Part shown: piece after piece, positions 1 through 64,000 of the stretch | Layout: every line of letters starts with the position of its first letter | How positions within the stretch are numbered: the stretch's first letter is position 1 | NCBI GenBank assembly: GCA_902764875.1 | Contig: CACWXP010000002.1 | Location: 124,001-188,000 of the forward strand | Length of the DNA: 64,000 nt | Source of the DNA: an uncultured Eubacteriales bacterium | GTDB taxonomy: Bacteria > Bacillota > Clostridia > Christensenellales > Aristaeellaceae | Direction: 5' to 3' | Notes under the pieces: model-generated | Databases searched by the model: none | What the model was told of the DNA's origin: nothing | The model's input: only the letters and a program-made list of their open reading frames with translations | Translations under genes and position numbers: made by a program

Positions 1-717
1 CGGATGGCGAACATCCCCGGACTGCTGGACGCGGCGAAGATCTCGCTGATGCGCACGGTGATCGGGACGATCCTGACGGTGATGATCGCGGCATTCCTGG
101 GATATATGTTCACCCGGGATACCATGTGGAAGCGGAAACTGTGGTTCCGGTTTGTGGCCGTTACGATGTACTTCAACGCCGGCATCATTCCGTGGGTTTT
201 GTGCATGCGGAACCTGGGACTGAACAACAACTTCTGGGGATACATTTTCCCGATGGTGGTTCAGCCGTTCTACATCATCCTTTGCAAGACCTACTGTGAA
301 TCCGTGCCGAAGGAGCTGCAGGAAGCCGCCGAAATTGATGGGGCCGGTACGCTGCGCGTGTTCTGGCAGATTATGCTGCCGGTGATCAAACCGATCCTGG
401 CGACGATTGCGATTTTCGCAGCGGTGAACCAATGGAACTCCTTCCAGGATAACCTGCTGCTGATGACGAACCGGCCGGACCTGAACACACTGCAGTACGT
501 GCTGTATCAATACATTACACAGGCGAACAGCCTGAAGGCGCTGCTGAGCAACACAACGAACTCCAGCGCGATTATCGCGGGCCTGCAGACGGCCGCAACG
601 GCTACTTCCATCCGCATGTCGGTGACGGTGGTTGTGGTGCTGCCCGTGATGCTGATCTATCCCTTCTTCCAGCGGTACTTCACGAAGGGCATCATGATCG
701 GCGCGGTGAAAGGTTGA
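1..717 (+). CDS. Carbohydrate ABC transporter permease (LplC/YtcP-like), 5' partial
   Basis: Inner-membrane permease of a binding-protein-dependent sugar ABC importer. The frame is open from the first base of the window, and 238 residues are present against about 290-300 for the family, so the first 50-60 residues (first helix) lie upstream. Several hydrophobic helices are visible. The cytoplasmic EAA loop that docks the ATPase is clear: EAAEIDGAG followed by IMLPVIKP. The matching solute-binding protein follows after 47 bases, as in Lpl/Ytc systems, so the second permease is probably just upstream. The ATPase is not in the window and may be a shared MsmX-type subunit (inference). Substrate unknown; oligosaccharide likely. 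Confidence 0.9.
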   Translation, partial: RMANIPGLLDAAKISLMRTVIGTILTVMIAAFLGYMFTRDTMWKRKLWFRFVAVTMYFNAGIIPWVLCMRNLGLNNNFWGYIFPMVVQPFYIILCKTYCESVPKELQEAAEIDGAGTLRVFWQIMLPVIKPILATIAIFAAVNQWNSFQDNLLLMTNRPDLNTLQYVLYQYITQANSLKALLSNTTNSSAIIAGLQTAATATSIRMSVTVVVVLPVMLIYPFFQRYFTKGIMIGAVKG

Positions 718-764
718 GATGAAGGCGAGTTTGCCTTACATCATATAAAAAAGGAGGGTATTCT

Positions 765-2450
765 ATGAAACGGTTTCTGTCTGTCCTGCTGACGTTGGCT
801 CTGCTCATGAGCCTGGTGACCGTCAGCGCGGTGGCCGAAGGAGAAAAAGAGCTCCTGACCATCGACATCTATGATGATGCCGCCAACTACAATGGCATCC
901 AGTCCGGCTGGTTTGCGAAGATCGTGAAGGACAAGTTCAACCTTGAACTGAACATCATCGCTTCCCAGGTGGTCGGCAACACGATCTATGCCACCCGCGC
1001 CGAAGAAGGCAACCTGGGCGACATTATCATCGTGGACAAGGCCAAGTTCCCGGAAATCGTTGAAGCCGGCCTCGCGCGCGACATCAGCGACAAGATCGTG
1101 AACTGCGAAAACATCATGAAGTTCAAGACCCAGATCGACGTTTACAACAAGGGCCTGACCGGCGAAGACGGAAAATACTACGGCATCCCCACCGAGATGA
1201 CCGACACCGCTCCCGACACCCTGACGGACGACGTGATCTACTCCAGCCCGATGCTGCGCTGGGACCTGTACAAAGAGATCGGCTCTCCGAAGCTGGAGAC
1301 CCTGGACGACCTGCTGGCCGCTCTGGAAAAGATCCATGAGATTCACCCCACCAACGAAGAAGGCGATCCCGCTTATCCCTTCTCCTTGTGGCCCGACTGG
1401 GACGGCAACGACAACATGGTCGGCCCGGCGAACGTTGTGCAGCTGACCACCTGGTACGGCCAGAAGCTGAAGGGCAGCGCGCTGCTGCAGCCCGACTACA
1501 GCTTCAAGCCCCTGTATGACAAGGACGGTGCCTACTACAAGATCACGAAGTTCCTGAACCAGGCTTATCAGAAGGGTCTGGTGGATCCGGACAGCGGCAC
1601 CCAGAACTGGGACAACGCCTGCGCCAAGATGTCCAGCGGACGCGTGGATATCTTCTGGTACAGCTGGCAGGTCGGTTTCTGGAACAGCCTGGATCGGCTG
1701 CAGGCCGGCACGGCTTTCCGCTTCATCCCCGTGGGCGACATGACCTTCTATGCTGATGCTGACCGGTACTACGGCTCCGACCGTATGTTCGGCGTGGGCG
1801 GCAAAGTTGAAGGCGAGAAGTATGACCGCATCATGGAATTCCTTGACTGGTATGCCAGCCCCGAAGGAGCGACCATCCAGCACTGCGGCCTGAAGGACTT
1901 CAACTACACTGTGAACGAAGACGGCACCTTCACGCCCATCAACGACAACGCTCTGATGGACAACCTGCCCGTTCCGGAAGAATACGGCGGCGGCGGATAT
2001 GACGACGGTTACAACGACATCAACCAGTGGATCGTTTCCTCCCTGTGCATCAACCCCATCACCGGTGAGCGGTTTGCCCAGAAGTTCTGGAAGAGCTACA
2101 AGGAAATGAACATGACCGAAATGAAGAAAGAATGGGCCGAAATGTTCGGTGCCGAGGACGATGTTGCCTGGATGAAGGCCAATGGCAAACTGTTGGCCAT
2201 GCCGAGCGTTGACTTTACGCCCGCCGCGGACAATAACGACATCGCTTCCTTGCGTGCTGAGATCAATGCTTCCCTGTGCGAATACACATGGAACCTGATC
2301 ATGACCTGCAACACGGACGACGAATTCGAAGCCATGTGGGCTGAGATGGTCGAGACCCTGGACGGCTTCGGCTACAAAGATCTGTACGAGTATGACTGCG
2401 GCATGTGGCAGCCCGAAATCGACGCCAAGAAAGCAGCAGCCGGACTGTAA
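765..2450 (+). CDS. Extracellular sugar-binding protein (LplA/YtcQ-like)
   Basis: Substrate-binding component of the ABC importer whose permease ends 47 bases upstream. The start follows a strong AAAGGAGG site. Residues 1-25 form a signal peptide (MKRF, Leu-rich core, VSAVAEG). No lipobox cysteine is visible, so cleavage by signal peptidase I is suggested and membrane anchoring is unclear. At 561 residues it has the long form typical of the LplA group. The mature part has many Trp, Tyr and Asp residues as in sugar-binding lobes. A strong hairpin terminator follows at 2489-2516. Ligand not deducible; the downstream beta-helix protein and esterase suggest a plant cell-wall oligosaccharide. Confidence 0.88.
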   Translation: MKRFLSVLLTLALLMSLVTVSAVAEGEKELLTIDIYDDAANYNGIQSGWFAKIVKDKFNLELNIIASQVVGNTIYATRAEEGNLGDIIIVDKAKFPEIVEAGLARDISDKIVNCENIMKFKTQIDVYNKGLTGEDGKYYGIPTEMTDTAPDTLTDDVIYSSPMLRWDLYKEIGSPKLETLDDLLAALEKIHEIHPTNEEGDPAYPFSLWPDWDGNDNMVGPANVVQLTTWYGQKLKGSALLQPDYSFKPLYDKDGAYYKITKFLNQAYQKGLVDPDSGTQNWDNACAKMSSGRVDIFWYSWQVGFWNSLDRLQAGTAFRFIPVGDMTFYADADRYYGSDRMFGVGGKVEGEKYDRIMEFLDWYASPEGATIQHCGLKDFNYTVNEDGTFTPINDNALMDNLPVPEEYGGGGYDDGYNDINQWIVSSLCINPITGERFAQKFWKSYKEMNMTEMKKEWAEMFGAEDDVAWMKANGKLLAMPSVDFTPAADNNDIASLRAEINASLCEYTWNLIMTCNTDDEFEAMWAEMVETLDGFGYKDLYEYDCGMWQPEIDAKKAAAGL

Positions 2451-2488
2451 TCCGCAAAAAACGATTTAAAAGGGATGAATAACCCTTG

Positions 2489-2516
2489 GGGGCGCTCCTG
2501 CGGGGGCGCCCCTTTT
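2489..2516 (+). terminator. Rho-independent terminator after the binding protein
   Basis: GGGGCGC (2489-2495) pairs with GCGCCCC (2506-2512) and is followed by TTTT (2513-2516). It closes or attenuates the transporter transcript before the beta-helix gene. Confidence 0.8.
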
Positions 2517-2544
2517 CAACCAAAATTACAGGAGGTAACCACAG

Positions 2545-4455
2545 ATGCGGAAGGATCTTTCGGCGATCCTGCCGGACGGCAGCACTTTTGAATTCTGGGA
2601 AAAGGACCCCGAATGGACACGGGAACTATTTGTCAGCAATACAGATCCGGCAGCGTCCGACGGGAACGACGGCAGCGAAGAAAAACCCTTCCGCACCATT
2701 GGGAAAGCTGCCGCCGTCGCGACGCCCGGTACGCGGATCCGGATTCACGCCGGCATCTATCGGGAATGCGTGCGACCCGAACAGGGCGGCACGGGACCGG
2801 AACACATGATTTCTTACGAATCCTATGGGGACGGGGACGTGGTGATCCGCGCCTCGGAGGAAGTGACGGAATTCAAAAAGAGCGAAGGATGGATGCTGTT
2901 CCGGGGATTTGGCACGACAAATGAAAAGGAGGACATCCAGATCTGGGAATACGACCTGGATCCGGACCTTTTCAGGGGATACAACCCTTTCTGCGCGGTG
3001 AACATTCTGCACGACCGGCTGTTCATCGAATACGACAAGACGGATATGACCCCCTATCTGAACCGGCGGGGGTGCGTGTTCTGCGACGGAAAACCTTTGA
3101 AGCAGGTGCCGCTCTACAACGGGATGGGGCAGGAAGACGGCACCTATTGGGTTGAAGCCAACGGTATGAAGGTTCATTTCCGGCTGGCATGCGACAAAGA
3201 CCCGAAGAATCACCGGATTGAGGTGACGGTTCGGGAACAGTGCTTCGCACCGGAAAAAGAATTCCTGAACTACATCCGGGTGAAGGGACTGAAATGCGAA
3301 CACGCGGCGACCGGCGCGCCGGTTCCGCAGCGGGGAGCTATTTCCGCACACCGGGGTCATCACTGGATTATCGAAGACTGCGAAGTGAACTGGTCCAACG
3401 GCGTTGGGATCGACGTAGGGCATGAATGCTGGCACCACACGCACACGGCGGACGAGACGATTGGATACAGCGTGATCCGGAACTGCCGGATCCGGGACGT
3501 GGGCGTATGCGGCATTGCCGGAATGTTTGCCGAGCGAATGCTGATTGAAGACAACGTGATCGAAGGCACCGGATGGCAGAAGATGGAGCTGAGCTGGGAA
3601 GCGGGGGCCATTAAACTGCACAACAGCGTGAACGGGCTGATCCGGGACAACGTTTTCCGGAACACCCTGCGGGCTGATCACATCTGGCTGGACTGCGGAA
3701 ACGAAAACAACCGGATTTGCGGGAATCTGTTCCTGGACGGCATTGAGCAGCGGGAAGCGATCTTCATCGAATGCACCCGGGACGGGATCAACCTGATTGA
3801 CCACAACATCATCTGGAACGTGGAAGGGCGGTTTGATCCCGCGAAGGTTCCCGCGGAGCCGGGATCCTCCGGATGGTACAAGACGCGGGAGCTGGACGTG
3901 ATCAACGGATACGGCATCTACGGCGAAGGGACGGACCGGCTGCGCATTGAAAACAACCTGATCGGCAAATGCCGGCACAGCGGATACTACCTGAAACCAG
4001 TGGGATTCCGGATGCACGGACTGGAACGGGGCGGAACCTCACGGGACGCGAAGATTTTCAACAACATCTTCTACGACTGCGGAGAGGCGGCGATTGTTTT
4101 CCCGACGCGGGACAACGAGGCGGAGGGGAACCTGTATGTGCGGCTGCAGGGCGGATACCTGCGGGTGATGTATCCGGAACCGGAAGTATGCCTGAACCTT
4201 CCGGCCTGGCAGGAATTTTGCGGATTTGACCTGGAAGGGCAGAACGGCTGGTTCGACATTGATTTTAACCGAGAGAGCGGTACGGTGACCTTCCGGAAAG
4301 CGGCGGAGAAGCCTTTCGGATTCCGGAACCAGCTGGAGCGGCTGAAGATGATTCTGGATCCGGGAGAGGTTCGGGAAGGGGCCGGGCCCTGGAAAACATG
4401 GAAGAAGACCGGCGAGGGCGAATATCAGACGAATGTTGCCGAAATGGGAGAATAA
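2545..4455 (+). CDS. Right-handed parallel beta-helix protein (pectate-lyase-like fold)
   Basis: 636 residues with no signal peptide, so probably cytoplasmic. The N-terminal segment LFVSNTDPAASDGNDGSEEK followed by PFRTIGKAA matches the DUF1565 entry module of beta-helix polysaccharide enzymes (known pattern: an SDGNDG-type loop, then P-F-x-T-I). The central part has repeated short strands such as IRDNVFRNT, RICGNLFLDG and RIENNLIGK, typical of stacked helix coils with Asn ladders. Start chosen from AGGAGGTAACCACAG. It lies between a sugar transporter and an esterase, suggesting a lyase or glycosidase acting on imported oligosaccharides. I cannot assign a CAZy family. Confidence 0.8.
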   Translation: MRKDLSAILPDGSTFEFWEKDPEWTRELFVSNTDPAASDGNDGSEEKPFRTIGKAAAVATPGTRIRIHAGIYRECVRPEQGGTGPEHMISYESYGDGDVVIRASEEVTEFKKSEGWMLFRGFGTTNEKEDIQIWEYDLDPDLFRGYNPFCAVNILHDRLFIEYDKTDMTPYLNRRGCVFCDGKPLKQVPLYNGMGQEDGTYWVEANGMKVHFRLACDKDPKNHRIEVTVREQCFAPEKEFLNYIRVKGLKCEHAATGAPVPQRGAISAHRGHHWIIEDCEVNWSNGVGIDVGHECWHHTHTADETIGYSVIRNCRIRDVGVCGIAGMFAERMLIEDNVIEGTGWQKMELSWEAGAIKLHNSVNGLIRDNVFRNTLRADHIWLDCGNENNRICGNLFLDGIEQREAIFIECTRDGINLIDHNIIWNVEGRFDPAKVPAEPGSSGWYKTRELDVINGYGIYGEGTDRLRIENNLIGKCRHSGYYLKPVGFRMHGLERGGTSRDAKIFNNIFYDCGEAAIVFPTRDNEAEGNLYVRLQGGYLRVMYPEPEVCLNLPAWQEFCGFDLEGQNGWFDIDFNRESGTVTFRKAAEKPFGFRNQLERLKMILDPGEVREGAGPWKTWKKTGEGEYQTNVAEMGE

Positions 4456-4499
4456 CAGCGGAAAGCATATGAAGGAAGCAGAACGGGAGGAGAAGGAAA

Positions 4500-6029
4500 A
4501 TGCTTCGACAGGTGAAAACGGAGAACGGATGGGTGCGCGGCATTGAAGCGGCGGATCCGCGGATCACGGCTTTTAAGGGCGTTCCTTTTGCCGCACCGCC
4601 AGTGGGCAAGAACCGCTGGCGCGCACCGCAGCCCTGCGAGAACTGGGCCGGGATCCGGGACTGCTCCCGATTCGCCCCGATTTCCATGCAATGGATTCCG
4701 GGACTGGGGGACGACATTTACTGCCGGGAATGGCACGTGGATCCGGACATCCCGATGAGCGAGGACTGCCTGTACCTGAACATTTGGACAAACGCGAAGA
4801 AAGCGGACGAGAAGATGCCGGTGCTGGTGTGGTTCTTCGGCGGCGGTCTTCAATGCGGATATCCGGCGGAGATGGAATTTGACGGGGAACGGATTGCGCG
4901 GCGCGGCATCGTTGTGGTTACGGTGAATTATCGCGTCGGGGCGCTTGGGTTCCTGACACATCCGGAGATTACGGAGGAGGCGCCGGACGCACCGGCCAAC
5001 TTCGGCAATCTGGACCAGCAGGCGGGGCTGCGCTGGGTACAGCGGAACATCGCGGCCTTCGGCGGGGATCCTGCGAAGGTGACAATCGCGGGACAGTCCG
5101 CCGGCGGCGGCAGCGTGATGAGCCAGCTGGCCTGCCCGGACAACAAAGGGCTGTTCCGGAACACGGTGGTGATGAGCGCGATGATTTTCGACCCCTACAT
5201 GCGCCGGGAGATCGGCCGGCCGGAACTGCTGAAAGACGCGGAAAAGAAGGGGGAGGATTTCTTCGCTTTCCTGGGCGTGCAAACCCTGAAGGATGCCCGG
5301 GGGATGGACGCAGTGAAGCTGCAGCGGAGCTATGAAAAATACATGGAGAGCCATGTGCCCTTCTTTACGGTTCAGGACGACCGGTTCTGTATCGGCGATC
5401 CGATCGCACTTTACCGGGCGGGGAAATGCGTGGACACCGTGATGATGGCCGGGAACACGGGCAGTGAATTTCTGAACACGATCGACGCGGCGGACGAAGC
5501 GGGACTGAAGGCGGAAGCGGAACGGCTGTTCGGCGACAAAGCCGACACATTCCTCGCCATTCCGGAAAGCCGGCAAAAGACGGAAGACCTTGGATACGCG
5601 GCGGCCAGCGGAATTGAATGCACGGTGAAGGGAACAATATCCGACATTGCAAAGACCGGACGAAAAGGATACGTTTACTGCTTCGATCCGGACATTCCCG
5701 GATGGGACGATCCGGGGACCTTCCATTCCTCGGACCTTTGGTTCTGGTTTGAAACACTGGCAAAGTGCTGGCGACCCTTCGTCGGAAGGCACTACGACCT
5801 GGCGAGACAGATGTGCGACTACTTCTGCAACTTCATTAAGACCAGCAACCCGAACGGGAAAGACCTGAACGGGGAGACGCTGCCGAAATGGGGCGCATGG
5901 ACGGAAGAGACGCCTTGTACGATGACCTTTACCGGGAGCGGGGCGAAACCGGTGACGGAGGCGCTTCCGCCGCTGAAGGCGTTTTTGAAGGAACGGATTA
6001 TGGATCGGATGCGCTCTATTAGGGTTTAG
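4500..6029 (+). CDS. Type-B carboxylesterase (PnbA-like)
   Basis: Cytosolic alpha/beta-hydrolase esterase of 509 residues with no signal peptide. Visible motifs: SEDCLYLNIW, the nucleophile elbow GQSAGG (Ser200), a likely acid in GNTGSEF (Glu323) and the catalytic His in FHSSDLWFW (His409). The oxyanion-hole segment reads FFGGGLQ rather than the usual HGGGF. A GGGAGGAGAAGG site precedes the ATG. Downstream of the beta-helix gene and sugar transporter, it may remove acetyl or other ester groups from imported plant oligosaccharides (inference). The family also includes generic esterases, so the substrate is open. Confidence 0.88.
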   Translation: MLRQVKTENGWVRGIEAADPRITAFKGVPFAAPPVGKNRWRAPQPCENWAGIRDCSRFAPISMQWIPGLGDDIYCREWHVDPDIPMSEDCLYLNIWTNAKKADEKMPVLVWFFGGGLQCGYPAEMEFDGERIARRGIVVVTVNYRVGALGFLTHPEITEEAPDAPANFGNLDQQAGLRWVQRNIAAFGGDPAKVTIAGQSAGGGSVMSQLACPDNKGLFRNTVVMSAMIFDPYMRREIGRPELLKDAEKKGEDFFAFLGVQTLKDARGMDAVKLQRSYEKYMESHVPFFTVQDDRFCIGDPIALYRAGKCVDTVMMAGNTGSEFLNTIDAADEAGLKAEAERLFGDKADTFLAIPESRQKTEDLGYAAASGIECTVKGTISDIAKTGRKGYVYCFDPDIPGWDDPGTFHSSDLWFWFETLAKCWRPFVGRHYDLARQMCDYFCNFIKTSNPNGKDLNGETLPKWGAWTEETPCTMTFTGSGAKPVTEALPPLKAFLKERIMDRMRSIRV

Positions 6030-6078
6030 GGGAACCGCGCTGCGGTGCGGCAGTGGATAGTGAATAGTGAATCGTACA

Positions 6079-6108
6079 AAAAACGGCCCGGTTCTTTCGA
6101 ACCGGGCC
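6079..6108 (-). terminator. Strong terminator of the flavoprotein gene
   Basis: Perfect 10-bp stem GGCCCGGTTC (6085-6094) / GAACCGGGCC (6099-6108) with loop TTTC. Read on the minus strand the stem is followed by a six-T run (complement of the A run at 6079-6083), so it ends the 6125-8611 transcript. It may also stop the esterase transcript. Confidence 0.88.
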
Positions 6109-6124
6109 TTGGTATCACCTTAAA

Positions 6125-8611
6125 TTACTTGTTGTCAGCGTCGATCGCGTTGGCGGCGGTACGGCCGGAAACGAAGATTTCGACGATGGCGTTGCCGCCC
6201 AGACGGTTGCCGGCGTGGATACCACCGGTGACTTCACCCGCAGCGTAGAGGCCGGGGATGATTTCGCCTTCGGTGTTCAGCACGTGGCGCTGGACGTCGA
6301 CTTTCAGACCGCCCATGGTGTGGTGGGTGGAGGGAGCCATCAGACGGACAAACACCTCGGTGTTGTCGAGGTCGTAGGTTTCGGTCTTGTACTTGCCGCT
6401 TTCGTCCTTTTCGACATTACCGATGGTGCGGGAGAAGACTTTCTTGCCCACATCCGGGAATTCGGCGGAACCGGTGTTGGCCTTGGCCATGACCGCTTCG
6501 TCATACGCCTTGACGGTTGCCAGCATGGTGGCTGCGTCGGCCGTGACATCCTTGAATTCGGGATTCTGCAGGAGCTTGGAGAGCTCTTCTTCGTTGCACT
6601 TGATCTTGTAGTAACGGCCTTCGAAGGCATCCTTGGTCAGCTGTGCAGTGGGCGGGCCGGGGATGTGCTGTTCCGCATTGAAGAACTCAATGAAGACGCC
6701 GGGTGTTCCGTTCTTGACAACGCCGTTGCGGAACTCTGCCAGAGACAGCACGTCGCGCTCGGAACCTTCGTCCACGAAACGCTTGCCGGTTACGGGGCTG
6801 ACCCAGCAGGCATAGGTGCCGGAACCAAAGGCCAGGTTGCCGTTGTCGACCCAGGAGATGGGCATCAGCTGGGTGAAGTTCATGCCGGTGGTATCCGCGC
6901 CGATCGCCGTCGCCATGTTGATACCGTCGCCGACCTGAGAAGAACGGTTGGTGGTCTTGGTGGAGGTGGTCAGATAGGCGCTGTCCCAGTACTGGTTGTC
7001 CTTGAGCACCATATCAATATTGGCAGCATAGCCGCCGGTGCACAGCACAACGCCCTTGTTGGCAAAGACATTGACTTCGGTTCCGTCGTACCGCTCGCCG
7101 GAAACACCGACAACCTTGCCTTTTCCATCGGTGAGCAGAGACTTGACGGTGGTGCGGGTGAGCACGTTTTCTTCACCGATCACGCCCAGGGGGCCCTGGA
7201 AGTAAACGATCCAGTTGCTCATCTGGGGAGCGGGATATTCGTTTTCACGATTCCACAGCGCACCGATCAGGGTGGGCTGGGTGTGCAGGAATTCAGCACC
7301 CATGTCTTCCAGCCACTCCTTGAGGCCCTGGCCGTCGCGGATGAACTGGGACACCAGATCGATGTCGCCATAGATCCATGCAGACTTGTCCGCTGTCTGG
7401 CGCAGGCCGCCGTAATAGGTCTGGAAGATGTGCAGGTTGATGGTGGAGAAGAGGGTCAGCTCGGTTTCGGGCGTTCCGGCATCGAGCTTGGGCTGCGCCC
7501 AATCCAGATAGGCCTGGATTTCCTTCTTCAGAGCCTGCAGAACGGGGAGGTATTCAGCATGCACACCATGCTTCGCGAGCTCGACATCGTCGCCGGCGAC
7601 GAACTCATGGGTCTTATAGAACTCTTCATCGAAGGGCTCTTCGCTCCAGGACAGGATGTTCTTGAGCACGTCGATGCAGCCCAGGTCGGACTTGACCTTG
7701 GAATACTTATTACCGTCACGGCCGTAGGTGCCTTCGGTGGCATCCGGATCCGCCGGATCCCAGACCAGGTACGGCATGACGGACTGGAACTGACCGCCGG
7801 AAACCAGCGTGTTGCCGCCGACTTCAGCGTTCTTTTCGAGGACCAGGACGGAATCGCCATTCTGGGTCGCCTGGGCAGCCGCAGCCATACCGGCACCGCC
7901 GCCGCCGACCACGACGATATCTACGGTCTTTTCAATGGGCGCCTGGGCAGGATGCTCGACCTTGTTGGCCTTGAAAGCATCCAGGTTGGTGCAGGCGGCC
8001 TGTTCGGCAGCAGCGTTCACCGCGTTACGCAGGGCACGGCCGGAGAAGGTCGCACCGGAAACGCCATCCACACCCGTTCCGTTGGCTGCGATCATATCCG
8101 GGATCATGATATCGAAGGCCGGGGTGCCGACATGAGCGGTTTCGACACTGTTGACAACTTCGATTGCAGTGATCGCGCTGTCGGAGAAGGTGACCTTCAC
8201 TTCGACAGGACCGTTGTAGCCATCGGCTGTCGCAGTGTATTCGCCGGCGGTGAAGGCGATGGCGGCGTCATCCGCGGGAGCGGCTTCGCCAACGGCCAGG
8301 ATGCTGTTGACAGCATTCACTATCGCCGTGCAGGTAAAGGTTGCTCCGGTGTTGACATCCACACCTTCGGCATTACCGTTGGCAAGGATTGCGGCGATGA
8401 CTTTTTCAATGGAATCTTCCCGGGGAACGGGATAGGTTTCGCCGGAGTCATCGACTTCCAGAGCGGTGATTTTTCCGTCCTCAACTTCAGCGGTTACCGT
8501 GACGGCACTGCCAAAGCCCTGTTCGGATGCAGTCTTCGTTTCAGCAGAAGCGAAAACCGTGCAGCCCAGCACAAGGCAGAGGGCCAGGAGAAGAGAAACG
8601 AGTTTCTTCAT
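6125..8611 (-). CDS. Secreted FMN/FAD flavoprotein reductase with two FMN-binding domains
   Basis: 828 residues. The ATG at 8611 is preferred over an upstream ATG because AAGG precedes it at good spacing and it begins a signal peptide (MKKLVSLLLALCLVLGC). Cys17 in VLGC could be a lipobox; cleavage after ASA is the alternative. Two FMN_bind domains follow, each with a covalent attachment motif: NTGAT (Thr91) and VSGAT (Thr188). From about 228 there is a fumarate-reductase-type FAD domain with VVVGGGGAG, HHTMGGLK and GNRLGGNAI. Where fumarate reductases have a QxHPT-type histidine this protein reads FTQLMPIS, so fumarate is doubtful as acceptor. Probably an anaerobic respiratory reductase at the cell surface, flavinylated by the ApbE encoded divergently. 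Acceptor unknown. Confidence 0.87.
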   Translation of the reverse strand: MKKLVSLLLALCLVLGCTVFASAETKTASEQGFGSAVTVTAEVEDGKITALEVDDSGETYPVPREDSIEKVIAAILANGNAEGVDVNTGATFTCTAIVNAVNSILAVGEAAPADDAAIAFTAGEYTATADGYNGPVEVKVTFSDSAITAIEVVNSVETAHVGTPAFDIMIPDMIAANGTGVDGVSGATFSGRALRNAVNAAAEQAACTNLDAFKANKVEHPAQAPIEKTVDIVVVGGGGAGMAAAAQATQNGDSVLVLEKNAEVGGNTLVSGGQFQSVMPYLVWDPADPDATEGTYGRDGNKYSKVKSDLGCIDVLKNILSWSEEPFDEEFYKTHEFVAGDDVELAKHGVHAEYLPVLQALKKEIQAYLDWAQPKLDAGTPETELTLFSTINLHIFQTYYGGLRQTADKSAWIYGDIDLVSQFIRDGQGLKEWLEDMGAEFLHTQPTLIGALWNRENEYPAPQMSNWIVYFQGPLGVIGEENVLTRTTVKSLLTDGKGKVVGVSGERYDGTEVNVFANKGVVLCTGGYAANIDMVLKDNQYWDSAYLTTSTKTTNRSSQVGDGINMATAIGADTTGMNFTQLMPISWVDNGNLAFGSGTYACWVSPVTGKRFVDEGSERDVLSLAEFRNGVVKNGTPGVFIEFFNAEQHIPGPPTAQLTKDAFEGRYYKIKCNEEELSKLLQNPEFKDVTADAATMLATVKAYDEAVMAKANTGSAEFPDVGKKVFSRTIGNVEKDESGKYKTETYDLDNTEVFVRLMAPSTHHTMGGLKVDVQRHVLNTEGEIIPGLYAAGEVTGGIHAGNRLGGNAIVEIFVSGRTAANAIDADNK

Positions 8612-8680
8612 AGGATCCTTCATCCTTTCTGAAAATATTGGATTTGATACGGACATCACACATGTCCGGACCGATGCAAT

Positions 8681-8710
8681 ATTCTACTCTTGAGTAAACG
8701 TTTGCGTCAA
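8681..8710 (-). promoter_or_regulatory. Promoter and LacI-type operator of the flavoprotein gene
   Basis: On the minus strand TTGACG (8705-8710), an 18-base spacer and TAGAAT (8681-8686). The spacer holds GTAAACGTTTGC (8694-8705 on +), centred on ACGT and resembling LacI/CcpA-family operators. A short inverted repeat GGACAT/ATGTCC (8651-8667) lies in the untranslated leader. Confidence 0.6.
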
Positions 8711-8837
8711 CCGGTTTTGACAGAAAAGTCAAAAATTGTTCGTACTTTTTTCGGAGAACGGCAGGAAAAAAGGAAAGGAACAGTGGAAAATATATGGATT
8801 TGTGATATGATATAAGAACGAAAGGGGGGGGATCAGC

Positions 8838-9536
8838 CTGAAGACTTCGACACAGAAAGTGGCACGATTCGGGCTGCTGACGGCGCTGGCGCTGGTGCTG
8901 GGGCTATTGGACCGGGCGATTCCCCTGACGGCCCTGCTGGGCGGAGCCGCTCCGGGTATTAAGCTGGGGCTGGCCAACACGGTGCTGCTTTACGCGGTTT
9001 ATCTGATGGACTGGCAGAGCGCGGTTTTCCTGATGTTCACGAAGGTGCTGCTTTCCGGATTCCTGTTCGGATCGATGACCGCGATTCTTTACAGCCTGAG
9101 CGGCGGCATTTTGAGCCTGGGCGTGATGCTGGCGATCCGGAAGAGACCGGCGGCAGGCGCGCTGTGCGCTGCGGTGATGGCGGCCGTGGCGGAGACGATG
9201 CTGCTGATACAGAACCCGCATCCGAAGGGACAACGCCTGTGGTGCGTGATTCTGATCGGGATCGCCTGCATTGCCTGCATAGCGGCTTTTATTGCCATAG
9301 GGAAAGGAAAAATACGGGGCGTTCCCGGGACATCCATTGCCGGAGCCATTGCACACAACATCGGTCAGGTACTGGCGGCGAGCGCGGTTCTTCGGACGCC
9401 GCAGCTGCTGACCACCTATCTGCCGGTGCTGATCGGCGTCGGCGCTGCGGTGGGGACACTGACAGGTGTCGTTGCGGAACGGGTGTTCCGGGCCATGCAT
9501 ATCAATCCGGATAAGCCGGAGGAGAAGAGAAAATGA
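8838..9536 (+). CDS. Gx transporter / heptaprenyl-diphosphate-synthase component I family membrane protein
   Basis: 232 residues, five or six predicted helices with Gly/Ala-rich packing (LLDRAIPLTALLGGAAPGIK, TGVVAERVF). It matches the Hpre_diP_synt_I family, which is related to ECF-transporter S components; the old enzyme name is probably misleading. No ATG suits the 5' end. AAGGGGGGGG at 8821-8830 sits 7 bases before CTG at 8838, which I choose; the in-frame GTG at 8859 is 28 bases away. The gene overlaps apbE by 4 bases (ATGA), so the products are coupled. In flavin-based electron-transfer loci such proteins accompany ApbE, so a role in flavin or quinone handling is likely (inference). Confidence 0.75.
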   Translation: MKTSTQKVARFGLLTALALVLGLLDRAIPLTALLGGAAPGIKLGLANTVLLYAVYLMDWQSAVFLMFTKVLLSGFLFGSMTAILYSLSGGILSLGVMLAIRKRPAAGALCAAVMAAVAETMLLIQNPHPKGQRLWCVILIGIACIACIAAFIAIGKGKIRGVPGTSIAGAIAHNIGQVLAASAVLRTPQLLTTYLPVLIGVGAAVGTLTGVVAERVFRAMHINPDKPEEKRK

Positions 9537-10987
9537 AGAAAACAGTACGGATTCTTACCTATCTTATTGCTGCAATGATGATTCTGGCGGCATGGAGCGG
9601 CGCTGCGACAGCGGATGATCTGACGAAAGAATCGAGAGTCGGATACTATCTGGATACGGTGATCACGCTGACCGCCTATACCAACCATCCGGAGCTGCTG
9701 GACGCGGCGCTGGAACGCTGCGGAGAACTGGAGAATAAACTGAGCAGGACAATCGAAGGCAGCGACGTTTGGAGAATTAACCATGCGGAAGGGAAACCCG
9801 TCACGGTTTCTACAGAGACGATTGAGATTCTTCAGACAGCGATCCGGGTGAGCGAGATGAGCGGGGGCGCCTTTGACGTGACCATTGCGCCGGCCTCCAC
9901 GCTTTGGGACTTTACCAGCGGGGAAACGAAGATTCCGGCGACGGAAGATCTGGCGTCGGCGGCGGAAAAGATCGACTACCGGAAAATCCGGATTGACGGC
10001 AACGACGTGACGCTGGAAGACGGGATGATGATCGACCTTGGCGGCATCGCAAAGGGATACATTGCCGACACAATTAAGAAAGAGCTGGAAGAGAAAGGCA
10101 TACAGAGCGCCATCCTGAGCTTCGGCGGGAACATCGTTGCCATCGGCGTGAAACCGGACGGATCGCCTTGGAAAGTCGGGGTTCAGGATATTGACGGGGC
10201 TACGGGAGAAACCATGCTGGTTTCGCTGAATTACGGCGGATCCACCGTGACCAGCGGTATATATGAACGAGGCTTTACTCTTGACGGGGTGACTTACCAC
10301 CATATTCTGAGCAGTGAAACGGGATGGCCGGTGCAGAACGAACTGGCCTCGGTGACCATTTTCTCCGAAAGTTCCATGCTGGGGGATGCCCTGTCGACCG
10401 CCACCTTTGCGCTCGGCACGGAAAAAGGCGCAAGGCTGATCGAAAGCCTGGACGGCGTGGAAGCGCTGTTTATTGCCCGGGACAGGGCCGTGTCCGGCAC
10501 TTCCGGGGTTGAGAAATATCTGAAGGAAGGAACGGAGTTTTCGCTGATTCCCCTGAGCGCGGAGGAGCCGGAAGCGGCTGAACCGGCAGCAGCCGAAGCG
10601 GCGGCGGAAGAAACAGACGGAACGCTTACGCTGCTGATTCAGGTTCGGGAAACAGATACTGCACCGGGATACATCCTGCTGCAGGGCGCGGACAGCATCG
10701 GCTTCCTGCCGCTGCCGGAGGAAGGAGAGCGGACACAGGAAATCATTCAGACGCTGGAGGACGGGAGCGTATGGCGGAACGTGATCCGGATGACGCCGGA
10801 AGGATTCAGCATGATTGAATCCGACTGCGAAGGAAAGGACTGCATTGAAGAAGGCGAAGTGACGCTGGAAAACAGTCAGGACCGGCTGCTTTGGAACATG
10901 GTGATCTGCGCACCGCACAGGCTGACACTGAGCCTTTACACACCGGAGGAAGCGGTTGAGTTTTCCAAAACAATACTCGGGTTTTAA
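9533..10987 (+). CDS. apbE: ApbE FMN transferase fused to a NusG-II (EetA-like) domain
   Basis: Exported enzyme that covalently attaches FMN to Thr/Ser of SGAT motifs. Signal peptide or anchor 1-28. The ApbE core (about 35-340) shows MIDLGGIAKGY (166-176), HHILSSETGWP (256-266) and the Mg-binding LGDALSTA (Asp285). Alone this would be a normal ApbE. After an Ala/Glu linker (344-361) comes an extra domain, 362-480, with SDCEGKDC (Cys432, Cys437) and VICAPH (Cys459), the pattern of NusG domain II proteins such as EetA of flavin-based electron-transfer loci. A natural client, the reductase with Thr91 and Thr188, is encoded divergently at 6125-8611. The fusion is seen in the sequence; joint function is inferred. 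Confidence 0.88.
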   Translation: MKKTVRILTYLIAAMMILAAWSGAATADDLTKESRVGYYLDTVITLTAYTNHPELLDAALERCGELENKLSRTIEGSDVWRINHAEGKPVTVSTETIEILQTAIRVSEMSGGAFDVTIAPASTLWDFTSGETKIPATEDLASAAEKIDYRKIRIDGNDVTLEDGMMIDLGGIAKGYIADTIKKELEEKGIQSAILSFGGNIVAIGVKPDGSPWKVGVQDIDGATGETMLVSLNYGGSTVTSGIYERGFTLDGVTYHHILSSETGWPVQNELASVTIFSESSMLGDALSTATFALGTEKGARLIESLDGVEALFIARDRAVSGTSGVEKYLKEGTEFSLIPLSAEEPEAAEPAAAEAAAEETDGTLTLLIQVRETDTAPGYILLQGADSIGFLPLPEEGERTQEIIQTLEDGSVWRNVIRMTPEGFSMIESDCEGKDCIEEGEVTLENSQDRLLWNMVICAPHRLTLSLYTPEEAVEFSKTILGF

Positions 10988-11033
10988 CCGAAGAAATGGA
11001 GTGTTTGGCAAGAATCAGGTGTCCGCAAGGGGA

Positions 11034-11073
11034 CAAAAAAGGGCAGCCATTGCTTACAGCAGGCTGCTTTTTT
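11034..11073. terminator. Bidirectional terminator between apbE and the FAD dehydrogenase
   Basis: GCAGCC (11043-11048) pairs with GGCTGC (11062-11067). It is flanked by TTTTTT on the plus side (11068-11073) and AAAAAA (11035-11040) giving T's on the minus side. It overlaps the last codons of the minus-strand gene. Confidence 0.75.
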
Positions 11074-12646
11074 CAAGGACTTTGAGGGCGGCGGTGATGC
11101 CGTCGATGGCGGCGGAAACGATTCCGCCGGCATAACCGGCACCTTCTCCCACAGGGAAAAGACCTGCACAGTCCTCCGCTTCACCGACTTCATTCCGGGG
11201 AAGACGGACAGGAGAGGAGGAGCGGGTTTCCGGAGCGGTGAGCACCGCGTCGGGCATGGAAAAGCCGGAAAGCTGGCCATTCATTGCACGGATACCTATT
11301 TTCAGGTCATCTGCAATGAAGGCCGGGAGAACCGAACGAAGATCTGCCGGCGTGACGCCGGGACGATAGGAAGGAGTGACGCTGCCAAAGGCTTTCGTGG
11401 GCCGGTCTGCCAGAAAATCCTCCACCCGCTGGGCAGGAGCCCGGAAACCGCCGCCACCGGCAAGGAAGGAGGCTTTTTCAATCTGGCGCTGGAGCACCAT
11501 TCCGGCGAGAGGATGATCATCGCCGAAATCCTCGGTTCGGACACCGACCAGGAGGGCGGCGTTGCTGTTTTCCGCATCACGGGCATGGAAACTCATGCCA
11601 TTGACCGCGACGCCGCCGGGTTGGGAAGCGGCGGCGATCACGTGGCCGCCGGGGCACATGCAGAAAGTGTAGACACCCCTTGCATCCGGCGTATGGCAGA
11701 TGAGCTTGTAGGAAGCGGCGCCGAGCGCGGGATGGCCGGCAAAGGTCCCATACTGCGCCCGGTCGATCAGGATCCGGGGATGTTCGATCCGAACGCCCAT
11801 GGCAAAAGGCTTCTGCATCATACGGACGCCCTGGGAGAAGAGGGACTGGACGGTGTCCCGGGCGGAATGACCGATGGCCAGCAGAACCGTATCCGTGAGG
11901 AATTCTTCCCGGACATTATGATGGGACAGGATTGCGCCTTCCACATGGTTTCCGCGAAGAATCAGTTCTTCCAGACGGGTTTCAAAACGAACGATGCCAC
12001 CGAGAGAAATGATTTCATTGCGGATCGAGGCGACTACCCCCTTGAGGCGGTCGGTACCGATATGCGGGAGATGATCCACCCGAATCTCCTCCGGCGCGCC
12101 GTGGGCAACGAAGGTATCCAGAACCGTACGCAGATAGGGAGACTTAACACCGCAGGTGAGCTTTCCGTCGGAGAATGCTCCGGCACCGCCTTCACCAAAC
12201 TGCACATTCGAATCGGGATCGAGGATGCCCTCAGAAGAAAGTTTTTCGACATCCAATGCGCGGGATTCCACCGAACGGCCACGCTCGACAAGCACCGGGT
12301 TTGCTCCTGCACGGGCCAGCATCAGCGCAGCAAAGAGACCGGCAGGACCGGCGCCGACCACCAGCGGCGGAGCGGAAAAACGGGCGGAGGAAAGGGAAAG
12401 AGCAGGCGTTCCGGCAACGGGAGAGAGGAAACGGCATTTTTTCAGCAACAACGATTCATTCTTTGCCTTGAAATGCACAGAGACAACAAAATGGACGTCA
12501 TCCTTTTTTCGGGCATCCACGGAACGCTTTGCAACGCTGCAGGACAGTATTTGTTCCGGGCCAATGCCGCATTTTTTCGCAACAGCGGCGCGGAGGACCG
12601 TGTCTGAATATTCCAGGGGCAGTGAAAGATTGGCGAGGTTTAGCAT
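11054..12646 (-). CDS. FAD-dependent dehydrogenase (COG2509 family)
   Basis: 530-residue cytosolic flavoprotein. An N-terminal ferredoxin-like region of about 85 residues precedes the dinucleotide-binding fold (VVGAGPAGLFAALML). Family motifs: SNVQFGEGGAGAFSDGK and, near the end, GLFPVGEGAGYAGGI. Its substrate is unknown for the family. It starts 3 bases after truA ends, so it is the last gene of a truA operon. A shorter paralogue lies at 49746-51134, sharing the GGAGAFSDGK loop. Confidence 0.85.
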   Translation of the reverse strand: MLNLANLSLPLEYSDTVLRAAVAKKCGIGPEQILSCSVAKRSVDARKKDDVHFVVSVHFKAKNESLLLKKCRFLSPVAGTPALSLSSARFSAPPLVVGAGPAGLFAALMLARAGANPVLVERGRSVESRALDVEKLSSEGILDPDSNVQFGEGGAGAFSDGKLTCGVKSPYLRTVLDTFVAHGAPEEIRVDHLPHIGTDRLKGVVASIRNEIISLGGIVRFETRLEELILRGNHVEGAILSHHNVREEFLTDTVLLAIGHSARDTVQSLFSQGVRMMQKPFAMGVRIEHPRILIDRAQYGTFAGHPALGAASYKLICHTPDARGVYTFCMCPGGHVIAAASQPGGVAVNGMSFHARDAENSNAALLVGVRTEDFGDDHPLAGMVLQRQIEKASFLAGGGGFRAPAQRVEDFLADRPTKAFGSVTPSYRPGVTPADLRSVLPAFIADDLKIGIRAMNGQLSGFSMPDAVLTAPETRSSSPVRLPRNEVGEAEDCAGLFPVGEGAGYAGGIVSAAIDGITAALKVLEKSSLL

Positions 12647-12649
12647 GGA

Positions 12650-13477
12650 TCAGTCTCCTTCAGAACAGAAAGCGACAGCGGTACCGTCCCGGGAATCCGG
12701 CTGATGCCAACGGATGGAGGCGGGATCGGTAAAGGCCCTTTCGGGATAGCGAACCTCGGTGAGCTCCAGGCCGCAGGGCGGGGCGGTCATGCCGAGATCC
12801 AGCCGGGACAGCGAAACAAAAGCCCGGGCGAAGGCGTCCGGTGGCAGACGGTGAAGGCCGATTTCCTGCAGGGTGCCGGCAATGATCCGCACCATGTTAT
12901 AAAGAAACGCATTTCCGCTGACAACCAGGGTGAGAATGGGACCGTCGTTGAGCAACTCCGCCCGGTCAATGGTGCGCACCGTTGTGCGGGCTGTGCCGCC
13001 GGCGGCCTGGAAGGCAGCAAAATCATGGGTTCCGGGAAGAAACTCCAGAGCTTTTCGCATCGGCGGGAGATCCAACGGAACCGGTACATGCCAGTGGGTA
13101 TTCCGAAGGAGGGCGCTGCCATGGCGATTGTTAAGAATCCGGTAAGTATAAGTTTTTCCGGAAGTGAGAAAACGGGCGTGAAAATCCGGGGGAACTTCAC
13201 GGGCAGCCTGGATCCGGATATCCGACGGCAGAAGATTGTTGAGCACAAAGGGATACTTATCCGGCGGAATGCTGCAGGAAGTATCGAAATGCACCATCTG
13301 CATACGTGCATGGACGCCGGCATCCGTTCGGGAAGAACCGGTGACGGTGACCGGATGGGTACAGGCGGCCGAGAGCGCTTCTTCCAGAACCTGCTGGACA
13401 GCGAGACCGTTGATCTGGCGCTGCCAGCCGGCATAGGCGGAACCGTCATATTCCACAGAAAGGAGAATTCGCTTCAA
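12650..13477 (-). CDS. truA: tRNA pseudouridine synthase A
   Basis: Forms pseudouridine at positions 38-40 of the tRNA anticodon arm. 275 residues, the usual length. It begins KRILLSVEYDGSAYAGWQRQ and carries the catalytic aspartate in SSRTDAGVHA. It overlaps the upstream ecfT by 4 bases. Clostridia and bacilli often keep ecfA1-ecfA2-ecfT-truA together between ribosomal protein genes; here that block is followed by a FAD dehydrogenase instead of rplM-rpsI. Confidence 0.95.
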   Translation of the reverse strand: MKRILLSVEYDGSAYAGWQRQINGLAVQQVLEEALSAACTHPVTVTGSSRTDAGVHARMQMVHFDTSCSIPPDKYPFVLNNLLPSDIRIQAAREVPPDFHARFLTSGKTYTYRILNNRHGSALLRNTHWHVPVPLDLPPMRKALEFLPGTHDFAAFQAAGGTARTTVRTIDRAELLNDGPILTLVVSGNAFLYNMVRIIAGTLQEIGLHRLPPDAFARAFVSLSRLDLGMTAPPCGLELTEVRYPERAFTDPASIRWHQPDSRDGTAVAFCSEGD

Positions 13478-14292
13478 AACAGTACTCCCTTCAGGAAGAT
13501 TCCTTCCAGCACGATGAGGGCGATCAGCAGCAGAAGAATCAGCAAAGCCAGCCAGTCATTTTTCGTTGTTTTCAGAACGCGCAGCCTGGTACGGCCTTCA
13601 CCACCGTGATAGCAGCGGCTTTCCATGGCCATAGCCAGATCCCCGGCGCGGCGGAAAGCACTGACAAAAAGCGGAACCAGCAGGGGCACCATGGCCTTGG
13701 CACGAACCATCAGGTTTCCGCTTTCAAAATCGGCACCGCGGGCCATCTGGGCTTTCATGATTTTATCCGTTTCCTCGAGCAGGGTCGGGATAAAGCGCAG
13801 GGCAATGGTCATCATCATCGCCAGCTCATGGGCCGGGAAATGAATGACACGAAGGGGAGAAAGGAGAGTCTCAATACCGTCTGAAAGGGCTATAGGTGAA
13901 GTCGTGAGCGTCAGGAGCGACGTGCCCGCAACCAGGAAGACGAGGCGCAGTGAATAGAAGAGGGCCTGCATAAAACCTTCCCGATAAATACGGATAATCC
14001 AGAACGAAACCAAGAGATCCTCGCCGGGAGTGAAGAAAAGATTCAGGAGGAAAGTGATGATAATAATCATCCGAAGGGGACGAAGACCTTTCAGCAAAAG
14101 GCGGAAAGGCACATTCGACATTTTGCAGGCGAAGACCAGAAACGCGAGCAGAAGAAGGTAGCCCACGAAAGAATGGGCCATGAAGACCGCAACGATAAAG
14201 AGGATTGCCAGAATCAACTTCATGCGGGGATCCAGACGGTGGACAACGCTGTCCACGGGATAGTACTGTCCCATCGTGATGTTTTTCAGCAC
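13474..14292 (-). CDS. ecfT: ECF transporter transmembrane coupling protein
   Basis: Scaffold membrane subunit joining substrate-binding S components to the two ATPases of group II ECF vitamin/metal importers. 272 residues with at least five hydrophobic helices. Two Ala-Arg-type coupling motifs are visible: AQMARGADF and AMESRCYHGGEGRTR. Start is GTG at 14292, preceded by a GGAAGGGGG site and overlapping ecfA2 by 7 bases. No classical S component lies beside it, so it probably serves dispersed S proteins. Confidence 0.93.
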   Translation of the reverse strand: MLKNITMGQYYPVDSVVHRLDPRMKLILAILFIVAVFMAHSFVGYLLLLAFLVFACKMSNVPFRLLLKGLRPLRMIIIITFLLNLFFTPGEDLLVSFWIIRIYREGFMQALFYSLRLVFLVAGTSLLTLTTSPIALSDGIETLLSPLRVIHFPAHELAMMMTIALRFIPTLLEETDKIMKAQMARGADFESGNLMVRAKAMVPLLVPLFVSAFRRAGDLAMAMESRCYHGGEGRTRLRVLKTTKNDWLALLILLLLIALIVLEGIFLKGVLF

Positions 14293-15164
14293 GGAGCGGC
14301 GCCCCCTTCCCTTTGAGCACGCCAGAGGCGAAGCAGATGCTCCTTCAGTTCTTCGGGACGGTAAAGATTGTCGGGCAGATCAAGACCTTTTTCGCGCAGG
14401 GCGCGACAAAGGCGGGCTGCATCCGGCACGCCGAGACCGGCGGCGATCATCAAATCCTCCCGGACGAAAATCTCACGGGGCGTTCCGGTGGCAAGAATTC
14501 TCCCTTCCGCCATGACGATCAGACGGGTGGCCAGGCGGGCCATGTCATCCATGCTGTGGGAAACCATAACAATCGTAACATTATCGCGGGAGTGAAGCTC
14601 TTCCAGCATGGAAAGAATCCTGTCGCGACCGCGAGGGTCCAGCCCGGCCGTGGGTTCATCCAGAATCAGAACGGAGGGTTTCATGGCCAGCACGCCGGCG
14701 ATGGCCACGCGGCGCATCTGGCCACCGGAGAGCTCGAAGGGACTTCGTGCATTGTACTTATCGTAATCCAGATGAACGCAATCCATGGCATAACGGACGC
14801 GCTGATCGATTTCCGCTTTTGAAAGTCCCTGATTCTTCGGACCGAAAGCGATATCCTTCGCGACAGTTTCCTCAAAAAGCTGATATTCGGGATACTGGAA
14901 AACAAGGCCGATACGCTGGCGGAGGGCACGGCGGTTCACATGTTCGCCGTTCAGATCCTGTCCGTCCACAAGGATCTGGCCGGAGGTAGGCTTCAGAAGA
15001 CCGTTCAGGTGCTGAACAAGGGTGGATTTGCCGGAACCGGTATGGCCGATGATGCCGAGAAATTCACCGTCTTCGATCGTCATGCTGATATCATCCAGCG
15101 CGACGGTGCGCAGGGCGCTGCCTTCGGAATAGCAATGGGTCAGGTTGCGGATTTCGATGGACAT
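14286..15164 (-). CDS. ecfA2: ECF transporter ATPase 2
   Basis: ATP-hydrolysing subunit of the ECF importer, 292 residues. Walker A GHTGSGKST, signature LSGGQMRRVAIAG, Walker B VLILDEPTAGLD and switch VSHSMDDM are all intact. The 5' end overlaps the 3' end of ecfA1 by 25 bases and the 3' end overlaps ecfT, giving a tightly coupled A1-A2-T-truA transcript. Confidence 0.95.
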   Translation of the reverse strand: MSIEIRNLTHCYSEGSALRTVALDDISMTIEDGEFLGIIGHTGSGKSTLVQHLNGLLKPTSGQILVDGQDLNGEHVNRRALRQRIGLVFQYPEYQLFEETVAKDIAFGPKNQGLSKAEIDQRVRYAMDCVHLDYDKYNARSPFELSGGQMRRVAIAGVLAMKPSVLILDEPTAGLDPRGRDRILSMLEELHSRDNVTIVMVSHSMDDMARLATRLIVMAEGRILATGTPREIFVREDLMIAAGLGVPDAARLCRALREKGLDLPDNLYRPEELKEHLLRLWRAQREGGAAPC

Positions 15165-15997
15165 AAGACCTTTTCCACCTCCCTTGCCATATCTTCGACG
15201 GTCAGAATGCCTTTGGGCAGGGGCATACCCTCCTTGCGGAGTTCATCGGCCAACGACGTCATATGCGGAACATCCAGATGCATTTCCTTCATTTTTTCGA
15301 CGTGATCGAAGACCTCGGCCGGGGTTCCTTCCAACTCGATTTTTCCGTCGGTAATGACGAGGACACGGTCGGCCTGAGCCGCCTCCTCCATAAAATGGGT
15401 GATCCAGAGGACGGTGATGCCCTTGGTTTGATTCAGCATCCGGACCGTCTCGAGCACTTCCTTTCGGCCTGAGGGGTCAAGCATGGCGGTTGCCTCGTCG
15501 GCGATGATGACGGAAGGCTCCATGGCCAGGATGCCGGCGATAGCCACGCGCTGCTTCTGGCCGCCGGAAAGCGTGTGCGGCGCGGAATCCATATATTTTG
15601 TCATCCGAACGACAGAAAGAGCCTGTTCGATGCGGGGAATCATTTCCTCCGTTGGCACACCGAGATTTTCAAGGCCGAAGGCTACATCTTCCTTCACCAC
15701 GGTGGCAACGATCTGATTATCCGGATTCTGGAAAATCATTCCTGCACGGCGGCGGATTTCCCAGACAAGTTTTTCATCGCGGGTATCGTAGCCGCAGACA
15801 ACCACATTGCCTTTGGAGGGTATATACAGTGCATTGACCAGCTTGGCCAGGGTTGACTTTCCGGAACCGTTGTGTCCGAGAACGGCAACAAACTCGCCGG
15901 GGCGAATGGCGGCGGAAATCTCCGAAAGCGCAGGAGATGGGGCCTCTTCATAAGTGAAAGAGACATCCTGCAGGGAAACACGTGAGTCAGACAGCAT
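15140..15997 (-). CDS. ecfA1: ECF transporter ATPase 1
   Basis: Second ATPase of the ECF module, 285 residues from the ATG at 15997. I prefer this start to an ATG at 16036 because GGAGG lies 10 bases before it and the longer form would overlap the phosphoesterase. Walker A GHNGSGKST, signature LSGGQKQRVAIAG, Walker B SVIIADEATAMLD (D-E-A-T instead of D-E-P-T, as commonly seen in EcfA1) and ITHFMEEA. Heterodimer partner of the following EcfA2. Confidence 0.93.
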   Translation of the reverse strand: MLSDSRVSLQDVSFTYEEAPSPALSEISAAIRPGEFVAVLGHNGSGKSTLAKLVNALYIPSKGNVVVCGYDTRDEKLVWEIRRRAGMIFQNPDNQIVATVVKEDVAFGLENLGVPTEEMIPRIEQALSVVRMTKYMDSAPHTLSGGQKQRVAIAGILAMEPSVIIADEATAMLDPSGRKEVLETVRMLNQTKGITVLWITHFMEEAAQADRVLVITDGKIELEGTPAEVFDHVEKMKEMHLDVPHMTSLADELRKEGMPLPKGILTVEDMAREVEKVLCPSKSAT

Positions 15998-16016
15998 GAA
16001 TAAGGAACCTCCGTAA

Positions 16017-16967
16017 TCAGTAAGCAGTGACTTCAATCAAATGAATCTGGGGCGAACAAAGGAGGCGAGCCGGGAAGACGGACGTGCCGACCCCGCGGGA
16101 AACCAGGAGATCCACGCGGTTCTCGGTAAACCAACCGGAAAGATACCGGTCGGAGACGTCGTCCGCGATGCCAAGGAGACCGGAGAAGAACTGCATTTGC
16201 CCGCCGTGGGTATGACCGAAGAGACCGAGGTCAAACCAGTTCAGATCGCCATCGGCGTTCCGGGTTTGCTGCGCATCGGCGATGATGGACGGATTATGGC
16301 AAAGAAGAATGACGTAATCACGGGCGGACACCTGGGAAGAAACGGTCTTCAGATCAGGCTTTCCGGCAAGAGCATCATCCAGCCCGGCAATGCAGACAGA
16401 ACCGGAGCCGATCTGGACCTTTTCGACCTTATTGATCAGCGGTGTCACGCCGGCATTGGCCATGGCCTCGGAAAGAAGGGTGCGGTCCTGATTATCTTCG
16501 CCCCGGTCAGTTTCTCCCGGGACACCGAAAATTCCGTAGCGCGCATGAACTTTGGTCAGTTCCTGGAGCCGGCGGAAGAAAAGGATCGCACTTTCATGGT
16601 CTGTAGCGTAATCACCACCGAAAAGAACCAGATCCGGCCGGAGAGAATTGATTTTCACAATGAGATTGTTCAGATCGGTATCACTGAACCAGAAACCCCA
16701 ATGAATATCGCTGAGATAGACAATACGCAGATGATTGGCATCGGCAGGGAGATCATCCGAATGGAGAGCGACTTTATCCGTCGTGAGGATTCGGGCCTCG
16801 ATGAACGGATAAACGATCAGGGTCAGGAAGACAAGAAGGGCCAGAATGATCCAAACGCGACGGCGCCGGTTTTTGACCAGATGGCGGGAGCGCCGCACGG
16901 GAACGGACGCGGTGGAGGCGACGGCCCAGGGGGTGGAAGGCGCATGCTTTCCGCGGTATTCATTCAT
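16017..16967 (-). CDS. Membrane-anchored metallophosphoesterase (YkuE-like)
   Basis: 316 residues with a basic N-terminus and one transmembrane anchor (about 37-57), so the catalytic domain faces outside. Calcineurin-type motifs: LSDIHWG (Asp87, His89), LFGGDY (Asp119), LLCHNPSII and GLFGHTHGGQ. The usual GNHD metal/catalytic motif reads GETD (151-154), replacing Asn and His. YkuE-like enzymes act on membrane or UDP-lipid-sugar phosphates (family knowledge); activity here may be altered. A good GGAAGGAGG site precedes the start. It is 19 bases before ecfA1 and may head that operon. Confidence 0.85.
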   Translation of the reverse strand: MNEYRGKHAPSTPWAVASTASVPVRRSRHLVKNRRRRVWIILALLVFLTLIVYPFIEARILTTDKVALHSDDLPADANHLRIVYLSDIHWGFWFSDTDLNNLIVKINSLRPDLVLFGGDYATDHESAILFFRRLQELTKVHARYGIFGVPGETDRGEDNQDRTLLSEAMANAGVTPLINKVEKVQIGSGSVCIAGLDDALAGKPDLKTVSSQVSARDYVILLCHNPSIIADAQQTRNADGDLNWFDLGLFGHTHGGQMQFFSGLLGIADDVSDRYLSGWFTENRVDLLVSRGVGTSVFPARLLCSPQIHLIEVTAY

Positions 16968-17018
16968 GGCCCTGCCTCCTTCCGCCCTTCAATCAGTGAC
17001 AACCCTATTATTATACGC

Positions 17019-17642
17019 TTAAAGCGGTTGGTTTTCAAGGTCGGAACGGAGGATTGCAAATAAAGCGACATCAACATATTCGCCTTTATTCCGGATGCGC
17101 TGGCGGAGAATCCCTTCCTTTTTCATGCCGCTTTTTTCCATCACACGGCCGCTGGCCGGATTGCGCAGATCATGCTGTGCTTCCAGGCGGTTGACGGGAA
17201 GCGCAGCAAAGACGGAACGGATCACGGCACGGAGCGCTTCGGTGGCATAACCGAGATTCCAGAACGATTTTGATAAACTGTAGCCCAATTCCGCGGCACT
17301 GTTTGCTTCGGAATACCACATAAAGCCGATGGTTCCGATGACTTTGCCCGAATCCCGGAGGGTGACCGCCCAGGAAGACGGAAGACCGCGGCGGCTGAGG
17401 GAACGCATATAGCGGATATAGCTTCTGGTTTCCGAAACGGATTGGTGCGGGCCCCAAAGGACATAACGGGCCACTTCCGGATCAGAAGCATAGGAAAAGA
17501 TATCCTTTGCATCCTGACGGCGGAGGGGACGGAGGACCAGACGATCGGTTTCCAAAACGGGTAGCGACGAAAAATAAGCAGCCGGGGACATCCTGCCGTC
17601 GCCATCTGAGGCAAGGAAACGAGTCCAACGAAAGGAAAACAT
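17019..17642 (-). CDS. GNAT N-acetyltransferase (RimJ/RimL type)
   Basis: 207 residues. Opens with LETDRLVLRPLRRQDAKDIF, diagnostic of RimJ/RimL-like acetyltransferases, followed by IGTIGFMWYSEANSAAELGY and GYATEALRAV in the acetyl-CoA site region. RimJ/L enzymes acetylate ribosomal-protein N-termini, but many relatives modify other amines, so the acceptor is unknown. Start at 17642 follows AAAGGCGG; an internal ATG 17 codons later is possible. It is separated from the phosphoesterase by 51 bases. Confidence 0.85.
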   Translation of the reverse strand: MFSFRWTRFLASDGDGRMSPAAYFSSLPVLETDRLVLRPLRRQDAKDIFSYASDPEVARYVLWGPHQSVSETRSYIRYMRSLSRRGLPSSWAVTLRDSGKVIGTIGFMWYSEANSAAELGYSLSKSFWNLGYATEALRAVIRSVFAALPVNRLEAQHDLRNPASGRVMEKSGMKKEGILRQRIRNKGEYVDVALFAILRSDLENQPL

Positions 17643-17755
17643 GAAAAAACCGCCTTTCAGGGAACAAAAGCCCTAAAACGTTCGTTGATTCTTACGAAAC
17701 CCATTTTTTATTCGACAGCGGCGAAACCAACTCCTTCCGAATACGGGCAGTTCAT

Positions 17756-17784
17756 TTGACACCCCTGCGGAAAGGCAGTAAAAT
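17756..17784 (+). promoter_or_regulatory. Promoter of the SH3 wall-protein gene
   Basis: TTGACA (17756-17761), 17-base spacer and TAAAAT (17779-17784), close to sigma-A consensus, 45 bases before the chosen start codon. Confidence 0.8.
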
Positions 17785-17828
17785 AGTTAAGCCGCATGGA
17801 AAATCATCCGGAAGGACGGAGATGCTCA

Positions 17829-20800
17829 ATGAAGAAGACCGGAACCTGGAAGAAACTGACCGCGCTTGTGATCACGGCTCTGATGATCCTTTCCGCCGTA
17901 CCGGCGGTGTTTGCCGACGCGCCGACGGACTGGGATGGCTGGGAAGATCTGGAGATATCGCTGAAATGGAACGATGCGGAGGGCAACCCTAACGCTGCTT
18001 CGGCTAAAACTATTCAGGAAATGCCCGGAAGCTATTGGGCAAAAGTTCCCGAGGGCGCTCCGTGGGACGGTTTGACATTAAACATTACGTATCCGGAGCA
18101 TCCCGAATGGCATTTTAAAATGAAAACAGATCCTGTTCGGCTGGATCTGGACTTTACAGAGCTTGGCTTGCTGGACAAGACTACTGATGCCGGCAACGAA
18201 GTGACATTACAGACAGCTTATATTCTGATTCAGGCATATCGGGATGATTCTGATGAGACAGTAGACCTGCGGTTATATCTGTCTTCCGTTGTGGATATTC
18301 CGGAAGCAGTGGAAACGCCGGAACCCACAGAAGAACCGACGGAAGAGCCTACTCCGGAACCCACGGAAGAACCTACGCCGGAACTGACGGAAGAGCCTAC
18401 TCCGGAACCCACGGAAGAACCTACGCCGGAACCGACAGAAGAGCCTACACCTGAACCCACCGAGGAACCCACTGAGGCGCCTGCGGCTGCGCCCACAGAG
18501 GCTCCAACTGAAGCCCCCACGGCAGCACCTACAGAGAATCCAACAGAAGAACCCACGGAAGCTCCCGCGGAAACAAAGAAAACAGAACCAACGGCAGAGC
18601 CGACAGCAGAGCCGAAGTCTGCACCGAAAACCGGGAATGCAAGTGATCTGCCCATTGGTGAATATATCAATCAATATGGAAAAACAAACGCAAAGGTAAA
18701 TTTCCGAGAGGGTCCAGGTACTGATACAACCAAGAAGGACGTTCTGGGACCAGGAACATATATTTATATGATTTCCAATGAAACAGGACACGACAATAAT
18801 CGCTGGACAAAAGTGCTTTACAACGGCGAAGAAGGTTATGTGAGCAGCGGCTTCATCGATGTTCTTGGTGAGACGGAAAGCGAAAAATACAATAACGCAC
18901 AGACCTCTCCCGCTCCGGTTTATCCCACGGTCGAACCTACAGAGGAACCCACAGCGGAACCAACGGAAGAACCTACCGCTGAACCGACAGAAGAACCGAC
19001 GGAAGAACCGACGGAAGAACCGACAGCCGCACCGACTGCAGAACCTACAGAAGAGCCAACCCCCACACCGGCTCCCACAGCTGTACCGGAAAAAGCGGAT
19101 AAACTGTCCAGGGGGCAGGTATTGAACCGGTACGGCGTAACAAGCAACAAAGTCAATTTCAGAGAAGGTCCGTCTTCCAGCAAAGCAAAGAAAATCATCA
19201 ATGAGGGCATTCCAGAGGGTACGTATGTCTGGATGATCATGAACGAAATCGGCCCGGACGACGGGGAAATGTGGACAAAAGTCAACTACAACGGAACAGA
19301 GGGATACGTAAAGAGCGAATTCATCTATGCGATTGATGAAGAAGCCGGAAAGGCATATGATGCAGCTCAGACTTCTCCCGCTCCGCAGTACGATCCCACA
19401 CCGGAACCGACTGCTGAACCGACAGTCGAGCCAACTGCAGAACCGACTGCTGAACCCACTACAGAACCGACCACTGAACCGACAGACACTCCGGAACCGG
19501 AGGTAACAGAGGAACCCGCCACGAAGGCGGAGAAGTTGCCGGTTGGAGAATACTTCAACCGATACGGCGTTATTAACAATGCCAGCGGGAAAAAGGTCAA
19601 CATGCGGGAGAAACCCGACAAGGGATCGACCCAGGTCGGACAGTTCTCGAACGGAGACAGTATCTATGTGATCGATAACGTAAACGGAACAAGCGACGGG
19701 AAAATCTGGGCCCATGTGCTTGTCGGCGATCAGGAAGGATACATCCGGGGCGATTTCGTGGATGTTCTGAACGAAAAAGCCAGCAAAGACTATGACAGTG
19801 CGCAATCCAGCCCGGCACCGGTTTATCCGACATCCACGCCGGTGCCACCCACGATTGAGCCTACGGAAGAGCCGACGGTAGCACCGACGGAAAAGCCCAC
19901 AGAAACACCTACGGAAAAGCCAACGGAGACACCTACGGAGAAGCCCACGGAAACACCTACTGAGACACCAACGGAAAAACCGACAGAAACCCCGACGGAG
20001 AAACCGACGGAAACACCGACTGAAAAGCCGACAGAAGTACCTACCGCTGCACCTACGGAGACTCCGACTGCTGCGCCTACAGATACACCGACACCGACCG
20101 CCACACCGGAACCCGTTCAGCGGACCGGCTATGCCGTTACCATCGGCGACGGCGTGTATGTGCGCAACTATCCGAACAGCTCGAGCGCCATTATTGACGA
20201 GCTGCCGATCAACAAGGTCGTTTACGTGACAGGGCAGAAATACGACAGCGAAACGGCCTGGCATGTGACCCAGTACGACGGAAAATGGGGCTATGTGCGC
20301 GGCGATATGCTGCGGATGATGAGCGAATACGAAGTACTGGCCTATCTGCAGGAAATACAGAAGACCCCAGAACCGGCAGCGACCGATACTCCGGCGCCCT
20401 TCAACGCGGATTCGCTGAGCTGCTACGGATATGTTTCCGCGGATTCCGTGAACTTCCGGAAACAGGCTTCCACACAAAGCGAACGGATTTCCAGACTGAA
20501 GAAGTATGCCCTGTGCCTGATCTATGATACCCAGACGGTGGACAACACCACATGGTACAAGGTTGGATATGAGGGAACCATCGGCTATGTGAACGGGGAT
20601 TACTTCAAGCAGATGACCGTTTCGGAAGCTGAGAAGTTCTTCAATTCGAAAGAATACCTGGAAGGACTGAACAACAACACGACGGAACAGCAACAGCAAG
20701 CCGCCGCAACTCAGCCTAAAACCACAGGGACACCTTCCGGCGTCGTTTCGGCCGAGGATCAGAAGGTTCAGACCTGGACGAACCCGGACAGCGGCGTATC

Positions 20801-21542
20801 GGTCAGTTATGTGCCGTTCGATCCCTTCGCGACGCCGGAACCGCTACCGGAGAACAATGTTCGCAACAAGGAGTATTTGGATTCCCTGGCTGACCGGATC
20901 AAGAACGGCAGCCTGAAGGAGGAGGATCTTCAGAAACTGCTGGAGACCGCTTACAGAGACAGCACGGACAAGGATACGCTGATTGAGAGCGCGATGACCT
21001 ATGTGCGTGAAAAACTGGGAACCGAGAACACGACGGAGCCGACCGCCACACCGGAAGACATTCCGCTTAACACGGAAGAGAATCCACAGTTTGAACAGGA
21101 ACAGAACCAGAGCGGAAGCGCCATCGGATGGATTATCGGCGGAGTGCTGCTGGCAGGCGCAGGCGGCGGAGCTTACTACTATTACAGCTCCGTTCAGAAA
21201 AAACGCCAGGCAGCACAACGGCTGGCCCAGAAGAAGGCTGCCCAGCAGCGGAAGGAACAGAGCGGAGCCAAGACGACCGGCGGAACAAGCACCGGAACCA
21301 CCGCACAAACCCAAGCTCAGACCCCGAGCGCACAGCAGGCAGCCAAGGTGAGAACGAACACGGCACGCCAGGGCGGCGCGAACAAACCGTATTCCAGGAA
21401 CGTGGAGAATCCCTACGGCCGGTATACAAGCGGCGGAGAGGATGACGCTTCCTATACCGCGTCGTTTAAGCCGAACGAAAGCAAAAAAACCGGGAGCAGT
21501 CCCCGCAGAAGAAACAGCGGAAACGGAGAGGGAAAAGCATGA
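17829..21542 (+). CDS. Large cell-wall SH3b-domain protein with PT-rich linkers and C-terminal membrane helix
   Basis: 1237 residues from ATG 17829 (GGAG upstream; an in-frame ATG 11 codons earlier lacks a site). Signal peptide 1-29. An N-terminal domain of about 130 residues is unfamiliar. Then five bacterial SH3 domains at about 277-347, 428-502, 571-647, 766-837 and 863-930, most with the VNFREGP or VNMREKP strand. Long linkers of PTEEPTPE or PTEKPTET repeats separate them. A helix at about 1098-1120 (IGWIIGGVLLAGAGGGAYY) is followed by a Gln/Ala/Lys-rich basic tail. SH3b domains usually bind peptidoglycan. With a signal peptide and C-terminal helix it spans from wall to membrane, perhaps as a wall-tethering scaffold. 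No enzyme domain is seen. Confidence 0.85.
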   Translation: MKKTGTWKKLTALVITALMILSAVPAVFADAPTDWDGWEDLEISLKWNDAEGNPNAASAKTIQEMPGSYWAKVPEGAPWDGLTLNITYPEHPEWHFKMKTDPVRLDLDFTELGLLDKTTDAGNEVTLQTAYILIQAYRDDSDETVDLRLYLSSVVDIPEAVETPEPTEEPTEEPTPEPTEEPTPELTEEPTPEPTEEPTPEPTEEPTPEPTEEPTEAPAAAPTEAPTEAPTAAPTENPTEEPTEAPAETKKTEPTAEPTAEPKSAPKTGNASDLPIGEYINQYGKTNAKVNFREGPGTDTTKKDVLGPGTYIYMISNETGHDNNRWTKVLYNGEEGYVSSGFIDVLGETESEKYNNAQTSPAPVYPTVEPTEEPTAEPTEEPTAEPTEEPTEEPTEEPTAAPTAEPTEEPTPTPAPTAVPEKADKLSRGQVLNRYGVTSNKVNFREGPSSSKAKKIINEGIPEGTYVWMIMNEIGPDDGEMWTKVNYNGTEGYVKSEFIYAIDEEAGKAYDAAQTSPAPQYDPTPEPTAEPTVEPTAEPTAEPTTEPTTEPTDTPEPEVTEEPATKAEKLPVGEYFNRYGVINNASGKKVNMREKPDKGSTQVGQFSNGDSIYVIDNVNGTSDGKIWAHVLVGDQEGYIRGDFVDVLNEKASKDYDSAQSSPAPVYPTSTPVPPTIEPTEEPTVAPTEKPTETPTEKPTETPTEKPTETPTETPTEKPTETPTEKPTETPTEKPTEVPTAAPTETPTAAPTDTPTPTATPEPVQRTGYAVTIGDGVYVRNYPNSSSAIIDELPINKVVYVTGQKYDSETAWHVTQYDGKWGYVRGDMLRMMSEYEVLAYLQEIQKTPEPAATDTPAPFNADSLSCYGYVSADSVNFRKQASTQSERISRLKKYALCLIYDTQTVDNTTWYKVGYEGTIGYVNGDYFKQMTVSEAEKFFNSKEYLEGLNNNTTEQQQQAAATQPKTTGTPSGVVSAEDQKVQTWTNPDSGVSVSYVPFDPFATPEPLPENNVRNKEYLDSLADRIKNGSLKEEDLQKLLETAYRDSTDKDTLIESAMTYVREKLGTENTTEPTATPEDIPLNTEENPQFEQEQNQSGSAIGWIIGGVLLAGAGGGAYYYYSSVQKKRQAAQRLAQKKAAQQRKEQSGAKTTGGTSTGTTAQTQAQTPSAQQAAKVRTNTARQGGANKPYSRNVENPYGRYTSGGEDDASYTASFKPNESKKTGSSPRRRNSGNGEGKA
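18318..20112 (+). repeat. In-frame Pro-Thr-Glu coding repeats (four blocks)
   Basis: Degenerate 6-12 base repeats encoding PTEEP, PTPEP and PTEKPTET occur at about 18318-18640, 18918-19090, 19390-19530 and 19835-20112. All are in frame linkers of the SH3 protein. They create long spurious open frames on the opposite strand. Confidence 0.85.
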
Positions 21543-21649
21543 CGACAAAGAGCAAAGCTGAGAAAAAGAAGAACCTCATCCGCATCGGGGCCCTGGTGAT
21601 CGCAGGCGTGATGATGTTTTCCGTGCTGGTTGCGGTATTGATCAAATAA
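21539..21649 (+). CDS. 36-residue basic single-helix membrane peptide
   Basis: A short ORF whose ATGA overlaps the stop codon of the SH3 protein, so it is translationally coupled. The first 13 residues are very basic (KSKAEKKKN), then comes a hydrophobic helix of about 21 residues (GALVIAGVMMFSVLVAVLI). The basic N-terminus implies N-in topology. I do not recognise a family. The coupling suggests it works with, or stabilises, the SH3 protein, whose own C-terminus also has a helix and a basic tail. It is too short for most gene callers. Confidence 0.65.
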   Translation: MTTKSKAEKKKNLIRIGALVIAGVMMFSVLVAVLIK

Positions 21650-21659
21650 CGGTTTCACG

Positions 21660-21690
21660 GCGCAGTCGATTTGCTTCGGCTGCGCTGTTT
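21660..21690 (+). terminator. Possible weak terminator
   Basis: GCGCAG (21660-21665) can pair with CTGCGC (21680-21685), followed by TGTTT. The T run is poor, so partial termination before the CapA-like gene is the most I can claim. Confidence 0.35.
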
Positions 21691-21732
21691 CAAAGAAACG
21701 AGCATTCTTTCGCAGGAAGGAGGGGAAGCTGC

Positions 21733-23013
21733 TTGGCAGGCAAAAAGAAAAGAAAAGTGTCCTTCGGGACCATTGCCATACTGGCGGTTACCCTTTTGAT
21801 TCTTGGCGGAAGCTTTCTGGTGTGGAACCGGCTGTCGGACGGCAGAACGGTGGATCTGAGCAAACTGAAACCGGAATCCATTGACCTTTCAATCCGGACG
21901 GGGAGTCCGGAGGAAATATTGGAGATCACCGAAACCACGACACCGAAACCCGTGCAAACGACGGCACCCGAAACATCGGAGGAAAAACCGGGGAGAACCT
22001 TTACCCTGACCGCTGCGGGAACTGTTGCAATGGAAGGCGAAGTTCGAAAGAACAGCTACTATTCCGAAGCAAAGCAATACGACTATTACGATATTATGAT
22101 GCTGCTGAAGAAAGAACTGCAGTCGGATCTCAATATCGTGTTTACGGAAAACCTGTTCATGGATGGGGAGAAGATATCCGACCTGGTATCGTCGGGAGCA
22201 GGATGTGCGATGTTGAAAGCTGCCGGATTCAACATTGCGGCGGGCGGGTTTTCAAAGGCCTTCAACAAAGGCGAAGAAGGTATTGCATCAACCCGCGGGA
22301 TGATGCGGGAGAACGGTATCACACCGGCAGGTATTTTCGAAAACAGCGGGGAAAGGCAAATCCTGACAGTTGACGCGAACGGTGTACGGACTGCCGTGCT
22401 GCAATACACGGATACGGTTGCGGCAGCCACGCGAAAGAACATGATCAAAAACGGTACCGGCGATATGGTGCCGGCTGCGGACGCGGAGAGCATCGCGGCA
22501 GATATCGAACGGGCAAGGGAAGAAGGAGCGGAAGTCGTTCTTGTATTCCTGAACTGGGGCAAGACCGGTAAGGCTCCGGACAAGAACATGCGGACGCTGG
22601 CACAGCAGATTGCCGACGCAGGCGCAGACCTGATCATCGGAAACGGTAGCCGGATTGTATCCGGCGCAGAGATGCTGACCGCAGGCGGAAGCGGAAGGGA
22701 AGTCCTGTGCGTATGGAGCCTGGGAACCACGCTGAGCGGCGACCGGGGGAACATCAAAAGAATGGCCGGAATGCTGCTGCAGGCTACGATTTCAGCGGAA
22801 AGCGGAAAAGCGGAAGTCACGGAGGTTTGCTATATCCCGGTCTACACATGGAAATACAAACAGGACAGCCGGTTTTACTACCGCTGCCTGGCGGCAGATC
22901 AACCCGCACCGGACGGAATGGACTCGGAACAGCAGAAAATGATGAAGAAGGCAGCTGAAACGATTCGCAACGCGATGAAAGACTCACCGGTGGAGGAAAG
23001 GAAAAGTGAATGA
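21733..23013 (+). CDS. CapA-like membrane protein lacking the metal-site motifs
   Basis: 426 residues from TTG 21733 after GGAAGGAGGGG. A basic start and a helix (about 12-29) anchor it, then a Thr-rich linker and a PGA_cap-type fold. The framework is recognisable: AGADLIIGNGSRIV, VWSLGTTLSGDRGN and GEEGIASTRGMMRENGI. However the family's metal-binding signatures are replaced: the NNH loop reads GGFSKAFNKG, the HWG strand reads FLNWGK and GHHPH reads GNGSR. It is therefore likely a non-catalytic relative of poly-gamma-glutamate synthesis protein CapA. It follows the SH3 wall protein and overlaps the next gene by 8 bases, consistent with an envelope role. Confidence 0.75.
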   Translation: MAGKKKRKVSFGTIAILAVTLLILGGSFLVWNRLSDGRTVDLSKLKPESIDLSIRTGSPEEILEITETTTPKPVQTTAPETSEEKPGRTFTLTAAGTVAMEGEVRKNSYYSEAKQYDYYDIMMLLKKELQSDLNIVFTENLFMDGEKISDLVSSGAGCAMLKAAGFNIAAGGFSKAFNKGEEGIASTRGMMRENGITPAGIFENSGERQILTVDANGVRTAVLQYTDTVAAATRKNMIKNGTGDMVPAADAESIAADIERAREEGAEVVLVFLNWGKTGKAPDKNMRTLAQQIADAGADLIIGNGSRIVSGAEMLTAGGSGREVLCVWSLGTTLSGDRGNIKRMAGMLLQATISAESGKAEVTEVCYIPVYTWKYKQDSRFYYRCLAADQPAPDGMDSEQQKMMKKAAETIRNAMKDSPVEERKSE

Positions 23014-23485
23014 GCTGCGACAAGAAATGATGCAGCTGCTTTCCGGGACGGAAAGCAGCCGCCCAGTGCCTCTACGCCGCAGCCTTCGGGAGGACTTTCT
23101 GTACGCAACGGATCTGCCGCAAGCCACAGGAGACAGCGACGTTGCAGCATTCCGGCGGAAAGCAGAAGAATGCGGCTGGCGGACGGCAGAAGAAGATGGA
23201 TGGATCCTGCTGGACCGGATTCCGGACAACATACCGGCGGGCAGCTTTCAGGGGAAAGCGGGAACGGAAGCCAGATGCTGCGCGGGAATTCTGCGGCGGC
23301 ATCCGGAAAACAGAAAAGACGGGACGCGGGAGAAAAGGATTCTGATTAAGGCAGACGAGGAAGGCAGGGAAGTATTTGAAAAAGCCTGCCGGGTGCTCCA
23401 CCGCGAAATGGCAGAGGCTCTAAGAAAAGGTGAACCCCTGCCATATCTTCCAGCGGAATACTTTAAGGAGGGAAAGAGAACATGA
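23006..23485 (+). CDS. Conserved-looking hypothetical protein
   Basis: 159 residues, unrecognised. Start GTG 23006 after GGAGGAAAGG, overlapping the CapA-like gene by 8 bases, and its stop overlaps the next ATG by 4 bases, so it is surely translated. It is charged and helical with no signal or helix anchor, hence cytosolic. A C-terminal segment (KADEEGREVFEKACRVLHRE) looks like an amphipathic helix and the end reads LPYLPAEYFKEGKR. No catalytic motif is seen. Confidence 0.7.
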   Translation: MNELRQEMMQLLSGTESSRPVPLRRSLREDFLYATDLPQATGDSDVAAFRRKAEECGWRTAEEDGWILLDRIPDNIPAGSFQGKAGTEARCCAGILRRHPENRKDGTREKRILIKADEEGREVFEKACRVLHREMAEALRKGEPLPYLPAEYFKEGKRT

Positions 23486-24126
23486 TTATCAGGCACATCG
23501 GACACGCTGAATTCCTGATGGAAACAGAAAAGGGAATGCGTATCGTTACTGATCCTTACGACGAAGGGTGCGGATACCCCGTACAGAGAATTAAGACGGA
23601 TGCTGTGCTGGTTTCGCACGGGCATCATGACCATAACGCCGTGGATACCCTGGAAGGGGTGACAACCGTGATCGACAAAGCGGGCGAATATACCCCGGCA
23701 CCGGGCGTTCGGGTGACGGCCGTGACAAGCTTTCACGACGACGAAAAGGGAAGCAAGCGAGGCGAAACCCTGCTGTTTCTTGTTGAAACGGAAGGACTTC
23801 GCATAGTGCACCTCGGGGACCTGGGGTGCATGCCGGAAGAAGAACAGATCCGGCTGCTTGCGAAGCCGGACGTGCTGATGATTCCGGTAGGTGGTTTTTA
23901 CACGATCAACGGGAAAATGGCACGCAAGGTTGCTGAAAAACTGCAGCCCCGCGTGACACTGCCCATGCATTACAAAACGAAATACAACGCGGAATGGCCG
24001 ATCAGCGGACCGGAAGAATTCCTGGAAGGAGAGCCGGAAGACGACATACGGAGGGAAATTGAAATCCTTCGCATTACGGACCGGGATCTGAGCTGTCAGC
24101 CGCGATTTGCTCTTTTCAAGGCCTGA
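23482..24126 (+). CDS. MBL-fold metal-dependent hydrolase (UlaG/YtkL-like)
   Basis: 214-residue cytosolic metallo-beta-lactamase-fold protein. The zinc motif SHGHHDHNAVD supplies His46, His48, Asp50 and His51; a further histidine is in HLGDLG and another in PMHYKT. It resembles the small UlaG-like hydrolases whose substrates vary widely. ATGA overlap with the upstream unknown gene. Its last 31 bases overlap the convergent glycerophosphodiesterase gene, so there is no room for an intergenic terminator. Confidence 0.85.
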   Translation: MIIRHIGHAEFLMETEKGMRIVTDPYDEGCGYPVQRIKTDAVLVSHGHHDHNAVDTLEGVTTVIDKAGEYTPAPGVRVTAVTSFHDDEKGSKRGETLLFLVETEGLRIVHLGDLGCMPEEEQIRLLAKPDVLMIPVGGFYTINGKMARKVAEKLQPRVTLPMHYKTKYNAEWPISGPEEFLEGEPEDDIRREIEILRITDRDLSCQPRFALFKA

Positions 24127-24827
24127 TCCGGCACGTTAGTAATGATGATATCCGCTCCTTCACGCAGGACGGCATCGATGGCTTCCGGAGCATTTACGGT
24201 CCAGGTATTGACCTGAATACCGGCTTTTTTCGCCTCGGAACATTCGCCGCCGGGAAGAAGCACCTGGGAATAATGCGGATGGAGCGCATCCACGCCCAGC
24301 TGTTTCGCATATTCCCAGGGACGGATCATCACCGCTTCATACAGGAGACCGCAGGGAATTTCGGGCGCAAGTTCCTTCATGCGCAGCATACTGTGGTGAT
24401 TGAAGGAAGAAAAGATGATGCGGGCGGGATCAGAATAACGGACTACTTCGGCCAAAACTTTTTTTTCCAGCTCCGGATAATCGACAATACTGTTTTTCAG
24501 CTCGATATTGACAGAAAGCCCGGTGGGGCCCAACAGCTGGAAAACTTCGGACAGCAGCGGCATCCGGGCGTTTGCATACTCCGGATGTGTACGGTTGAAA
24601 ATGAAAGATTTCAGCTCGGAAAGAGAAAGCTCGCGAATACGGCCGGAACCGGATGAGACGCGGTCCACGGTTTCATCATGGGCGACGACAATCTCGCCGC
24701 TGCGGCAGAGGTGGACATCCAGTTCCACACCGTCAGCTCCCATTTTTGCGGCCAGATCAAAGGCTTCGAGCGTGTTTTCCGGGGCATAGGCGGAAGCGCC
24801 CCGATGAGCAAAAATACGGGTATTCAA
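24096..24827 (-). CDS. Glycerophosphodiester phosphodiesterase
   Basis: Hydrolyses glycerophosphodiesters to glycerol-3-phosphate and an alcohol. 243 residues, no signal peptide, cytosolic UgpQ type. Motifs: IFAHRGASAYAPENTLEAF at the N-terminus, then GVELDVHLC and VVAHDETVDRVSSGSG supplying the catalytic histidines and metal-binding acids; the C-terminal NTWTVN is typical. Overlaps acpS by 4 bases, so a birA-acpS-GDPD transcript is likely. Confidence 0.92.
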   Translation of the reverse strand: MNTRIFAHRGASAYAPENTLEAFDLAAKMGADGVELDVHLCRSGEIVVAHDETVDRVSSGSGRIRELSLSELKSFIFNRTHPEYANARMPLLSEVFQLLGPTGLSVNIELKNSIVDYPELEKKVLAEVVRYSDPARIIFSSFNHHSMLRMKELAPEIPCGLLYEAVMIRPWEYAKQLGVDALHPHYSQVLLPGGECSEAKKAGIQVNTWTVNAPEAIDAVLREGADIIITNVPDQALKRANRG

Positions 24828-25195
24828 GTTTCAGAACCTCCTTCAATCAGACAGACGGCGGCAGCCATGTCTCCGTCATGGGATATGGACAGGAAAAGGC
24901 GGCTGTTTCCGACACGGTCCTTCAGTTCACCGGAGAGGCGGTAATACGGCGCGCCCTGGTCGGTATGACAGACCTCCGCCTCTTTCAGATCAAAATCAAG
25001 CCCGCAGCCCAGGGCCTTTCCGAGCGCTTCGCGGGCGGCAAAGAGACCGGCCAGCGTGGCCGCCGAGCTTTTGCCGCGGGACAGGACATATTCCTTTTCG
25101 GCTTCCGTGAAAAAACGACTCAGGAACCGATCGTCATTTAAAAGCTTTTCCATTCTGGCGATTTCACACAGATCCAGACCGAGACCTTTATACAT
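24824..25195 (-). CDS. acpS: Holo-acyl-carrier-protein synthase
   Basis: Transfers 4'-phosphopantetheine from CoA to acyl carrier protein. 123 residues, the usual size. Asp8 in GLGLDLCEI and the glutamate of FAAREALGKALG bind Mg. The canonical AKEA reads AREA, a conservative change. The C-terminus has FLSISHDGDMAAAVC, matching the family's SISH motif. Overlaps birA by 4-8 bases and the phosphodiesterase by 4 bases. Confidence 0.93.
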   Translation of the reverse strand: MYKGLGLDLCEIARMEKLLNDDRFLSRFFTEAEKEYVLSRGKSSAATLAGLFAAREALGKALGCGLDFDLKEAEVCHTDQGAPYYRLSGELKDRVGNSRLFLSISHDGDMAAAVCLIEGGSET

Positions 25196-25928
25196 AACCG
25201 TTCACCCCCCGAACGGAGACATCCCCGCATGTGATGGAAAGCAACGAACCGTCTGCCGCACGGAGAAGAAGCTCACCGTGATCACCGATGCCTTCGGCTA
25301 CCCCCTCCGCATTCTGGCCTCCGGAGACGGTTACCGGACGGGAGATCAGGACGCAGACTTTTTCCAGGCGGCGGCGGAGCGGAGAAAAACCGTTTCGCTC
25401 CAGTGTATCCACATTGGCAGCGAGTGCATCCAGATAGGAATGCAGCAGTTCCTCAGGTTCAGGGTTGACACCGAAATCGGCAAGGCAGGCGGCGCGGGAA
25501 CGAAGCTCCTGCGGATAGGAGCCGGGCAAGAGATTCAGGCCGCTGCCGACAACGGCAAAGCGAAGGCCGGATCCGTCTCCTTCGCAGGCGGAAAGAATGC
25601 CACAGATTTTGCGGCCGTCACAGACAACGTCGTTCGGCCACTTGACGGAAGCTGGTACTCCACAGGCGCGGACGGTGTCCGTCATGGCCAGGGCGGCGCA
25701 GAAGGAGAGAAGACCGGCATCCCGAAGTGAAAGGAAGGGACGCAGCAGAACACTGCAATAGAGCCCGACGCCGGGCGGGGAGAACCATGAACGGTCCATC
25801 CGACCGCGGCCGGACCGCTGGGACTCCGCAACGCAAACAACGCCAGCGGGAGCGCCGCTTCGGCCCAAAAGGAAGGCGTCTTCATTGGTGGATCCGGTTT
25901 CCCGAACCCGGCGAATATCCCAATTCAC
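25188..25928 (-). CDS. birA: Biotin-[acetyl-CoA-carboxylase] ligase, monofunctional
   Basis: Attaches biotin to carboxylase carrier proteins through biotinyl-AMP. From GTG 25928 it has 246 residues; AAAGGAAAGGAG lies 9 bases upstream, whereas an ATG 12 codons earlier has no site. Motifs: GSTNEDAF, SGRGRMDRSWFSPPGVG (biotinyl-AMP loop) and VKWPNDVV. There is no N-terminal DNA-binding domain, so it is not a repressor. Neighbour acpS also serves fatty-acid synthesis. Confidence 0.92.
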   Translation of the reverse strand: MNWDIRRVRETGSTNEDAFLLGRSGAPAGVVCVAESQRSGRGRMDRSWFSPPGVGLYCSVLLRPFLSLRDAGLLSFCAALAMTDTVRACGVPASVKWPNDVVCDGRKICGILSACEGDGSGLRFAVVGSGLNLLPGSYPQELRSRAACLADFGVNPEPEELLHSYLDALAANVDTLERNGFSPLRRRLEKVCVLISRPVTVSGGQNAEGVAEGIGDHGELLLRAADGSLLSITCGDVSVRGVNGYV

Positions 25929-25984
25929 ACAAAAGCGCTCCTTTCCTTTTACGATCCACAGCATTCCGTGGGCTTTTCTGAGAT

Positions 25985-26013
25985 ATCATACCACAGCTTG
26001 CGGTTTTCATCAA
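25985..26013 (-). promoter_or_regulatory. Promoter of birA-acpS-GDPD
   Basis: On the minus strand TTGATG (26008-26013), a 17-base spacer and TATGAT (25985-25990). It overlaps the divergent MoxR promoter. Confidence 0.7.
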
Positions 26014-26026
26014 TTAAAGATATAAT
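25998..26026 (+). promoter_or_regulatory. Promoter of the MoxR-DUF58-transglutaminase operon
   Basis: TTGCGG (25998-26003), a 17-base spacer and perfect TATAAT (26021-26026), 48 bases before the ATG. Shares DNA with the birA promoter on the other strand. Confidence 0.65.
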
Positions 26027-26074
26027 AATTCAGTTCATCGGAACGCCAGACTTCCACAGAGGAGGGTTTTGAAA

Positions 26075-27019
26075 ATGCTTCATCCGGGACAGATGATTCT
26101 ATCCCTTCAGCGAAATATCGGGAAAGCCGTGGTCGGCAAGGAAGAAGCCGTTGAATATGCACTGATTGCTTTGCTTTGCAAAGGTCATGTGCTGATTGAA
26201 GACGTTCCCGGCGTCGGAAAGACCACGCTGGCCAGCGCACTCGCAAAGTCACTGGACTGCTCCTTTCGCCGGATACAGTTTACGCCGGACCTGATGCCTT
26301 CAGATGTGACCGGATTCACGCTTGTGAACTTCAAAACCGGCGAAATGGAATACAAGGAAGGCGCAGTGATGAGCCAGATCATTCTGGCGGACGAAATTAA
26401 CCGGACCAGCCCGAAGACACAGTCGGCGCTGCTGGAAGTGATGGAGGAACACCAGGTAACCGTAGACGGAATTACGCACCAGCTTCCGCAGCCGTTCATT
26501 GTGCTGGCCACCCAGAACCCGGGTGAATTTGTCGGCACCTATCCGCTGCCGGAGGCCCAGGTGGACCGCTTCTTCCTTCGGGTTTCCATCGGCTATCCGA
26601 CCGTGGAACAGGAAATGGACGTGCTGGAACGGTATTCGGGCAGCGTTCCGCCGATGGAAACGATTGAACCGGTTTGCACGGCGCAGGATATCCTGATGAT
26701 GCAGGATCAGGTGACCCGCGTTTACTGTTCACCGGAAGTGCGGGCTTACGTGGCGACGCTGGCAGCGGCGACGCGAAATGACCCGTCGTTTACACTGGGC
26801 GCCTCCACCCGTGCGGCTATCGCCCTGATCCGCGGAGGACAGGCCTGCGCACTGCTGGACGAACGCGACTTCGTGCTGCCGGAAGACGTTCAGCACATGT
26901 TCCTGCCAGTGCTCGGACACCGGATGGTGCTGAGTCCTGAAGCAAAAATGAAAGGCGTACAGGCGGAGCAGATTCTGCTGAAGATTCTGCAGAGCACGCC
27001 TGTTCCCGTGAAGCTATGA
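26075..27019 (+). CDS. MoxR-family AAA+ ATPase
   Basis: 314 residues. ATG 26075 is chosen because GGAGGG is 8 bases upstream; a TTG two codons earlier would be too close. Walker A DVPGVGKTTLA, Walker B IILADEINR, sensor region ATQNPGEFVGTYPLPEAQVD. MoxR ATPases act as chaperones with DUF58/VWA proteins encoded next to them, as here. Overlaps the DUF58 gene by 4 bases. Confidence 0.92.
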   Translation: MLHPGQMILSLQRNIGKAVVGKEEAVEYALIALLCKGHVLIEDVPGVGKTTLASALAKSLDCSFRRIQFTPDLMPSDVTGFTLVNFKTGEMEYKEGAVMSQIILADEINRTSPKTQSALLEVMEEHQVTVDGITHQLPQPFIVLATQNPGEFVGTYPLPEAQVDRFFLRVSIGYPTVEQEMDVLERYSGSVPPMETIEPVCTAQDILMMQDQVTRVYCSPEVRAYVATLAAATRNDPSFTLGASTRAAIALIRGGQACALLDERDFVLPEDVQHMFLPVLGHRMVLSPEAKMKGVQAEQILLKILQSTPVPVKL

Positions 27020-28191
27020 AGCTGCACCTGACGGTTCCCTTTGCAATTTTCACCACGCTGATCACAGCCGCTGCAGCGACGGGGAATCCGCTGCTGTACA
27101 TGCTGGCCCTGATGACTGTTTTTACGGTGGTGCTTTGCCTTGCGGGGGTGCTGTGGGCATCGGCCACGATGCAAATTTCCGCGGAATGCGAACAGGAGAC
27201 GGTATACCGGGGAGACGACGTATCGGTGCTGCTGCGCGTTCGGCACAGGGGATGGATTCCCATTGCGCCGGTATCTCTGGAGATGAGCACGCTGACAGGG
27301 GAGCGGAAACGGGAGATTCGCCTGAAGAACATGCCCGGGAAAACACAGACGCTGCGGATGCCGCTGCATGCGGCGCATGTGGGCGTTTTTTTCACCGGGA
27401 TTCGCAGCTGCACGGTTGAAGATCTGATGGGCATTTTTGAACGAAAAATCATTCCCCGGGATACAGAATACTCATTGATTGTGATGCCGCTGACGTTTGA
27501 CACGGAGCCGCTGGAAATGGCGCCCGGAGACCCCGGAAGCGAAATTATGGCCCGCGCCACGGAAGACCTGAGCGCGCCGTCGGATATCCGGACCTATCAG
27601 CCAGGGGATGCGATGAAGAAAATTCACTGGAAACTGAGCCTGCGGAAAGGCGAACTGATGGTCCGGAAATTTGACGAACCTGTTCTGCAGGAAACGCTGA
27701 TCCTGTTGGACTGCTCCAAACCGCCGGTGCTTGGGCATCCGGAGGCGGAAGCGGATCTTCGAGACGCACTTCTTGAAACAGCAGCTTCTCTTTTCTCCGA
27801 TCAGGTGAAAGCAGAGAATACGGTTCGCATGCCGCTGACAGGGAATCATCCGGTGGATCTTGACGACCGGATGGGGCTTCCGATTGCATTCGATTATCTG
27901 ACACGGCTTGATTTTTCCGCGGCAGACCGGTTTGAGCAGGCGCTGATGATGGAAAGCAGGCGGCTGAGCAAGGTTGGGTGTGTCGCGGTGATTACGGCGC
28001 GCCTGAACGGAAGCATGACGGAAATGATGATCCGGATGCACCGGATGGGACCGAATTTGCGGCTGTATCTGGTAACTTTTGTACCGGATGATACGGGATT
28101 TATTCCGTTTGTCGGGCGACTGGAACACGCGGGAATAGAGGTTGAGTTTATTACACCGGATACGCAGGCGGGAAATGAGGCAGCGCAGTAG
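27016..28191 (+). CDS. DUF58 membrane protein
   Basis: 391 residues. Two adjacent N-terminal helices (about 5-45), then an extended domain and the DUF58 signature SDIRTYQPGDAMKKIHWK. DUF58 proteins carry a VWA-like fold and work with MoxR ATPases and TgpA-like transglutaminases; all three genes are consecutive here. The exact molecular role is not established for the family. Starts with ATGA overlap; the transglutaminase gene follows 48 bases later. Confidence 0.88.
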   Translation: MKLHLTVPFAIFTTLITAAAATGNPLLYMLALMTVFTVVLCLAGVLWASATMQISAECEQETVYRGDDVSVLLRVRHRGWIPIAPVSLEMSTLTGERKREIRLKNMPGKTQTLRMPLHAAHVGVFFTGIRSCTVEDLMGIFERKIIPRDTEYSLIVMPLTFDTEPLEMAPGDPGSEIMARATEDLSAPSDIRTYQPGDAMKKIHWKLSLRKGELMVRKFDEPVLQETLILLDCSKPPVLGHPEAEADLRDALLETAASLFSDQVKAENTVRMPLTGNHPVDLDDRMGLPIAFDYLTRLDFSAADRFEQALMMESRRLSKVGCVAVITARLNGSMTEMMIRMHRMGPNLRLYLVTFVPDDTGFIPFVGRLEHAGIEVEFITPDTQAGNEAAQ

Positions 28192-28239
28192 TATCCGGAC
28201 ACAGGGAACAGGCACAGCGGAAAGGAGGGAGAAACAGCG

Positions 28240-30564
28240 ATGGAAAAACTGAAGGAACGGCTGCGGCATGCGTTGCTGGCTTTTCTGCTTTCGGTCGGCC
28301 TTTCCATGCCGCTTTGCGGCGCTTTGGATGAAACACTGATTTCTCCCAGGATCCTTGTGATGATCGCCGGCATCATTCTGCTGTTTGAAATAGCTGCGAT
28401 CCATAAAGTTTCTGCCTTTACGGCAATCCTGGTTGCCGCCGGCGGGTGCGCTGCCTGGATCTTCGGGGGAAACGGCGCGAGAATTCTTTCGGACATCGGC
28501 CTTGCCATCGGCCTCCGGCTGAAAGGCATCCGGACCGCGATTCCGCTTGCCGCGGAAGCCATATCGATCACGGTGACCGCCGGAATGACGATCCTTTGCT
28601 GCTTTGCCACGCTGCGAAAGGCGACCTGCATTCCGGCGCTGATGCTTTGCACAGCCGTTCTGATGGCTGTCTGGCTGACGGATTCCATGAATATGATTCC
28701 GTGGCTGCTTCCGGCACTTGCCGCCACTCTAACCATGCTGATGACTTATCGGTTTGATGATACACCGGTGATTCGCGTGCTTCCGTGGTGCGCAGCCCTG
28801 ACGGCAGCTGCATTCTTGCTGACGGGGAACGGGATTGCGGACAATCCGCTGAAAGAAAAGGCGGACGAGATCCGACAGGCGATTCTGGATCGGCTTTTCT
28901 TCACGGAAGCCCGCGATGTTTTCTCGCTGTATTCTGTCGGTTTTTCACCTCAGGGTGCGGATCAGCTGGGCGGAAAACCGAATCCTTCCGAGACGCCGGT
29001 GATGCAGGTTTCCACCCCGAAGACTGCCTATCTGCGCGGAACCGTTTACAACAGATATACGGGACACGGATGGCAAAACACGACCGGCGGAAGGCGATAT
29101 CTGTGGCAGTCCAGGCTGATGGCGGATACGCGCGCGAAGCTTTTTGACGAGAAGCTCCCTTCAGATTCGGTACAGAATTCACTGAGCGAACCGATACAAC
29201 TATCGGTGCGAATGTTATCCGGAAGCGCCTCTACACTTTTTGTGCCCCAGCGTATTCGGGAACTGAACCCGGGCGGGGAAACCGTACCGTACTTTTCCAA
29301 TTCATCGGAAATTTTCATTACAAGGGACCTGGAAGCGGGAGATACATGGGAGGTTTCGGCACCGCTGTACAATTCCACTGATCCGGGCATCGGCGCGGTG
29401 ACAGACATTTGCGCAACGCTGGACGATACCGAATGGGAGAATATCAGGAACGTTTATACTGAGCTGCCTTCCCATCTGGAAAAGCCGGTTCTGGAATTGG
29501 CAGATGAAATCACCGCCATGGCGGAAACGCCATACGAAAAAGCCATGGCCATACAGAACTATCTGACGAGGAACTATAAATATACGCTGGACGTTGGCGA
29601 ACATCCGGAAAACATCGACTTTGTAACTTCCTTCCTGCTGGATACAAAAAAAGGCTACTGCACTTACTTTGCTTCGGCAATGACCGTGCTTTGCCGGATG
29701 GTCGGATTACCGGCACGGTATGTGGAAGGATATGTGGCGGAGCCGAACGAACAGGGCGAAGCACTGGTAACCGGATTGAATGCGCATGCCTGGACCGAAG
29801 TCTATTTTTCCGGATTCGGATGGCTGACATTCGATGCTACGCCGGGGCAGCATTCCGACGGACGGCAGGGAGGAGGCACACAACCATTACCGACTCCGAC
29901 ACCGGAACCCACACCGGATCCTACCCCGACGCCCACACCCGAACCGCCGGAAGAGGGGAGTGGAGAAACACCGGAACCGACAGAGGAACCAGATGAAAAC
30001 CCGAATGAACAGCCGCAGGAAAATCCGACGGATACTCCGAGCGAAGCACCTGAGGATCAACCGGAAAATGAACCCGAGTCTCAGGAGACACCGCCGCAGA
30101 ACAAACCGGATTCTTTTCCGTGGTGGTTATTGATTCTGCTTGCTGTGATTGTCATCGTGCTGCGGGTTTGGATGACCTCTCCGACCTTCCGGGAAAAGCG
30201 GGCGAGGACGGAAGAAAAACGGTTTGAAATCTGGACAGACGAGATCCGAAATCTGCTGCACGCAGAACGGATTGAACGCAGAAACGGAGAAACGCCCATG
30301 TACTTTGCAAAGCGCGTGGACGGTACAGGGATGTTCAGCGAAAGCATACTGCCCGCTGCCGAATGCCTGTCTCTGATCCGATACTCCAGAGCGATTCCTT
30401 TGGAAACGGATACCGGGCTGATGCGGGATACGGCTGTGCTGATTTGCGGCGAAATCTCCGGGCGTGCGAAATTACGCTATATGACCCGCCGGCTCTTGTC
30501 AAATAAGGCAATCAAACGTATAATCAATAGAAAAAGGACCCACATTGAAATGAAAGGCGGTTGA
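28240..30564 (+). CDS. Membrane transglutaminase-like protein (TgpA-type)
   Basis: 774 residues. A multi-helix N-terminal membrane domain (about 1-200) precedes an extracytoplasmic transglutaminase core with triad Cys474 (KGYCTYFAS), His516 (NAHAWTEVY) and Asp532 (TFDATPG). A Pro/Thr/Glu-rich linker (about 548-625) leads to a helix WWLLILLAVIVIVLRVW and a cytosolic DUF4129-like tail. Probably remodels or crosslinks surface protein or wall; substrate unknown. Last gene of the MoxR operon, with pgcA starting 2 bases after its stop. Confidence 0.87.
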   Translation: MEKLKERLRHALLAFLLSVGLSMPLCGALDETLISPRILVMIAGIILLFEIAAIHKVSAFTAILVAAGGCAAWIFGGNGARILSDIGLAIGLRLKGIRTAIPLAAEAISITVTAGMTILCCFATLRKATCIPALMLCTAVLMAVWLTDSMNMIPWLLPALAATLTMLMTYRFDDTPVIRVLPWCAALTAAAFLLTGNGIADNPLKEKADEIRQAILDRLFFTEARDVFSLYSVGFSPQGADQLGGKPNPSETPVMQVSTPKTAYLRGTVYNRYTGHGWQNTTGGRRYLWQSRLMADTRAKLFDEKLPSDSVQNSLSEPIQLSVRMLSGSASTLFVPQRIRELNPGGETVPYFSNSSEIFITRDLEAGDTWEVSAPLYNSTDPGIGAVTDICATLDDTEWENIRNVYTELPSHLEKPVLELADEITAMAETPYEKAMAIQNYLTRNYKYTLDVGEHPENIDFVTSFLLDTKKGYCTYFASAMTVLCRMVGLPARYVEGYVAEPNEQGEALVTGLNAHAWTEVYFSGFGWLTFDATPGQHSDGRQGGGTQPLPTPTPEPTPDPTPTPTPEPPEEGSGETPEPTEEPDENPNEQPQENPTDTPSEAPEDQPENEPESQETPPQNKPDSFPWWLLILLAVIVIVLRVWMTSPTFREKRARTEEKRFEIWTDEIRNLLHAERIERRNGETPMYFAKRVDGTGMFSESILPAAECLSLIRYSRAIPLETDTGLMRDTAVLICGEISGRAKLRYMTRRLLSNKAIKRIINRKRTHIEMKGG

Positions 30565-30566
30565 CA

Positions 30567-32288
30567 ATGATGACGATCCGGGAAAACTATGAAAAATGGC
30601 TGAAGGACTTTGCTGACGACCAGGAAACCGTTCAGGAACTGAAATCGATCGCAAACGATGAAAAGGAAATTGAAGACCGCTTCTACACCGAACTGAGCTT
30701 CGGGACGGCAGGCATGCGGGGCGTCCTCGGCGCGGGGATGAACCGGATGAACAAGTACAACGTACGCCGGGCTACGAAGGGGCTGGCGGGCTTCCTGAAG
30801 GAGCGGCCGGAGGAAGCGAAACGGGGCGTTGTGATCGCCTACGACAGCCGGCGGTTCAGCGCAGAATTCGCGAAGGAGACGGCGCTGGTGCTTTGCGCGG
30901 AAGGGGTGAAGGCGTATCTTTTTGACGCGCTGCGGCCGGTGCCGATCCTGAGCTATGCGGTTCGGCACCTGGGGGCGATTGCGGGGATTGTGATCACGGC
31001 GAGCCACAACCCGCCGGAATACAACGGATACAAGGTTTACGGCGAGGACGGGGCGCAGGTTGCGCCGGAAGTTGCCGCGGGGATTACGAAATGGATCCGG
31101 CAGACGGCATATACGGACTGCCGGCTGGCGGACGAGGCGGAAGCCAAAGGCAGCGGGCTGCTGCAGATCATCGGGAACGCGGAAGTGGACGACGACTACA
31201 TCGCGGCGATCAAGACGCTGGCTATCTCACCGGAACTGCTTGCGAAGGAAGGGGCGAAGCTGAACATCGTTTACACGCCGCTGCACGGGAGCGGGAACGT
31301 GCCGGTACGGCGGGTGCTGAGCGAGATCGGGCTGACGAACCTGGCGGTGGTTAAAGAACAGGAGATGCCGGACCCGAACTTCAGCACGATCAAGGTTCCG
31401 AATCCGGAAGATCCGGGGGCCTACGACCTGGCCTTCAAAAAGGCGGCGGAAGTCGGCGCCAGCGTTATTTTCGCGACGGACCCGGACTGCGACCGGCTTG
31501 GGGTGGCCGTTAAAGACGGCGGGGGCGAATGGCACCTGCTGACGGGGAACCAGATCGGGTGCGTGCTGCTGCACTACATCCTGAGCAGCCTGGACAAAGC
31601 CGGGAAGCTGCCGAAGGACGGGGCGGCCGTGAAGAGCATCGTATCCACAAGCCTGGCCAACCGGATTTGCGAACGGTACGGGGTGGCGATGTTTGAAACG
31701 CTGACGGGGTTCAAGTTCATCGGCGAAAAGATTCAGCAGTTCATGGACGCGGGAGACCACACGTTCCTGTTCGGATTTGAAGAGAGCTACGGATTCCTTT
31801 CGAGCACATTCGTGCGGGACAAGGACGGGGTGAACGCGAGCCTGCTGGTGAGCGAAGTTGCGTGCGCATGCATGGACGCGGGGATCACGCTTTACGACCG
31901 GGTTCAGGAGATCTTCGCGGAATACGGATACTACATTGAAAAGGTCGTCAGCACCACGCTGCCGGGGAAAGACGGGCTGGCACGGATGAAGGAAATCATG
32001 AGCGGGCTGCGGGCAAAGCCGCCGAAGGAAATCGGCGGGCTGGCGGTTGCGGCCATCCGGGACTACCTGAAAGGCACCCGGGAGAGCAACGGGAAAACGG
32101 AACCCACGGGGCTGCCGGAGAGCGACGTGCTGTACTTCGAACTGGAAGGCGGAAACTGGGTTTGCGTGCGGCCGAGCGGCACGGAACCGAAGATCAAACT
32201 TTACGTGAACGCGAACGACCGGGACCGGGAGACGGCGGAGAAACTGAACGCTACGCTCTGCGAAGCGAGCCGGCAGCTGCTGGCATAA
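30567..32288 (+). CDS. pgcA: Phosphoglucomutase / phosphomannomutase
   Basis: Interconverts hexose 1- and 6-phosphates. 573 residues from ATG 30567 (AAAGGCGG 6 bases upstream; TTG 30561 and ATG 30570 are alternatives). Motifs in order: catalytic phosphoserine ITASHNPPEYNGYKVYG (Ser146), metal loop DPDCDRLGV, sugar loop GFEESYGFL and phosphate loop RPSGTEPKIK. It would feed glucose-1-phosphate made by the GlgP at 59035-61374 into glycolysis. Confidence 0.93.
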   Translation: MMTIRENYEKWLKDFADDQETVQELKSIANDEKEIEDRFYTELSFGTAGMRGVLGAGMNRMNKYNVRRATKGLAGFLKERPEEAKRGVVIAYDSRRFSAEFAKETALVLCAEGVKAYLFDALRPVPILSYAVRHLGAIAGIVITASHNPPEYNGYKVYGEDGAQVAPEVAAGITKWIRQTAYTDCRLADEAEAKGSGLLQIIGNAEVDDDYIAAIKTLAISPELLAKEGAKLNIVYTPLHGSGNVPVRRVLSEIGLTNLAVVKEQEMPDPNFSTIKVPNPEDPGAYDLAFKKAAEVGASVIFATDPDCDRLGVAVKDGGGEWHLLTGNQIGCVLLHYILSSLDKAGKLPKDGAAVKSIVSTSLANRICERYGVAMFETLTGFKFIGEKIQQFMDAGDHTFLFGFEESYGFLSSTFVRDKDGVNASLLVSEVACACMDAGITLYDRVQEIFAEYGYYIEKVVSTTLPGKDGLARMKEIMSGLRAKPPKEIGGLAVAAIRDYLKGTRESNGKTEPTGLPESDVLYFELEGGNWVCVRPSGTEPKIKLYVNANDRDRETAEKLNATLCEASRQLLA

Positions 32289-32299
32289 AGAAAAGCGGG

Positions 32300-32313
32300 C
32301 CCCGGGCCCGGGG
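32300..32313. repeat. GC palindrome
   Basis: Perfect 14-base palindrome CCCCGGGCCCGGGG between pgcA and the YesL-like gene. There is no T run, so I do not call a terminator. Confidence 0.4.
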
Positions 32314-32333
32314 AAGAACGAGGAAACAGCCAT

Positions 32334-33515
32334 ATGTTCGGCAGGATGATGAACAACTACTACTACGGGAAAAGCGGGAAAGGCGATTTTCGGAAGGACG
32401 ACATGCCGGAGACGCGGATGCAGCTTTTCTTCGACACGCTGCGGACGCGGCTGAGCGGGCTTTGCCGGCTGAACCTGATTTACGCGATCGCATGGATTCC
32501 GGCGGCGCTGGTGCTGCTGCTGAACGTTTCGAACCTTTGGAACAGGGTTCAGACGGAAGCGGCGGTTTCGCAATACGAATACACGGAATACGCGGAGCTT
32601 CTGAAAGAAAAAAACATCGACGTGACGATTTCGGAAGAAGACTACAATGCGCTGCGGGAGGGGTTGCTGGAACGGGACCGGATTTACGCGGACGCGAACT
32701 ATGAAGCCTACCTGGAGCGGGTTGGCGGGAGCGGGAGCGAAACGCTGACGGCGGAACAGTTTGCGGCCGTTCGGAGCGGGGCGCTGAGCGACCTTCAGAA
32801 CAGCATCTTCTGGACTTTACTCTGGCTTTTTCCGTGCATCGCCATCACGGGGCCCTTTACGGCGGGAATGAGCTATGTGACCCGGAACTGGGCACGGGAC
32901 GAGCACGCGTTTATCTGGACCGACTTCAAGGACGCGGTGAAAGCGAACTGGAAGATTCCGCTGCTGCTGAGCTGCATTACGGGGGCTCTGCCTGTTTTGA
33001 TTTACCAGGGGTGGATTACCTACGGGCGGCTTTCGGCGGAGAACGCGATACTGGTTGTGCCGCAGATGCTGGTTGTGCTGGTGGGGGTGCTTTGGGCGCT
33101 TTGCATTACGTACATGCATCCGCTGACGGTGACGTATGACCTGAAAGCGGGGGGCGTTCTTCGGAACGGGCTGCTGCTGGGGATCGCGCGGCTGCCCTTT
33201 AGTCTTGGGATCCGGCTGCTGCACTGCGTTCCGGCGCTGATTGACTTCGCGGCGGTATGGTTCTTCGGGCTGGACCCGCTGCTGGGGCTGCTGCTGCTTT
33301 GCGGATACTACATGCTGATCGGATTCGGGCTGAGCCGGTTTATCACGGCGAGCTATACGAACGCCGTTTTCGACCGGTTCATCAACCCGCGGATCGAGGG
33401 GGCGAAGGTGAACCAGGGACTGCGGGAAGCGGAGCACTTTGACGACGAAGAGGCGCCGGACGCGGACGAGGCGGAGCCGGACGCGGACGAGGCGGAGCCG
33501 GGCGGGACGAACTGA
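32334..33515 (+). CDS. YesL-like (DUF624) membrane protein
   Basis: 393 residues. An N-terminal cytosolic segment (MNNYYYGKSGKGDF) leads to FFDTLRTRLSGLCRLNLIY and the signature TGPFTAGMSYVTRNWARDEH, then FKDAVKANWK, as in YesL. At least five further helices follow. Between the first two helices is a charged insertion of about 90 residues. The C-terminus is acidic and contains a perfect 21-base tandem duplication (33459-33500) encoding DADEAEP twice. YesL relatives accompany Lpl/Ytc-type sugar ABC transporters such as the one at the window start; function unknown. Confidence 0.83.
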   Translation: MFGRMMNNYYYGKSGKGDFRKDDMPETRMQLFFDTLRTRLSGLCRLNLIYAIAWIPAALVLLLNVSNLWNRVQTEAAVSQYEYTEYAELLKEKNIDVTISEEDYNALREGLLERDRIYADANYEAYLERVGGSGSETLTAEQFAAVRSGALSDLQNSIFWTLLWLFPCIAITGPFTAGMSYVTRNWARDEHAFIWTDFKDAVKANWKIPLLLSCITGALPVLIYQGWITYGRLSAENAILVVPQMLVVLVGVLWALCITYMHPLTVTYDLKAGGVLRNGLLLGIARLPFSLGIRLLHCVPALIDFAAVWFFGLDPLLGLLLLCGYYMLIGFGLSRFITASYTNAVFDRFINPRIEGAKVNQGLREAEHFDDEEAPDADEAEPDADEAEPGGTN

Positions 33516-33541
33516 AAAAGGAAGAGACGGAAGAGAAAACC

Positions 33542-34294
33542 ATGTATGAGGCATTTGCCGAAGTTTACGACGAACTGATGAACGACATCGACTATGAAGG
33601 CTGGGCGGATTATTACGTCCGCCTGCTTTCCATTTACGGCATTCGGAGCGGAAAGATCTGCGAATGCGCCTGCGGGACGGGAGGACTTACGATTCCGCTG
33701 GCGGCGCGGGGGTTTTCGATGACGGGGGTGGACCTGAGCCAGGAAATGCTTTGGCAGGCGGCGCAGAAAAGCCGGAAGGCGGGGATGGCGATTCCTTTTG
33801 TTCGGCAGGACATGCGGGGGCTGCACCTGCACCGGCCGATGGACGCGGTGATCGCGACCTGCGACGGGGTGAACTACCTGCTGAACGAAGGTGACCTGGA
33901 GAGCTTCCTGGCGGCGGCGCGGGCGGCGGTGCGTCCCGGCGGGGCGCTGATTTTTGACGTTTCGACGCCGCGGAAGCTGAAGGACGTGCTATGCGGCGGG
34001 GGGCTTTTCGGAGAGGACCGGGAGAACATTACCTATCTTTGGACAAACCGATGGCACGAGCAAAAGAAAACGGTGGAGATGGCGCTGACTTTTTTCGCGC
34101 GGGAAGAAGACGGACGGTACCGGCGGATCGACGAAAAGCAGAAGCAGCGGGCCTGGGAGGCACAGGAACTGAAAGAGGCGCTTTGGCGGAGCGGATTCCG
34201 GGCGGTGAGCCTGTACGGGGATTTCACCCTGCAGGCGGCGACGGAGGCGCATTCCCGATGGCACATCGCGGCGACGCGGAGCGAGGAGGCATAG
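33542..34294 (+). CDS. Class I SAM-dependent methyltransferase
   Basis: 250 residues. SAM-binding motif I reads ECACGTGGLTIPLAARG, followed by TGVDLSQEML, and motif IV/post region VRPGGALIFDVSTPRKL. The N-terminus YEAFAEVYDELMNDIDYEGW is typical of small cytosolic methyltransferases of Bacillota. Acceptor unknown. It sits 7 bases upstream of hslO, a common arrangement that suggests one transcript. Confidence 0.88.
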   Translation: MYEAFAEVYDELMNDIDYEGWADYYVRLLSIYGIRSGKICECACGTGGLTIPLAARGFSMTGVDLSQEMLWQAAQKSRKAGMAIPFVRQDMRGLHLHRPMDAVIATCDGVNYLLNEGDLESFLAAARAAVRPGGALIFDVSTPRKLKDVLCGGGLFGEDRENITYLWTNRWHEQKKTVEMALTFFAREEDGRYRRIDEKQKQRAWEAQELKEALWRSGFRAVSLYGDFTLQAATEAHSRWHIAATRSEEA

Positions 34295-34301
34295 GATCAA
34301 C

Positions 34302-35189
34302 ATGGACGAGATGCTGCAGATTGACCTGATGAACGGGCAGGCGCGGGTGCTGCTTTGCGAAACGACGGGCGTGGTTCAGCGGTGCGCGGACATTCACGGG
34401 ACGACCCCGGTTTGCACGGCGGCGCTGGGGCGGCTGATGACGGGGACGCTGATGCTGGGGATCATGATGAAGGGCGAAGAAGAATCGGTTACCGTTCAGA
34501 TCAAAGGGGACGGGCCCATGGGCGGGCTGGTGGCGGTGGCGGAGCACGGGGACGTGCGGGCCTGCTGCGACCGGCCTTTGGTCGAACTGCCGCCGCGGGA
34601 AGACGGGAAACTGGACGTTGGCGGCGCGGTCGGGCGGCACGGACGGATGAGCGTGATCAAAGACCTTGGGATGCGGAAGCAGTACATCGGGCAGAGCGAG
34701 CTGGTGAACGGGGAAATCGCGATGGACTTCGCGAACTATTTCACGGTTTCGGAACAGCAGAACAGCCTGGTGGCACTGGGGGTGCTGGTGAACGGGGGGT
34801 GCGTGCTGAAAGCCGGAGGGCTTTTGATTCAGCCGATGCCCGGATGCACGGAGGAGGTGCTTGAGCAGCTTGAGCTGCGGAGCCCGATGTTCGCGGACAT
34901 CAGCCGGGAGATGACGTTTGCGCCGATTGAGCAGCTCTGCGAAGACTGGTTCCGGGGGCTGGAACCGAAAATACTGGAGCGGACACCGCTGGCATACCGG
35001 TGCACCTGCAGCCGGGAGCGGATGGAGCGGGCGCTGATTTCGCTGGGGGCGAAGGAACTGGCGGGGCTGATTGAGGAGGATCAGGGGGCGGAGCTGGTTT
35101 GCCACTTCTGCCGCGCACGGTATCAGTTCAGCACGGCTGAACTGAGGGATATGCTGGCCCGCGCTACGCGCGGGAAGCCGGAGACGTGA
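34302..35189 (+). CDS. hslO: Redox-regulated chaperone Hsp33
   Basis: Cytosolic holdase activated by oxidation, when its C-terminal zinc is released. 295 residues. N-terminal VLLCETTGVVQRCADIHGT and central GPMGGLVAVAEHGDVRA match the family. The zinc cysteines are intact: Cys234-x-Cys236 (CTCSRER) and Cys267-x2-Cys270 (CHFC). The last 31 bases of its coding region reappear after the stop codon (see repeat at 35127-35249). Confidence 0.94.
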   Translation: MDEMLQIDLMNGQARVLLCETTGVVQRCADIHGTTPVCTAALGRLMTGTLMLGIMMKGEEESVTVQIKGDGPMGGLVAVAEHGDVRACCDRPLVELPPREDGKLDVGGAVGRHGRMSVIKDLGMRKQYIGQSELVNGEIAMDFANYFTVSEQQNSLVALGVLVNGGCVLKAGGLLIQPMPGCTEEVLEQLELRSPMFADISREMTFAPIEQLCEDWFRGLEPKILERTPLAYRCTCSRERMERALISLGAKELAGLIEEDQGAELVCHFCRARYQFSTAELRDMLARATRGKPET

Positions 35190-35249
35190 ATGGGTTCAGC
35201 TCCGAAGAGCTGAAAGAGATGCTGGCCCGCGCTACGCGCGGGAAGCCGG
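35127..35249 (+). repeat. Duplicated hslO 3' end with internal hairpin
   Basis: Bases 35151-35181 are repeated exactly at 35219-35249, 68 bases later and beyond the stop codon. The preceding 24 bases match 16 of 24 and would encode FSSEELKE where the gene has FSTAELRD. Each copy contains the perfect hairpin CCCGCGC-TAC-GCGCGGG. Confidence 0.85.
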
Positions 35250-35267
35250 GAAAGGGGCAGCAGAGAG

Positions 35268-36098
35268 ATGAAGATGCCGATCCACAACTTTGACGAACAC
35301 TTTGCGGACTTTGCTTCGGCATGGATGAAGGCGCATTCGAACGAATACGCGAATTTTGACGCGATGGAAGACGATCTGCCGAGAATCTATATGGCGTTCC
35401 TGAACACGCGGGCGCCGTGGCTGGGGAGCGTTACACCGGGAAGCTATTTTACGCAGTTTGAGGATCCGAAGGTGCTGGTGGACTGGCTGGCGGCATACTG
35501 CGCAGAGGGGGTTCCCGTTCCGGAGCCTTTGATGGAGCAGATTACGTTTGTCGGGAAGCCGTGCGAAAAGCGGCTGGTGGAGCTTCTGAAGGACGCGGAA
35601 GCGGAAGAAGAGGCGCGGATGACGGCCATCGGGCTGCTGCGGGAGATGGAAAGCACGCAGCCGAAGATGGTGTACATCCAGTGGCAGCTGGAGCGGGAGG
35701 CGAAGGACGAGCTGAAGGACAACGCGCTGGAAAGCCTGATTGACATGGGCGAGAGCGTTGTTCAGCCGATTCTGCAGGTGATCGGGAAAGCGAACGACGC
35801 GGGGCGGGAGGCTTTGCTGGAAGTTTTGACGCATTTTCCGGGGAACGAGCAGATCTTCCGGATTACGCTGGAAGCATTCCGGAAGCAACCGGCGAAGCGG
35901 GCGTTGCTGGCCGGATATCTGGCGAGGCTGGGGGACGACCGGGCGCTGGCGGCTTTAGTTGAAGCGGCGCAGGCGCCGGGGCTTCCCTATCTGACATTTA
36001 TCGAGATTCGGAACGCGATCGAGACGCTGGGCGGCGTTTGTCCGGAGAGGGAATACGACGACGATCCGGAGTATGACGCCCTGCGGGGACTTGAGTAG
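35268..36098 (+). CDS. Helical-repeat protein of unknown function
   Basis: 276 residues, cytosolic, acidic, almost entirely helical. Pairs of helices such as LVELLKDAEAEEEARMTAIG, KDNALESLIDMGESVVQPIL and GREALLEVLTHFPGNEQIFR look like HEAT-type repeats, a fold used for protein binding. No catalytic motif. ATG 35268 has only a modest GAGAG site, so the exact start is uncertain. It ends directly at a palindromic repeat element (36098). Confidence 0.7.
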   Translation: MKMPIHNFDEHFADFASAWMKAHSNEYANFDAMEDDLPRIYMAFLNTRAPWLGSVTPGSYFTQFEDPKVLVDWLAAYCAEGVPVPEPLMEQITFVGKPCEKRLVELLKDAEAEEEARMTAIGLLREMESTQPKMVYIQWQLEREAKDELKDNALESLIDMGESVVQPILQVIGKANDAGREALLEVLTHFPGNEQIFRITLEAFRKQPAKRALLAGYLARLGDDRALAALVEAAQAPGLPYLTFIEIRNAIETLGGVCPEREYDDDPEYDALRGLE

Positions 36099-36155
36099 GG
36101 CGAAGAATCGATGACCGCCGATGGCGGAAATTTCATCGAGTCTGAGATTGCGGAA
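36098..36155. repeat. Palindromic repeat element, short copy
   Basis: Begins at the last base of the previous stop codon. Hairpin GAATCGATGA / TCATCGAGTC with inner CCGCC-GAT-GGCGG. It shares GGGCGA.GAA at one end and TTGCGGAAA at the other with the longer copy at 40231-40338, but lacks that copy's second hairpin. Confidence 0.75.
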
Positions 36156-36214
36156 ACAACGATCGCAGGTTTCAGAAGAATACACGGGTTGATGAGCTTT
36201 CAAGGAGGCGCTTC

Positions 36215-38305
36215 ATGCTTTGTCCGAAATGCGGGTTTTATTCCGAGGGAGAGGAGAGCGTATGCCCGGAATGCGGGGCCATTCTGCGGCATTCCTCGGT
36301 GATTCCGACGGAGGGGCCGCAGGCGATTCGCCAGGGAAAACGCGCGCGGGAAGCTGCTTGGGGCAGGGCGCGGGAGGAAGCAGCGGAGGAAGCCGCAGGG
36401 CGGCGCGCGCGGCGGGGAGACGGGCAGGACCGGCAGGCACCGCGGGTTGCGGACACGCGGGACGCGCGGCGGGGAGACGGGCAGGACCGGCAGGCACCGC
36501 GGGTTGCGGACTCGCGGGACGCGGAGAACGGGGAAAACGGCCGGGGACCGCAGGAATATGGGGACGGGGCGAACGGATTTGACGGACGGACGCGGTTTGG
36601 AACGGAGAATCAGGAGGATTTTGGGGCCGGGAGGAGACAGCGGGGAGCTTTCGACGGGGTTGACGACGAAGGGGACGAAGACGGAGCGGAGACGCTGATC
36701 GAGCGGAGACGGCGGAATTTTTATGACGACGAGGCGGACGAAGAGACCGCGATGCGGTATCTGGGCAGCCACGAGGGAGCGGCGCCGCGGCGGATGGTGA
36801 ACTGGATGAAGTTTGCCATTTTCGGCGCGGTGATCCTGGCGGTGCTGGCGGCGGGCGGATGGCTTTTCCTGAAAAAAACGGACGCGGGACAGCGGTTTCT
36901 GGCCCGGCTTGGGAAAGATGCTTCCTCGGTGGCCTACTGGGCGGTCGGGGATGAAAAAATGAACAGCGGCGACGTGGACGGCGCGATTGAATGCTTTGAG
37001 ACCGCACGGGCGAAGGACGCGGAAGAGGGCGTGATCGACGTGGACGGGCTGCTGGAACTGGGGAGCGCACTGGAGGCGGCGGACCGGACGCGGGAAGCGG
37101 CGGATCTTTATGAGGAGATTTATACACAGACGCCTTCGCGAACGGAGGCCTATGTGAACCACATACGGATTTTGCAGAACAGCGGAAGCGACGCGGACCT
37201 GGTGAAGGCCGGGGAGCTGATGAAACTTGCGTATGAAAAGACGGGGGACAAAACATTCCTGACGCAGCGGACGGACCTGCTGCCGGCAGCGCCGGAAGTG
37301 ACGCCGATCGCGGGATATTACGAAACGAAGCGGACGCTGGTGCTGACGTCGTATCAGGGATTCGACGTTTACTATACGTTTGACGAGAACGCGGAGCTGC
37401 CGGCGGAGGGGATTAAAGCCACGCCGGAGGGCGTGATGCTGGACGAGGGAATTTACAACCTGCGGGCTGTGGCCGTGGACGGAGGGCTGGTTTCGGACGA
37501 ACTGAAGGGGACATGGAAGATTATCATGCCTTCGCCGATGACGCCCAGGGCGACGCTGGCGCCGAACACGTACAAGAGCCGGCAGTCGGTGAAACTGAAG
37601 CCGGGGGTGGACGACGAGCGGGATACCAGCATTGTGATTTACTACACGATCGACGGGTCGATTCCGGATTCGGACAGCCCGATCTTTGACGGGGAGCCGA
37701 TTACGCTGCCGACGGGATGGGTGACGCTGAACGCCTACGCCGTGAACCGGTACCGGAAGCTTTCGAATATGCTGACGGTGAAATACAAAATTGACGTGAA
37801 TCCCTGGCCGAAGACCGCCTTCGGCGAGGAGGACACGATCGGGAAAATTGTGCTGCTGAAGACGACGCAGAGCGAGTTTTCGCATAATTACGGGGAAGGC
37901 GAAGCGGCGGGACCCGTTGAAATGGAAGGGTTTGACACGGAATGCCGGCGGTTTGACTATCCGTGGGGATATGTCGTGATGAACCTGCAGAAGCGGGTTT
38001 GGGTGCTGGCGGAGGTCTGCTTCGGCGATGGCAGCGGAATGACGGGGCCGCGGGACACAAAGATCGGCGACACGGAAGAAGCGGTGGTCGGCGCCTATAA
38101 GGACATGGGGCAGATTGCGAGCAAGAGCGGAAACCGCGGGCTTTACGCGCTGGACAGCGGGGCGAGCGGAAAAATCTGGCTGCAGGAGAACGGGGAAAAG
38201 ATCATCCGGTACCGGTATCCGGTCAGCAGTTCGTGGGTACAGCTGGAGTATGTGGTTTCCGCGGGGGGCACGGTTTCGCGGATTGACTATAAATATATCC
38301 CCTGA
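36215..38305 (+). CDS. Zinc-ribbon membrane protein with TPR and chitobiase-type domains
   Basis: 696 residues, start after AAGGAGG. The N-terminus is a zinc ribbon (CPKCGF, CPECGA), then a disordered Arg/Gly/Glu-rich stretch containing a perfect-looking 57-base tandem duplication (19 residues, about 36411-36523). One transmembrane helix near 200-220 (FAIFGAVILAVLAAGGWLF). Outside, TPR-like helices are followed by beta domains with YYTIDGSIPDSDSP, the CHB_HEX_C-type motif, and an unfamiliar C-terminal domain. No enzyme motif. The topology, cytosolic zinc ribbon plus surface domains, is shared with the protein at 44506-46284. Confidence 0.75.
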   Translation: MLCPKCGFYSEGEESVCPECGAILRHSSVIPTEGPQAIRQGKRAREAAWGRAREEAAEEAAGRRARRGDGQDRQAPRVADTRDARRGDGQDRQAPRVADSRDAENGENGRGPQEYGDGANGFDGRTRFGTENQEDFGAGRRQRGAFDGVDDEGDEDGAETLIERRRRNFYDDEADEETAMRYLGSHEGAAPRRMVNWMKFAIFGAVILAVLAAGGWLFLKKTDAGQRFLARLGKDASSVAYWAVGDEKMNSGDVDGAIECFETARAKDAEEGVIDVDGLLELGSALEAADRTREAADLYEEIYTQTPSRTEAYVNHIRILQNSGSDADLVKAGELMKLAYEKTGDKTFLTQRTDLLPAAPEVTPIAGYYETKRTLVLTSYQGFDVYYTFDENAELPAEGIKATPEGVMLDEGIYNLRAVAVDGGLVSDELKGTWKIIMPSPMTPRATLAPNTYKSRQSVKLKPGVDDERDTSIVIYYTIDGSIPDSDSPIFDGEPITLPTGWVTLNAYAVNRYRKLSNMLTVKYKIDVNPWPKTAFGEEDTIGKIVLLKTTQSEFSHNYGEGEAAGPVEMEGFDTECRRFDYPWGYVVMNLQKRVWVLAEVCFGDGSGMTGPRDTKIGDTEEAVVGAYKDMGQIASKSGNRGLYALDSGASGKIWLQENGEKIIRYRYPVSSSWVQLEYVVSAGGTVSRIDYKYIP
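36411..36523 (+). repeat. 57-base tandem duplication inside the zinc-ribbon gene
   Basis: Two adjacent copies starting with GGCGGGGAGACGGG at 36411 and 36468 encode RRGDGQDRQAPRVAD-T/S-RDA twice. In frame and nearly identical, so recent. Confidence 0.85.
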
Positions 38306-38320
38306 CCCGGGGGTCAGGGG
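38299..38320. terminator. Convergent hairpin between zinc-ribbon gene and zinc-finger gene
   Basis: CCCCTGACCC (38299-38308) pairs with GGGTCAGGGG (38311-38320). It overlaps the 3' ends of genes on both strands. No clear T run on either side, so termination is inferred from position. Confidence 0.5.
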
Positions 38321-38529
38321 TTGAAGAGGGTGCAGCCCATTTCACGGAATTCTTTGATTTTTTGACGGAGGGCTTGCTCCGGGACTTCGAAATGATCGGC
38401 CAGGCAGGAAAGACACAGGAAGCTTTCCGCACCGCGGCTGATCATTTTTTTCGTGAGGGCTTTTTCGTCCGGAACGAGGGGGCGGCCGCAACGGGCGCAG
38501 ATTCCGGCGGGGGGATGGGAGGTGTTCAC
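38314..38529 (-). CDS. Small treble-clef/zinc-ribbon protein, 71 residues
   Basis: Four cysteines in two pairs (CARCGRP and CLSCLA) suggest one zinc site, followed by a helical C-terminal half (PEQALRQKIKEF) resembling a helix-turn-helix. It overlaps the alpha-galactosidase stop by 4 bases, so translation is coupled. I do not recognise a named family. It may be a small DNA-binding or regulatory protein; this is inference. Confidence 0.68.
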   Translation of the reverse strand: MNTSHPPAGICARCGRPLVPDEKALTKKMISRGAESFLCLSCLADHFEVPEQALRQKIKEFREMGCTLFNP

Positions 38530-39710
38530 TTTTTCACCAGGCGGCAGAGGCAGAGGCGCATATCGTGGCCGGGAACCTGCTGATTGAAATAATCGGACTT
38601 TTGGCCGAGGTCTTCGCCGGTGAAGACGTCTTTGACGGAGAGAGCGAAGCCGGAGGCAACCGGGAGGCCGAGGTCGACCAGTTCGCAGTGGATGGTGCTT
38701 TCGGCTTCGGAAAGATTGATGAAGGCCAGGGCGAATTCACCGCCGGAGAGATGACGGAAAAGGGTGTAGGAGGCATCGGGAATCTCCCGCCAGGGCATTT
38801 CGCCTTCCTTCGGATCGGGGTTGTTGGTGAAAACGGAGGATTTACGGATCAGATAAGGCGGACGACATTCTTCATCCTGATTGATGCGGAGAAGGTCCGG
38901 ATGCTTCATGAGGGCTTCGTATTCCGGAGCGACGGAACGGAGATCGGCGCCGAGCATCAGGGGGACGCCGCAGAGGCACCAGAGGGCAAACTGCATGCGG
39001 TATTCCTCATAGGTACAGACTTTACCGAGGCCCACGTTGCCTTTTCCGCCCATGCCGACGGTGAGCATATCCATATCGTTGAAGGAACCCGGGGCGCTCA
39101 TGGAGAGATTGCCGAGCTGGGATTTAAAGATGTCGGTGAAGGAACGGTAGTTGTCCATGATGTCGCCGGTGGAGCGGTACATATGGGCGCCGACGCTGCG
39201 CATCCAGTTCCAGGGATCGTGGCGGCCCCAGTTGCAGGCGGAAAAGAGAATGGGGCGGCCGGTGGATTTCAGGGCCATGGACATGGTCTGATAGCGGGTG
39301 CGGCAGTCGCCGGTTTCCGGGAAATTGCAGAAATCGTACTTGAGGAAATCCACGCCCCAGGCGGCGAAGGTTTCGGCGTCGGTGAACTCGTGGTCATAGG
39401 AGGAGGGGTAGCCGGCACAGGTCATGACGCCGGCGCAGGAATACATACCGAATTTCAGGCCTTTGGCATGGACGTAGTCGGCGACAGCCTTCATGCCGGA
39501 CGGGAATTTTTCGGGATCCGGAACGAGCAGGCCGGCGTCGTTGCGGTCGCGGAGGGACCAGCAGTCGTCGATGACGAGGTATTCGTAGCCGGCGTCGCGG
39601 TAGCCGCGGGAAACCAGGGTGTCCGCCATTTCGCGGATGAGGGCATCGGAGATGTTGGGGCCGAAGGTGTTCCAGGAATTCCAGCCGAGCGGGGGTTTTT
39701 GGGCAAGCAT
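38526..39710 (-). CDS. Alpha-galactosidase, GH27
   Basis: Removes terminal alpha-1,6-galactose from oligosaccharides such as raffinose or galactomannan fragments. 394 residues, no signal peptide, cytosolic. It opens KPPLGWNSWNTFG, a GH27 hallmark. Nucleophile Asp126 in FLKYDFCN, acid/base Asp183 in YRSTGDI. The C-terminal beta-sandwich is present. AAGGAGG lies 6 bases before the ATG. Last but one in a minus-strand cluster behind an rluA-like gene, with a zinc-finger gene coupled downstream. Confidence 0.93.
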   Translation of the reverse strand: MLAQKPPLGWNSWNTFGPNISDALIREMADTLVSRGYRDAGYEYLVIDDCWSLRDRNDAGLLVPDPEKFPSGMKAVADYVHAKGLKFGMYSCAGVMTCAGYPSSYDHEFTDAETFAAWGVDFLKYDFCNFPETGDCRTRYQTMSMALKSTGRPILFSACNWGRHDPWNWMRSVGAHMYRSTGDIMDNYRSFTDIFKSQLGNLSMSAPGSFNDMDMLTVGMGGKGNVGLGKVCTYEEYRMQFALWCLCGVPLMLGADLRSVAPEYEALMKHPDLLRINQDEECRPPYLIRKSSVFTNNPDPKEGEMPWREIPDASYTLFRHLSGGEFALAFINLSEAESTIHCELVDLGLPVASGFALSVKDVFTGEDLGQKSDYFNQQVPGHDMRLCLCRLVKK

Positions 39711-39730
39711 TTGGGGGCCTCCTTTTCAGG

Positions 39731-40753
39731 TCAGAATGGGGGATTGATTTTGAAGGTTTTGCCGTCGAGGTTGGGCAGCTGCCCTTCGGTGTGCAGGGTG
39801 AGTTCGGCGGCGCAGAGCTTCAGGGAACGGGATTTCTGCAGGCGGTTAAAGGATCGGTCGCCGTAGAGATCGTCGCCGAGGACGGGATGGCCCAGGGCCG
39901 CGAGATGGGCGCGGATCTGGTGGGTGCGGCCGGTGATCAGGTGCACCCGGAGGCGGGAAACGGGGCCGGCGGACAGGGTTTCATAGCCGGTGGTGATGGG
40001 CCGGGCGCCGGGGCGGTTCTGGTCGAGAATTTGGACGACACCGCGGGCGGCGTCCTTGAGGAGAAAGGCGCTGCAGGTGGCGGCGGGGGGCTTCGGGATG
40101 CCGCGGACGAGGCAAATGTAATATTTTTCGACGGTGCGCTGTTTGAAGGCTTCGAGAAGGACGGCATGGGCGCGGGGGTTTTTGGCGAAGAGACACAGGC
40201 CGCAGGTTTTGTTGTCGAGACGGTGGACAGGGGCGAGGAACCGATGACCGCCAGTGGCGGATATTTCATCGGTTCCGAGGTCAACCGAAACAAGCGAGCT
40301 GCCCAGTGGGCAGTCGCGCCGATTGAGGTTGCGGAAAGGAAATGCGGCGCCGGGTTCGCCGGCGGCGGGAGGTTCGAAGGAGTGGGCGGCGGTGGAGAGA
40401 ATGGGACGGGATTGGGTATGGAGGCGGCAGAGATCTGTCAGGGAGAGGGAGCCGGGTTCGTCGGATTCCACGCTGACGCCGGCGGGTTTGTTCACCAGGA
40501 GGACGTCTTCATCCTCGTAAACGATGCGGAGGACGGGAGATTCCTCATGGGAGGCGGGCAGAAAAACAGAGAGAGTCTGACCGGCATGCACCGGGGTGTC
40601 CCGATCCGCGCGGACGCCGTCCAGCTTTACATCGCGGGCGGCGAAGATTTTTCGGAGGACGCTCTCGGGCAGGGACGGCAAAAGCCGACGCAGAAACAGG
40701 CCGGTTTTCATGCCTTCGGCATCGGGCGGAATAACGGTTTTTCGGACAGGCAT
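39731..40753 (-). CDS. RluA-family pseudouridine synthase carrying an in-frame palindromic insertion
   Basis: Converts uridine to pseudouridine in RNA. 340 residues. An S4-like N-terminal part (SVLRKIFAARDVKLDGV) precedes the catalytic domain with DVLLVNKPAGVSVES, catalytic Asp180 in PVHRLDNKTCGL, and GRTHQIRAHLAALGHP. Residues about 139-174, just before HRLD, have no counterpart expected in the family and are encoded by the palindromic element at 40231-40338. The reading frame stays open through it. The true substrate (23S rRNA or tRNA) cannot be told. Activity may survive because the insertion falls in a variable loop (inference). Confidence 0.87.
   Translation of the reverse strand: MPVRKTVIPPDAEGMKTGLFLRRLLPSLPESVLRKIFAARDVKLDGVRADRDTPVHAGQTLSVFLPASHEESPVLRIVYEDEDVLLVNKPAGVSVESDEPGSLSLTDLCRLHTQSRPILSTAAHSFEPPAAGEPGAAFPFRNLNRRDCPLGSSLVSVDLGTDEISATGGHRFLAPVHRLDNKTCGLCLFAKNPRAHAVLLEAFKQRTVEKYYICLVRGIPKPPAATCSAFLLKDAARGVVQILDQNRPGARPITTGYETLSAGPVSRLRVHLITGRTHQIRAHLAALGHPVLGDDLYGDRSFNRLQKSRSLKLCAAELTLHTEGQLPNLDGKTFKINPPF
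40231..40338. mobile_element. Palindromic element inserted in frame in the rluA-like gene
   Basis: About 108 bases, a multiple of three. Hairpin 1: arms GGAACCGATGA (40237-40247) and TCATCGGTTCC (40266-40276) around CCGCC-AGT-GGCGG. Hairpin 2: CTGCCC-AGT-GGGCAG with GCGA/TCGC extension (40294-40317). Ends match the copy at 36098-36155. Non-autonomous: no transposase in the window. Confidence 0.75.
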
Positions 40754-40874
40754 AGGAGTGTCTCCTCGGAAGTTTTGGGGTGAGAGCAGCAGTTCCCACG
40801 GATGGTCGGAGAAGCTTACGGGGATTTTGGGAATATTTCAGCGGTTCAGCATGGGTTGTTCAGCGGGAATCCGG

Positions 40875-41927
40875 TTACTGCACCCGGGAGGAGGAGAACC
40901 AGATCCAGCGCGGGATGCGGGTGCTGAGATCCTCAAGGGCTTTCAGCATGTCGGGAGTCGGGAGCGAAACGAGCAGGGAGGAAAGGACTTCTTTCATGTC
41001 GGTGAAGGAGACATCCTGCTTGGCCAGGATGATCAGGTCTTCCACCGCGTCCTCCGGGGTGATTTCCGGACGGACGGCGTCGGCGATGGAGAAGAGCATC
41101 TGCTCATAAAGCGGGTTTTCCAGATCTCCGATGGAATCGGAAGCTTCACGGAGGGCTGCGGCGCTCATTTCACTGCAGGCGTCGGCGGCAGCGGGCAGGA
41201 GACGGAGCATGGCGGTGGGGTCGGCCAGGCCGGGATGAATCAGGATCAGACGGCCGGCTTCATCAAAAACGCAGTCGAAGGCAGAGAACAGGAACCGCTC
41301 GATCAGGTCGGGGCGGTTTTCGGCATAGGTATCCTTCAGGAGCGACTGCAGATGGAGCATCGGGGCTTCGGCCCGGGTGAGGCCCATGAGGTAGAGGGAA
41401 TTATCGATATTCTCCTGAACCTGTTCCACGGCGTCGCGGATTTTTTTGTGGCCATCACCGGCAAGGAGCAGCAGGGCGGAAGCGCACAGCTGGTGGGGCA
41501 TGAAGAGAACGCGGACGCCGTTTTGATTTTCCAGGCGGCACCAGAGACGGCGCACCAGGGAGGCGGCGGGGATCAGTTCATCCCAGTCATGAAGGGCCAG
41601 CTTTCCGCCGAAAAGCACCAGACGGACCAGGAGATCGTGCTCTTCAGGGGAGAGCAGGGCCAGTTCCGGCGCGAAGGAAGAGAGGACCCGGACGCGGAGC
41701 TGCTCCACGGTATGCAGGGTCCATTCCCGGGAAGACGCATCCTCCCGGGGAAAGTAAGAAAGTTTGTAGAAGGTTTCGGCGTCCGCGTCGGTGCAGGCGG
41801 CGTCAAAAAGGCAATACGCAGGAAGGCCTGCGAGAGATTTCTCGCAAGCCTCCAGCTGTTGGGTCCGCAAAACGCTCATGGTTTTGTCGGCCCAGTGATA
41901 CGGGGATGTGTTTCCGGTTCTTAGCAT
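40875..41927 (-). CDS. Uncharacterised cytosolic protein
   Basis: 350 residues from ATG 41927, which has GAAAGGAC 5 bases upstream. The frame remains open a further 63 codons through an 18-base minisatellite, but that stretch has repeat-derived SEPAS sequence and no ribosome site, so I exclude it. The protein is mostly helical with no signal peptide (LEACEKSLAGLPAYCLFDAA; RVLSSFAPELALLSPEEHDL). I do not recognise a family. 121 bases without features separate it from the rluA-like gene. Confidence 0.65.
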   Translation of the reverse strand: MLRTGNTSPYHWADKTMSVLRTQQLEACEKSLAGLPAYCLFDAACTDADAETFYKLSYFPREDASSREWTLHTVEQLRVRVLSSFAPELALLSPEEHDLLVRLVLFGGKLALHDWDELIPAASLVRRLWCRLENQNGVRVLFMPHQLCASALLLLAGDGHKKIRDAVEQVQENIDNSLYLMGLTRAEAPMLHLQSLLKDTYAENRPDLIERFLFSAFDCVFDEAGRLILIHPGLADPTAMLRLLPAAADACSEMSAAALREASDSIGDLENPLYEQMLFSIADAVRPEITPEDAVEDLIILAKQDVSFTDMKEVLSSLLVSLPTPDMLKALEDLSTRIPRWIWFSSSRVQ

Positions 41928-42020
41928 AAAAGTCCTTTCATGGTACGGGCGGGCCCCCGGCGGGCTCGCGGGTGCTCGCGGGCTCGCCGGGGATTGCCGG
42001 GGGCTTGCTGGCTCACCGGG

Positions 42021-42128
42021 GCTCGCGGGCTCGCTGCGGCTCGCAGGTTCGCTGTGGCTCGCGGGCTCGCTGTGGCTCGCGGGCTCGCTGCGGCTCGTGG
42101 GCTCGATGTAGCTCACGGGCTCGCGGGG
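42021..42128. repeat. 18-base minisatellite
   Basis: Five full units of the type GCTCGCGGGCTCGCTGTG (42021-42110) plus a partial one, with degenerate related sequence back to about 41960. It fills the intergenic space directly downstream of ilvE. Confidence 0.85.
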
Positions 42129-42129
42129 G

Positions 42130-43197
42130 TTACAGTTTCACAATCCAGCCGAATTTGTCTTCCAGCCGGCCGTACTGGATGCCGGTGAGGGTGTCGTAGA
42201 GCTTTTGGGCGACCGGGCCGATGCCGCCGTCGCCCAGGGTGATTTTTTCATCTTCCATGGCGAGGACGCCGACGGGGCTGATGACGGCGGCGGTGCCGGT
42301 GCCGAAGGCTTCGGTGAGCTTGCCGGACTTTGCGTCGGCAAAGATGTCATGGACGTTCAGGCGGGCTTCTTCGGTTTCATAGCCGAGGGTTTTCGCGAGC
42401 TTCAGGACGCTGTCGCGGGTGATGCCGGGGAGAATGGAGCCGTTGAGGCGGGGGGTGACGATTTTATTGCCGTAGGCGAACATCATGTTCATGGAGCCGA
42501 CTTCTTCGATATACTGCTGCTCCACGCCGTCGAGCCAGAGAACCTGGGAGAAGCCCTTCTTTTCGGCGATGTCGCCGGCGAGGATGGAGGCGGCATAGTT
42601 GCCGGCGCACTTGGTGAAGCCGACGCCGCCGCGGACCGCGCGGACGTATTCGTCCTCGACGTAGATGCTGACGGGCTTGAGGCCTTCTTTATAATAGGCG
42701 CCGACGGGGGAAAGGATGATGAAGAAGCAATACTTTTTGGAAGCATGGACGCCGAGGCCCACATCCGTGGAAATCATGGTGGGGCGGATGTAGAGGGATG
42801 TGCCGTCTTTATGGGGGACCCAGTCGGCGTCGACGGCGATGAGCTTCTTCAGGCCTTCCAGGGCTGTTTCCTCATCCAGGGCCGGCATGCACATACGCTG
42901 GGCGCTGCGGGTCATACGGGCGAGATTATCCTGCGGGCGGAAAAGCTGGAGGCCGCCGTCGGCACGGCGGTAGCATTTGCAGCCTTCGAAAATCGCCTGG
43001 CCGTAATGAAGCACCATCGCGGCGGGATCCATGGCGAAATCGCCGTAGGGCACGACACGGGCATTATGCCAGCCGACGCCCTGCTCGTAATCCATGATAA
43101 ACATATGGTCGGTAAAAATCCGGCCGAAACCGAGGGCGGATTCGTCCGCGGGCTTCTGTTTCGGGGTGGTTGTTTTTGTAACTCTGATTTCCAGCAT
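42130..43197 (-). CDS. ilvE: Branched-chain amino-acid aminotransferase
   Basis: PLP enzyme interconverting Leu/Ile/Val and their 2-oxo acids. 355 residues, the long bacterial type. Motifs: VLHYGQAIFEGCKCYRR, FRPQDNLARM, Schiff-base Lys196 in GVGFTKCAGNYAAS, then EEVGSMNMMF and PGITRDSVLKLA. Stand-alone gene preceded by a 168-base leader with short inverted repeats but no T-box recognised. Confidence 0.94.
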   Translation of the reverse strand: MLEIRVTKTTTPKQKPADESALGFGRIFTDHMFIMDYEQGVGWHNARVVPYGDFAMDPAAMVLHYGQAIFEGCKCYRRADGGLQLFRPQDNLARMTRSAQRMCMPALDEETALEGLKKLIAVDADWVPHKDGTSLYIRPTMISTDVGLGVHASKKYCFFIILSPVGAYYKEGLKPVSIYVEDEYVRAVRGGVGFTKCAGNYAASILAGDIAEKKGFSQVLWLDGVEQQYIEEVGSMNMMFAYGNKIVTPRLNGSILPGITRDSVLKLAKTLGYETEEARLNVHDIFADAKSGKLTEAFGTGTAAVISPVGVLAMEDEKITLGDGGIGPVAQKLYDTLTGIQYGRLEDKFGWIVKL

Positions 43198-43365
43198 TTT
43201 TAGTGGCCTCTCTTTTCCCGGAACTGCCCTGGGGCAGGTCCGTTTGATCAGGCGACAGGGACGCGGAGGCCCCTGTTCGCGGGTATTGGGTATAGTATAC
43301 GACCAAGGCGGGGGGAATTCCTGTCTTTTCTCTGTACATTACCTCTTTTCTTTCAAAGTTCGTCC
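43198..43365 (-). promoter_or_regulatory. ilvE upstream region
   Basis: On the minus strand a TATACT box near 43290 is the only plausible -10 and has no good -35. CTGCC/GGCAG (43224-43237) and ACAGGG/CCCTGT can fold in the leader. I see no T-box or known riboswitch. Confidence 0.3.
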
Positions 43366-43590
43366 GGAGGTCTTCCAACGGGAAGGTGAACCGCAGGGGA
43401 ACTACAGCTCATCCGGGGTTTTCCAGCGGGAAGGTGAACCGCAGGGGAACTACAGCTCGTCCAGGAGGTCTTCCAGCTGGAAGGTGAACCGCAGGGGAAC
43501 TACAGCTCGTCCAGGAGGTCTTCCAGCGGGAAGGTGAACCGCAGGGGAACTACAGCTCGTCCAGGAGGTCTTCCAGCGGGAAGGTGAAGG
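43366..43590. repeat. 50-base tandem repeats derived from the 3' end of the DUF3298 gene
   Basis: TACAGCTC recurs at 43403, 43451, 43501 and 43551 (spacing 48, 50, 50). The last copy is the genuine gene end, encoding FPLEDLLDEL and stop on the minus strand; the others repeat that end, including the stop codon, downstream of the gene. Confidence 0.88.
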
Positions 43591-44449
43591 TGATCAGGCC
43601 GGCTTCTTCCGGCGCTATGCTTCCGGGACGGAAGAAGAAGACGAGGTCTCCGGATTCGTTCATATAAAAATCATGGTCGAGGGAGAACATCGGATTGATG
43701 AGGAGTTCCAGGTCTTCTTTTTTCAGGTCCGGTCTGTAAACCATTCCTTCCGTGCCGGACTGGATTCTCTGCCAGATGAGATCGCATAAAACCTCGCAGA
43801 CTTTTTCGGACTGCCGGTCCTCCAGCCAGTCATCGCTTTCCCCGCTTTTCACTTCTCCGAGCAGATTGGGAAGGGAGGTGACCTGGCCGACCATTTCACC
43901 GGTGCGGGAGAAGGTGTTTCCCTCCCATTCCTCCGCGTGTTCGCCGTCTTCAAGATCCGTTGCTTTTCGGATCAGCACGGAGAAATAATCGTCATTGTTG
44001 CAGGTGATCGTATAGGAAACGTCTTTTGTCACGCTCTGGTACCTGCTTCCGTAATCATCCGCATCGATGAGGACATAGAACGTCAGGTCTTCCTGGAGCT
44101 TTTTGGCGTAATACTCATTCACACAGACGGCGGAAAGCTCGCTGCTGTCCGCGATGACGGGAAAACGGCAGGTATAGACATATTGGCCGTCGGAAGCGTC
44201 TTCACCGTTGTAGAAGACCGTTACCGTTTCGGAGAGATCTTCGCCGAGGGGGAAAGGGTCAGCCAGGGCGGGCGGGCAGAGCAGCATGGATGCGCACAGC
44301 AGAAAGATTGCACAGAGCAGGGCTGCGCACAGGGGCAGGCGGGCGGGCGGGCGCCGGCGCAGGCGGCGGGACGCGGGGCGCTGGTTCAGACGGAGGCGGG
44401 ACGCGTGGCGTCTGTGGGGACGGAAACGGGACGGGGCGCATCTGATCAT
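43550..44449 (-). CDS. Exported DUF3298 (RsiV-like) protein
   Basis: 299 residues from ATG 44449 (GAGGTG 9 bases upstream). An unusually long Arg-rich cytosolic segment of about 37 residues precedes a hydrophobic signal/anchor (LCAALLCAIFLLCASMLL). The outside part contains SAVCVNEYYAKKLQ and a C-terminal DUF3298-type ending, HDFYMNESGDLVFFFRPGSI then PEEAGLITFTFP. In RsiV this domain is the extracytoplasmic lysozyme-sensing half of an anti-sigma factor, but no sigma factor lies nearby. Probably an envelope protein. Its 3' end is amplified downstream. Confidence 0.75.
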   Translation of the reverse strand: MIRCAPSRFRPHRRHASRLRLNQRPASRRLRRRPPARLPLCAALLCAIFLLCASMLLCPPALADPFPLGEDLSETVTVFYNGEDASDGQYVYTCRFPVIADSSELSAVCVNEYYAKKLQEDLTFYVLIDADDYGSRYQSVTKDVSYTITCNNDDYFSVLIRKATDLEDGEHAEEWEGNTFSRTGEMVGQVTSLPNLLGEVKSGESDDWLEDRQSEKVCEVLCDLIWQRIQSGTEGMVYRPDLKKEDLELLINPMFSLDHDFYMNESGDLVFFFRPGSIAPEEAGLITFTFPLEDLLDEL

Positions 44450-44505
44450 GGCTGAAATCACCTCGGTGTTGGTTTGTGCGGGGTTCGTGCTTTGCGGGGG
44501 CGGCT

Positions 44506-46284
44506 TTACTTTGTGTAGGTATAGCGGGCGTTGAGGAGGGGCATGCCGCCGTAGGTGGAGGCGGCGTCGGCGTAGAGACGGTAATATTTGCCTACTTCCC
44601 ATTTCGTTTTCGTATAGTTTTCCACAACCACCGGCTGGGATTTGCCGTCGTCGCTGGTGTTGATGACGACCATCTGGGGTTTTTCGGAAATCGTATACTG
44701 GACGACGCCTTTGACGACGTAGACCTGGCCTTTCGCCGCGCGGACGCTGATATTGCTGAGGAGCTCGGCGTAACCGTCCGCGGAAAGCGGCCAGGCTTTG
44801 ACGGTATACTCATCGGCGGGCGGGAGATAATAAACCACATGATCGACCTGGGACGGCTTTTTGCCCGGATAGGAGGCTACGATGCTGATGGTGTTGTTGC
44901 CGATTTTGTCGAAAATGGCGTTGAAAGTGAATTTTCCGGTGGAGTCCAGCTCAGTGATATTCAGATCGGAATAAGGCGTCAGCACTTCCACATAGGCGCC
45001 GGGGAGCGTCGTGGCGGAAACCTTCATGACTTTCTGGTCGGTGGTGCCGTAAGTGCCGACGGCCAGATCCAGCGGGATGTCCTGACGGGCCCGGTAGAAG
45101 ACCACATCCAGCGTATTGTCCCGACAGTACTGTGAGCGGACGACAATCGTGAAGACATTGTCGCCGATGGGCTGAATGGTCGCGTTATAGGTCATTTCGC
45201 CGGTCTGGGAGGAAACGGTATCGCTGTAATCCTTTCCGTTGACGGTCACATGGGAACCGGGGCGGACGATGATTTTGATGGCGGACATGGTGGTGGAAAC
45301 GGTTGTGCGCGTCGTATCGGGGGTTTCGAGTTCCAGCGGGCTGAGCGGGATATTGATCGTATAGTAGATCGGATCCATGGGCGTCTGCCTTCCGGAAGAA
45401 GACTTGAGGAAGGGGGTCAGGGTCACCTCCATGGTTTCATCCAGCGCGCCTTCGAGATTGTCATACCAGACATGATCCGGTATTTCGAGGGTCGCGAAGC
45501 CGTCAGAGACCACATAGCTGGCGTGGAGTTCGCGGACATAGATGGTACTGCCTTCCGACCCGGGGATGAGGACCGTGTGCGCCGCCATATCATCCAGCAC
45601 GCCGGCGGAAATGACAACGCCCGGCGGGTTTTCCAGAACGACATTGTCCTCGGACAGCAGGAAATGCTTTACGGCAAAAAAACCGCCGCCCAACAGGACC
45701 CCTATCGCCAGAAGGAGAGCGAAAACACGGAGCCCTTTATGCTTTTTTTTCGGCAGATAGCGGCTTGGATGACGCGGAAGGGCATCTTCCCGGGTTCGGA
45801 TCGATTCCGGAATCAGGGGATCGTAGGATCTTGCGTCGACAAAGGCGCCGTTTTCATCAAGAAAGCGAACGCGGGAACGAATTTCGGATTCGCGCCTTGC
45901 GCGTGCAGAGGATTCTGAAACCTTTTCGATGACGATGGTTTTGGAAAGAGGGTCGTCTTTTCCGGCGGCATCTTTTTCGGTTACCACCACACGGACGGAG
46001 TCGGAGGCGGGCGCGTCTTCGCGCAGACGCTGCTGGAGCTGCGCTCCGCGCTGTTTCCGCTGCTTGAGATCCTGCATTTCGCGGGCCAGCTGATCCCGGG
46101 GTTCGGGGGTCTGATCCGTGAGACCGAACTCGTCCGCACGCAGGTAGGTCGTTGAAGCGCCGCCGTCCTTCAGCGTTTCCTTCCAGCCGTGATGGGACGC
46201 CTCATCAATGTTCAGGGGGGCGCCGCATCGGGTGCAGTGGGGCTGGGATGCACGGTTCCACAGACCACAATCAGGACACTTCAT
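44506..46284 (-). CDS. Zinc-ribbon membrane protein with extracytoplasmic beta domains
   Basis: 592 residues, start after AGGAGG. Zinc ribbon at the N-terminus (CPDCGLW, CTRCGAP), a long charged cytosolic stretch, one helix near 187-210 (GLRVFALLLAIGVLLGGGFFAVK), then about 380 residues outside made of repeated beta domains (SHVTVNGKDYSD, GAYVEVLTPYS, PGKKPSQVDHVVYY). No enzyme motif. Same layout as the protein at 36215-38305. It lies 11 bases after the LCP protein gene, so a shared envelope role is likely. Confidence 0.75.
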   Translation of the reverse strand: MKCPDCGLWNRASQPHCTRCGAPLNIDEASHHGWKETLKDGGASTTYLRADEFGLTDQTPEPRDQLAREMQDLKQRKQRGAQLQQRLREDAPASDSVRVVVTEKDAAGKDDPLSKTIVIEKVSESSARARRESEIRSRVRFLDENGAFVDARSYDPLIPESIRTREDALPRHPSRYLPKKKHKGLRVFALLLAIGVLLGGGFFAVKHFLLSEDNVVLENPPGVVISAGVLDDMAAHTVLIPGSEGSTIYVRELHASYVVSDGFATLEIPDHVWYDNLEGALDETMEVTLTPFLKSSSGRQTPMDPIYYTINIPLSPLELETPDTTRTTVSTTMSAIKIIVRPGSHVTVNGKDYSDTVSSQTGEMTYNATIQPIGDNVFTIVVRSQYCRDNTLDVVFYRARQDIPLDLAVGTYGTTDQKVMKVSATTLPGAYVEVLTPYSDLNITELDSTGKFTFNAIFDKIGNNTISIVASYPGKKPSQVDHVVYYLPPADEYTVKAWPLSADGYAELLSNISVRAAKGQVYVVKGVVQYTISEKPQMVVINTSDDGKSQPVVVENYTKTKWEVGKYYRLYADAASTYGGMPLLNARYTYTK

Positions 46285-46295
46285 GGCTCCTCCTG

Positions 46296-47633
46296 TCAGT
46301 CGTCCTCATCACTGACCACATAGTCCAGATCGCGGACGAGGGTGGTGTGATCCAGAAAATCGAGATATTTTCCGCGAATGGAGGTCCAGTTGAGCTCGAG
46401 CGCGGACATGTTTCCGAAGGTGATGGAACGAACGTCCTCCTGGCCCGGGACCCGGAATTCTTCGATGGTACAGTCCCTGAGACTCCAGGCGATGGAAGCC
46501 GCTTCGGTGATTTCCTTCAGGGACATATTGGTGGTGTCATTATGCTGCATAATGCTGTTGGCGAGATCGTTGGCCTGGTCCAGCGTGAAAACCCGGCAAT
46601 GATCCGCCAGGGCGCTGAGCACATTGCGGACGCGCTGGGTGCGCATGAAATCGGTGTCGGTTCGGCTGGATTTGCGGATGCGCATATAATAGAGCGCGGC
46701 ATGTCCGCCGAGGTGATACTTTCCGGGCTGGGCCAGTTCATTATGCCACACGTCCTCGCCGGTCATGACCGCCAGGCGTTCGTGCTCATAGCTGTAGTAA
46801 CCTTCTTCCTTTTTGCCGTCGGGTAAAACGATCGTGCAGGCGCCGCGGCGGTCAAAGCTGATGACGGAACCGTTCGGCCCGTCGAAAGAAGAGGCTCCGG
46901 AGACAAAACCGTTCTTCGTTTCAGTGAAAACGGAAGCAGGAATGGAGAAATCCAGGGGCAGGGATGACTTTGAGACGTAATGAAGATTCAGCGGATCACC
47001 GGTTGCGGTGAAATACCCGTCTTCACTGATGACGGTATGCCTCGGAACGGCATATCTTGCGAGATAGGTAATTTCATTCCGGTTCAGTTCAACGGTTACA
47101 CCGTCGAGACTCGGAAGGTCGATGATGTCGCAGATCTGGGAGAAATTGAAAAGGATATACTTTTCAATGCGAATGCCGAGATGTTCGCTGATGAGTTTGC
47201 ACAGGGCTTCCGGGCCAAAGTCATTGTAAATATAATTAATGCGGCCGTAATACTGTTTTTCGTCGGTGCTTCCGGGTTTCAGGATCGCCGCATCACGGAC
47301 AATGGAAGCCAGCATGATCCGGTGGGCCGCGGTGTCGAGGGTGAGGATGACCATTCCGTCGGTGTTGCCGTAGCGATCCGGACCGCGGCCTTCGTCGAGC
47401 GGAGGGGGCGTGACATCATCGGGGCGGGGCAGCGATTTCCATTCGTCGATGCAAAGCAGGAGGTAATGATGCACGCCGTTGGCAGTGGGTTCGATTTCAT
47501 CCCAGGGAACCGTTTGTATATATTCAGGACGCCGGTTCTGGGGCAGGTTGGCATTTGCCCAGTCCGATTCCGCCTCGGCCAGCGCCGCGGCGGGAAGTAA
47601 CAGAACCAGGAGAAAACAAAGCAGTCTGCGCAC
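46296..47633 (-). CDS. LytR-CpsA-Psr (LCP)-like protein
   Basis: 445 residues from GTG 47633 (AAGGAGG 7 bases upstream). LCP proteins transfer undecaprenyl-linked glycopolymers to peptidoglycan. Visible LCP elements: DGMVILTLDTAAHRIMLASI ending in VRD, RINYIYNDFGPEAL, HLGIRIEKYILFNF and ALYYMRIRKSSRTDTDFMRT, the last giving the conserved Arg/Asp cluster. Differences from the norm: a cleavable signal peptide (ends AALAEAE) instead of an anchor, and an insertion of about 100 residues between the sheet and the arginine motif. A promoter lies upstream. Confidence 0.82.
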   Translation of the reverse strand: MRRLLCFLLVLLLPAAALAEAESDWANANLPQNRRPEYIQTVPWDEIEPTANGVHHYLLLCIDEWKSLPRPDDVTPPPLDEGRGPDRYGNTDGMVILTLDTAAHRIMLASIVRDAAILKPGSTDEKQYYGRINYIYNDFGPEALCKLISEHLGIRIEKYILFNFSQICDIIDLPSLDGVTVELNRNEITYLARYAVPRHTVISEDGYFTATGDPLNLHYVSKSSLPLDFSIPASVFTETKNGFVSGASSFDGPNGSVISFDRRGACTIVLPDGKKEEGYYSYEHERLAVMTGEDVWHNELAQPGKYHLGGHAALYYMRIRKSSRTDTDFMRTQRVRNVLSALADHCRVFTLDQANDLANSIMQHNDTTNMSLKEITEAASIAWSLRDCTIEEFRVPGQEDVRSITFGNMSALELNWTSIRGKYLDFLDHTTLVRDLDYVVSDEDD

Positions 47634-47668
47634 AGGGAAGCCTCCTTACACTGCATGTGTGATAATCT

Positions 47669-47697
47669 ATTATACTATAAAATGATAAAAACGAAAA
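47669..47697 (-). promoter_or_regulatory. Promoter of the LCP / zinc-ribbon / DUF3298 cluster
   Basis: On the minus strand TATAAT (47669-47674) with a weak TTTTCG (47692-47697) at 17 bases spacing. Confidence 0.55.
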
Positions 47698-47750
47698 GAT
47701 CACCTTTCTAGGGCCCCTTTGGCGGGACACGTTTCATCTTTGTTTTGCCA

Positions 47751-47779
47751 TTTACATACAAATAATAAAATGGTATAAT
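47751..47779 (+). promoter_or_regulatory. Promoter of the c-di-GMP phosphodiesterase gene
   Basis: TTTACA (47751-47756), 17-base spacer, perfect TATAAT (47774-47779). The start codon is about 158 bases further, leaving a long leader. Confidence 0.8.
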
Positions 47780-47785
47780 ACAATG

Positions 47786-47937
47786 TAATGCTGAGGGGTT
47801 ATCAGGCTCTGAGCCCGGAATCCCGATCGGCGAAGTGGCTCCAAGTATCTTCCGACACCGGAAAGTTCGCCTTGCCCGGACGGATCAGGTAAAGTATTCC
47901 CAGACTGCCTTAGGCTTTGGAAAAGGAGAATGGAAAC
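47786..47937 (+). ncRNA. Structured 5' leader of unknown type
   Basis: Hairpin A: GGGGTT (47795-47800) with AATCCC (47819-47824), enclosing GGCT-CTG-AGCC. Hairpin B: GGCGAA (47829-47834) with TTCGCC (47866-47871), enclosing TTCCG-ACAC-CGGAA. No open frame explains the length. It does not match the GEMM c-di-GMP or other riboswitch consensus I know. Confidence 0.45.
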
Positions 47938-49728
47938 TTGGAAAAATGGAACAGGTTGCTCGGCCGAAGATCCAGAAGAGAAAAAATATTCGAAGAATTC
48001 AACGCAGCCAAGAAAGCACCAATCTGGGGTTTCTTTGTTCTGATTGCGGTTTATATCGTCGGAATCATCTTTGTAAACAAAACATCCGCTTCCGATGGTG
48101 TATTTATCCTTTCGGGACAGGCTATATCGCACAGGAGCATCACGGGAGCTATATCTTCCGTATGCAACCTTTGCCTGGTGATGCTGGTTGTTTTGTATAA
48201 AAGGCCGGGATTTTATGTTTCGATTCTTGCTCTTTTGTCTGCATTTCCATCCCTGATTATCCGAATAATCCATCACAATTTTACCGTTCTTCCCGGTATT
48301 TTTACAAATATCCTGCTCCTTATTGTTATTTGCGTTATTTTCAGATACATCAACAAGTCCGACAGGTTCCAGCAAAGAATGCGGGATCAGGCGCTGACGG
48401 ACCGGCTAACCGATCTGCCGAACCGTTTTGCCGTTTCCGAAATGACGGAAGGTCTTGTTCAGAAGAAAGAACCATTTGCCATTGCCGTCATGAATCTGAA
48501 CTACTTCAAGAATATCAACAGCGCCATTGGTCAGCAGTCCGGCGACGAAGCATTGATTCAGCTTGCAAACCGGTGGCAGAAACTTGCGGACGAAGGTGCA
48601 ACCGGCACAAACGACTTCCTGGCGACCCTGAACGGGAACGAGTTTTCTGTCATCATCCGGGATTACGCATCTGAAGAACAGCTTCGAAAAAGCGTCGAGA
48701 GCTATGCGGATGCACTGAAGGAAAAAATCGTGATCGATAACTGCGATTTTGTTCTTTCCGCGAGTATCGGCTATGCCACATTCCCGGAGGACTCAAAAGA
48801 CGGCGAAACCCTTTTTGACTATGCTTATTCAGCCATGATTCAGGCCAAGAAGACGGATCATTCCGGATGCATATGTCGCTTTGACGAAAGTATGCTCGAC
48901 GACAGTCACGCCATGGAAGTGGAAAGCAAGATCCGGAGAACCCTTGAAGAAGATCGATTCTTCTTTAACCTTCAGCCGCAGTTTGACATGAACCATAAAC
49001 TGCGTGGCTTTGAAGCACTGGCCCGTATGAAAGACGAGAACGGAAAGCTTGTCAGTCCCGGCGAATTTATCCCCGTGGCTGAAAAAGCTGGGCTTGTGGA
49101 TCAGATTGACCATAAGGTTCTGATCAGCGCAACCGCGTTTATCGGAGAAATGGTTCAAAAGTATCATACGGATGCTGTCCTCAGCGTGAACGCATCCGTC
49201 CGCCATCTGTTGCAGACCGGTTTTGTGGATGAAATCCGGGACGCGCTGTATTCCAGCGGACTTCCGGCTGAACAGCTGGAAATTGAAATCACGGAATCTG
49301 TCATGATTGATTCCGTTGAAAAAGCCATTGACTGCATTCACCAGCTTGCGGAGCTTGGAGTGCGTATCGCGATTGACGACTTTGGAACCGGCTACTCCTC
49401 GCTGAGCTACCTGACCTCTTTCCCGGTGGATGTACTGAAAGTGGATCAGTCCTTTATTCTGAAAATGCATTCCGGGGAAGCGTCAAAGCAATATGTTGCC
49501 GCGATTATCGCGATCGGTCATGTGATGAATTTCCGCGTTGTGGCAGAGGGTGTTGAAGAAACCGACCAACTGGACGATCTGAGGGAAATCGGCTGTGACT
49601 ATATTCAGGGCTTCCTTTGGGGCAAGCCTATGTCACCGGAAGACGCCGCAAAACTGATTGAACAGGAAACATCCGGTTCGGGAGGTAACAACCCGCAGCC
49701 GGAACAACAAATAGTAAATCATTCGTAA
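47938..49728 (+). CDS. Membrane c-di-GMP phosphodiesterase with degenerate GGDEF and intact EAL
   Basis: Hydrolyses the second messenger c-di-GMP. TTG 47938 is chosen because AAGGAG lies 10 bases upstream; 596 residues. About four N-terminal helices form a membrane sensor region. The GGDEF domain (about 150-310) has NGNEF at its active site, so cyclase activity is probably lost. The EAL domain (about 325-575) keeps GFEALAR, NASVRHL, EITESVM, IDDFGTGYSS, KVDQSF, AEGVEE and QGFLWGKPM, so it should be active. A FAD dehydrogenase follows after 17 bases. Confidence 0.9.
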   Translation: MEKWNRLLGRRSRREKIFEEFNAAKKAPIWGFFVLIAVYIVGIIFVNKTSASDGVFILSGQAISHRSITGAISSVCNLCLVMLVVLYKRPGFYVSILALLSAFPSLIIRIIHHNFTVLPGIFTNILLLIVICVIFRYINKSDRFQQRMRDQALTDRLTDLPNRFAVSEMTEGLVQKKEPFAIAVMNLNYFKNINSAIGQQSGDEALIQLANRWQKLADEGATGTNDFLATLNGNEFSVIIRDYASEEQLRKSVESYADALKEKIVIDNCDFVLSASIGYATFPEDSKDGETLFDYAYSAMIQAKKTDHSGCICRFDESMLDDSHAMEVESKIRRTLEEDRFFFNLQPQFDMNHKLRGFEALARMKDENGKLVSPGEFIPVAEKAGLVDQIDHKVLISATAFIGEMVQKYHTDAVLSVNASVRHLLQTGFVDEIRDALYSSGLPAEQLEIEITESVMIDSVEKAIDCIHQLAELGVRIAIDDFGTGYSSLSYLTSFPVDVLKVDQSFILKMHSGEASKQYVAAIIAIGHVMNFRVVAEGVEETDQLDDLREIGCDYIQGFLWGKPMSPEDAAKLIEQETSGSGGNNPQPEQQIVNHS

Positions 49729-49745
49729 GGAATCGGAGAGAATTA

Positions 49746-51134
49746 ATGAGCCATTGCGATTATGACGTCCTGATTATCGGAGCGGGTCCCGGTGGGATTT
49801 TCACCGCTTATGAACTGATTCAGAAGACTTCCGTTCCGCTGAGGGTCGGAGTGTTTGAGCTTGGTAATCCTCTGAACCGGCGCAAATGCCCAATTGACGG
49901 AGAAAATGTAAAAAGCTGCATCCGATGCAAAACCTGTTCGATTATGAGCGGCTTCGGCGGCGCCGGAGCTTTTTCCGACGGAAAATATAACATTACAAAT
50001 GACTTCGGCGGCAGCCTTCACGAGCACGTCGGTAAGGCAAAGGCACTGGAACTGATGCGCTATGTAGACGAAATCAACCTGGAATACGGCGGTGAGAACA
50101 CAAAACTGTACTCCACGGCCAACAGCGCAATTAAACAGATGTGCCTGCAACATGGGCTGCACCTGCTGGACGCCCAGGTCCGTCATCTTGGGACGGATAT
50201 CAACTACATCGTGCTCGAAAATCTATATAATTGCCTGAAGAAAAAGGTGGATTTCCGGTTTGACACGCCGGTGGACTCTGTTGAACGGACGGAAAACGGA
50301 TACCGGATTACCGTTGAAAACGGGGAAACATTTACGGCTCCGTACTGTGTGATTTCCGTCGGACGCAGCGGGAGCAAATGGATGGAAGGTATCTGTCGGA
50401 AGATGGGTATCGATACAAAGAGCAATCGGGTTGATATCGGCGTTCGAGTCGAATTGCCTGCGGAAGTCTTCCGCCACCTGACAGATGAGCTATATGAAAG
50501 CAAGATTGTTTACCGTACGGAAAAATTTGAGGACCTTGTTCGCACCTTCTGCATGAATCCCTACGGAGCCGTTGTCAGCGAGAATACCAACGGTATTGTT
50601 ACCGTGAATGGCCACAGCTTTGAGGATCCTGCCCGCCACACGGAGAACACCAATTTTGCTTTGCTGGTGAGCAAACATTTTTCCGAGCCTTTCAAGGATT
50701 CAAACGGGTACGGCGAAAGCATTGCCAGACTGAGCAACATGCTTGGCGGCGGAGTCATCGTTCAGCGATTCGGCGATCTTGTGCGCGGACGCAGGAGCAC
50801 GCCGGGAAGAATTGCAGACTCGTTTGTTACGCCGACGCTTTCAGCTACACCCGGAGATCTGAGCCTGGTGATTCCCAAGCGGATTCTGGACGGCATCATT
50901 GAGATGATCTATGCCTTGGACAAAATCGCCCCAGGCACGGCGAACGACGATACCCTGTTGTACGGCGTAGAAGTGAAATTCTACAATATGGAAGTGGATC
51001 TGGACGAAAACCTTGAGACACAATATCCGGGTCTGTATGTGATCGGTGACGGCAGCGGCGTAACACACAGTCTGAGTCACGCGAGTGCAAGCGGGGTTCA
51101 TGTTGCCCGGGAGATCATTAAATCCTTTGCGTAA
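49746..51134 (+). CDS. FAD-dependent dehydrogenase (COG2509 family), short form
   Basis: 462-residue flavoprotein with DVLIIGAGPGGIFTAYEL at the N-terminus, GFGGAGAFSDGKYN, and C-terminal GLYVIGDGSGVTHSL. It is shorter than its paralogue at 11054-12646, lacking the N-terminal extension. Four cysteines cluster before the flavin loop (CPIDGENVKSCIRCKTC), which might bind a metal or take part in redox chemistry; this is inference. Substrate unknown for the family. Its last 17 bases overlap the convergent tmcAL. Confidence 0.85.
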   Translation: MSHCDYDVLIIGAGPGGIFTAYELIQKTSVPLRVGVFELGNPLNRRKCPIDGENVKSCIRCKTCSIMSGFGGAGAFSDGKYNITNDFGGSLHEHVGKAKALELMRYVDEINLEYGGENTKLYSTANSAIKQMCLQHGLHLLDAQVRHLGTDINYIVLENLYNCLKKKVDFRFDTPVDSVERTENGYRITVENGETFTAPYCVISVGRSGSKWMEGICRKMGIDTKSNRVDIGVRVELPAEVFRHLTDELYESKIVYRTEKFEDLVRTFCMNPYGAVVSENTNGIVTVNGHSFEDPARHTENTNFALLVSKHFSEPFKDSNGYGESIARLSNMLGGGVIVQRFGDLVRGRRSTPGRIADSFVTPTLSATPGDLSLVIPKRILDGIIEMIYALDKIAPGTANDDTLLYGVEVKFYNMEVDLDENLETQYPGLYVIGDGSGVTHSLSHASASGVHVAREIIKSFA

Positions 51135-52275
51135 AGGGATAGGACGCCGAAAAGCCGCAGGCCTGGCACCAGAGACGCCAGGCAGCAAGATCAGCCGGGT
51201 CGGCAACATTACGCCATTTCGAAGCGGTGAGAACCTGCACAGGGCCGTTTTTCCAGGAACCCGTTAATGACGGGTTCTTTTTAATCCCCAGGAGCAAAAC
51301 ACCGGAGGGTAACGGAGCATAATCCACCTGTTCACGTGTGAGATCCAACAGTGCACAGGCACAAAGACGGCTGATCCTTGATGAGGAATAACGCCGACCC
51401 GTGAGCCGGGCGATCAGTTCTTCACGCGAGAAGGATTCTGCCGCAGCTTTGGATACGGCTGTTTCGAGGCCCTCGGAACAATCCGGCAGGCGGGAAATCT
51501 GTTCAGCTGACATGGACCGTAACTTATTCAGCAAAAGAGAATCCAAGGATTGGCGGGAGGGAATTTGGCCGAAACGGAAGGATTTGAGCACAGCATTCGA
51601 CGAAACTTCCGGAAGACAGGACAGAGCAGGAGACCAGTTTCCGCGGCAAAGAGAATCACGTATCGAGGAGGCAGAAGGTGAAGACGGAAAAGGAACGGCC
51701 GCATGATAGCTGCCGAAACGGTGGATCACGACAGGGGTTATGGAAAGATTCAACCGGCGGATGGCGCGAAGATAGCATACGGCGAGAATGTTGTTTGCAT
51801 GATTGAGAAGCTCCCGGCTTTCGGGGATACAGGCTCCGACGGCAGCGGAAAGGGCGGCAGGGTAGCCCTTTCCAAGTGACAGTTCCCGATGCAGCTCAGC
51901 CGTCAGCTTTTCGGGTGAATCTTCCAGCAGGTCTGCCGTTTGCTGAAGAAGGGAAAGATCCGCGTTTTCTGCACCGAAAGCGAGATGCGTCGCACCGAGG
52001 GAAGCAAGCACGGATACAGCCCCTAGAGCATAATGCGCTGCGTCGCGAACAGTCCAGAGAGAAGGCAGCATAAAGACCGCGTCTGCTCCGGAAGAAAGAG
52101 CGCATTCGGCACGGACAAAAGGAGAAAGCAACGCTATTTCGCCCCGCTGTTTGAAGGGGCCGGAAAGCGCAACCAGCACCGCGGAAGGGGAAACTGCCTC
52201 CATAGCCGAGCGGAGATGAAAAAGATGACCGTTGTGAAACGGATCGTATTCTGCCACTATTCCCAGAACTGACAT
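51118..52275 (-). CDS. tmcAL: tRNA(Met) cytidine acetate ligase
   Basis: Activates acetate with ATP and acetylates the wobble cytidine of elongator tRNA-Met. 385 residues from ATG 52275 (AAGGAAGGGGG upstream); the frame continues 50 codons further but family members begin with SVLGIVAEYDPFHNGH as here. The HxGH nucleotidyl-transfer motif is HNGH; also GPFKQRGEIALLSPF and GADAVFMLP. Divergent from ackA, whose pathway makes or uses acetate; that is probably coincidental. Confidence 0.9.
   Translation of the reverse strand: MSVLGIVAEYDPFHNGHLFHLRSAMEAVSPSAVLVALSGPFKQRGEIALLSPFVRAECALSSGADAVFMLPSLWTVRDAAHYALGAVSVLASLGATHLAFGAENADLSLLQQTADLLEDSPEKLTAELHRELSLGKGYPAALSAAVGACIPESRELLNHANNILAVCYLRAIRRLNLSITPVVIHRFGSYHAAVPFPSSPSASSIRDSLCRGNWSPALSCLPEVSSNAVLKSFRFGQIPSRQSLDSLLLNKLRSMSAEQISRLPDCSEGLETAVSKAAAESFSREELIARLTGRRYSSSRISRLCACALLDLTREQVDYAPLPSGVLLLGIKKNPSLTGSWKNGPVQVLTASKWRNVADPADLAAWRLWCQACGFSASYPFTQRI
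51257..51282 (+). terminator. Terminator for the FAD dehydrogenase, inside tmcAL
   Basis: GAACCCGT (51257-51264), loop TAATG, ACGGGTTC (51270-51277), then TTTTT (51278-51282). It lies 123 bases after the stop codon and within the antisense coding region of tmcAL. Confidence 0.75.
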
Positions 52276-52358
52276 CGGCTGAGCCCCCTTCCTTCCATAA
52301 AAAAACCTGTTCTTTCCTGAATTATTTATACGCTCCCTGATGTTTTGTGTCAAATCTC

Positions 52359-52387
52359 TTTTCATTCGAGGCAAAAGCGTGTATAAT
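52359..52387 (+). promoter_or_regulatory. Promoter of ackA
   Basis: TTTTCA (52359-52364), 17-base spacer, perfect TATAAT (52382-52387), 37 bases before the ATG. Confidence 0.75.
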
Positions 52388-52423
52388 CGAAGCACCCTAA
52401 GAATGCAAAGGAGAGTTTGTATC

Positions 52424-53662
52424 ATGAAAATTCTGGTTGTAAACGCGGGTTCCTCTTCATTGAAATATCAGCTGATCGACATGGACGGTGAGAAAGAACT
52501 GGCCAAGGGACTTGTCGAACGCATCGGCATTGAGGGAAGTCGCCTGAAACAGAGTGCCGGAGACATAAAAACCGAAATCGAGATGGCAATCCCGGATCAT
52601 GAAGCTGCAGCTCAGCTGATGCTTAAAGTTCTGCAGGATCCGGAATCCGGTGTGATCAAGAGCACGGATGAAATCGGCGCCGTCGGCCACCGGGTGCTCC
52701 ATGGCGGCAGTGCGTTTACAGCCTCCGTCATCGTGAACGACGCCGCGAAGCAGGCAATCCGTGACTGCTTCCCCCTCGGACCGCTTCATAATCCGGCCAA
52801 CCTGATGGGCATTGAAGCCTGCGAGAAGGTTATGAAAGGAACGCCGCAGGTTGCCGTATTTGACACTGCTTTCCACCAGACAATGCCGCCGAAGGCCTAT
52901 ATGTACGGTGTTCCCAAAATGTATGAGGAAAAACTGCATGTACGCCGCTACGGCTTCCATGGCACCAGCCACCGCTACGTCAGCGGTCGGGTGTGTGAAT
53001 TCCTGGGCATCAGCCCGGAAGGCAAGAAAATCATTATCTGCCATCTCGGCAACGGCAGCAGCCTGAGCGCAGTAAAGGACGGAAAGTGCCAGGATACCAG
53101 CATGGGCCTGACGCCGCTGGAAGGTCTTCTGATGGGAACCCGCTGCGGAAGCTGCGATCCCGCGGTGGTACAGTTCATCGCCAACAATCCCCTGAACGAC
53201 GACGGAACCCCCGTCGGCCATCCGATCAGCGTGGATGAAGTGCTGACGATGATGAACAAGAAGAGCGGCCTGCTCGGCATCAGCGGCAAGAGCAGCGACT
53301 GCCGGGATATTGACAGCCTTGCAGAGGCAGGCGATGAAAACGCGATCCTTGCGCAGGACATGCTGGTTTACGGAATCAAGAAGTACATCGGTTCCTACGC
53401 AGCGGCTATGGGCGGTGTGGATATTATTGTATTCACCGCAGGCATCGGCGAGAACAACGCTGACCTGCGCGCACGCGTGATCGACGGCATGGAATTCATG
53501 GGTGCGAAAATCGACCCTGAAAAGAACAAGACCCGCAGCGAGGCTGTTATCTCCGCAGACGACAGCAAAGTGACGGTTTGCGTGATCCCGACCAACGAGG
53601 AAATTATGATTGCCCGCGACACGCTGGATCTTGTTACGACCGGTAAAGTTCGGGATAACTGA
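52424..53662 (+). CDS. ackA: Acetate kinase
   Basis: Makes ATP and acetate from acetyl phosphate, the usual energy-yielding step of fermentation. 412 residues from ATG 52424 with AAAGGAG upstream; the frame extends 28 codons further but the family starts KILVVNAGSSSLKYQL. Motifs: VGHRVLHGG, RRYGFHGTSHRYV, ICHLGNGSSLSAV, and FTAGIGENN. No phosphotransacetylase gene is adjacent. A perfect promoter for the next operon starts 20 bases after its stop. Confidence 0.96.
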   Translation: MKILVVNAGSSSLKYQLIDMDGEKELAKGLVERIGIEGSRLKQSAGDIKTEIEMAIPDHEAAAQLMLKVLQDPESGVIKSTDEIGAVGHRVLHGGSAFTASVIVNDAAKQAIRDCFPLGPLHNPANLMGIEACEKVMKGTPQVAVFDTAFHQTMPPKAYMYGVPKMYEEKLHVRRYGFHGTSHRYVSGRVCEFLGISPEGKKIIICHLGNGSSLSAVKDGKCQDTSMGLTPLEGLLMGTRCGSCDPAVVQFIANNPLNDDGTPVGHPISVDEVLTMMNKKSGLLGISGKSSDCRDIDSLAEAGDENAILAQDMLVYGIKKYIGSYAAAMGGVDIIVFTAGIGENNADLRARVIDGMEFMGAKIDPEKNKTRSEAVISADDSKVTVCVIPTNEEIMIARDTLDLVTTGKVRDN

Positions 53663-53682
53663 AAAGACAGCTGAAATTGTTG

Positions 53683-53711
53683 TTGACAAACGATTTTGAA
53701 ACAACTATAAT
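53683..53711 (+). promoter_or_regulatory. Consensus promoter of yceD-rpmF
   Basis: TTGACA (53683-53688), exactly 17 bases, TATAAT (53706-53711): a full match to the sigma-A consensus, 28 bases before the ATG. Confidence 0.9.
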
Positions 53712-53739
53712 GACAAACGGTCACTTTTGAGGTGAGGAC

Positions 53740-54231
53740 ATGAAGCTTGATGTATCGGATGCTTTATCCCATCCCGGCCAGGAGTACCGTTTCTCCGGAA
53801 CGCAGGCCATTGCGGATCAGGAGATTTCCGGCGACAGAGTCCGACTGGACGACTGTGAAACGGAAGGGGTCTTCATGGCAGATGAAGACGGGAATATCGC
53901 GGTGAGAGGCAAGCTCAGGACTGTTGCCCACGCCCGGTGCGCAAACTGTCTCGCTGAAGCGCAAAGTGAAATCGAAAACGAATTCGACGAAGTGTTTCAG
54001 CGAAACGGCGATCCCGAGGACGATGAAATCTTTGCCTATGAAGGGCACGAGGTTTCACTGGACAAACTGGTTATGTCATACGCCGTCATGGCTCTGCCAA
54101 TCCGATTTCTTTGCAGAGAGGATTGTCCGGGCTTTGAATATAGGGACCCGGACGCAGAACCGTCCGAACCGGGAATTCAGTTCCCGTTCGCCGGGCTGCG
54201 GCAATTGCTCGATAACAATGAGGAGGTGTGA
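53740..54231 (+). CDS. yceD: YceD/DUF177 family protein
   Basis: 163 residues. The conserved cysteine motif RCANCLAEAQSEIENEFDEV and the second pair in FLCREDCPGF match DUF177. These small proteins are almost always encoded just before rpmF, as here (3 bases apart), and are linked to 23S rRNA/ribosome assembly. Driven by a consensus promoter, fitting high expression. Confidence 0.92.
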   Translation: MKLDVSDALSHPGQEYRFSGTQAIADQEISGDRVRLDDCETEGVFMADEDGNIAVRGKLRTVAHARCANCLAEAQSEIENEFDEVFQRNGDPEDDEIFAYEGHEVSLDKLVMSYAVMALPIRFLCREDCPGFEYRDPDAEPSEPGIQFPFAGLRQLLDNNEEV

Positions 54232-54234
54232 ATC

Positions 54235-54426
54235 ATGGCTGTTCCGAAGGGGAAAATTTCAAAGGCTCGCAAACACAGCCGCCGCGCCAACTGGAAGCTG
54301 GCTATGCCGGGGATCAGTGAGTGTCCTCAGTGCCATCAGATGAAGCTGGCTCATCGCGTGTGCAAGCATTGCGGATACTACAAGGGCGTCCAGGTCGTCA
54401 ATATGGACGAAGAAAAGAACGCCTGA
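54235..54426 (+). CDS. rpmF: 50S ribosomal protein L32
   Basis: 63 residues: AVPKGKISKARKHSRRANW is the canonical L32 start. The zinc-binding form, with CPQCH and CKHCG pairs. Directly after yceD. Confidence 0.97.
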   Translation: MAVPKGKISKARKHSRRANWKLAMPGISECPQCHQMKLAHRVCKHCGYYKGVQVVNMDEEKNA

Positions 54427-54459
54427 TTGTCGACTGCTTTTTTAACACGGGACTTTTTG

Positions 54460-54492
54460 CAGCTCCGCCCTTCAGGGTCGGGGCTGTTTGCG
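54460..54492 (+). terminator. Imperfect hairpin between rpmF and valS
   Basis: CAGCTCCGCCC (about 54461-54471) can pair with GGGTCGGGGCTG, followed by TTTGCG. The T run is short, so at best partial termination. No valine T-box is present in the 87-base gap. Confidence 0.45.
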
Positions 54493-54513
54493 TATCATTG
54501 AGGAGGAAATGGC

Positions 54514-57168
54514 ATGGAAAAGAAAATGACAGGCGCCGATATGGAAACCCGGTTTAACCCGCAGGCCATCGAGGCCGAACTCTATAAAGCCTGGGAGGAG
54601 AGCGGCGCTTTTGTCGCGCACCGGGAAGAAGGGAAAAAGCCCTTCACGATCGTCATGCCGCCTCCCAATATTACCGGCCAGCTGCACATGGGTCACGCCA
54701 TGGACTGCATCCTCCAGGATGCGCCGATCCGGTATCACCGCATGAAGGGGGATCCGACCCTCTGGCTGCCCGGAACGGATCACGCGGCCATCGCAACAGA
54801 AGTTAAAATTGTCGAGGCAATGCGTAAGGAAGGACTGACCAAACAGGGCATCGGCCGTGAGGCTTTCCTTGAGCGTGCGTGGAACTGGAAAAAGGAATAC
54901 GGCGGACGTATCGTACATCAGCAGCGGAAGATGGGCGTTTCCTGCGACTGGTCACGGGAACGTTTCACCATGGATGAAGGATGCAGCAAGGCCGTGCGCG
55001 AAGTCTTCGTACGCCTGTTTGAGAAGGGCCTGATCTATCGCGGACAGCGGATGATCAACTGGTGTCCCGCATGCCGCAGCGCTCTGAGTGACGCTGAAGT
55101 TGTTTACAAAGAGCAGGCCAGCCATCTGTGGCATATCCGTTATCCCGGCGCCGACGGCAGCGAAGGCGTGGTTGTTGCAACAACCCGTCCGGAAACCATG
55201 CTGGGCGATACCGGCGTGGCTGTAAATCCGGCGGATGAGCGCTATACGGAACTGGTGGGTAAAAAAGTGATTCTGCCCATTATGAACAAGGAAATTCCCG
55301 TCGTGGCTGACGAATATGTGGAAATGGATTTCGGAACCGGCGCCGTGAAGATGACGCCTGCCCATGATCCGAACGACTTCGAAGTTGCCCAGCGGCACAA
55401 CCTTGAGATCATCACCGTTACCAACGACGACGGTACCATGAACGAGAACGCCGGACGCTTTGCCGGCATGGATCCGATGGAATGCCGGAAGGCTGTTGTG
55501 GAAGAACTGGAGAAGCTCGGGCTTCTGGTGAAAATCGAAGATTACAGCCATAATGTCGGCTTCTGCTATCGTCACGAGAACACGCCGGTGGAGCCCAGAC
55601 TGAGCGAGCAGTGGTTCGTGAAGATGAAGCCTCTGGCAGAGCCTGCCATCGCCGCAGTGAAGGAAGGAAAAACAAAATTCGTTCCCGACCGGTTCAGCAA
55701 AATCTACTATAACTGGATGGAAAATATCCGTGACTGGTGCATCAGCCGGCAGCTCTGGTGGGGACATCGGATTCCTGCCTGGTACTGCGAGGAATGCGGC
55801 GAGATGACCGTGAGCCGCGAAGATCCGGCTTGCTGCCCGAAGTGCGGCGGAAAGCTGCACCAGGACGAAGATGTTCTGGATACCTGGTTTTCTTCTGCCC
55901 TTTGGCCTTTCTCAACGCTGGGGTGGCCGGAAGAGACCGAGGATCTGAAATATTTCTATCCGACAAGCATGCTGGTCACCGGTTACGACATCATCTTCTT
56001 CTGGGTGGCGCGGATGATTTTCAGCGGCATCGAACATATGGGGGAGACGCCCTTTGAGACCGTGCTGATTCATGGCCTTGTACGGGATGAACAGGGGCGG
56101 AAAATGTCCAAATCCCTTGGCAACGGCGTGGATCCTCTGGAGGTTGTCGAAGAGTACGGCGCAGATGCGCTGCGGTTCAGCCTGGTGATGGGCGTGAGCC
56201 CCGGAAACGATACCCGCTACAGCACGGAAAAGGTTGAGGCGGCGCGAAACTTTGCCAACAAGGTATGGAACGCCAGCCGTTTCGTGCTGATGAACGTGAA
56301 CGAAAGGAAAGAATTTGAGGTTTCAAAACTGGAAACAGCGGACAAGTGGATTCTCAGCCGTCTGCAGGAAGCTATCCGCGATGTTTCGGACCATATGGAG
56401 GATGGAGACTTCGGTCTGGCAGCTACAAAGATTTACGATTTTGCATGGAGCGAATTCTGCGATTGGTATATTGAACTGAGCAAGAGCCGTCTCCTCGGGG
56501 AAGACGGAGAAAGCAAGGAAACCGTGAAGGCTGTGCTGCTCTTTGTGCTGGAGAATCTTTTGAAGCTGCTTCACCCCTTCATGCCGTTCCTGACGGAACA
56601 AGTGTATAAATATCTGCCGGAGACGGAAGGCTTCCTTATGCTGCAGAAATGGCCGGAAACCAATGCTGAGCTTATCTTCAGCGAGGATGAACAAAGGATG
56701 CAGGGCATCATGGAGATTATCCGGACAATTCGAAATCTGCGGAGCGAGATGAACGTGGCGCCTTCAAAGAGGACACGGCTGATGCTGCTGCCCGCGGAAG
56801 GATGGAGCGAAACATTGCGTGGCGGCGACGGTTATTTCCGCCGGTTGGCCGGTGCTTCCGAAACCGAACTTCTTGACAGCCGCGACACCGTGAAGGAAAA
56901 GACGGTTTCCGCCGTGATCGCAGCCGGAGAGCTGTTCATTCCGCTGGGTGATCTTGTTGACTTTGAAAAGGAAATTATTCGGCTTGGCAAGGAACTTGAA
57001 AATCTGCAGAAGGAAATGAACCGAAGCCGCGGTATGCTGAACAACCAGGGATTCCTCGCAAAGGCTCCTGCAGCGTTGGTCCAGGCAGAAAAGGATAAAC
57101 TCGAAGCTGCCGTTGCAAAGGCTGCGGCTTTGCAGAACCGCATTGCAGAACTGAAGGAGAACGTCTGA
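54514..57168 (+). CDS. valS: Valyl-tRNA synthetase
   Basis: Charges tRNA-Val. 884 residues, normal length. Class I signatures: HMGH (58-61) in PPPNITGQLHMGHAMD, and KMSKS (530-534) in GRKMSKSLGNGVDPL. The editing domain has TTRPETMLGDTGVAV. The C-terminus is the expected coiled coil (IIRLGKELENLQKEMNRSRG). Strong GAGGAGG site. Confidence 0.97.
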   Translation: MEKKMTGADMETRFNPQAIEAELYKAWEESGAFVAHREEGKKPFTIVMPPPNITGQLHMGHAMDCILQDAPIRYHRMKGDPTLWLPGTDHAAIATEVKIVEAMRKEGLTKQGIGREAFLERAWNWKKEYGGRIVHQQRKMGVSCDWSRERFTMDEGCSKAVREVFVRLFEKGLIYRGQRMINWCPACRSALSDAEVVYKEQASHLWHIRYPGADGSEGVVVATTRPETMLGDTGVAVNPADERYTELVGKKVILPIMNKEIPVVADEYVEMDFGTGAVKMTPAHDPNDFEVAQRHNLEIITVTNDDGTMNENAGRFAGMDPMECRKAVVEELEKLGLLVKIEDYSHNVGFCYRHENTPVEPRLSEQWFVKMKPLAEPAIAAVKEGKTKFVPDRFSKIYYNWMENIRDWCISRQLWWGHRIPAWYCEECGEMTVSREDPACCPKCGGKLHQDEDVLDTWFSSALWPFSTLGWPEETEDLKYFYPTSMLVTGYDIIFFWVARMIFSGIEHMGETPFETVLIHGLVRDEQGRKMSKSLGNGVDPLEVVEEYGADALRFSLVMGVSPGNDTRYSTEKVEAARNFANKVWNASRFVLMNVNERKEFEVSKLETADKWILSRLQEAIRDVSDHMEDGDFGLAATKIYDFAWSEFCDWYIELSKSRLLGEDGESKETVKAVLLFVLENLLKLLHPFMPFLTEQVYKYLPETEGFLMLQKWPETNAELIFSEDEQRMQGIMEIIRTIRNLRSEMNVAPSKRTRLMLLPAEGWSETLRGGDGYFRRLAGASETELLDSRDTVKEKTVSAVIAAGELFIPLGDLVDFEKEIIRLGKELENLQKEMNRSRGMLNNQGFLAKAPAALVQAEKDKLEAAVAKAAALQNRIAELKENV

Positions 57169-57188
57169 GAAAAGACAGGGGAAACGCC

Positions 57189-58133
57189 ATGAATTTTCAC
57201 CATGAGCCGGTGATGCTCCAGGAAGTGCTGCAGTGGATGAACGTCCGCCCAAACGGTATCTACTGCGACGGCACCCTCGGCGGCGGAGGCCACAGCGGGG
57301 CGATCCTGGAGGCATCCGGCGGCACGGCACGCCTTTTCGGCATTGATCGGGATGAAACGGCGATTGCAGCCGCAACGGAACGACTTCAGCAGTATTCCGG
57401 CTTTCGGGCAATCCGGGGAAATTTCCACGACGGCAAGGCGCTGTTGGAATCGGCCGGCGCGGGAAAGCTGGACGGGGTGCTGCTGGATCTTGGCGTTTCC
57501 AGTCCACAGCTGGATACCACAGAACGCGGATTCAGTTATCATACGGATGCGCCACTGGACATGCGCATGGATCAAAGCGGCGGCATGACGGCAGCAGATT
57601 TTCTGAATACATCGGAAGAAAGAGAAATTGCCAGGGTGATCCGTGAATACGGCGAGGAAAAATGGGCCGCACGGATTGCTAAAATCATCTGTGAACACCG
57701 GAAAATAAAGCCGATGGAAACCACTTATGATCTGGTGGAAGCGGTGGATGCCGCAATTCCGAAGGCTGTTCGCCGGAAAGATGACGGGCATCCGGCACGC
57801 CGGACATTCCAAGCCATTCGAATAGCCGTTAACGATGAGCTTTCGCCGCTGGAGCAGGCGCTGAAGGACTTTGTGTCCTGTTTGAAGCCGGGCGGGCGGA
57901 TCTGCGTCATTACTTTTCATTCACTTGAAGATCGCATTGTGAAAAACACATTCCGGAATATGGAACATCCCTGTATATGCCCGCCGAAGGCGCCGATCTG
58001 CACCTGTGGCCGAAAACCTGTGCTGAAAGTGCTGGGGGGAGGCGCTGTCGCTCCGTCAAAAGAAGAAATCGAAAGGAATCCGAGGGCCAGGAGCGCAAAA
58101 CTGCGGATTGGGACAAAAATCACGGAGGAATAG
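57189..58133 (+). CDS. rsmH: 16S rRNA (cytosine-1402-N4)-methyltransferase
   Basis: Methylates C1402 in the ribosomal P site. 314 residues. Motifs: HEPVMLQEVL, CDGTLGGGGHSGAIL (SAM site), VLLDLGVSSPQLD, and CVITFHSLEDRIVK. Normally heads the division cluster with ftsL and pbp genes; here it is instead followed after 3 bases by rsmI, whose product methylates the same nucleotide on the ribose. Confidence 0.96.
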   Translation: MNFHHEPVMLQEVLQWMNVRPNGIYCDGTLGGGGHSGAILEASGGTARLFGIDRDETAIAAATERLQQYSGFRAIRGNFHDGKALLESAGAGKLDGVLLDLGVSSPQLDTTERGFSYHTDAPLDMRMDQSGGMTAADFLNTSEEREIARVIREYGEEKWAARIAKIICEHRKIKPMETTYDLVEAVDAAIPKAVRRKDDGHPARRTFQAIRIAVNDELSPLEQALKDFVSCLKPGGRICVITFHSLEDRIVKNTFRNMEHPCICPPKAPICTCGRKPVLKVLGGGAVAPSKEEIERNPRARSAKLRIGTKITEE

Positions 58134-58136
58134 GCG

Positions 58137-58997
58137 ATGGCAGTGCTTTATGTGGTTGCCACTCCGATCGGCAACCTTCAGGATTTTTCTCCCCGTGCTG
58201 TTGAAACCATGAAAAACGCCGGGCTTATCATTGCAGAAGATACCCGGGTTACGATGAAGCTTTGCCAGGTGTTCGGGTTTCATGCACCGCTGGTCAGCTG
58301 CCACAGACATAACGAGGGAAGTAAGGCCGGGATGCTGGCGGCAAGGATTCATGAAGAGGATCTGACAGCAATACTGGTAACAGACGCGGGAACGCCGTGT
58401 ATCTCCGATCCCGGCTGTGAGGTGGTTCGTGAATGTGTTGCGGCCGGGATACCGGTTATTCCGGTTCCTGGATGCTGCGCGGGGATTGCCGCACTGTCTG
58501 TCAGCGGATTTGATGCGCGGGAATTCGCTTTTTACGGATTCCTTCCGCGCGAGAAAAAGGACCTGCGGGAAAAGCTGCTTGAGATTGCCGGCGGTGTTCC
58601 TGTGGCTGTGATTCATGAATCGCCTTTTCGGATAATGGAGCTGACGGAAGCCGTCGCGGAGATTCTTCCGGAAGCGGTTATGACTGTTTGCTGTGACCTG
58701 ACGAAGCTGCACGAAAAGACGCTTTGGGGAACACCGCAGGAAGTACTCTCGGCGCTGAAGGCCAGCGAAAAAACAGAAAAAGGTGAGTACTGCGTCGTGC
58801 TGGACCTGCACCGTGTAGAAATACCGGAAAAAGAAAAGCAGGAAAGCGAGATTTCAGCGGAAGCAAAGCTGATTGAAGAAATGTTGCATGGAAAATCCCT
58901 GCGGGAGGCACAGGAAGCCGTGATCGAAAAGGGTGAAAAAAAGAATGCCGTTAAACAGGCAGCGATTAACCTGAAAAAGATGTTCACAGAGGAATGA
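58137..58997 (+). CDS. rsmI: 16S rRNA (cytidine-1402-2'-O)-methyltransferase
   Basis: Completes the m4Cm1402 modification with RsmH. 286 residues. Motifs: YVVATPIGNLQDFSPRAVE, IAEDTRVTMKLC, TDAGTPCISDPG, and FYGFLPREKK. The C-terminal tail is Lys/Glu-rich. Pairing rsmH and rsmI side by side is functionally neat, since they modify one base. Confidence 0.96.
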   Translation: MAVLYVVATPIGNLQDFSPRAVETMKNAGLIIAEDTRVTMKLCQVFGFHAPLVSCHRHNEGSKAGMLAARIHEEDLTAILVTDAGTPCISDPGCEVVRECVAAGIPVIPVPGCCAGIAALSVSGFDAREFAFYGFLPREKKDLREKLLEIAGGVPVAVIHESPFRIMELTEAVAEILPEAVMTVCCDLTKLHEKTLWGTPQEVLSALKASEKTEKGEYCVVLDLHRVEIPEKEKQESEISAEAKLIEEMLHGKSLREAQEAVIEKGEKKNAVKQAAINLKKMFTEE

Positions 58998-59026
58998 AAA
59001 GGGATGCCGTCGAAGGCATCCCTTTT
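58997..59026. terminator. Bidirectional terminator between rsmI and glgP
   Basis: Perfect 12-bp stem AAAAGGGATGCC (58997-59008) / GGCATCCCTTTT (59015-59026), loop GTCGAA. The A/T ends give T runs on both strands, serving the two convergent genes. Confidence 0.9.
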
Positions 59027-59034
59027 CAAAACCT

Positions 59035-61374
59035 TTACACGTACCAAATTTCCTTTGCGTACTGACGAATCGTGCGGTCGGAGGAGAATTTACCGGCGTG
59101 GGCGATGTTCATCAGACACTTTTTGGCAAAGGCAGTATCCGCTGTTCCTGCATCCCGGATTGCCCTCAACTTTGTTTCATAGTAGCTTTCAAAATCCTTC
59201 AGGACAAAATAGTGATCCGGCTTGTGCCAGGAGGCTCCTTTCAGAATTGCGTCATGCAGTTCTTTCAGGGCGCCGTCGTCATCCGGGAAGGTTCCATCCG
59301 TAAGGGTGTCCAACGCACGGCGGAGCAGGGCGTTGCTACTGTAAATCTTCTTCGGATCGTAAGTCGTCTTGATTTTCTCGAGTTCCTCCACAGTAGCGCC
59401 GAAGATATAGTTATTCTCCAACCCGGCTTCTTCAACGATCTCCACATTTGCACCGTCAAAGGTGCCGAGGGTAACAGCGCCGTTGAGCATCAGTTTCATG
59501 TTGCCGGTACCGGAAGCTTCCGTACCTGCGGGGGAAATCTGTTCGGAAATATCAGCAGCCGGAATGATCTTTTCAGCCCAGGAACAGTTGTAATTCTGAA
59601 CGAAAACAACCTTCAGGCGATCTTTCGTTTCCGGATCGCTGTTCACCCTGTCGGCGATCATGTTGATCCAGTGAATGACAGCTTTTGCCCGATCATAGCC
59701 GGGGGCTGCCTTGGCGCCGAAGATGAAGGCAACAGGGGGCAGATCTTTCAGCCGGCCTTTTTTCAGCTGATCATATATCGCCAGAATGCTCAGCGCGTTC
59801 ATAAACTGGCGCTTGTATTCATGCAAACGTTTGACCTGCACATCAAAGACCATGTCCGGGTTGAGAATAATCCCTTCGCGTTTCCTGATTTCGGCGCAAA
59901 GCTGCTTTTTCTTTTCTTTTTTAACGGTCTGGAACTTCTTGCAAAGAGAAGCATTGATCTGCGGATCCAGTTTTTTCAGCTGATCCAGGTGCGTGATGAA
60001 ACCGCGGCCGATTTTGCTTTCGATCAGATCACAGAGTTCCGGATTGCAAAGGCCAAGCCACCGGCGCTGGGTGATGCCGTTTGTTTTGTTCTGGAATCTT
60101 TCCGGATAAAGCTTGTACCATTCAGCAAACACGTCGTTTTTCAAAATCTCGGTGTGCAGGGCAGCCACGCCGTTGATCGCATGGGAAGCGTACGTGGCCA
60201 GTTCGGCCATATGTACGCGTCCGTCCAGAATAATGCAGAGGGAAGGAGAGATTTCCTTTCCGGCTTTTTTCATCTCGCGGCGGAATCGGGCATCGATTTT
60301 CCGAATGATGCCGACAATCTGCGGACAAACGGAGGACAGCAGGGAAAGATCCCACTTTTCGAGGGCTTCCTGCATCACCGTGTGATTGGTGTATGCAAAG
60401 GTATCACGGGCGATGAGGAAGGCGGCTTCGAAGGGAACCCCATCTTCACCAAGCAGACGGATCAGTTCCGGAATGGCCATGGAAGGATGCGTATCGTTCA
60501 GCTGGGCGGCGTTTTCCTTCGCAAACAGGGAATAATCACTTCCGTGGCGTTTGCGGTAGGCGCGAAGGAGATCCTGCATCGTTGCGGAAACCAGAACATA
60601 CTGCTGCTTCACGCGCAGCTGTTTGCCTTCCTTCTTTGTGTCGTTGGGGTAAAGGAACTTGGTGATGTCCTCTGCCCGGTTTTTGTCTGCCGCGGCTTTT
60701 GCATATTCCTGACGGTTGAAAAGATCAAAATCAATCTCGTTCAGACTTTCAGTTTGCCAAAGGCGCAGCGTTCCAACGTTCCTTGCCCCGTAACCAATGA
60801 CCGGCATGTCATAGGGAACGGCCAGCACATTGCCCGATTTCAGTGAAACAACAACGGCTTCATCTTCACGTCGGATGGACCATGGATCGCCGAAACGCGC
60901 CCAGTCATCCGGTTCTTCATGCTGGCGGCCGTTCACAAAGGATTGCTTGAACAATCCGTAACGGAAACGGAGACCGTAACCGGTCAGCGGGACATTGCAG
61001 GTAACGGCACTGTCCAGGAAGCAGGCTGCCAGACGTCCGAGACCGCCGTTGCCGAAAGCGTCATCTTCAATATCTTCCATCACGGCAATATCCACGCCTT
61101 TTTCAGCAAGCAGCTTTTTGGTATCATCCAACAGGCCCATACAGTACAGATTGTTGTAAACCAGCCGGCCTACCAGGTACTCCATGGAAAGATAGGCGGC
61201 CTTGCGACGAGGAAAACGTTCGTCTTCCTTCTTTTTCCAGATGGGTGCAATCGCGTCCATGGCGGCGCCGGAAATTGCATTGTGAAGCTCTGCAGCGGTG
61301 GCTTCCTTCAGGGTTTTGTGCTTTTCGGTCATCAGGCGTTGTTCGGCGTTTACGATCAGTTGCTTTGCGTTCAT
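59035..61374 (-). CDS. glgP: Glycogen/maltodextrin phosphorylase
   Basis: Releases glucose-1-phosphate from alpha-1,4-glucans. 779 residues. The PLP-lysine signature EASGTGNMKLMLNGAVTLGT is complete, and KRLHEYKRQFMN, RRWLGLCNPEL and YLSMEYLVGR are typical. AGGAGG precedes the ATG. It is the last gene of the lacI-malQ-glgP operon, 7 bases after malQ; glucose-1-phosphate would go to the phosphoglucomutase at 30567-32288. Confidence 0.95.
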   Translation of the reverse strand: MNAKQLIVNAEQRLMTEKHKTLKEATAAELHNAISGAAMDAIAPIWKKKEDERFPRRKAAYLSMEYLVGRLVYNNLYCMGLLDDTKKLLAEKGVDIAVMEDIEDDAFGNGGLGRLAACFLDSAVTCNVPLTGYGLRFRYGLFKQSFVNGRQHEEPDDWARFGDPWSIRREDEAVVVSLKSGNVLAVPYDMPVIGYGARNVGTLRLWQTESLNEIDFDLFNRQEYAKAAADKNRAEDITKFLYPNDTKKEGKQLRVKQQYVLVSATMQDLLRAYRKRHGSDYSLFAKENAAQLNDTHPSMAIPELIRLLGEDGVPFEAAFLIARDTFAYTNHTVMQEALEKWDLSLLSSVCPQIVGIIRKIDARFRREMKKAGKEISPSLCIILDGRVHMAELATYASHAINGVAALHTEILKNDVFAEWYKLYPERFQNKTNGITQRRWLGLCNPELCDLIESKIGRGFITHLDQLKKLDPQINASLCKKFQTVKKEKKKQLCAEIRKREGIILNPDMVFDVQVKRLHEYKRQFMNALSILAIYDQLKKGRLKDLPPVAFIFGAKAAPGYDRAKAVIHWINMIADRVNSDPETKDRLKVVFVQNYNCSWAEKIIPAADISEQISPAGTEASGTGNMKLMLNGAVTLGTFDGANVEIVEEAGLENNYIFGATVEELEKIKTTYDPKKIYSSNALLRRALDTLTDGTFPDDDGALKELHDAILKGASWHKPDHYFVLKDFESYYETKLRAIRDAGTADTAFAKKCLMNIAHAGKFSSDRTIRQYAKEIWYV

Positions 61375-61381
61375 TAAGGGT

Positions 61382-62854
61382 TTACCTCCTGTTTGTTTCT
61401 TTGTTCAGCTTGCAGTATTTCATGGAAAGGTCCACAGTGAGAACACCGGGCTTCATCCGCCACAGCCAGTTTCCGCCGATGGTGCCGGGGTAGTTCATGC
61501 GGGCTTCGGTGCCAAGTCCCAGCATATCCTGCATCGGCACAACAGCAATGTCGCAGGGTCCGCTGAAAAGCGTCCGGATGAAGGCTTCCGGCGCATCTTC
61601 CGCCGATTCGAACCCGAGCTGCTTTCCGGCAAAAGCCAATGCTTCCGGAGAAGCACTTTTTGCCCATCCGAGAACGGTGTCGTTGTCATGTGTTCCGGTA
61701 TAGGCAACGGTGTTCGTGCCATAGTTAGACGGATGGTGAGGGTTGCTTTCATCATTGTCAAAGCCGAAGGTGAGCACTTTCATGCCCGGATAGCCACACC
61801 AGGAAAGCAGCTTCTTCACTCGATTGTTGACACAGCCGAGATCCTCGGCAATAATCTGAATCCCCGGAACCTGATCATTCAGTGCCTTGAAAAGATGCTT
61901 GCCCGGTCCGATGACCCATTTGCCCTTCACTGCATCCGGCGCTCCGTGACGGACGGAATAATAGTTCGCAAAACCGATGAAATGGTCAATTCGGATGATA
62001 TCATACATCTCCGCCATGCCCTTCATACGGGCAACCCACCAATCATAGTGATGCAGGCGAAGATAAGTCCAGCGATAAAGCGGATTGCCCCAAAGCTGGC
62101 CTTTTTCCGAGAAGTAGTCCGGCGGAACACCTGCAACCCGCTTCGGAATTCTGTTCCGGTTCAGCTGGAAAATCTTCGGATGGGTCCAGGTGTCAGCGGA
62201 ATCCTCTGCCACATAGATCGGCATATCGCCGAAGATTCTGATATCCCGTGCGTTGCAGTATTCCTTCAGCGCAAACCACTGACGCCGGAAAAGATACTGG
62301 CAGAAGATATGAAACTGGATTTCATCCTTCAGCATTTCCGAATATTTCGCTATAGCCGCTGGGGTGCGGCGTATGATTTCCGAATCCGGCCAGGTTGAAA
62401 ACATGATCCCGCCGAAGTGCTCTTTCACCGCGGTAAACAGCGCAAAGTCCGTAACCCACGGATGATCCGCCCGGAAGAAATCCAGCTGGTTCTTCATGTT
62501 ACCTGCAGATTCCGCAAAGCAGCGGCGCAGGAGCATCATCTTGTTTTTCCGGACAGCTTCGTAGTCAACCTTCTCCGGATCTGCGGGAACAAATTCTTCC
62601 TCGTCCTGATAGGTCAGCAAGCCTTCATCCCGAAGCGTCCGGCAGGAGATAAAGAGCGGGTTTCCAGCGAAAACTGAGGTGGATTGATAGGGACTCTCGC
62701 CATATCCGGTGGGTCCGACAGGAAGTACCTGCCAGATCGTGAAACCGGAAGCCTGCAAAAAATCTGCAAATTCATAAGCTTCTGCTCCAAGGCAGCCGAT
62801 TCCGCCGGGGGAAGGAAGCGAGGAAATGTGCAATAAAACACCGCTGGAACGCAT
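61382..62854 (-). CDS. malQ: 4-alpha-glucanotransferase (amylomaltase)
   Basis: Rearranges maltodextrins so that GlgP can degrade them. GH77, 490 residues. Starts RSSGVLLHISSLPSPGGIGC; catalytic regions IIRIDHFIGF (nucleophile Asp), IIAEDLGCV (acid/base Glu) and GTHDNDTVLGW are intact. AAGGAG 7 bases before the ATG. Cotranscribed with lacI (24-base gap) and glgP (7-base gap). Confidence 0.95.
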   Translation of the reverse strand: MRSSGVLLHISSLPSPGGIGCLGAEAYEFADFLQASGFTIWQVLPVGPTGYGESPYQSTSVFAGNPLFISCRTLRDEGLLTYQDEEEFVPADPEKVDYEAVRKNKMMLLRRCFAESAGNMKNQLDFFRADHPWVTDFALFTAVKEHFGGIMFSTWPDSEIIRRTPAAIAKYSEMLKDEIQFHIFCQYLFRRQWFALKEYCNARDIRIFGDMPIYVAEDSADTWTHPKIFQLNRNRIPKRVAGVPPDYFSEKGQLWGNPLYRWTYLRLHHYDWWVARMKGMAEMYDIIRIDHFIGFANYYSVRHGAPDAVKGKWVIGPGKHLFKALNDQVPGIQIIAEDLGCVNNRVKKLLSWCGYPGMKVLTFGFDNDESNPHHPSNYGTNTVAYTGTHDNDTVLGWAKSASPEALAFAGKQLGFESAEDAPEAFIRTLFSGPCDIAVVPMQDMLGLGTEARMNYPGTIGGNWLWRMKPGVLTVDLSMKYCKLNKETNRR

Positions 62855-62878
62855 TACAAAACTCCTTTCTGTTATCCG

Positions 62879-63898
62879 TCATGGAAGAATATGGGGTGCC
62901 GCAACTGAATCGCGACTCCTGTAGAAGGCATTAACAAGAATATGCCGGGGTGCAGCACCTTTTTCCATCATGTCAAGAAGCAGATTCACACTACGACGGG
63001 CAATCTCCTCCACAGGTTGTTCTACGGTGTTCAGGCGGGGAATCGTAAAGCGGCATAGATCAATACCGTCGAAGCCTACAACCGAAACATCCTCAGGAAC
63101 GTTTCTGCCGAGATCTTTCAGGGCACGGATTGCGCCTATGGCAACGGCATCGCTCATGGCAAAAAGCGCCGTTGTGTCGGAATGATTTGAAAAGTATTCA
63201 CGGGCAGCGGCATAGCCTGCCTCCATCGAAAAACGGCATTCCCGGTAGTACTGATGTTCAAATGTCAGTCCACGGTCTGCATATGCGTCACAGAAACCGA
63301 GAAAACGCATGGCAAGGGAATCCCCGGCAACGGGATTGGATCCGAAAACAGCAATTTTTCGATGCCCGAGGGAAAGCAGCTCTTCGCCTACGAGACGTCC
63401 CATGCTGCGGTCGTCCACTGCAACGGAGGAAGCGTTTTTCAGGGAGGCGGCCATCGCATTTACTGTTGTGAAAACGACAGGGATTTCAAGGCCGTGAATC
63501 GCATGAACCCGGTCATCAATCAGGCTTCCGACAAAAATCATTCCCTTGATTCTGTGCTGCTTTGTCATGCGCAGCGCCGTTTCAAACTCATCCGCTTTTT
63601 CATCAATGTATTCGGTGACAAAGAAATCGGACAGGGAAGCCGCACAATCTAGGATTGCCTCCGCAAGGGAATTGAGAAAGGGATTGGAACGGCCGCGGAT
63701 GATCAGACCGACGACTTCGCTTGTCTGCTTCAGACCGCGGGCGTTCTGATTTCCGACAAAACTGTTTTCTTCGATAATTCTTTCGACTTTCTCACGCGTT
63801 TCGGGATTGACATCGGGACGGTGATTCAACACGCGGCTGACGGTTGTAACCGAAACGTTGGCAAGCCTTGCAATATCTTTAATCGTAACAACTTTCAC
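62879..63898 (-). CDS. LacI-family repressor of the maltodextrin operon
   Basis: 339 residues from GTG 63898 (GAAAGGAAG upstream). The helix-turn-helix and hinge read TIKDIARLANVSVTTVSRVL then NHRPDVNPETREKV; the rest is a periplasmic-binding-type effector domain (MIFVGSLIDD, ALFAMSDAVAIGAIRAL, VSVVGFDGIDLC). It is the first gene of the malQ-glgP operon and operator-like palindromes lie within its own promoter, so it probably represses itself and the pathway until a maltodextrin is bound (inference). Confidence 0.92.
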   Translation of the reverse strand: MKVVTIKDIARLANVSVTTVSRVLNHRPDVNPETREKVERIIEENSFVGNQNARGLKQTSEVVGLIIRGRSNPFLNSLAEAILDCAASLSDFFVTEYIDEKADEFETALRMTKQHRIKGMIFVGSLIDDRVHAIHGLEIPVVFTTVNAMAASLKNASSVAVDDRSMGRLVGEELLSLGHRKIAVFGSNPVAGDSLAMRFLGFCDAYADRGLTFEHQYYRECRFSMEAGYAAAREYFSNHSDTTALFAMSDAVAIGAIRALKDLGRNVPEDVSVVGFDGIDLCRFTIPRLNTVEQPVEEIARRSVNLLLDMMEKGAAPRHILVNAFYRSRDSVAAPHILP

Positions 63899-63924
63899 AG
63901 GGCATGCTTCCTTTCAGGATAATA

Positions 63925-63952
63925 CCGGTAACGATATCGGTAACGTTTCCGG
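63925..63952. promoter_or_regulatory. LacI-type operator
   Basis: CGGTAACGTTTCCG (63939-63952) is a near-perfect palindrome around ACGT, with a second half-related GGTAACG at 63928. It lies just downstream of the -10 box of the lacI promoter. Confidence 0.65.
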
Positions 63953-63956
63953 TAAT

Positions 63957-63985
63957 AGAATAGCATATGTTAACGTGAACGTCAA
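63957..63985 (-). promoter_or_regulatory. Promoter of lacI-malQ-glgP
   Basis: On the minus strand TTGACG (63980-63985), 17-base spacer and TATTCT (63957-63962), followed at once by the operator. Confidence 0.7.
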
Positions 63986-64000
63986 CACTGATATTCTGAA

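Follow-up and report, generated by a model that had tools for sequence, protein, structure and literature searches.

In this study, we asked what a palindromic stretch of DNA represents when it lies within an open protein gene of a clostridial genome. Palindromic DNA that proteins tolerate is known above all from Rickettsia and Wolbachia, obligate intracellular bacteria. All positions refer to the window, the whole 64,000-nt stretch of DNA analysed. Our findings make it very probable that this DNA, about 104 nt long, is a palindromic mobile element, selfish and non-autonomous. The initial annotation had described 108 bases (36 codons), ending at 40338, with two hairpins in frame in an rluA-like gene before the HRLD motif; the hairpins, the frame and the placement just upstream of HRLD stand, while the length becomes 104 nt, or about 34 codons, the last four bases being flank (table 1). 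In a search of the window the covariance model (R1) found the element at E 8.7e-24, and its fold energy, -50.8 kcal/mol against a mean of -30.6 in shuffles, was equalled by none of 200 shuffled sequences. The outer stem of the second hairpin differs in sequence among copies, yet complementarity is kept. Two further hits in the window have E 0.4 and 0.63, and a second significant match is found solely at 36098, the related copy which the initial annotation had recognised; it is real but partial, and starts at the stop codon of the open reading frame at 35268-36098. An Rfam scan of the window gave no family at threshold, and a tRNA scan found none.

Table 1. Positions in the window of the double-hairpin element, its parts, its host gene and its second copy
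Feature	Position	Strand	Evidence
Full-length double-hairpin element, in frame in RluA-type gene	40231..40334	-	Model R1, 123.7 bits; fold z -6.55
First hairpin: outer pairs CAACC...GGTTG, inner stem CTGCCC ACT GGGCAG	40282..40331	-	Consensus structure, pair counts
Second hairpin: GGAACCGATGA, 5-nt bulge, CCGCC ACT GGCGG, TCATCGGTTCC	40237..40276	-	Consensus structure, pair counts
Host gene, RluA-type pseudouridine synthase, 340 aa	39731..40753	-	ORF, Pfam PF00849, orthologues, AlphaFold model
Second copy, degenerate: second hairpin retained, first mostly lost	36098..36187	-	46.4 bits; sequence

The product of the host gene matches Pfam PF00849 (E 3.7e-27). As the initial annotation had read it, the frame stays open through the element (...GAAFP-FRNLNRRDCPLGSSLVSVDLGTDEISATGGHRFL-APVHRLDNK...) and the protein carries an extra peptide, residues 140-173, with HRLD beginning at residue 177. 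RluA matches at the limit used were obtained in 35 of the 45 genus genomes, and 30 loci (the window gene included) plus two named relatives were read; the two nearest named records are both labelled 'Clostridia bacterium', from rumen or omasum. The peptide occurs in none of the 29 other same-genus loci, as exemplified by the insert-free orthologue of L137, LLFPPAPCHRLDNKT. One could suppose that the additional residues are an ordinary loop of an RluA subfamily, given that the site varies in length: G031 (L131) has a long loop there unrelated to the element, and thus the insertion site is naturally variable. Nonetheless, 29 orthologues lack the peptide, and copies of its DNA recur at other places in the genome; the likelihood of an ordinary loop is negligible, and the dispersed copies rule it out. 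In the AlphaFold model (35 sequences) pLDDT is at least 90 at 233 of the 340 residues and falls below 50 at 118-167, a range that takes in the larger part of the insert as well as the preceding native residues 118-139, which are equally low; within the insert a low value is expected, as it is covered by no aligned relative. The insert is predicted to be a disordered loop, for which the model is support, not proof.

Related copies are found throughout the genome and the genus. At E<=0.01 the model has 8 matches in the window's own genome, 8 in G012, 37 in G022, 40 in G035 and 43 in G042, of which 7, 8, 25, 27 and 39, respectively, reach at least 70 bits; the own genome is 93% complete and G022, G035 and G042 are nearly complete, in a collection made up mostly of draft assemblies. 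The initial annotation had noticed two copies, and neither a restriction of the genome to those two nor a peptide common to all orthologues was found. By blastn, six good copies were recovered in the own genome, and matches, some of them weak only, in 40 of 41 genus genomes (own genome included). Beyond the genus, matches occurred in 31 of 200 genomes and 9 of 50 genera of the family sample, in 4 of 248 genomes of the order sample, all four of the own genus, and in 1 of 398 genomes of the phylum sample, the own genome itself; the absences in these samples are soft, because just 10-19 candidates were scored per genome (10-16 for order and phylum). Collections of phage and plasmid records gave no blastn match to the element. 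Some of the low-scoring matches to the model (about 22-35 bits) come from a sister repeat family, located in G022:C1 2.20-2.60 Mb and G035:C1 1.92-2.32 Mb (L188-L246), which has the 5' end CCGCAACCTCAATCG in common with the element and a different 3' module ending CGCTTCCCTCGCTCCCC; modules may have been exchanged between the two. A subfamily ending TTCATCC or CTCATCC is represented by L004 in the own genome and, by eye from flanking DNA, by L027, L037, L042 and L046.

Indirect evidence of movement comes from G022 and G035, compared over a syntenic 400 kb in which aligned blocks are mostly 91-95% identical. Three of the 11 full-length G022 copies face clean empty sites in G035, where the net insertion amounts to 102, 103 or 104 nt. 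A fourth copy clearly occupies the same place in both species, and the remaining seven fall within larger differences or within inverted segments. One composite of element and flank (L189:15208-15312, G035:C1:2264319-2264423) seems inverted between the species. The consensus begins with CCGCAACC and ends with TTCGCCC, whose complement is GGGCGAA, so that by eye terminal inverted repeats are absent; the enterobacterial RU-1/2/3 group has them. No target duplication beyond CC was found, the flank matches of 95 copies being not above those of shuffled flanks. The element also forms tandem arrays in which neighbouring copies can share the terminal CC, as do the adjoining copies in L036, with one CC in common.

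The covariance model was built on 36 of 39 located copies (L004 and two tandem copies of L039 were left out as degenerate), and stem changes were counted in a second alignment, for which 97 loci were chosen and every match at E<=1e-9 was taken. It holds 109 matches and 96 distinct copies, 57 of them 104 nt and 31 of them 105 nt long. In this alignment 98.3% of cells are paired, and in 30 of the 35 pairs both partners have changed. The covariation score reaches 0.506, whereas shuffles give 0.170 and slid controls no more than 0.072. Cells with a double change that stay Watson-Crick number 575 among the distinct copies; without one consensus G-U/G-C pair there are 571, and the mismatched cells comprise 21 with G.T, 19 with A.C and 35 of other kinds. 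Under selection on one RNA strand, one of G.T and A.C should be commoner than the other, and their equal rarity therefore indicates a DNA hairpin or arm-to-arm correction. The paired stem changes and this strand symmetry point, as an argument made from sequence, to a DNA hairpin as the moving form. The matched changes could instead stem from palindrome correction, with template switching within the hairpin in place of selection on a transposition substrate, a possible though somewhat unlikely explanation: such correction would likewise leave strict complementarity with very few intermediates, but it accounts for the covariation and not for the spread, and is compatible with a mobile element. 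The same symmetry bears on whether the hairpins have been domesticated for regulation, as a terminator, mRNA stabiliser or attenuator, the coding copies being accidental. Four of the five own-genome copies outside genes (L003, L004, L005, L006 and L177) do overlap or touch a gene's stop codon, by 1 to 14 bases, that of L177 lying about 30 nt downstream of one, and the L004 copy overlaps the stop codon of a gene for a transporter permease (PF00528) and precedes a gene that by eye resembles one for a solute-binding protein. Yet the rarity of G.T equals that of A.C, contrary to what selection on one RNA strand predicts, copies lie in both orientations and in tandem, and some sites are empty in a close relative, all of which renders a regulatory origin quite improbable. 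The L004 copy perhaps affects the relative expression of the permease and the putative solute-binding gene.

The initial annotation had suggested searching for the same peptide in unrelated proteins. In-frame copies were found in seven: RluA, a VWA protein, MutS2, a head maturation protease, a Neck1/tail completion protein, a phrog_408 protein and an endolysin. In the VWA-domain protein of the own genome the element lies at the C-terminal tail, and the stop still overlaps the start of the next gene; the three close, readable orthologues (L341, L345, L346) have a short tail after EFILAREPW or EFLLAREPW, six others (L348-L353) a different, shorter end and eight no readable tail. The MutS2 segment from RHPLI to TGPNTGGKT measures 35 residues in 17 of 28 readable loci. 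In G030 it reaches 171, exactly 136 above the common form, through four tandem 102-nt units in frame before Walker A, and in G042 its 78 residues correspond to one element unit and a short linker. Nine other loci have 37-80 residues without the element (63-80 before Walker A in L311-L314 and L316), and the site thus tolerates length change. The phage-type head maturation protease, the Neck1/tail completion protein (two paralogues in G012) and the phrog_408 protein hold the element in frame, calls that rest on extra length against profiles and on ORF continuity. The endolysin occurs on two IMG/VR contigs, identical in sequence there, with the element between a conserved N-terminal region and the peptidoglycan-binding domain, where a relative (L362) has a short linker instead. 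L032, L026, L034 and L183 were also flagged as frame-spanning and were not counted, as they look like upstream or unconfirmed frames.

The seven proteins do not read the element alike. Frame +2 is used in RluA and the endolysin, +3 in Neck1, -2 in MutS2, the protease and phrog_408, and -3 in the VWA protein, the consensus being open in three of six frames (+2, +3 and -2); given that different proteins read different frames, the peptide sequence itself is not what is selected. The copies checked, one for each gene, are all 104 nt long, compared with 57 of the 96 distinct copies overall, which fits the survival of insertions adding 102 nt. Most copies are intergenic. Among the 25 full-length copies of G022 there is no clearly intragenic one: some open frame of at least 90 codons contains 15 of them, the three longest without a Pfam match and the other 12 judged on length and neighbours alone. 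A first survey of 73 element places (with at least five repeated loci) had 11 copies judged in frame, in six kinds of gene. Coding insertion is therefore a minority outcome. Nor does the element preserve the frame by design, given that the net 103 and 104 nt at two of the three empty sites cannot be divided by three. The in-frame copies represent survivors and do not prove that a mechanism maintains the frame.

Overall, we suggest that the element would move at short CC/GG targets in the form of a DNA hairpin, single-stranded or extruded, which an enzyme acting in trans would recognise. Within genes, a copy would survive if it adds a net 102 nt (34 codons) and brings no stop into the frame that is read, and would be retained where a flexible 34-residue stretch harms little, as in a surface loop, an interdomain linker or a C-terminal tail. 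Phages and prophages carry the element and would be a likely route between genomes. The enzyme might be sought among the RAYTs (IS200/IS605-type HUH transposases) of the same genomes, which would make the element REP/REPIN-like. Bulged hairpins, absent terminal inverted repeats and tandem copies agree with such an origin, as do Y1 transposase matches in 28 of the 45 genus genomes and, in G042, an element that follows the matched domain in an IS200-type gene at a distance of 214 nt. No clear link between element and Y1/RAYT genes emerged, however, from the own genome, the 45 genus genomes and the 23 Y1 genes inspected. The own genome, 93% complete as it is, has no Y1 match, and among the 23 genes (from 67 matches listed) only one, of IS200 size, has the element within 300 nt, while the 18 of RAYT size are by eye flanked by other inverted repeats with GGGAC motifs. 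Copy number bears no clear relation to Y1 count (Spearman 0.25, p 0.11, n=41; Mann-Whitney p 0.44), although the copy numbers are blastn counts, which are lower bounds for copy-rich genomes; a weak positive trend is possible. The consensus also lacks a GTAG or CGTC end tag, and mobilisation by a RAYT is, on balance, unlikely. The inverted repeats flanking RAYT-size Y1 genes (L269-L278, L283-L285, L287, L288) are often GGGACGGTTC / ACCGTCCC, the latter containing CGTC (by eye). CGTC repeats without a transposase are described in the available text of an earlier report (PMC3733652).

How the element relates to known systems depends on the feature compared. In the available parts of the literature, Rickettsia palindromic elements (RPEs) and those of Wolbachia are about 100-150 bp, dispersed, and placed both between genes and in frame within unrelated genes (PMC10969869, PMC3767692), with nearly half of the first Rickettsia RPEs intergenic (PMC10969869). 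The present element resembles them in being palindromic, of similar size (104 nt), repeated (five genomes have between 8 and 43 matches each) and in frame in unrelated proteins, a likeness by description. It differs in its clostridial host, its two hairpins within 104 nt, the minority of intragenic copies, the in-frame tandem arrays and its occurrence on phage contigs too. The Rickettsia-RPE-like label of the initial annotation thus holds for an in-frame palindromic element in unrelated proteins, and less well in that most copies are intergenic and that the type had already been reported outside Rickettsia, as seen in parts of three reports (PMC2759123, PMC3733652, PMC2996958), one of which mentions Wolbachia plus an archaeal case (PMC2996958). 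In the available text on REP, BIME and REPIN sequences, REPs lie within genes of several species, many of them replication or repair genes, and the present element has in common with the group hairpins, dimers, a frequent position just 3' of genes, where stop codons are supplied, and occasional intragenic copies (PMC3733652); it is longer, its consensus lacks the GTAG/CGTC end tag, and it has no link to the inspected RAYT genes of the genus. The enterobacterial RU-1/2/3 elements, in the available account, are likewise MITE-like, of 103 to 168 bp, with open frames and intragenic copies (PMC2759123), whereas the consensus here is without terminal inverted repeats. From a MITE it departs in missing both terminal inverted repeats and target duplication, its ends having at most CC in common. 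Yeast mitochondrial GC clusters (GC42) and mitochondrial double-hairpin elements, in the part of the source available, are similarly short hairpin DNA with merging copies and direct end repeats of 2-3 nt, AG or ACT in the GC clusters and CC here (PMC4478555); GC42 is organellar, 42 nt long and mostly intergenic. The open-licence literature searched reported no element of this kind in Clostridia.

The hosts of the element are rumen Clostridia, of which some have genomes of one or two contigs, and it is present on phage contigs too. Should relatives be in culture, its movement, target choice and effects on proteins such as RluA and MutS2 would become testable outside obligate intracellular bacteria. 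A bolder and rather doubtful proposal is that phage-carried DNA recognised by its hairpins, mobilised in a new way (neither by RAYT/IS200 nor by an inverted-repeat transposase), may generate 34-residue flexible linkers in proteins of bacteria and phages, linkers that can be stacked in frame, as with the four units in MutS2, lengthening linkers stepwise. The window also holds short tandem repeats: two 57-nt units at 36400-36513 within the open reading frame 36215-38305, 18-nt units at 41955-42127 within 40875-42116, units of about 50 nt at 43369-43588, and 12-nt repeats at 18276-20105.
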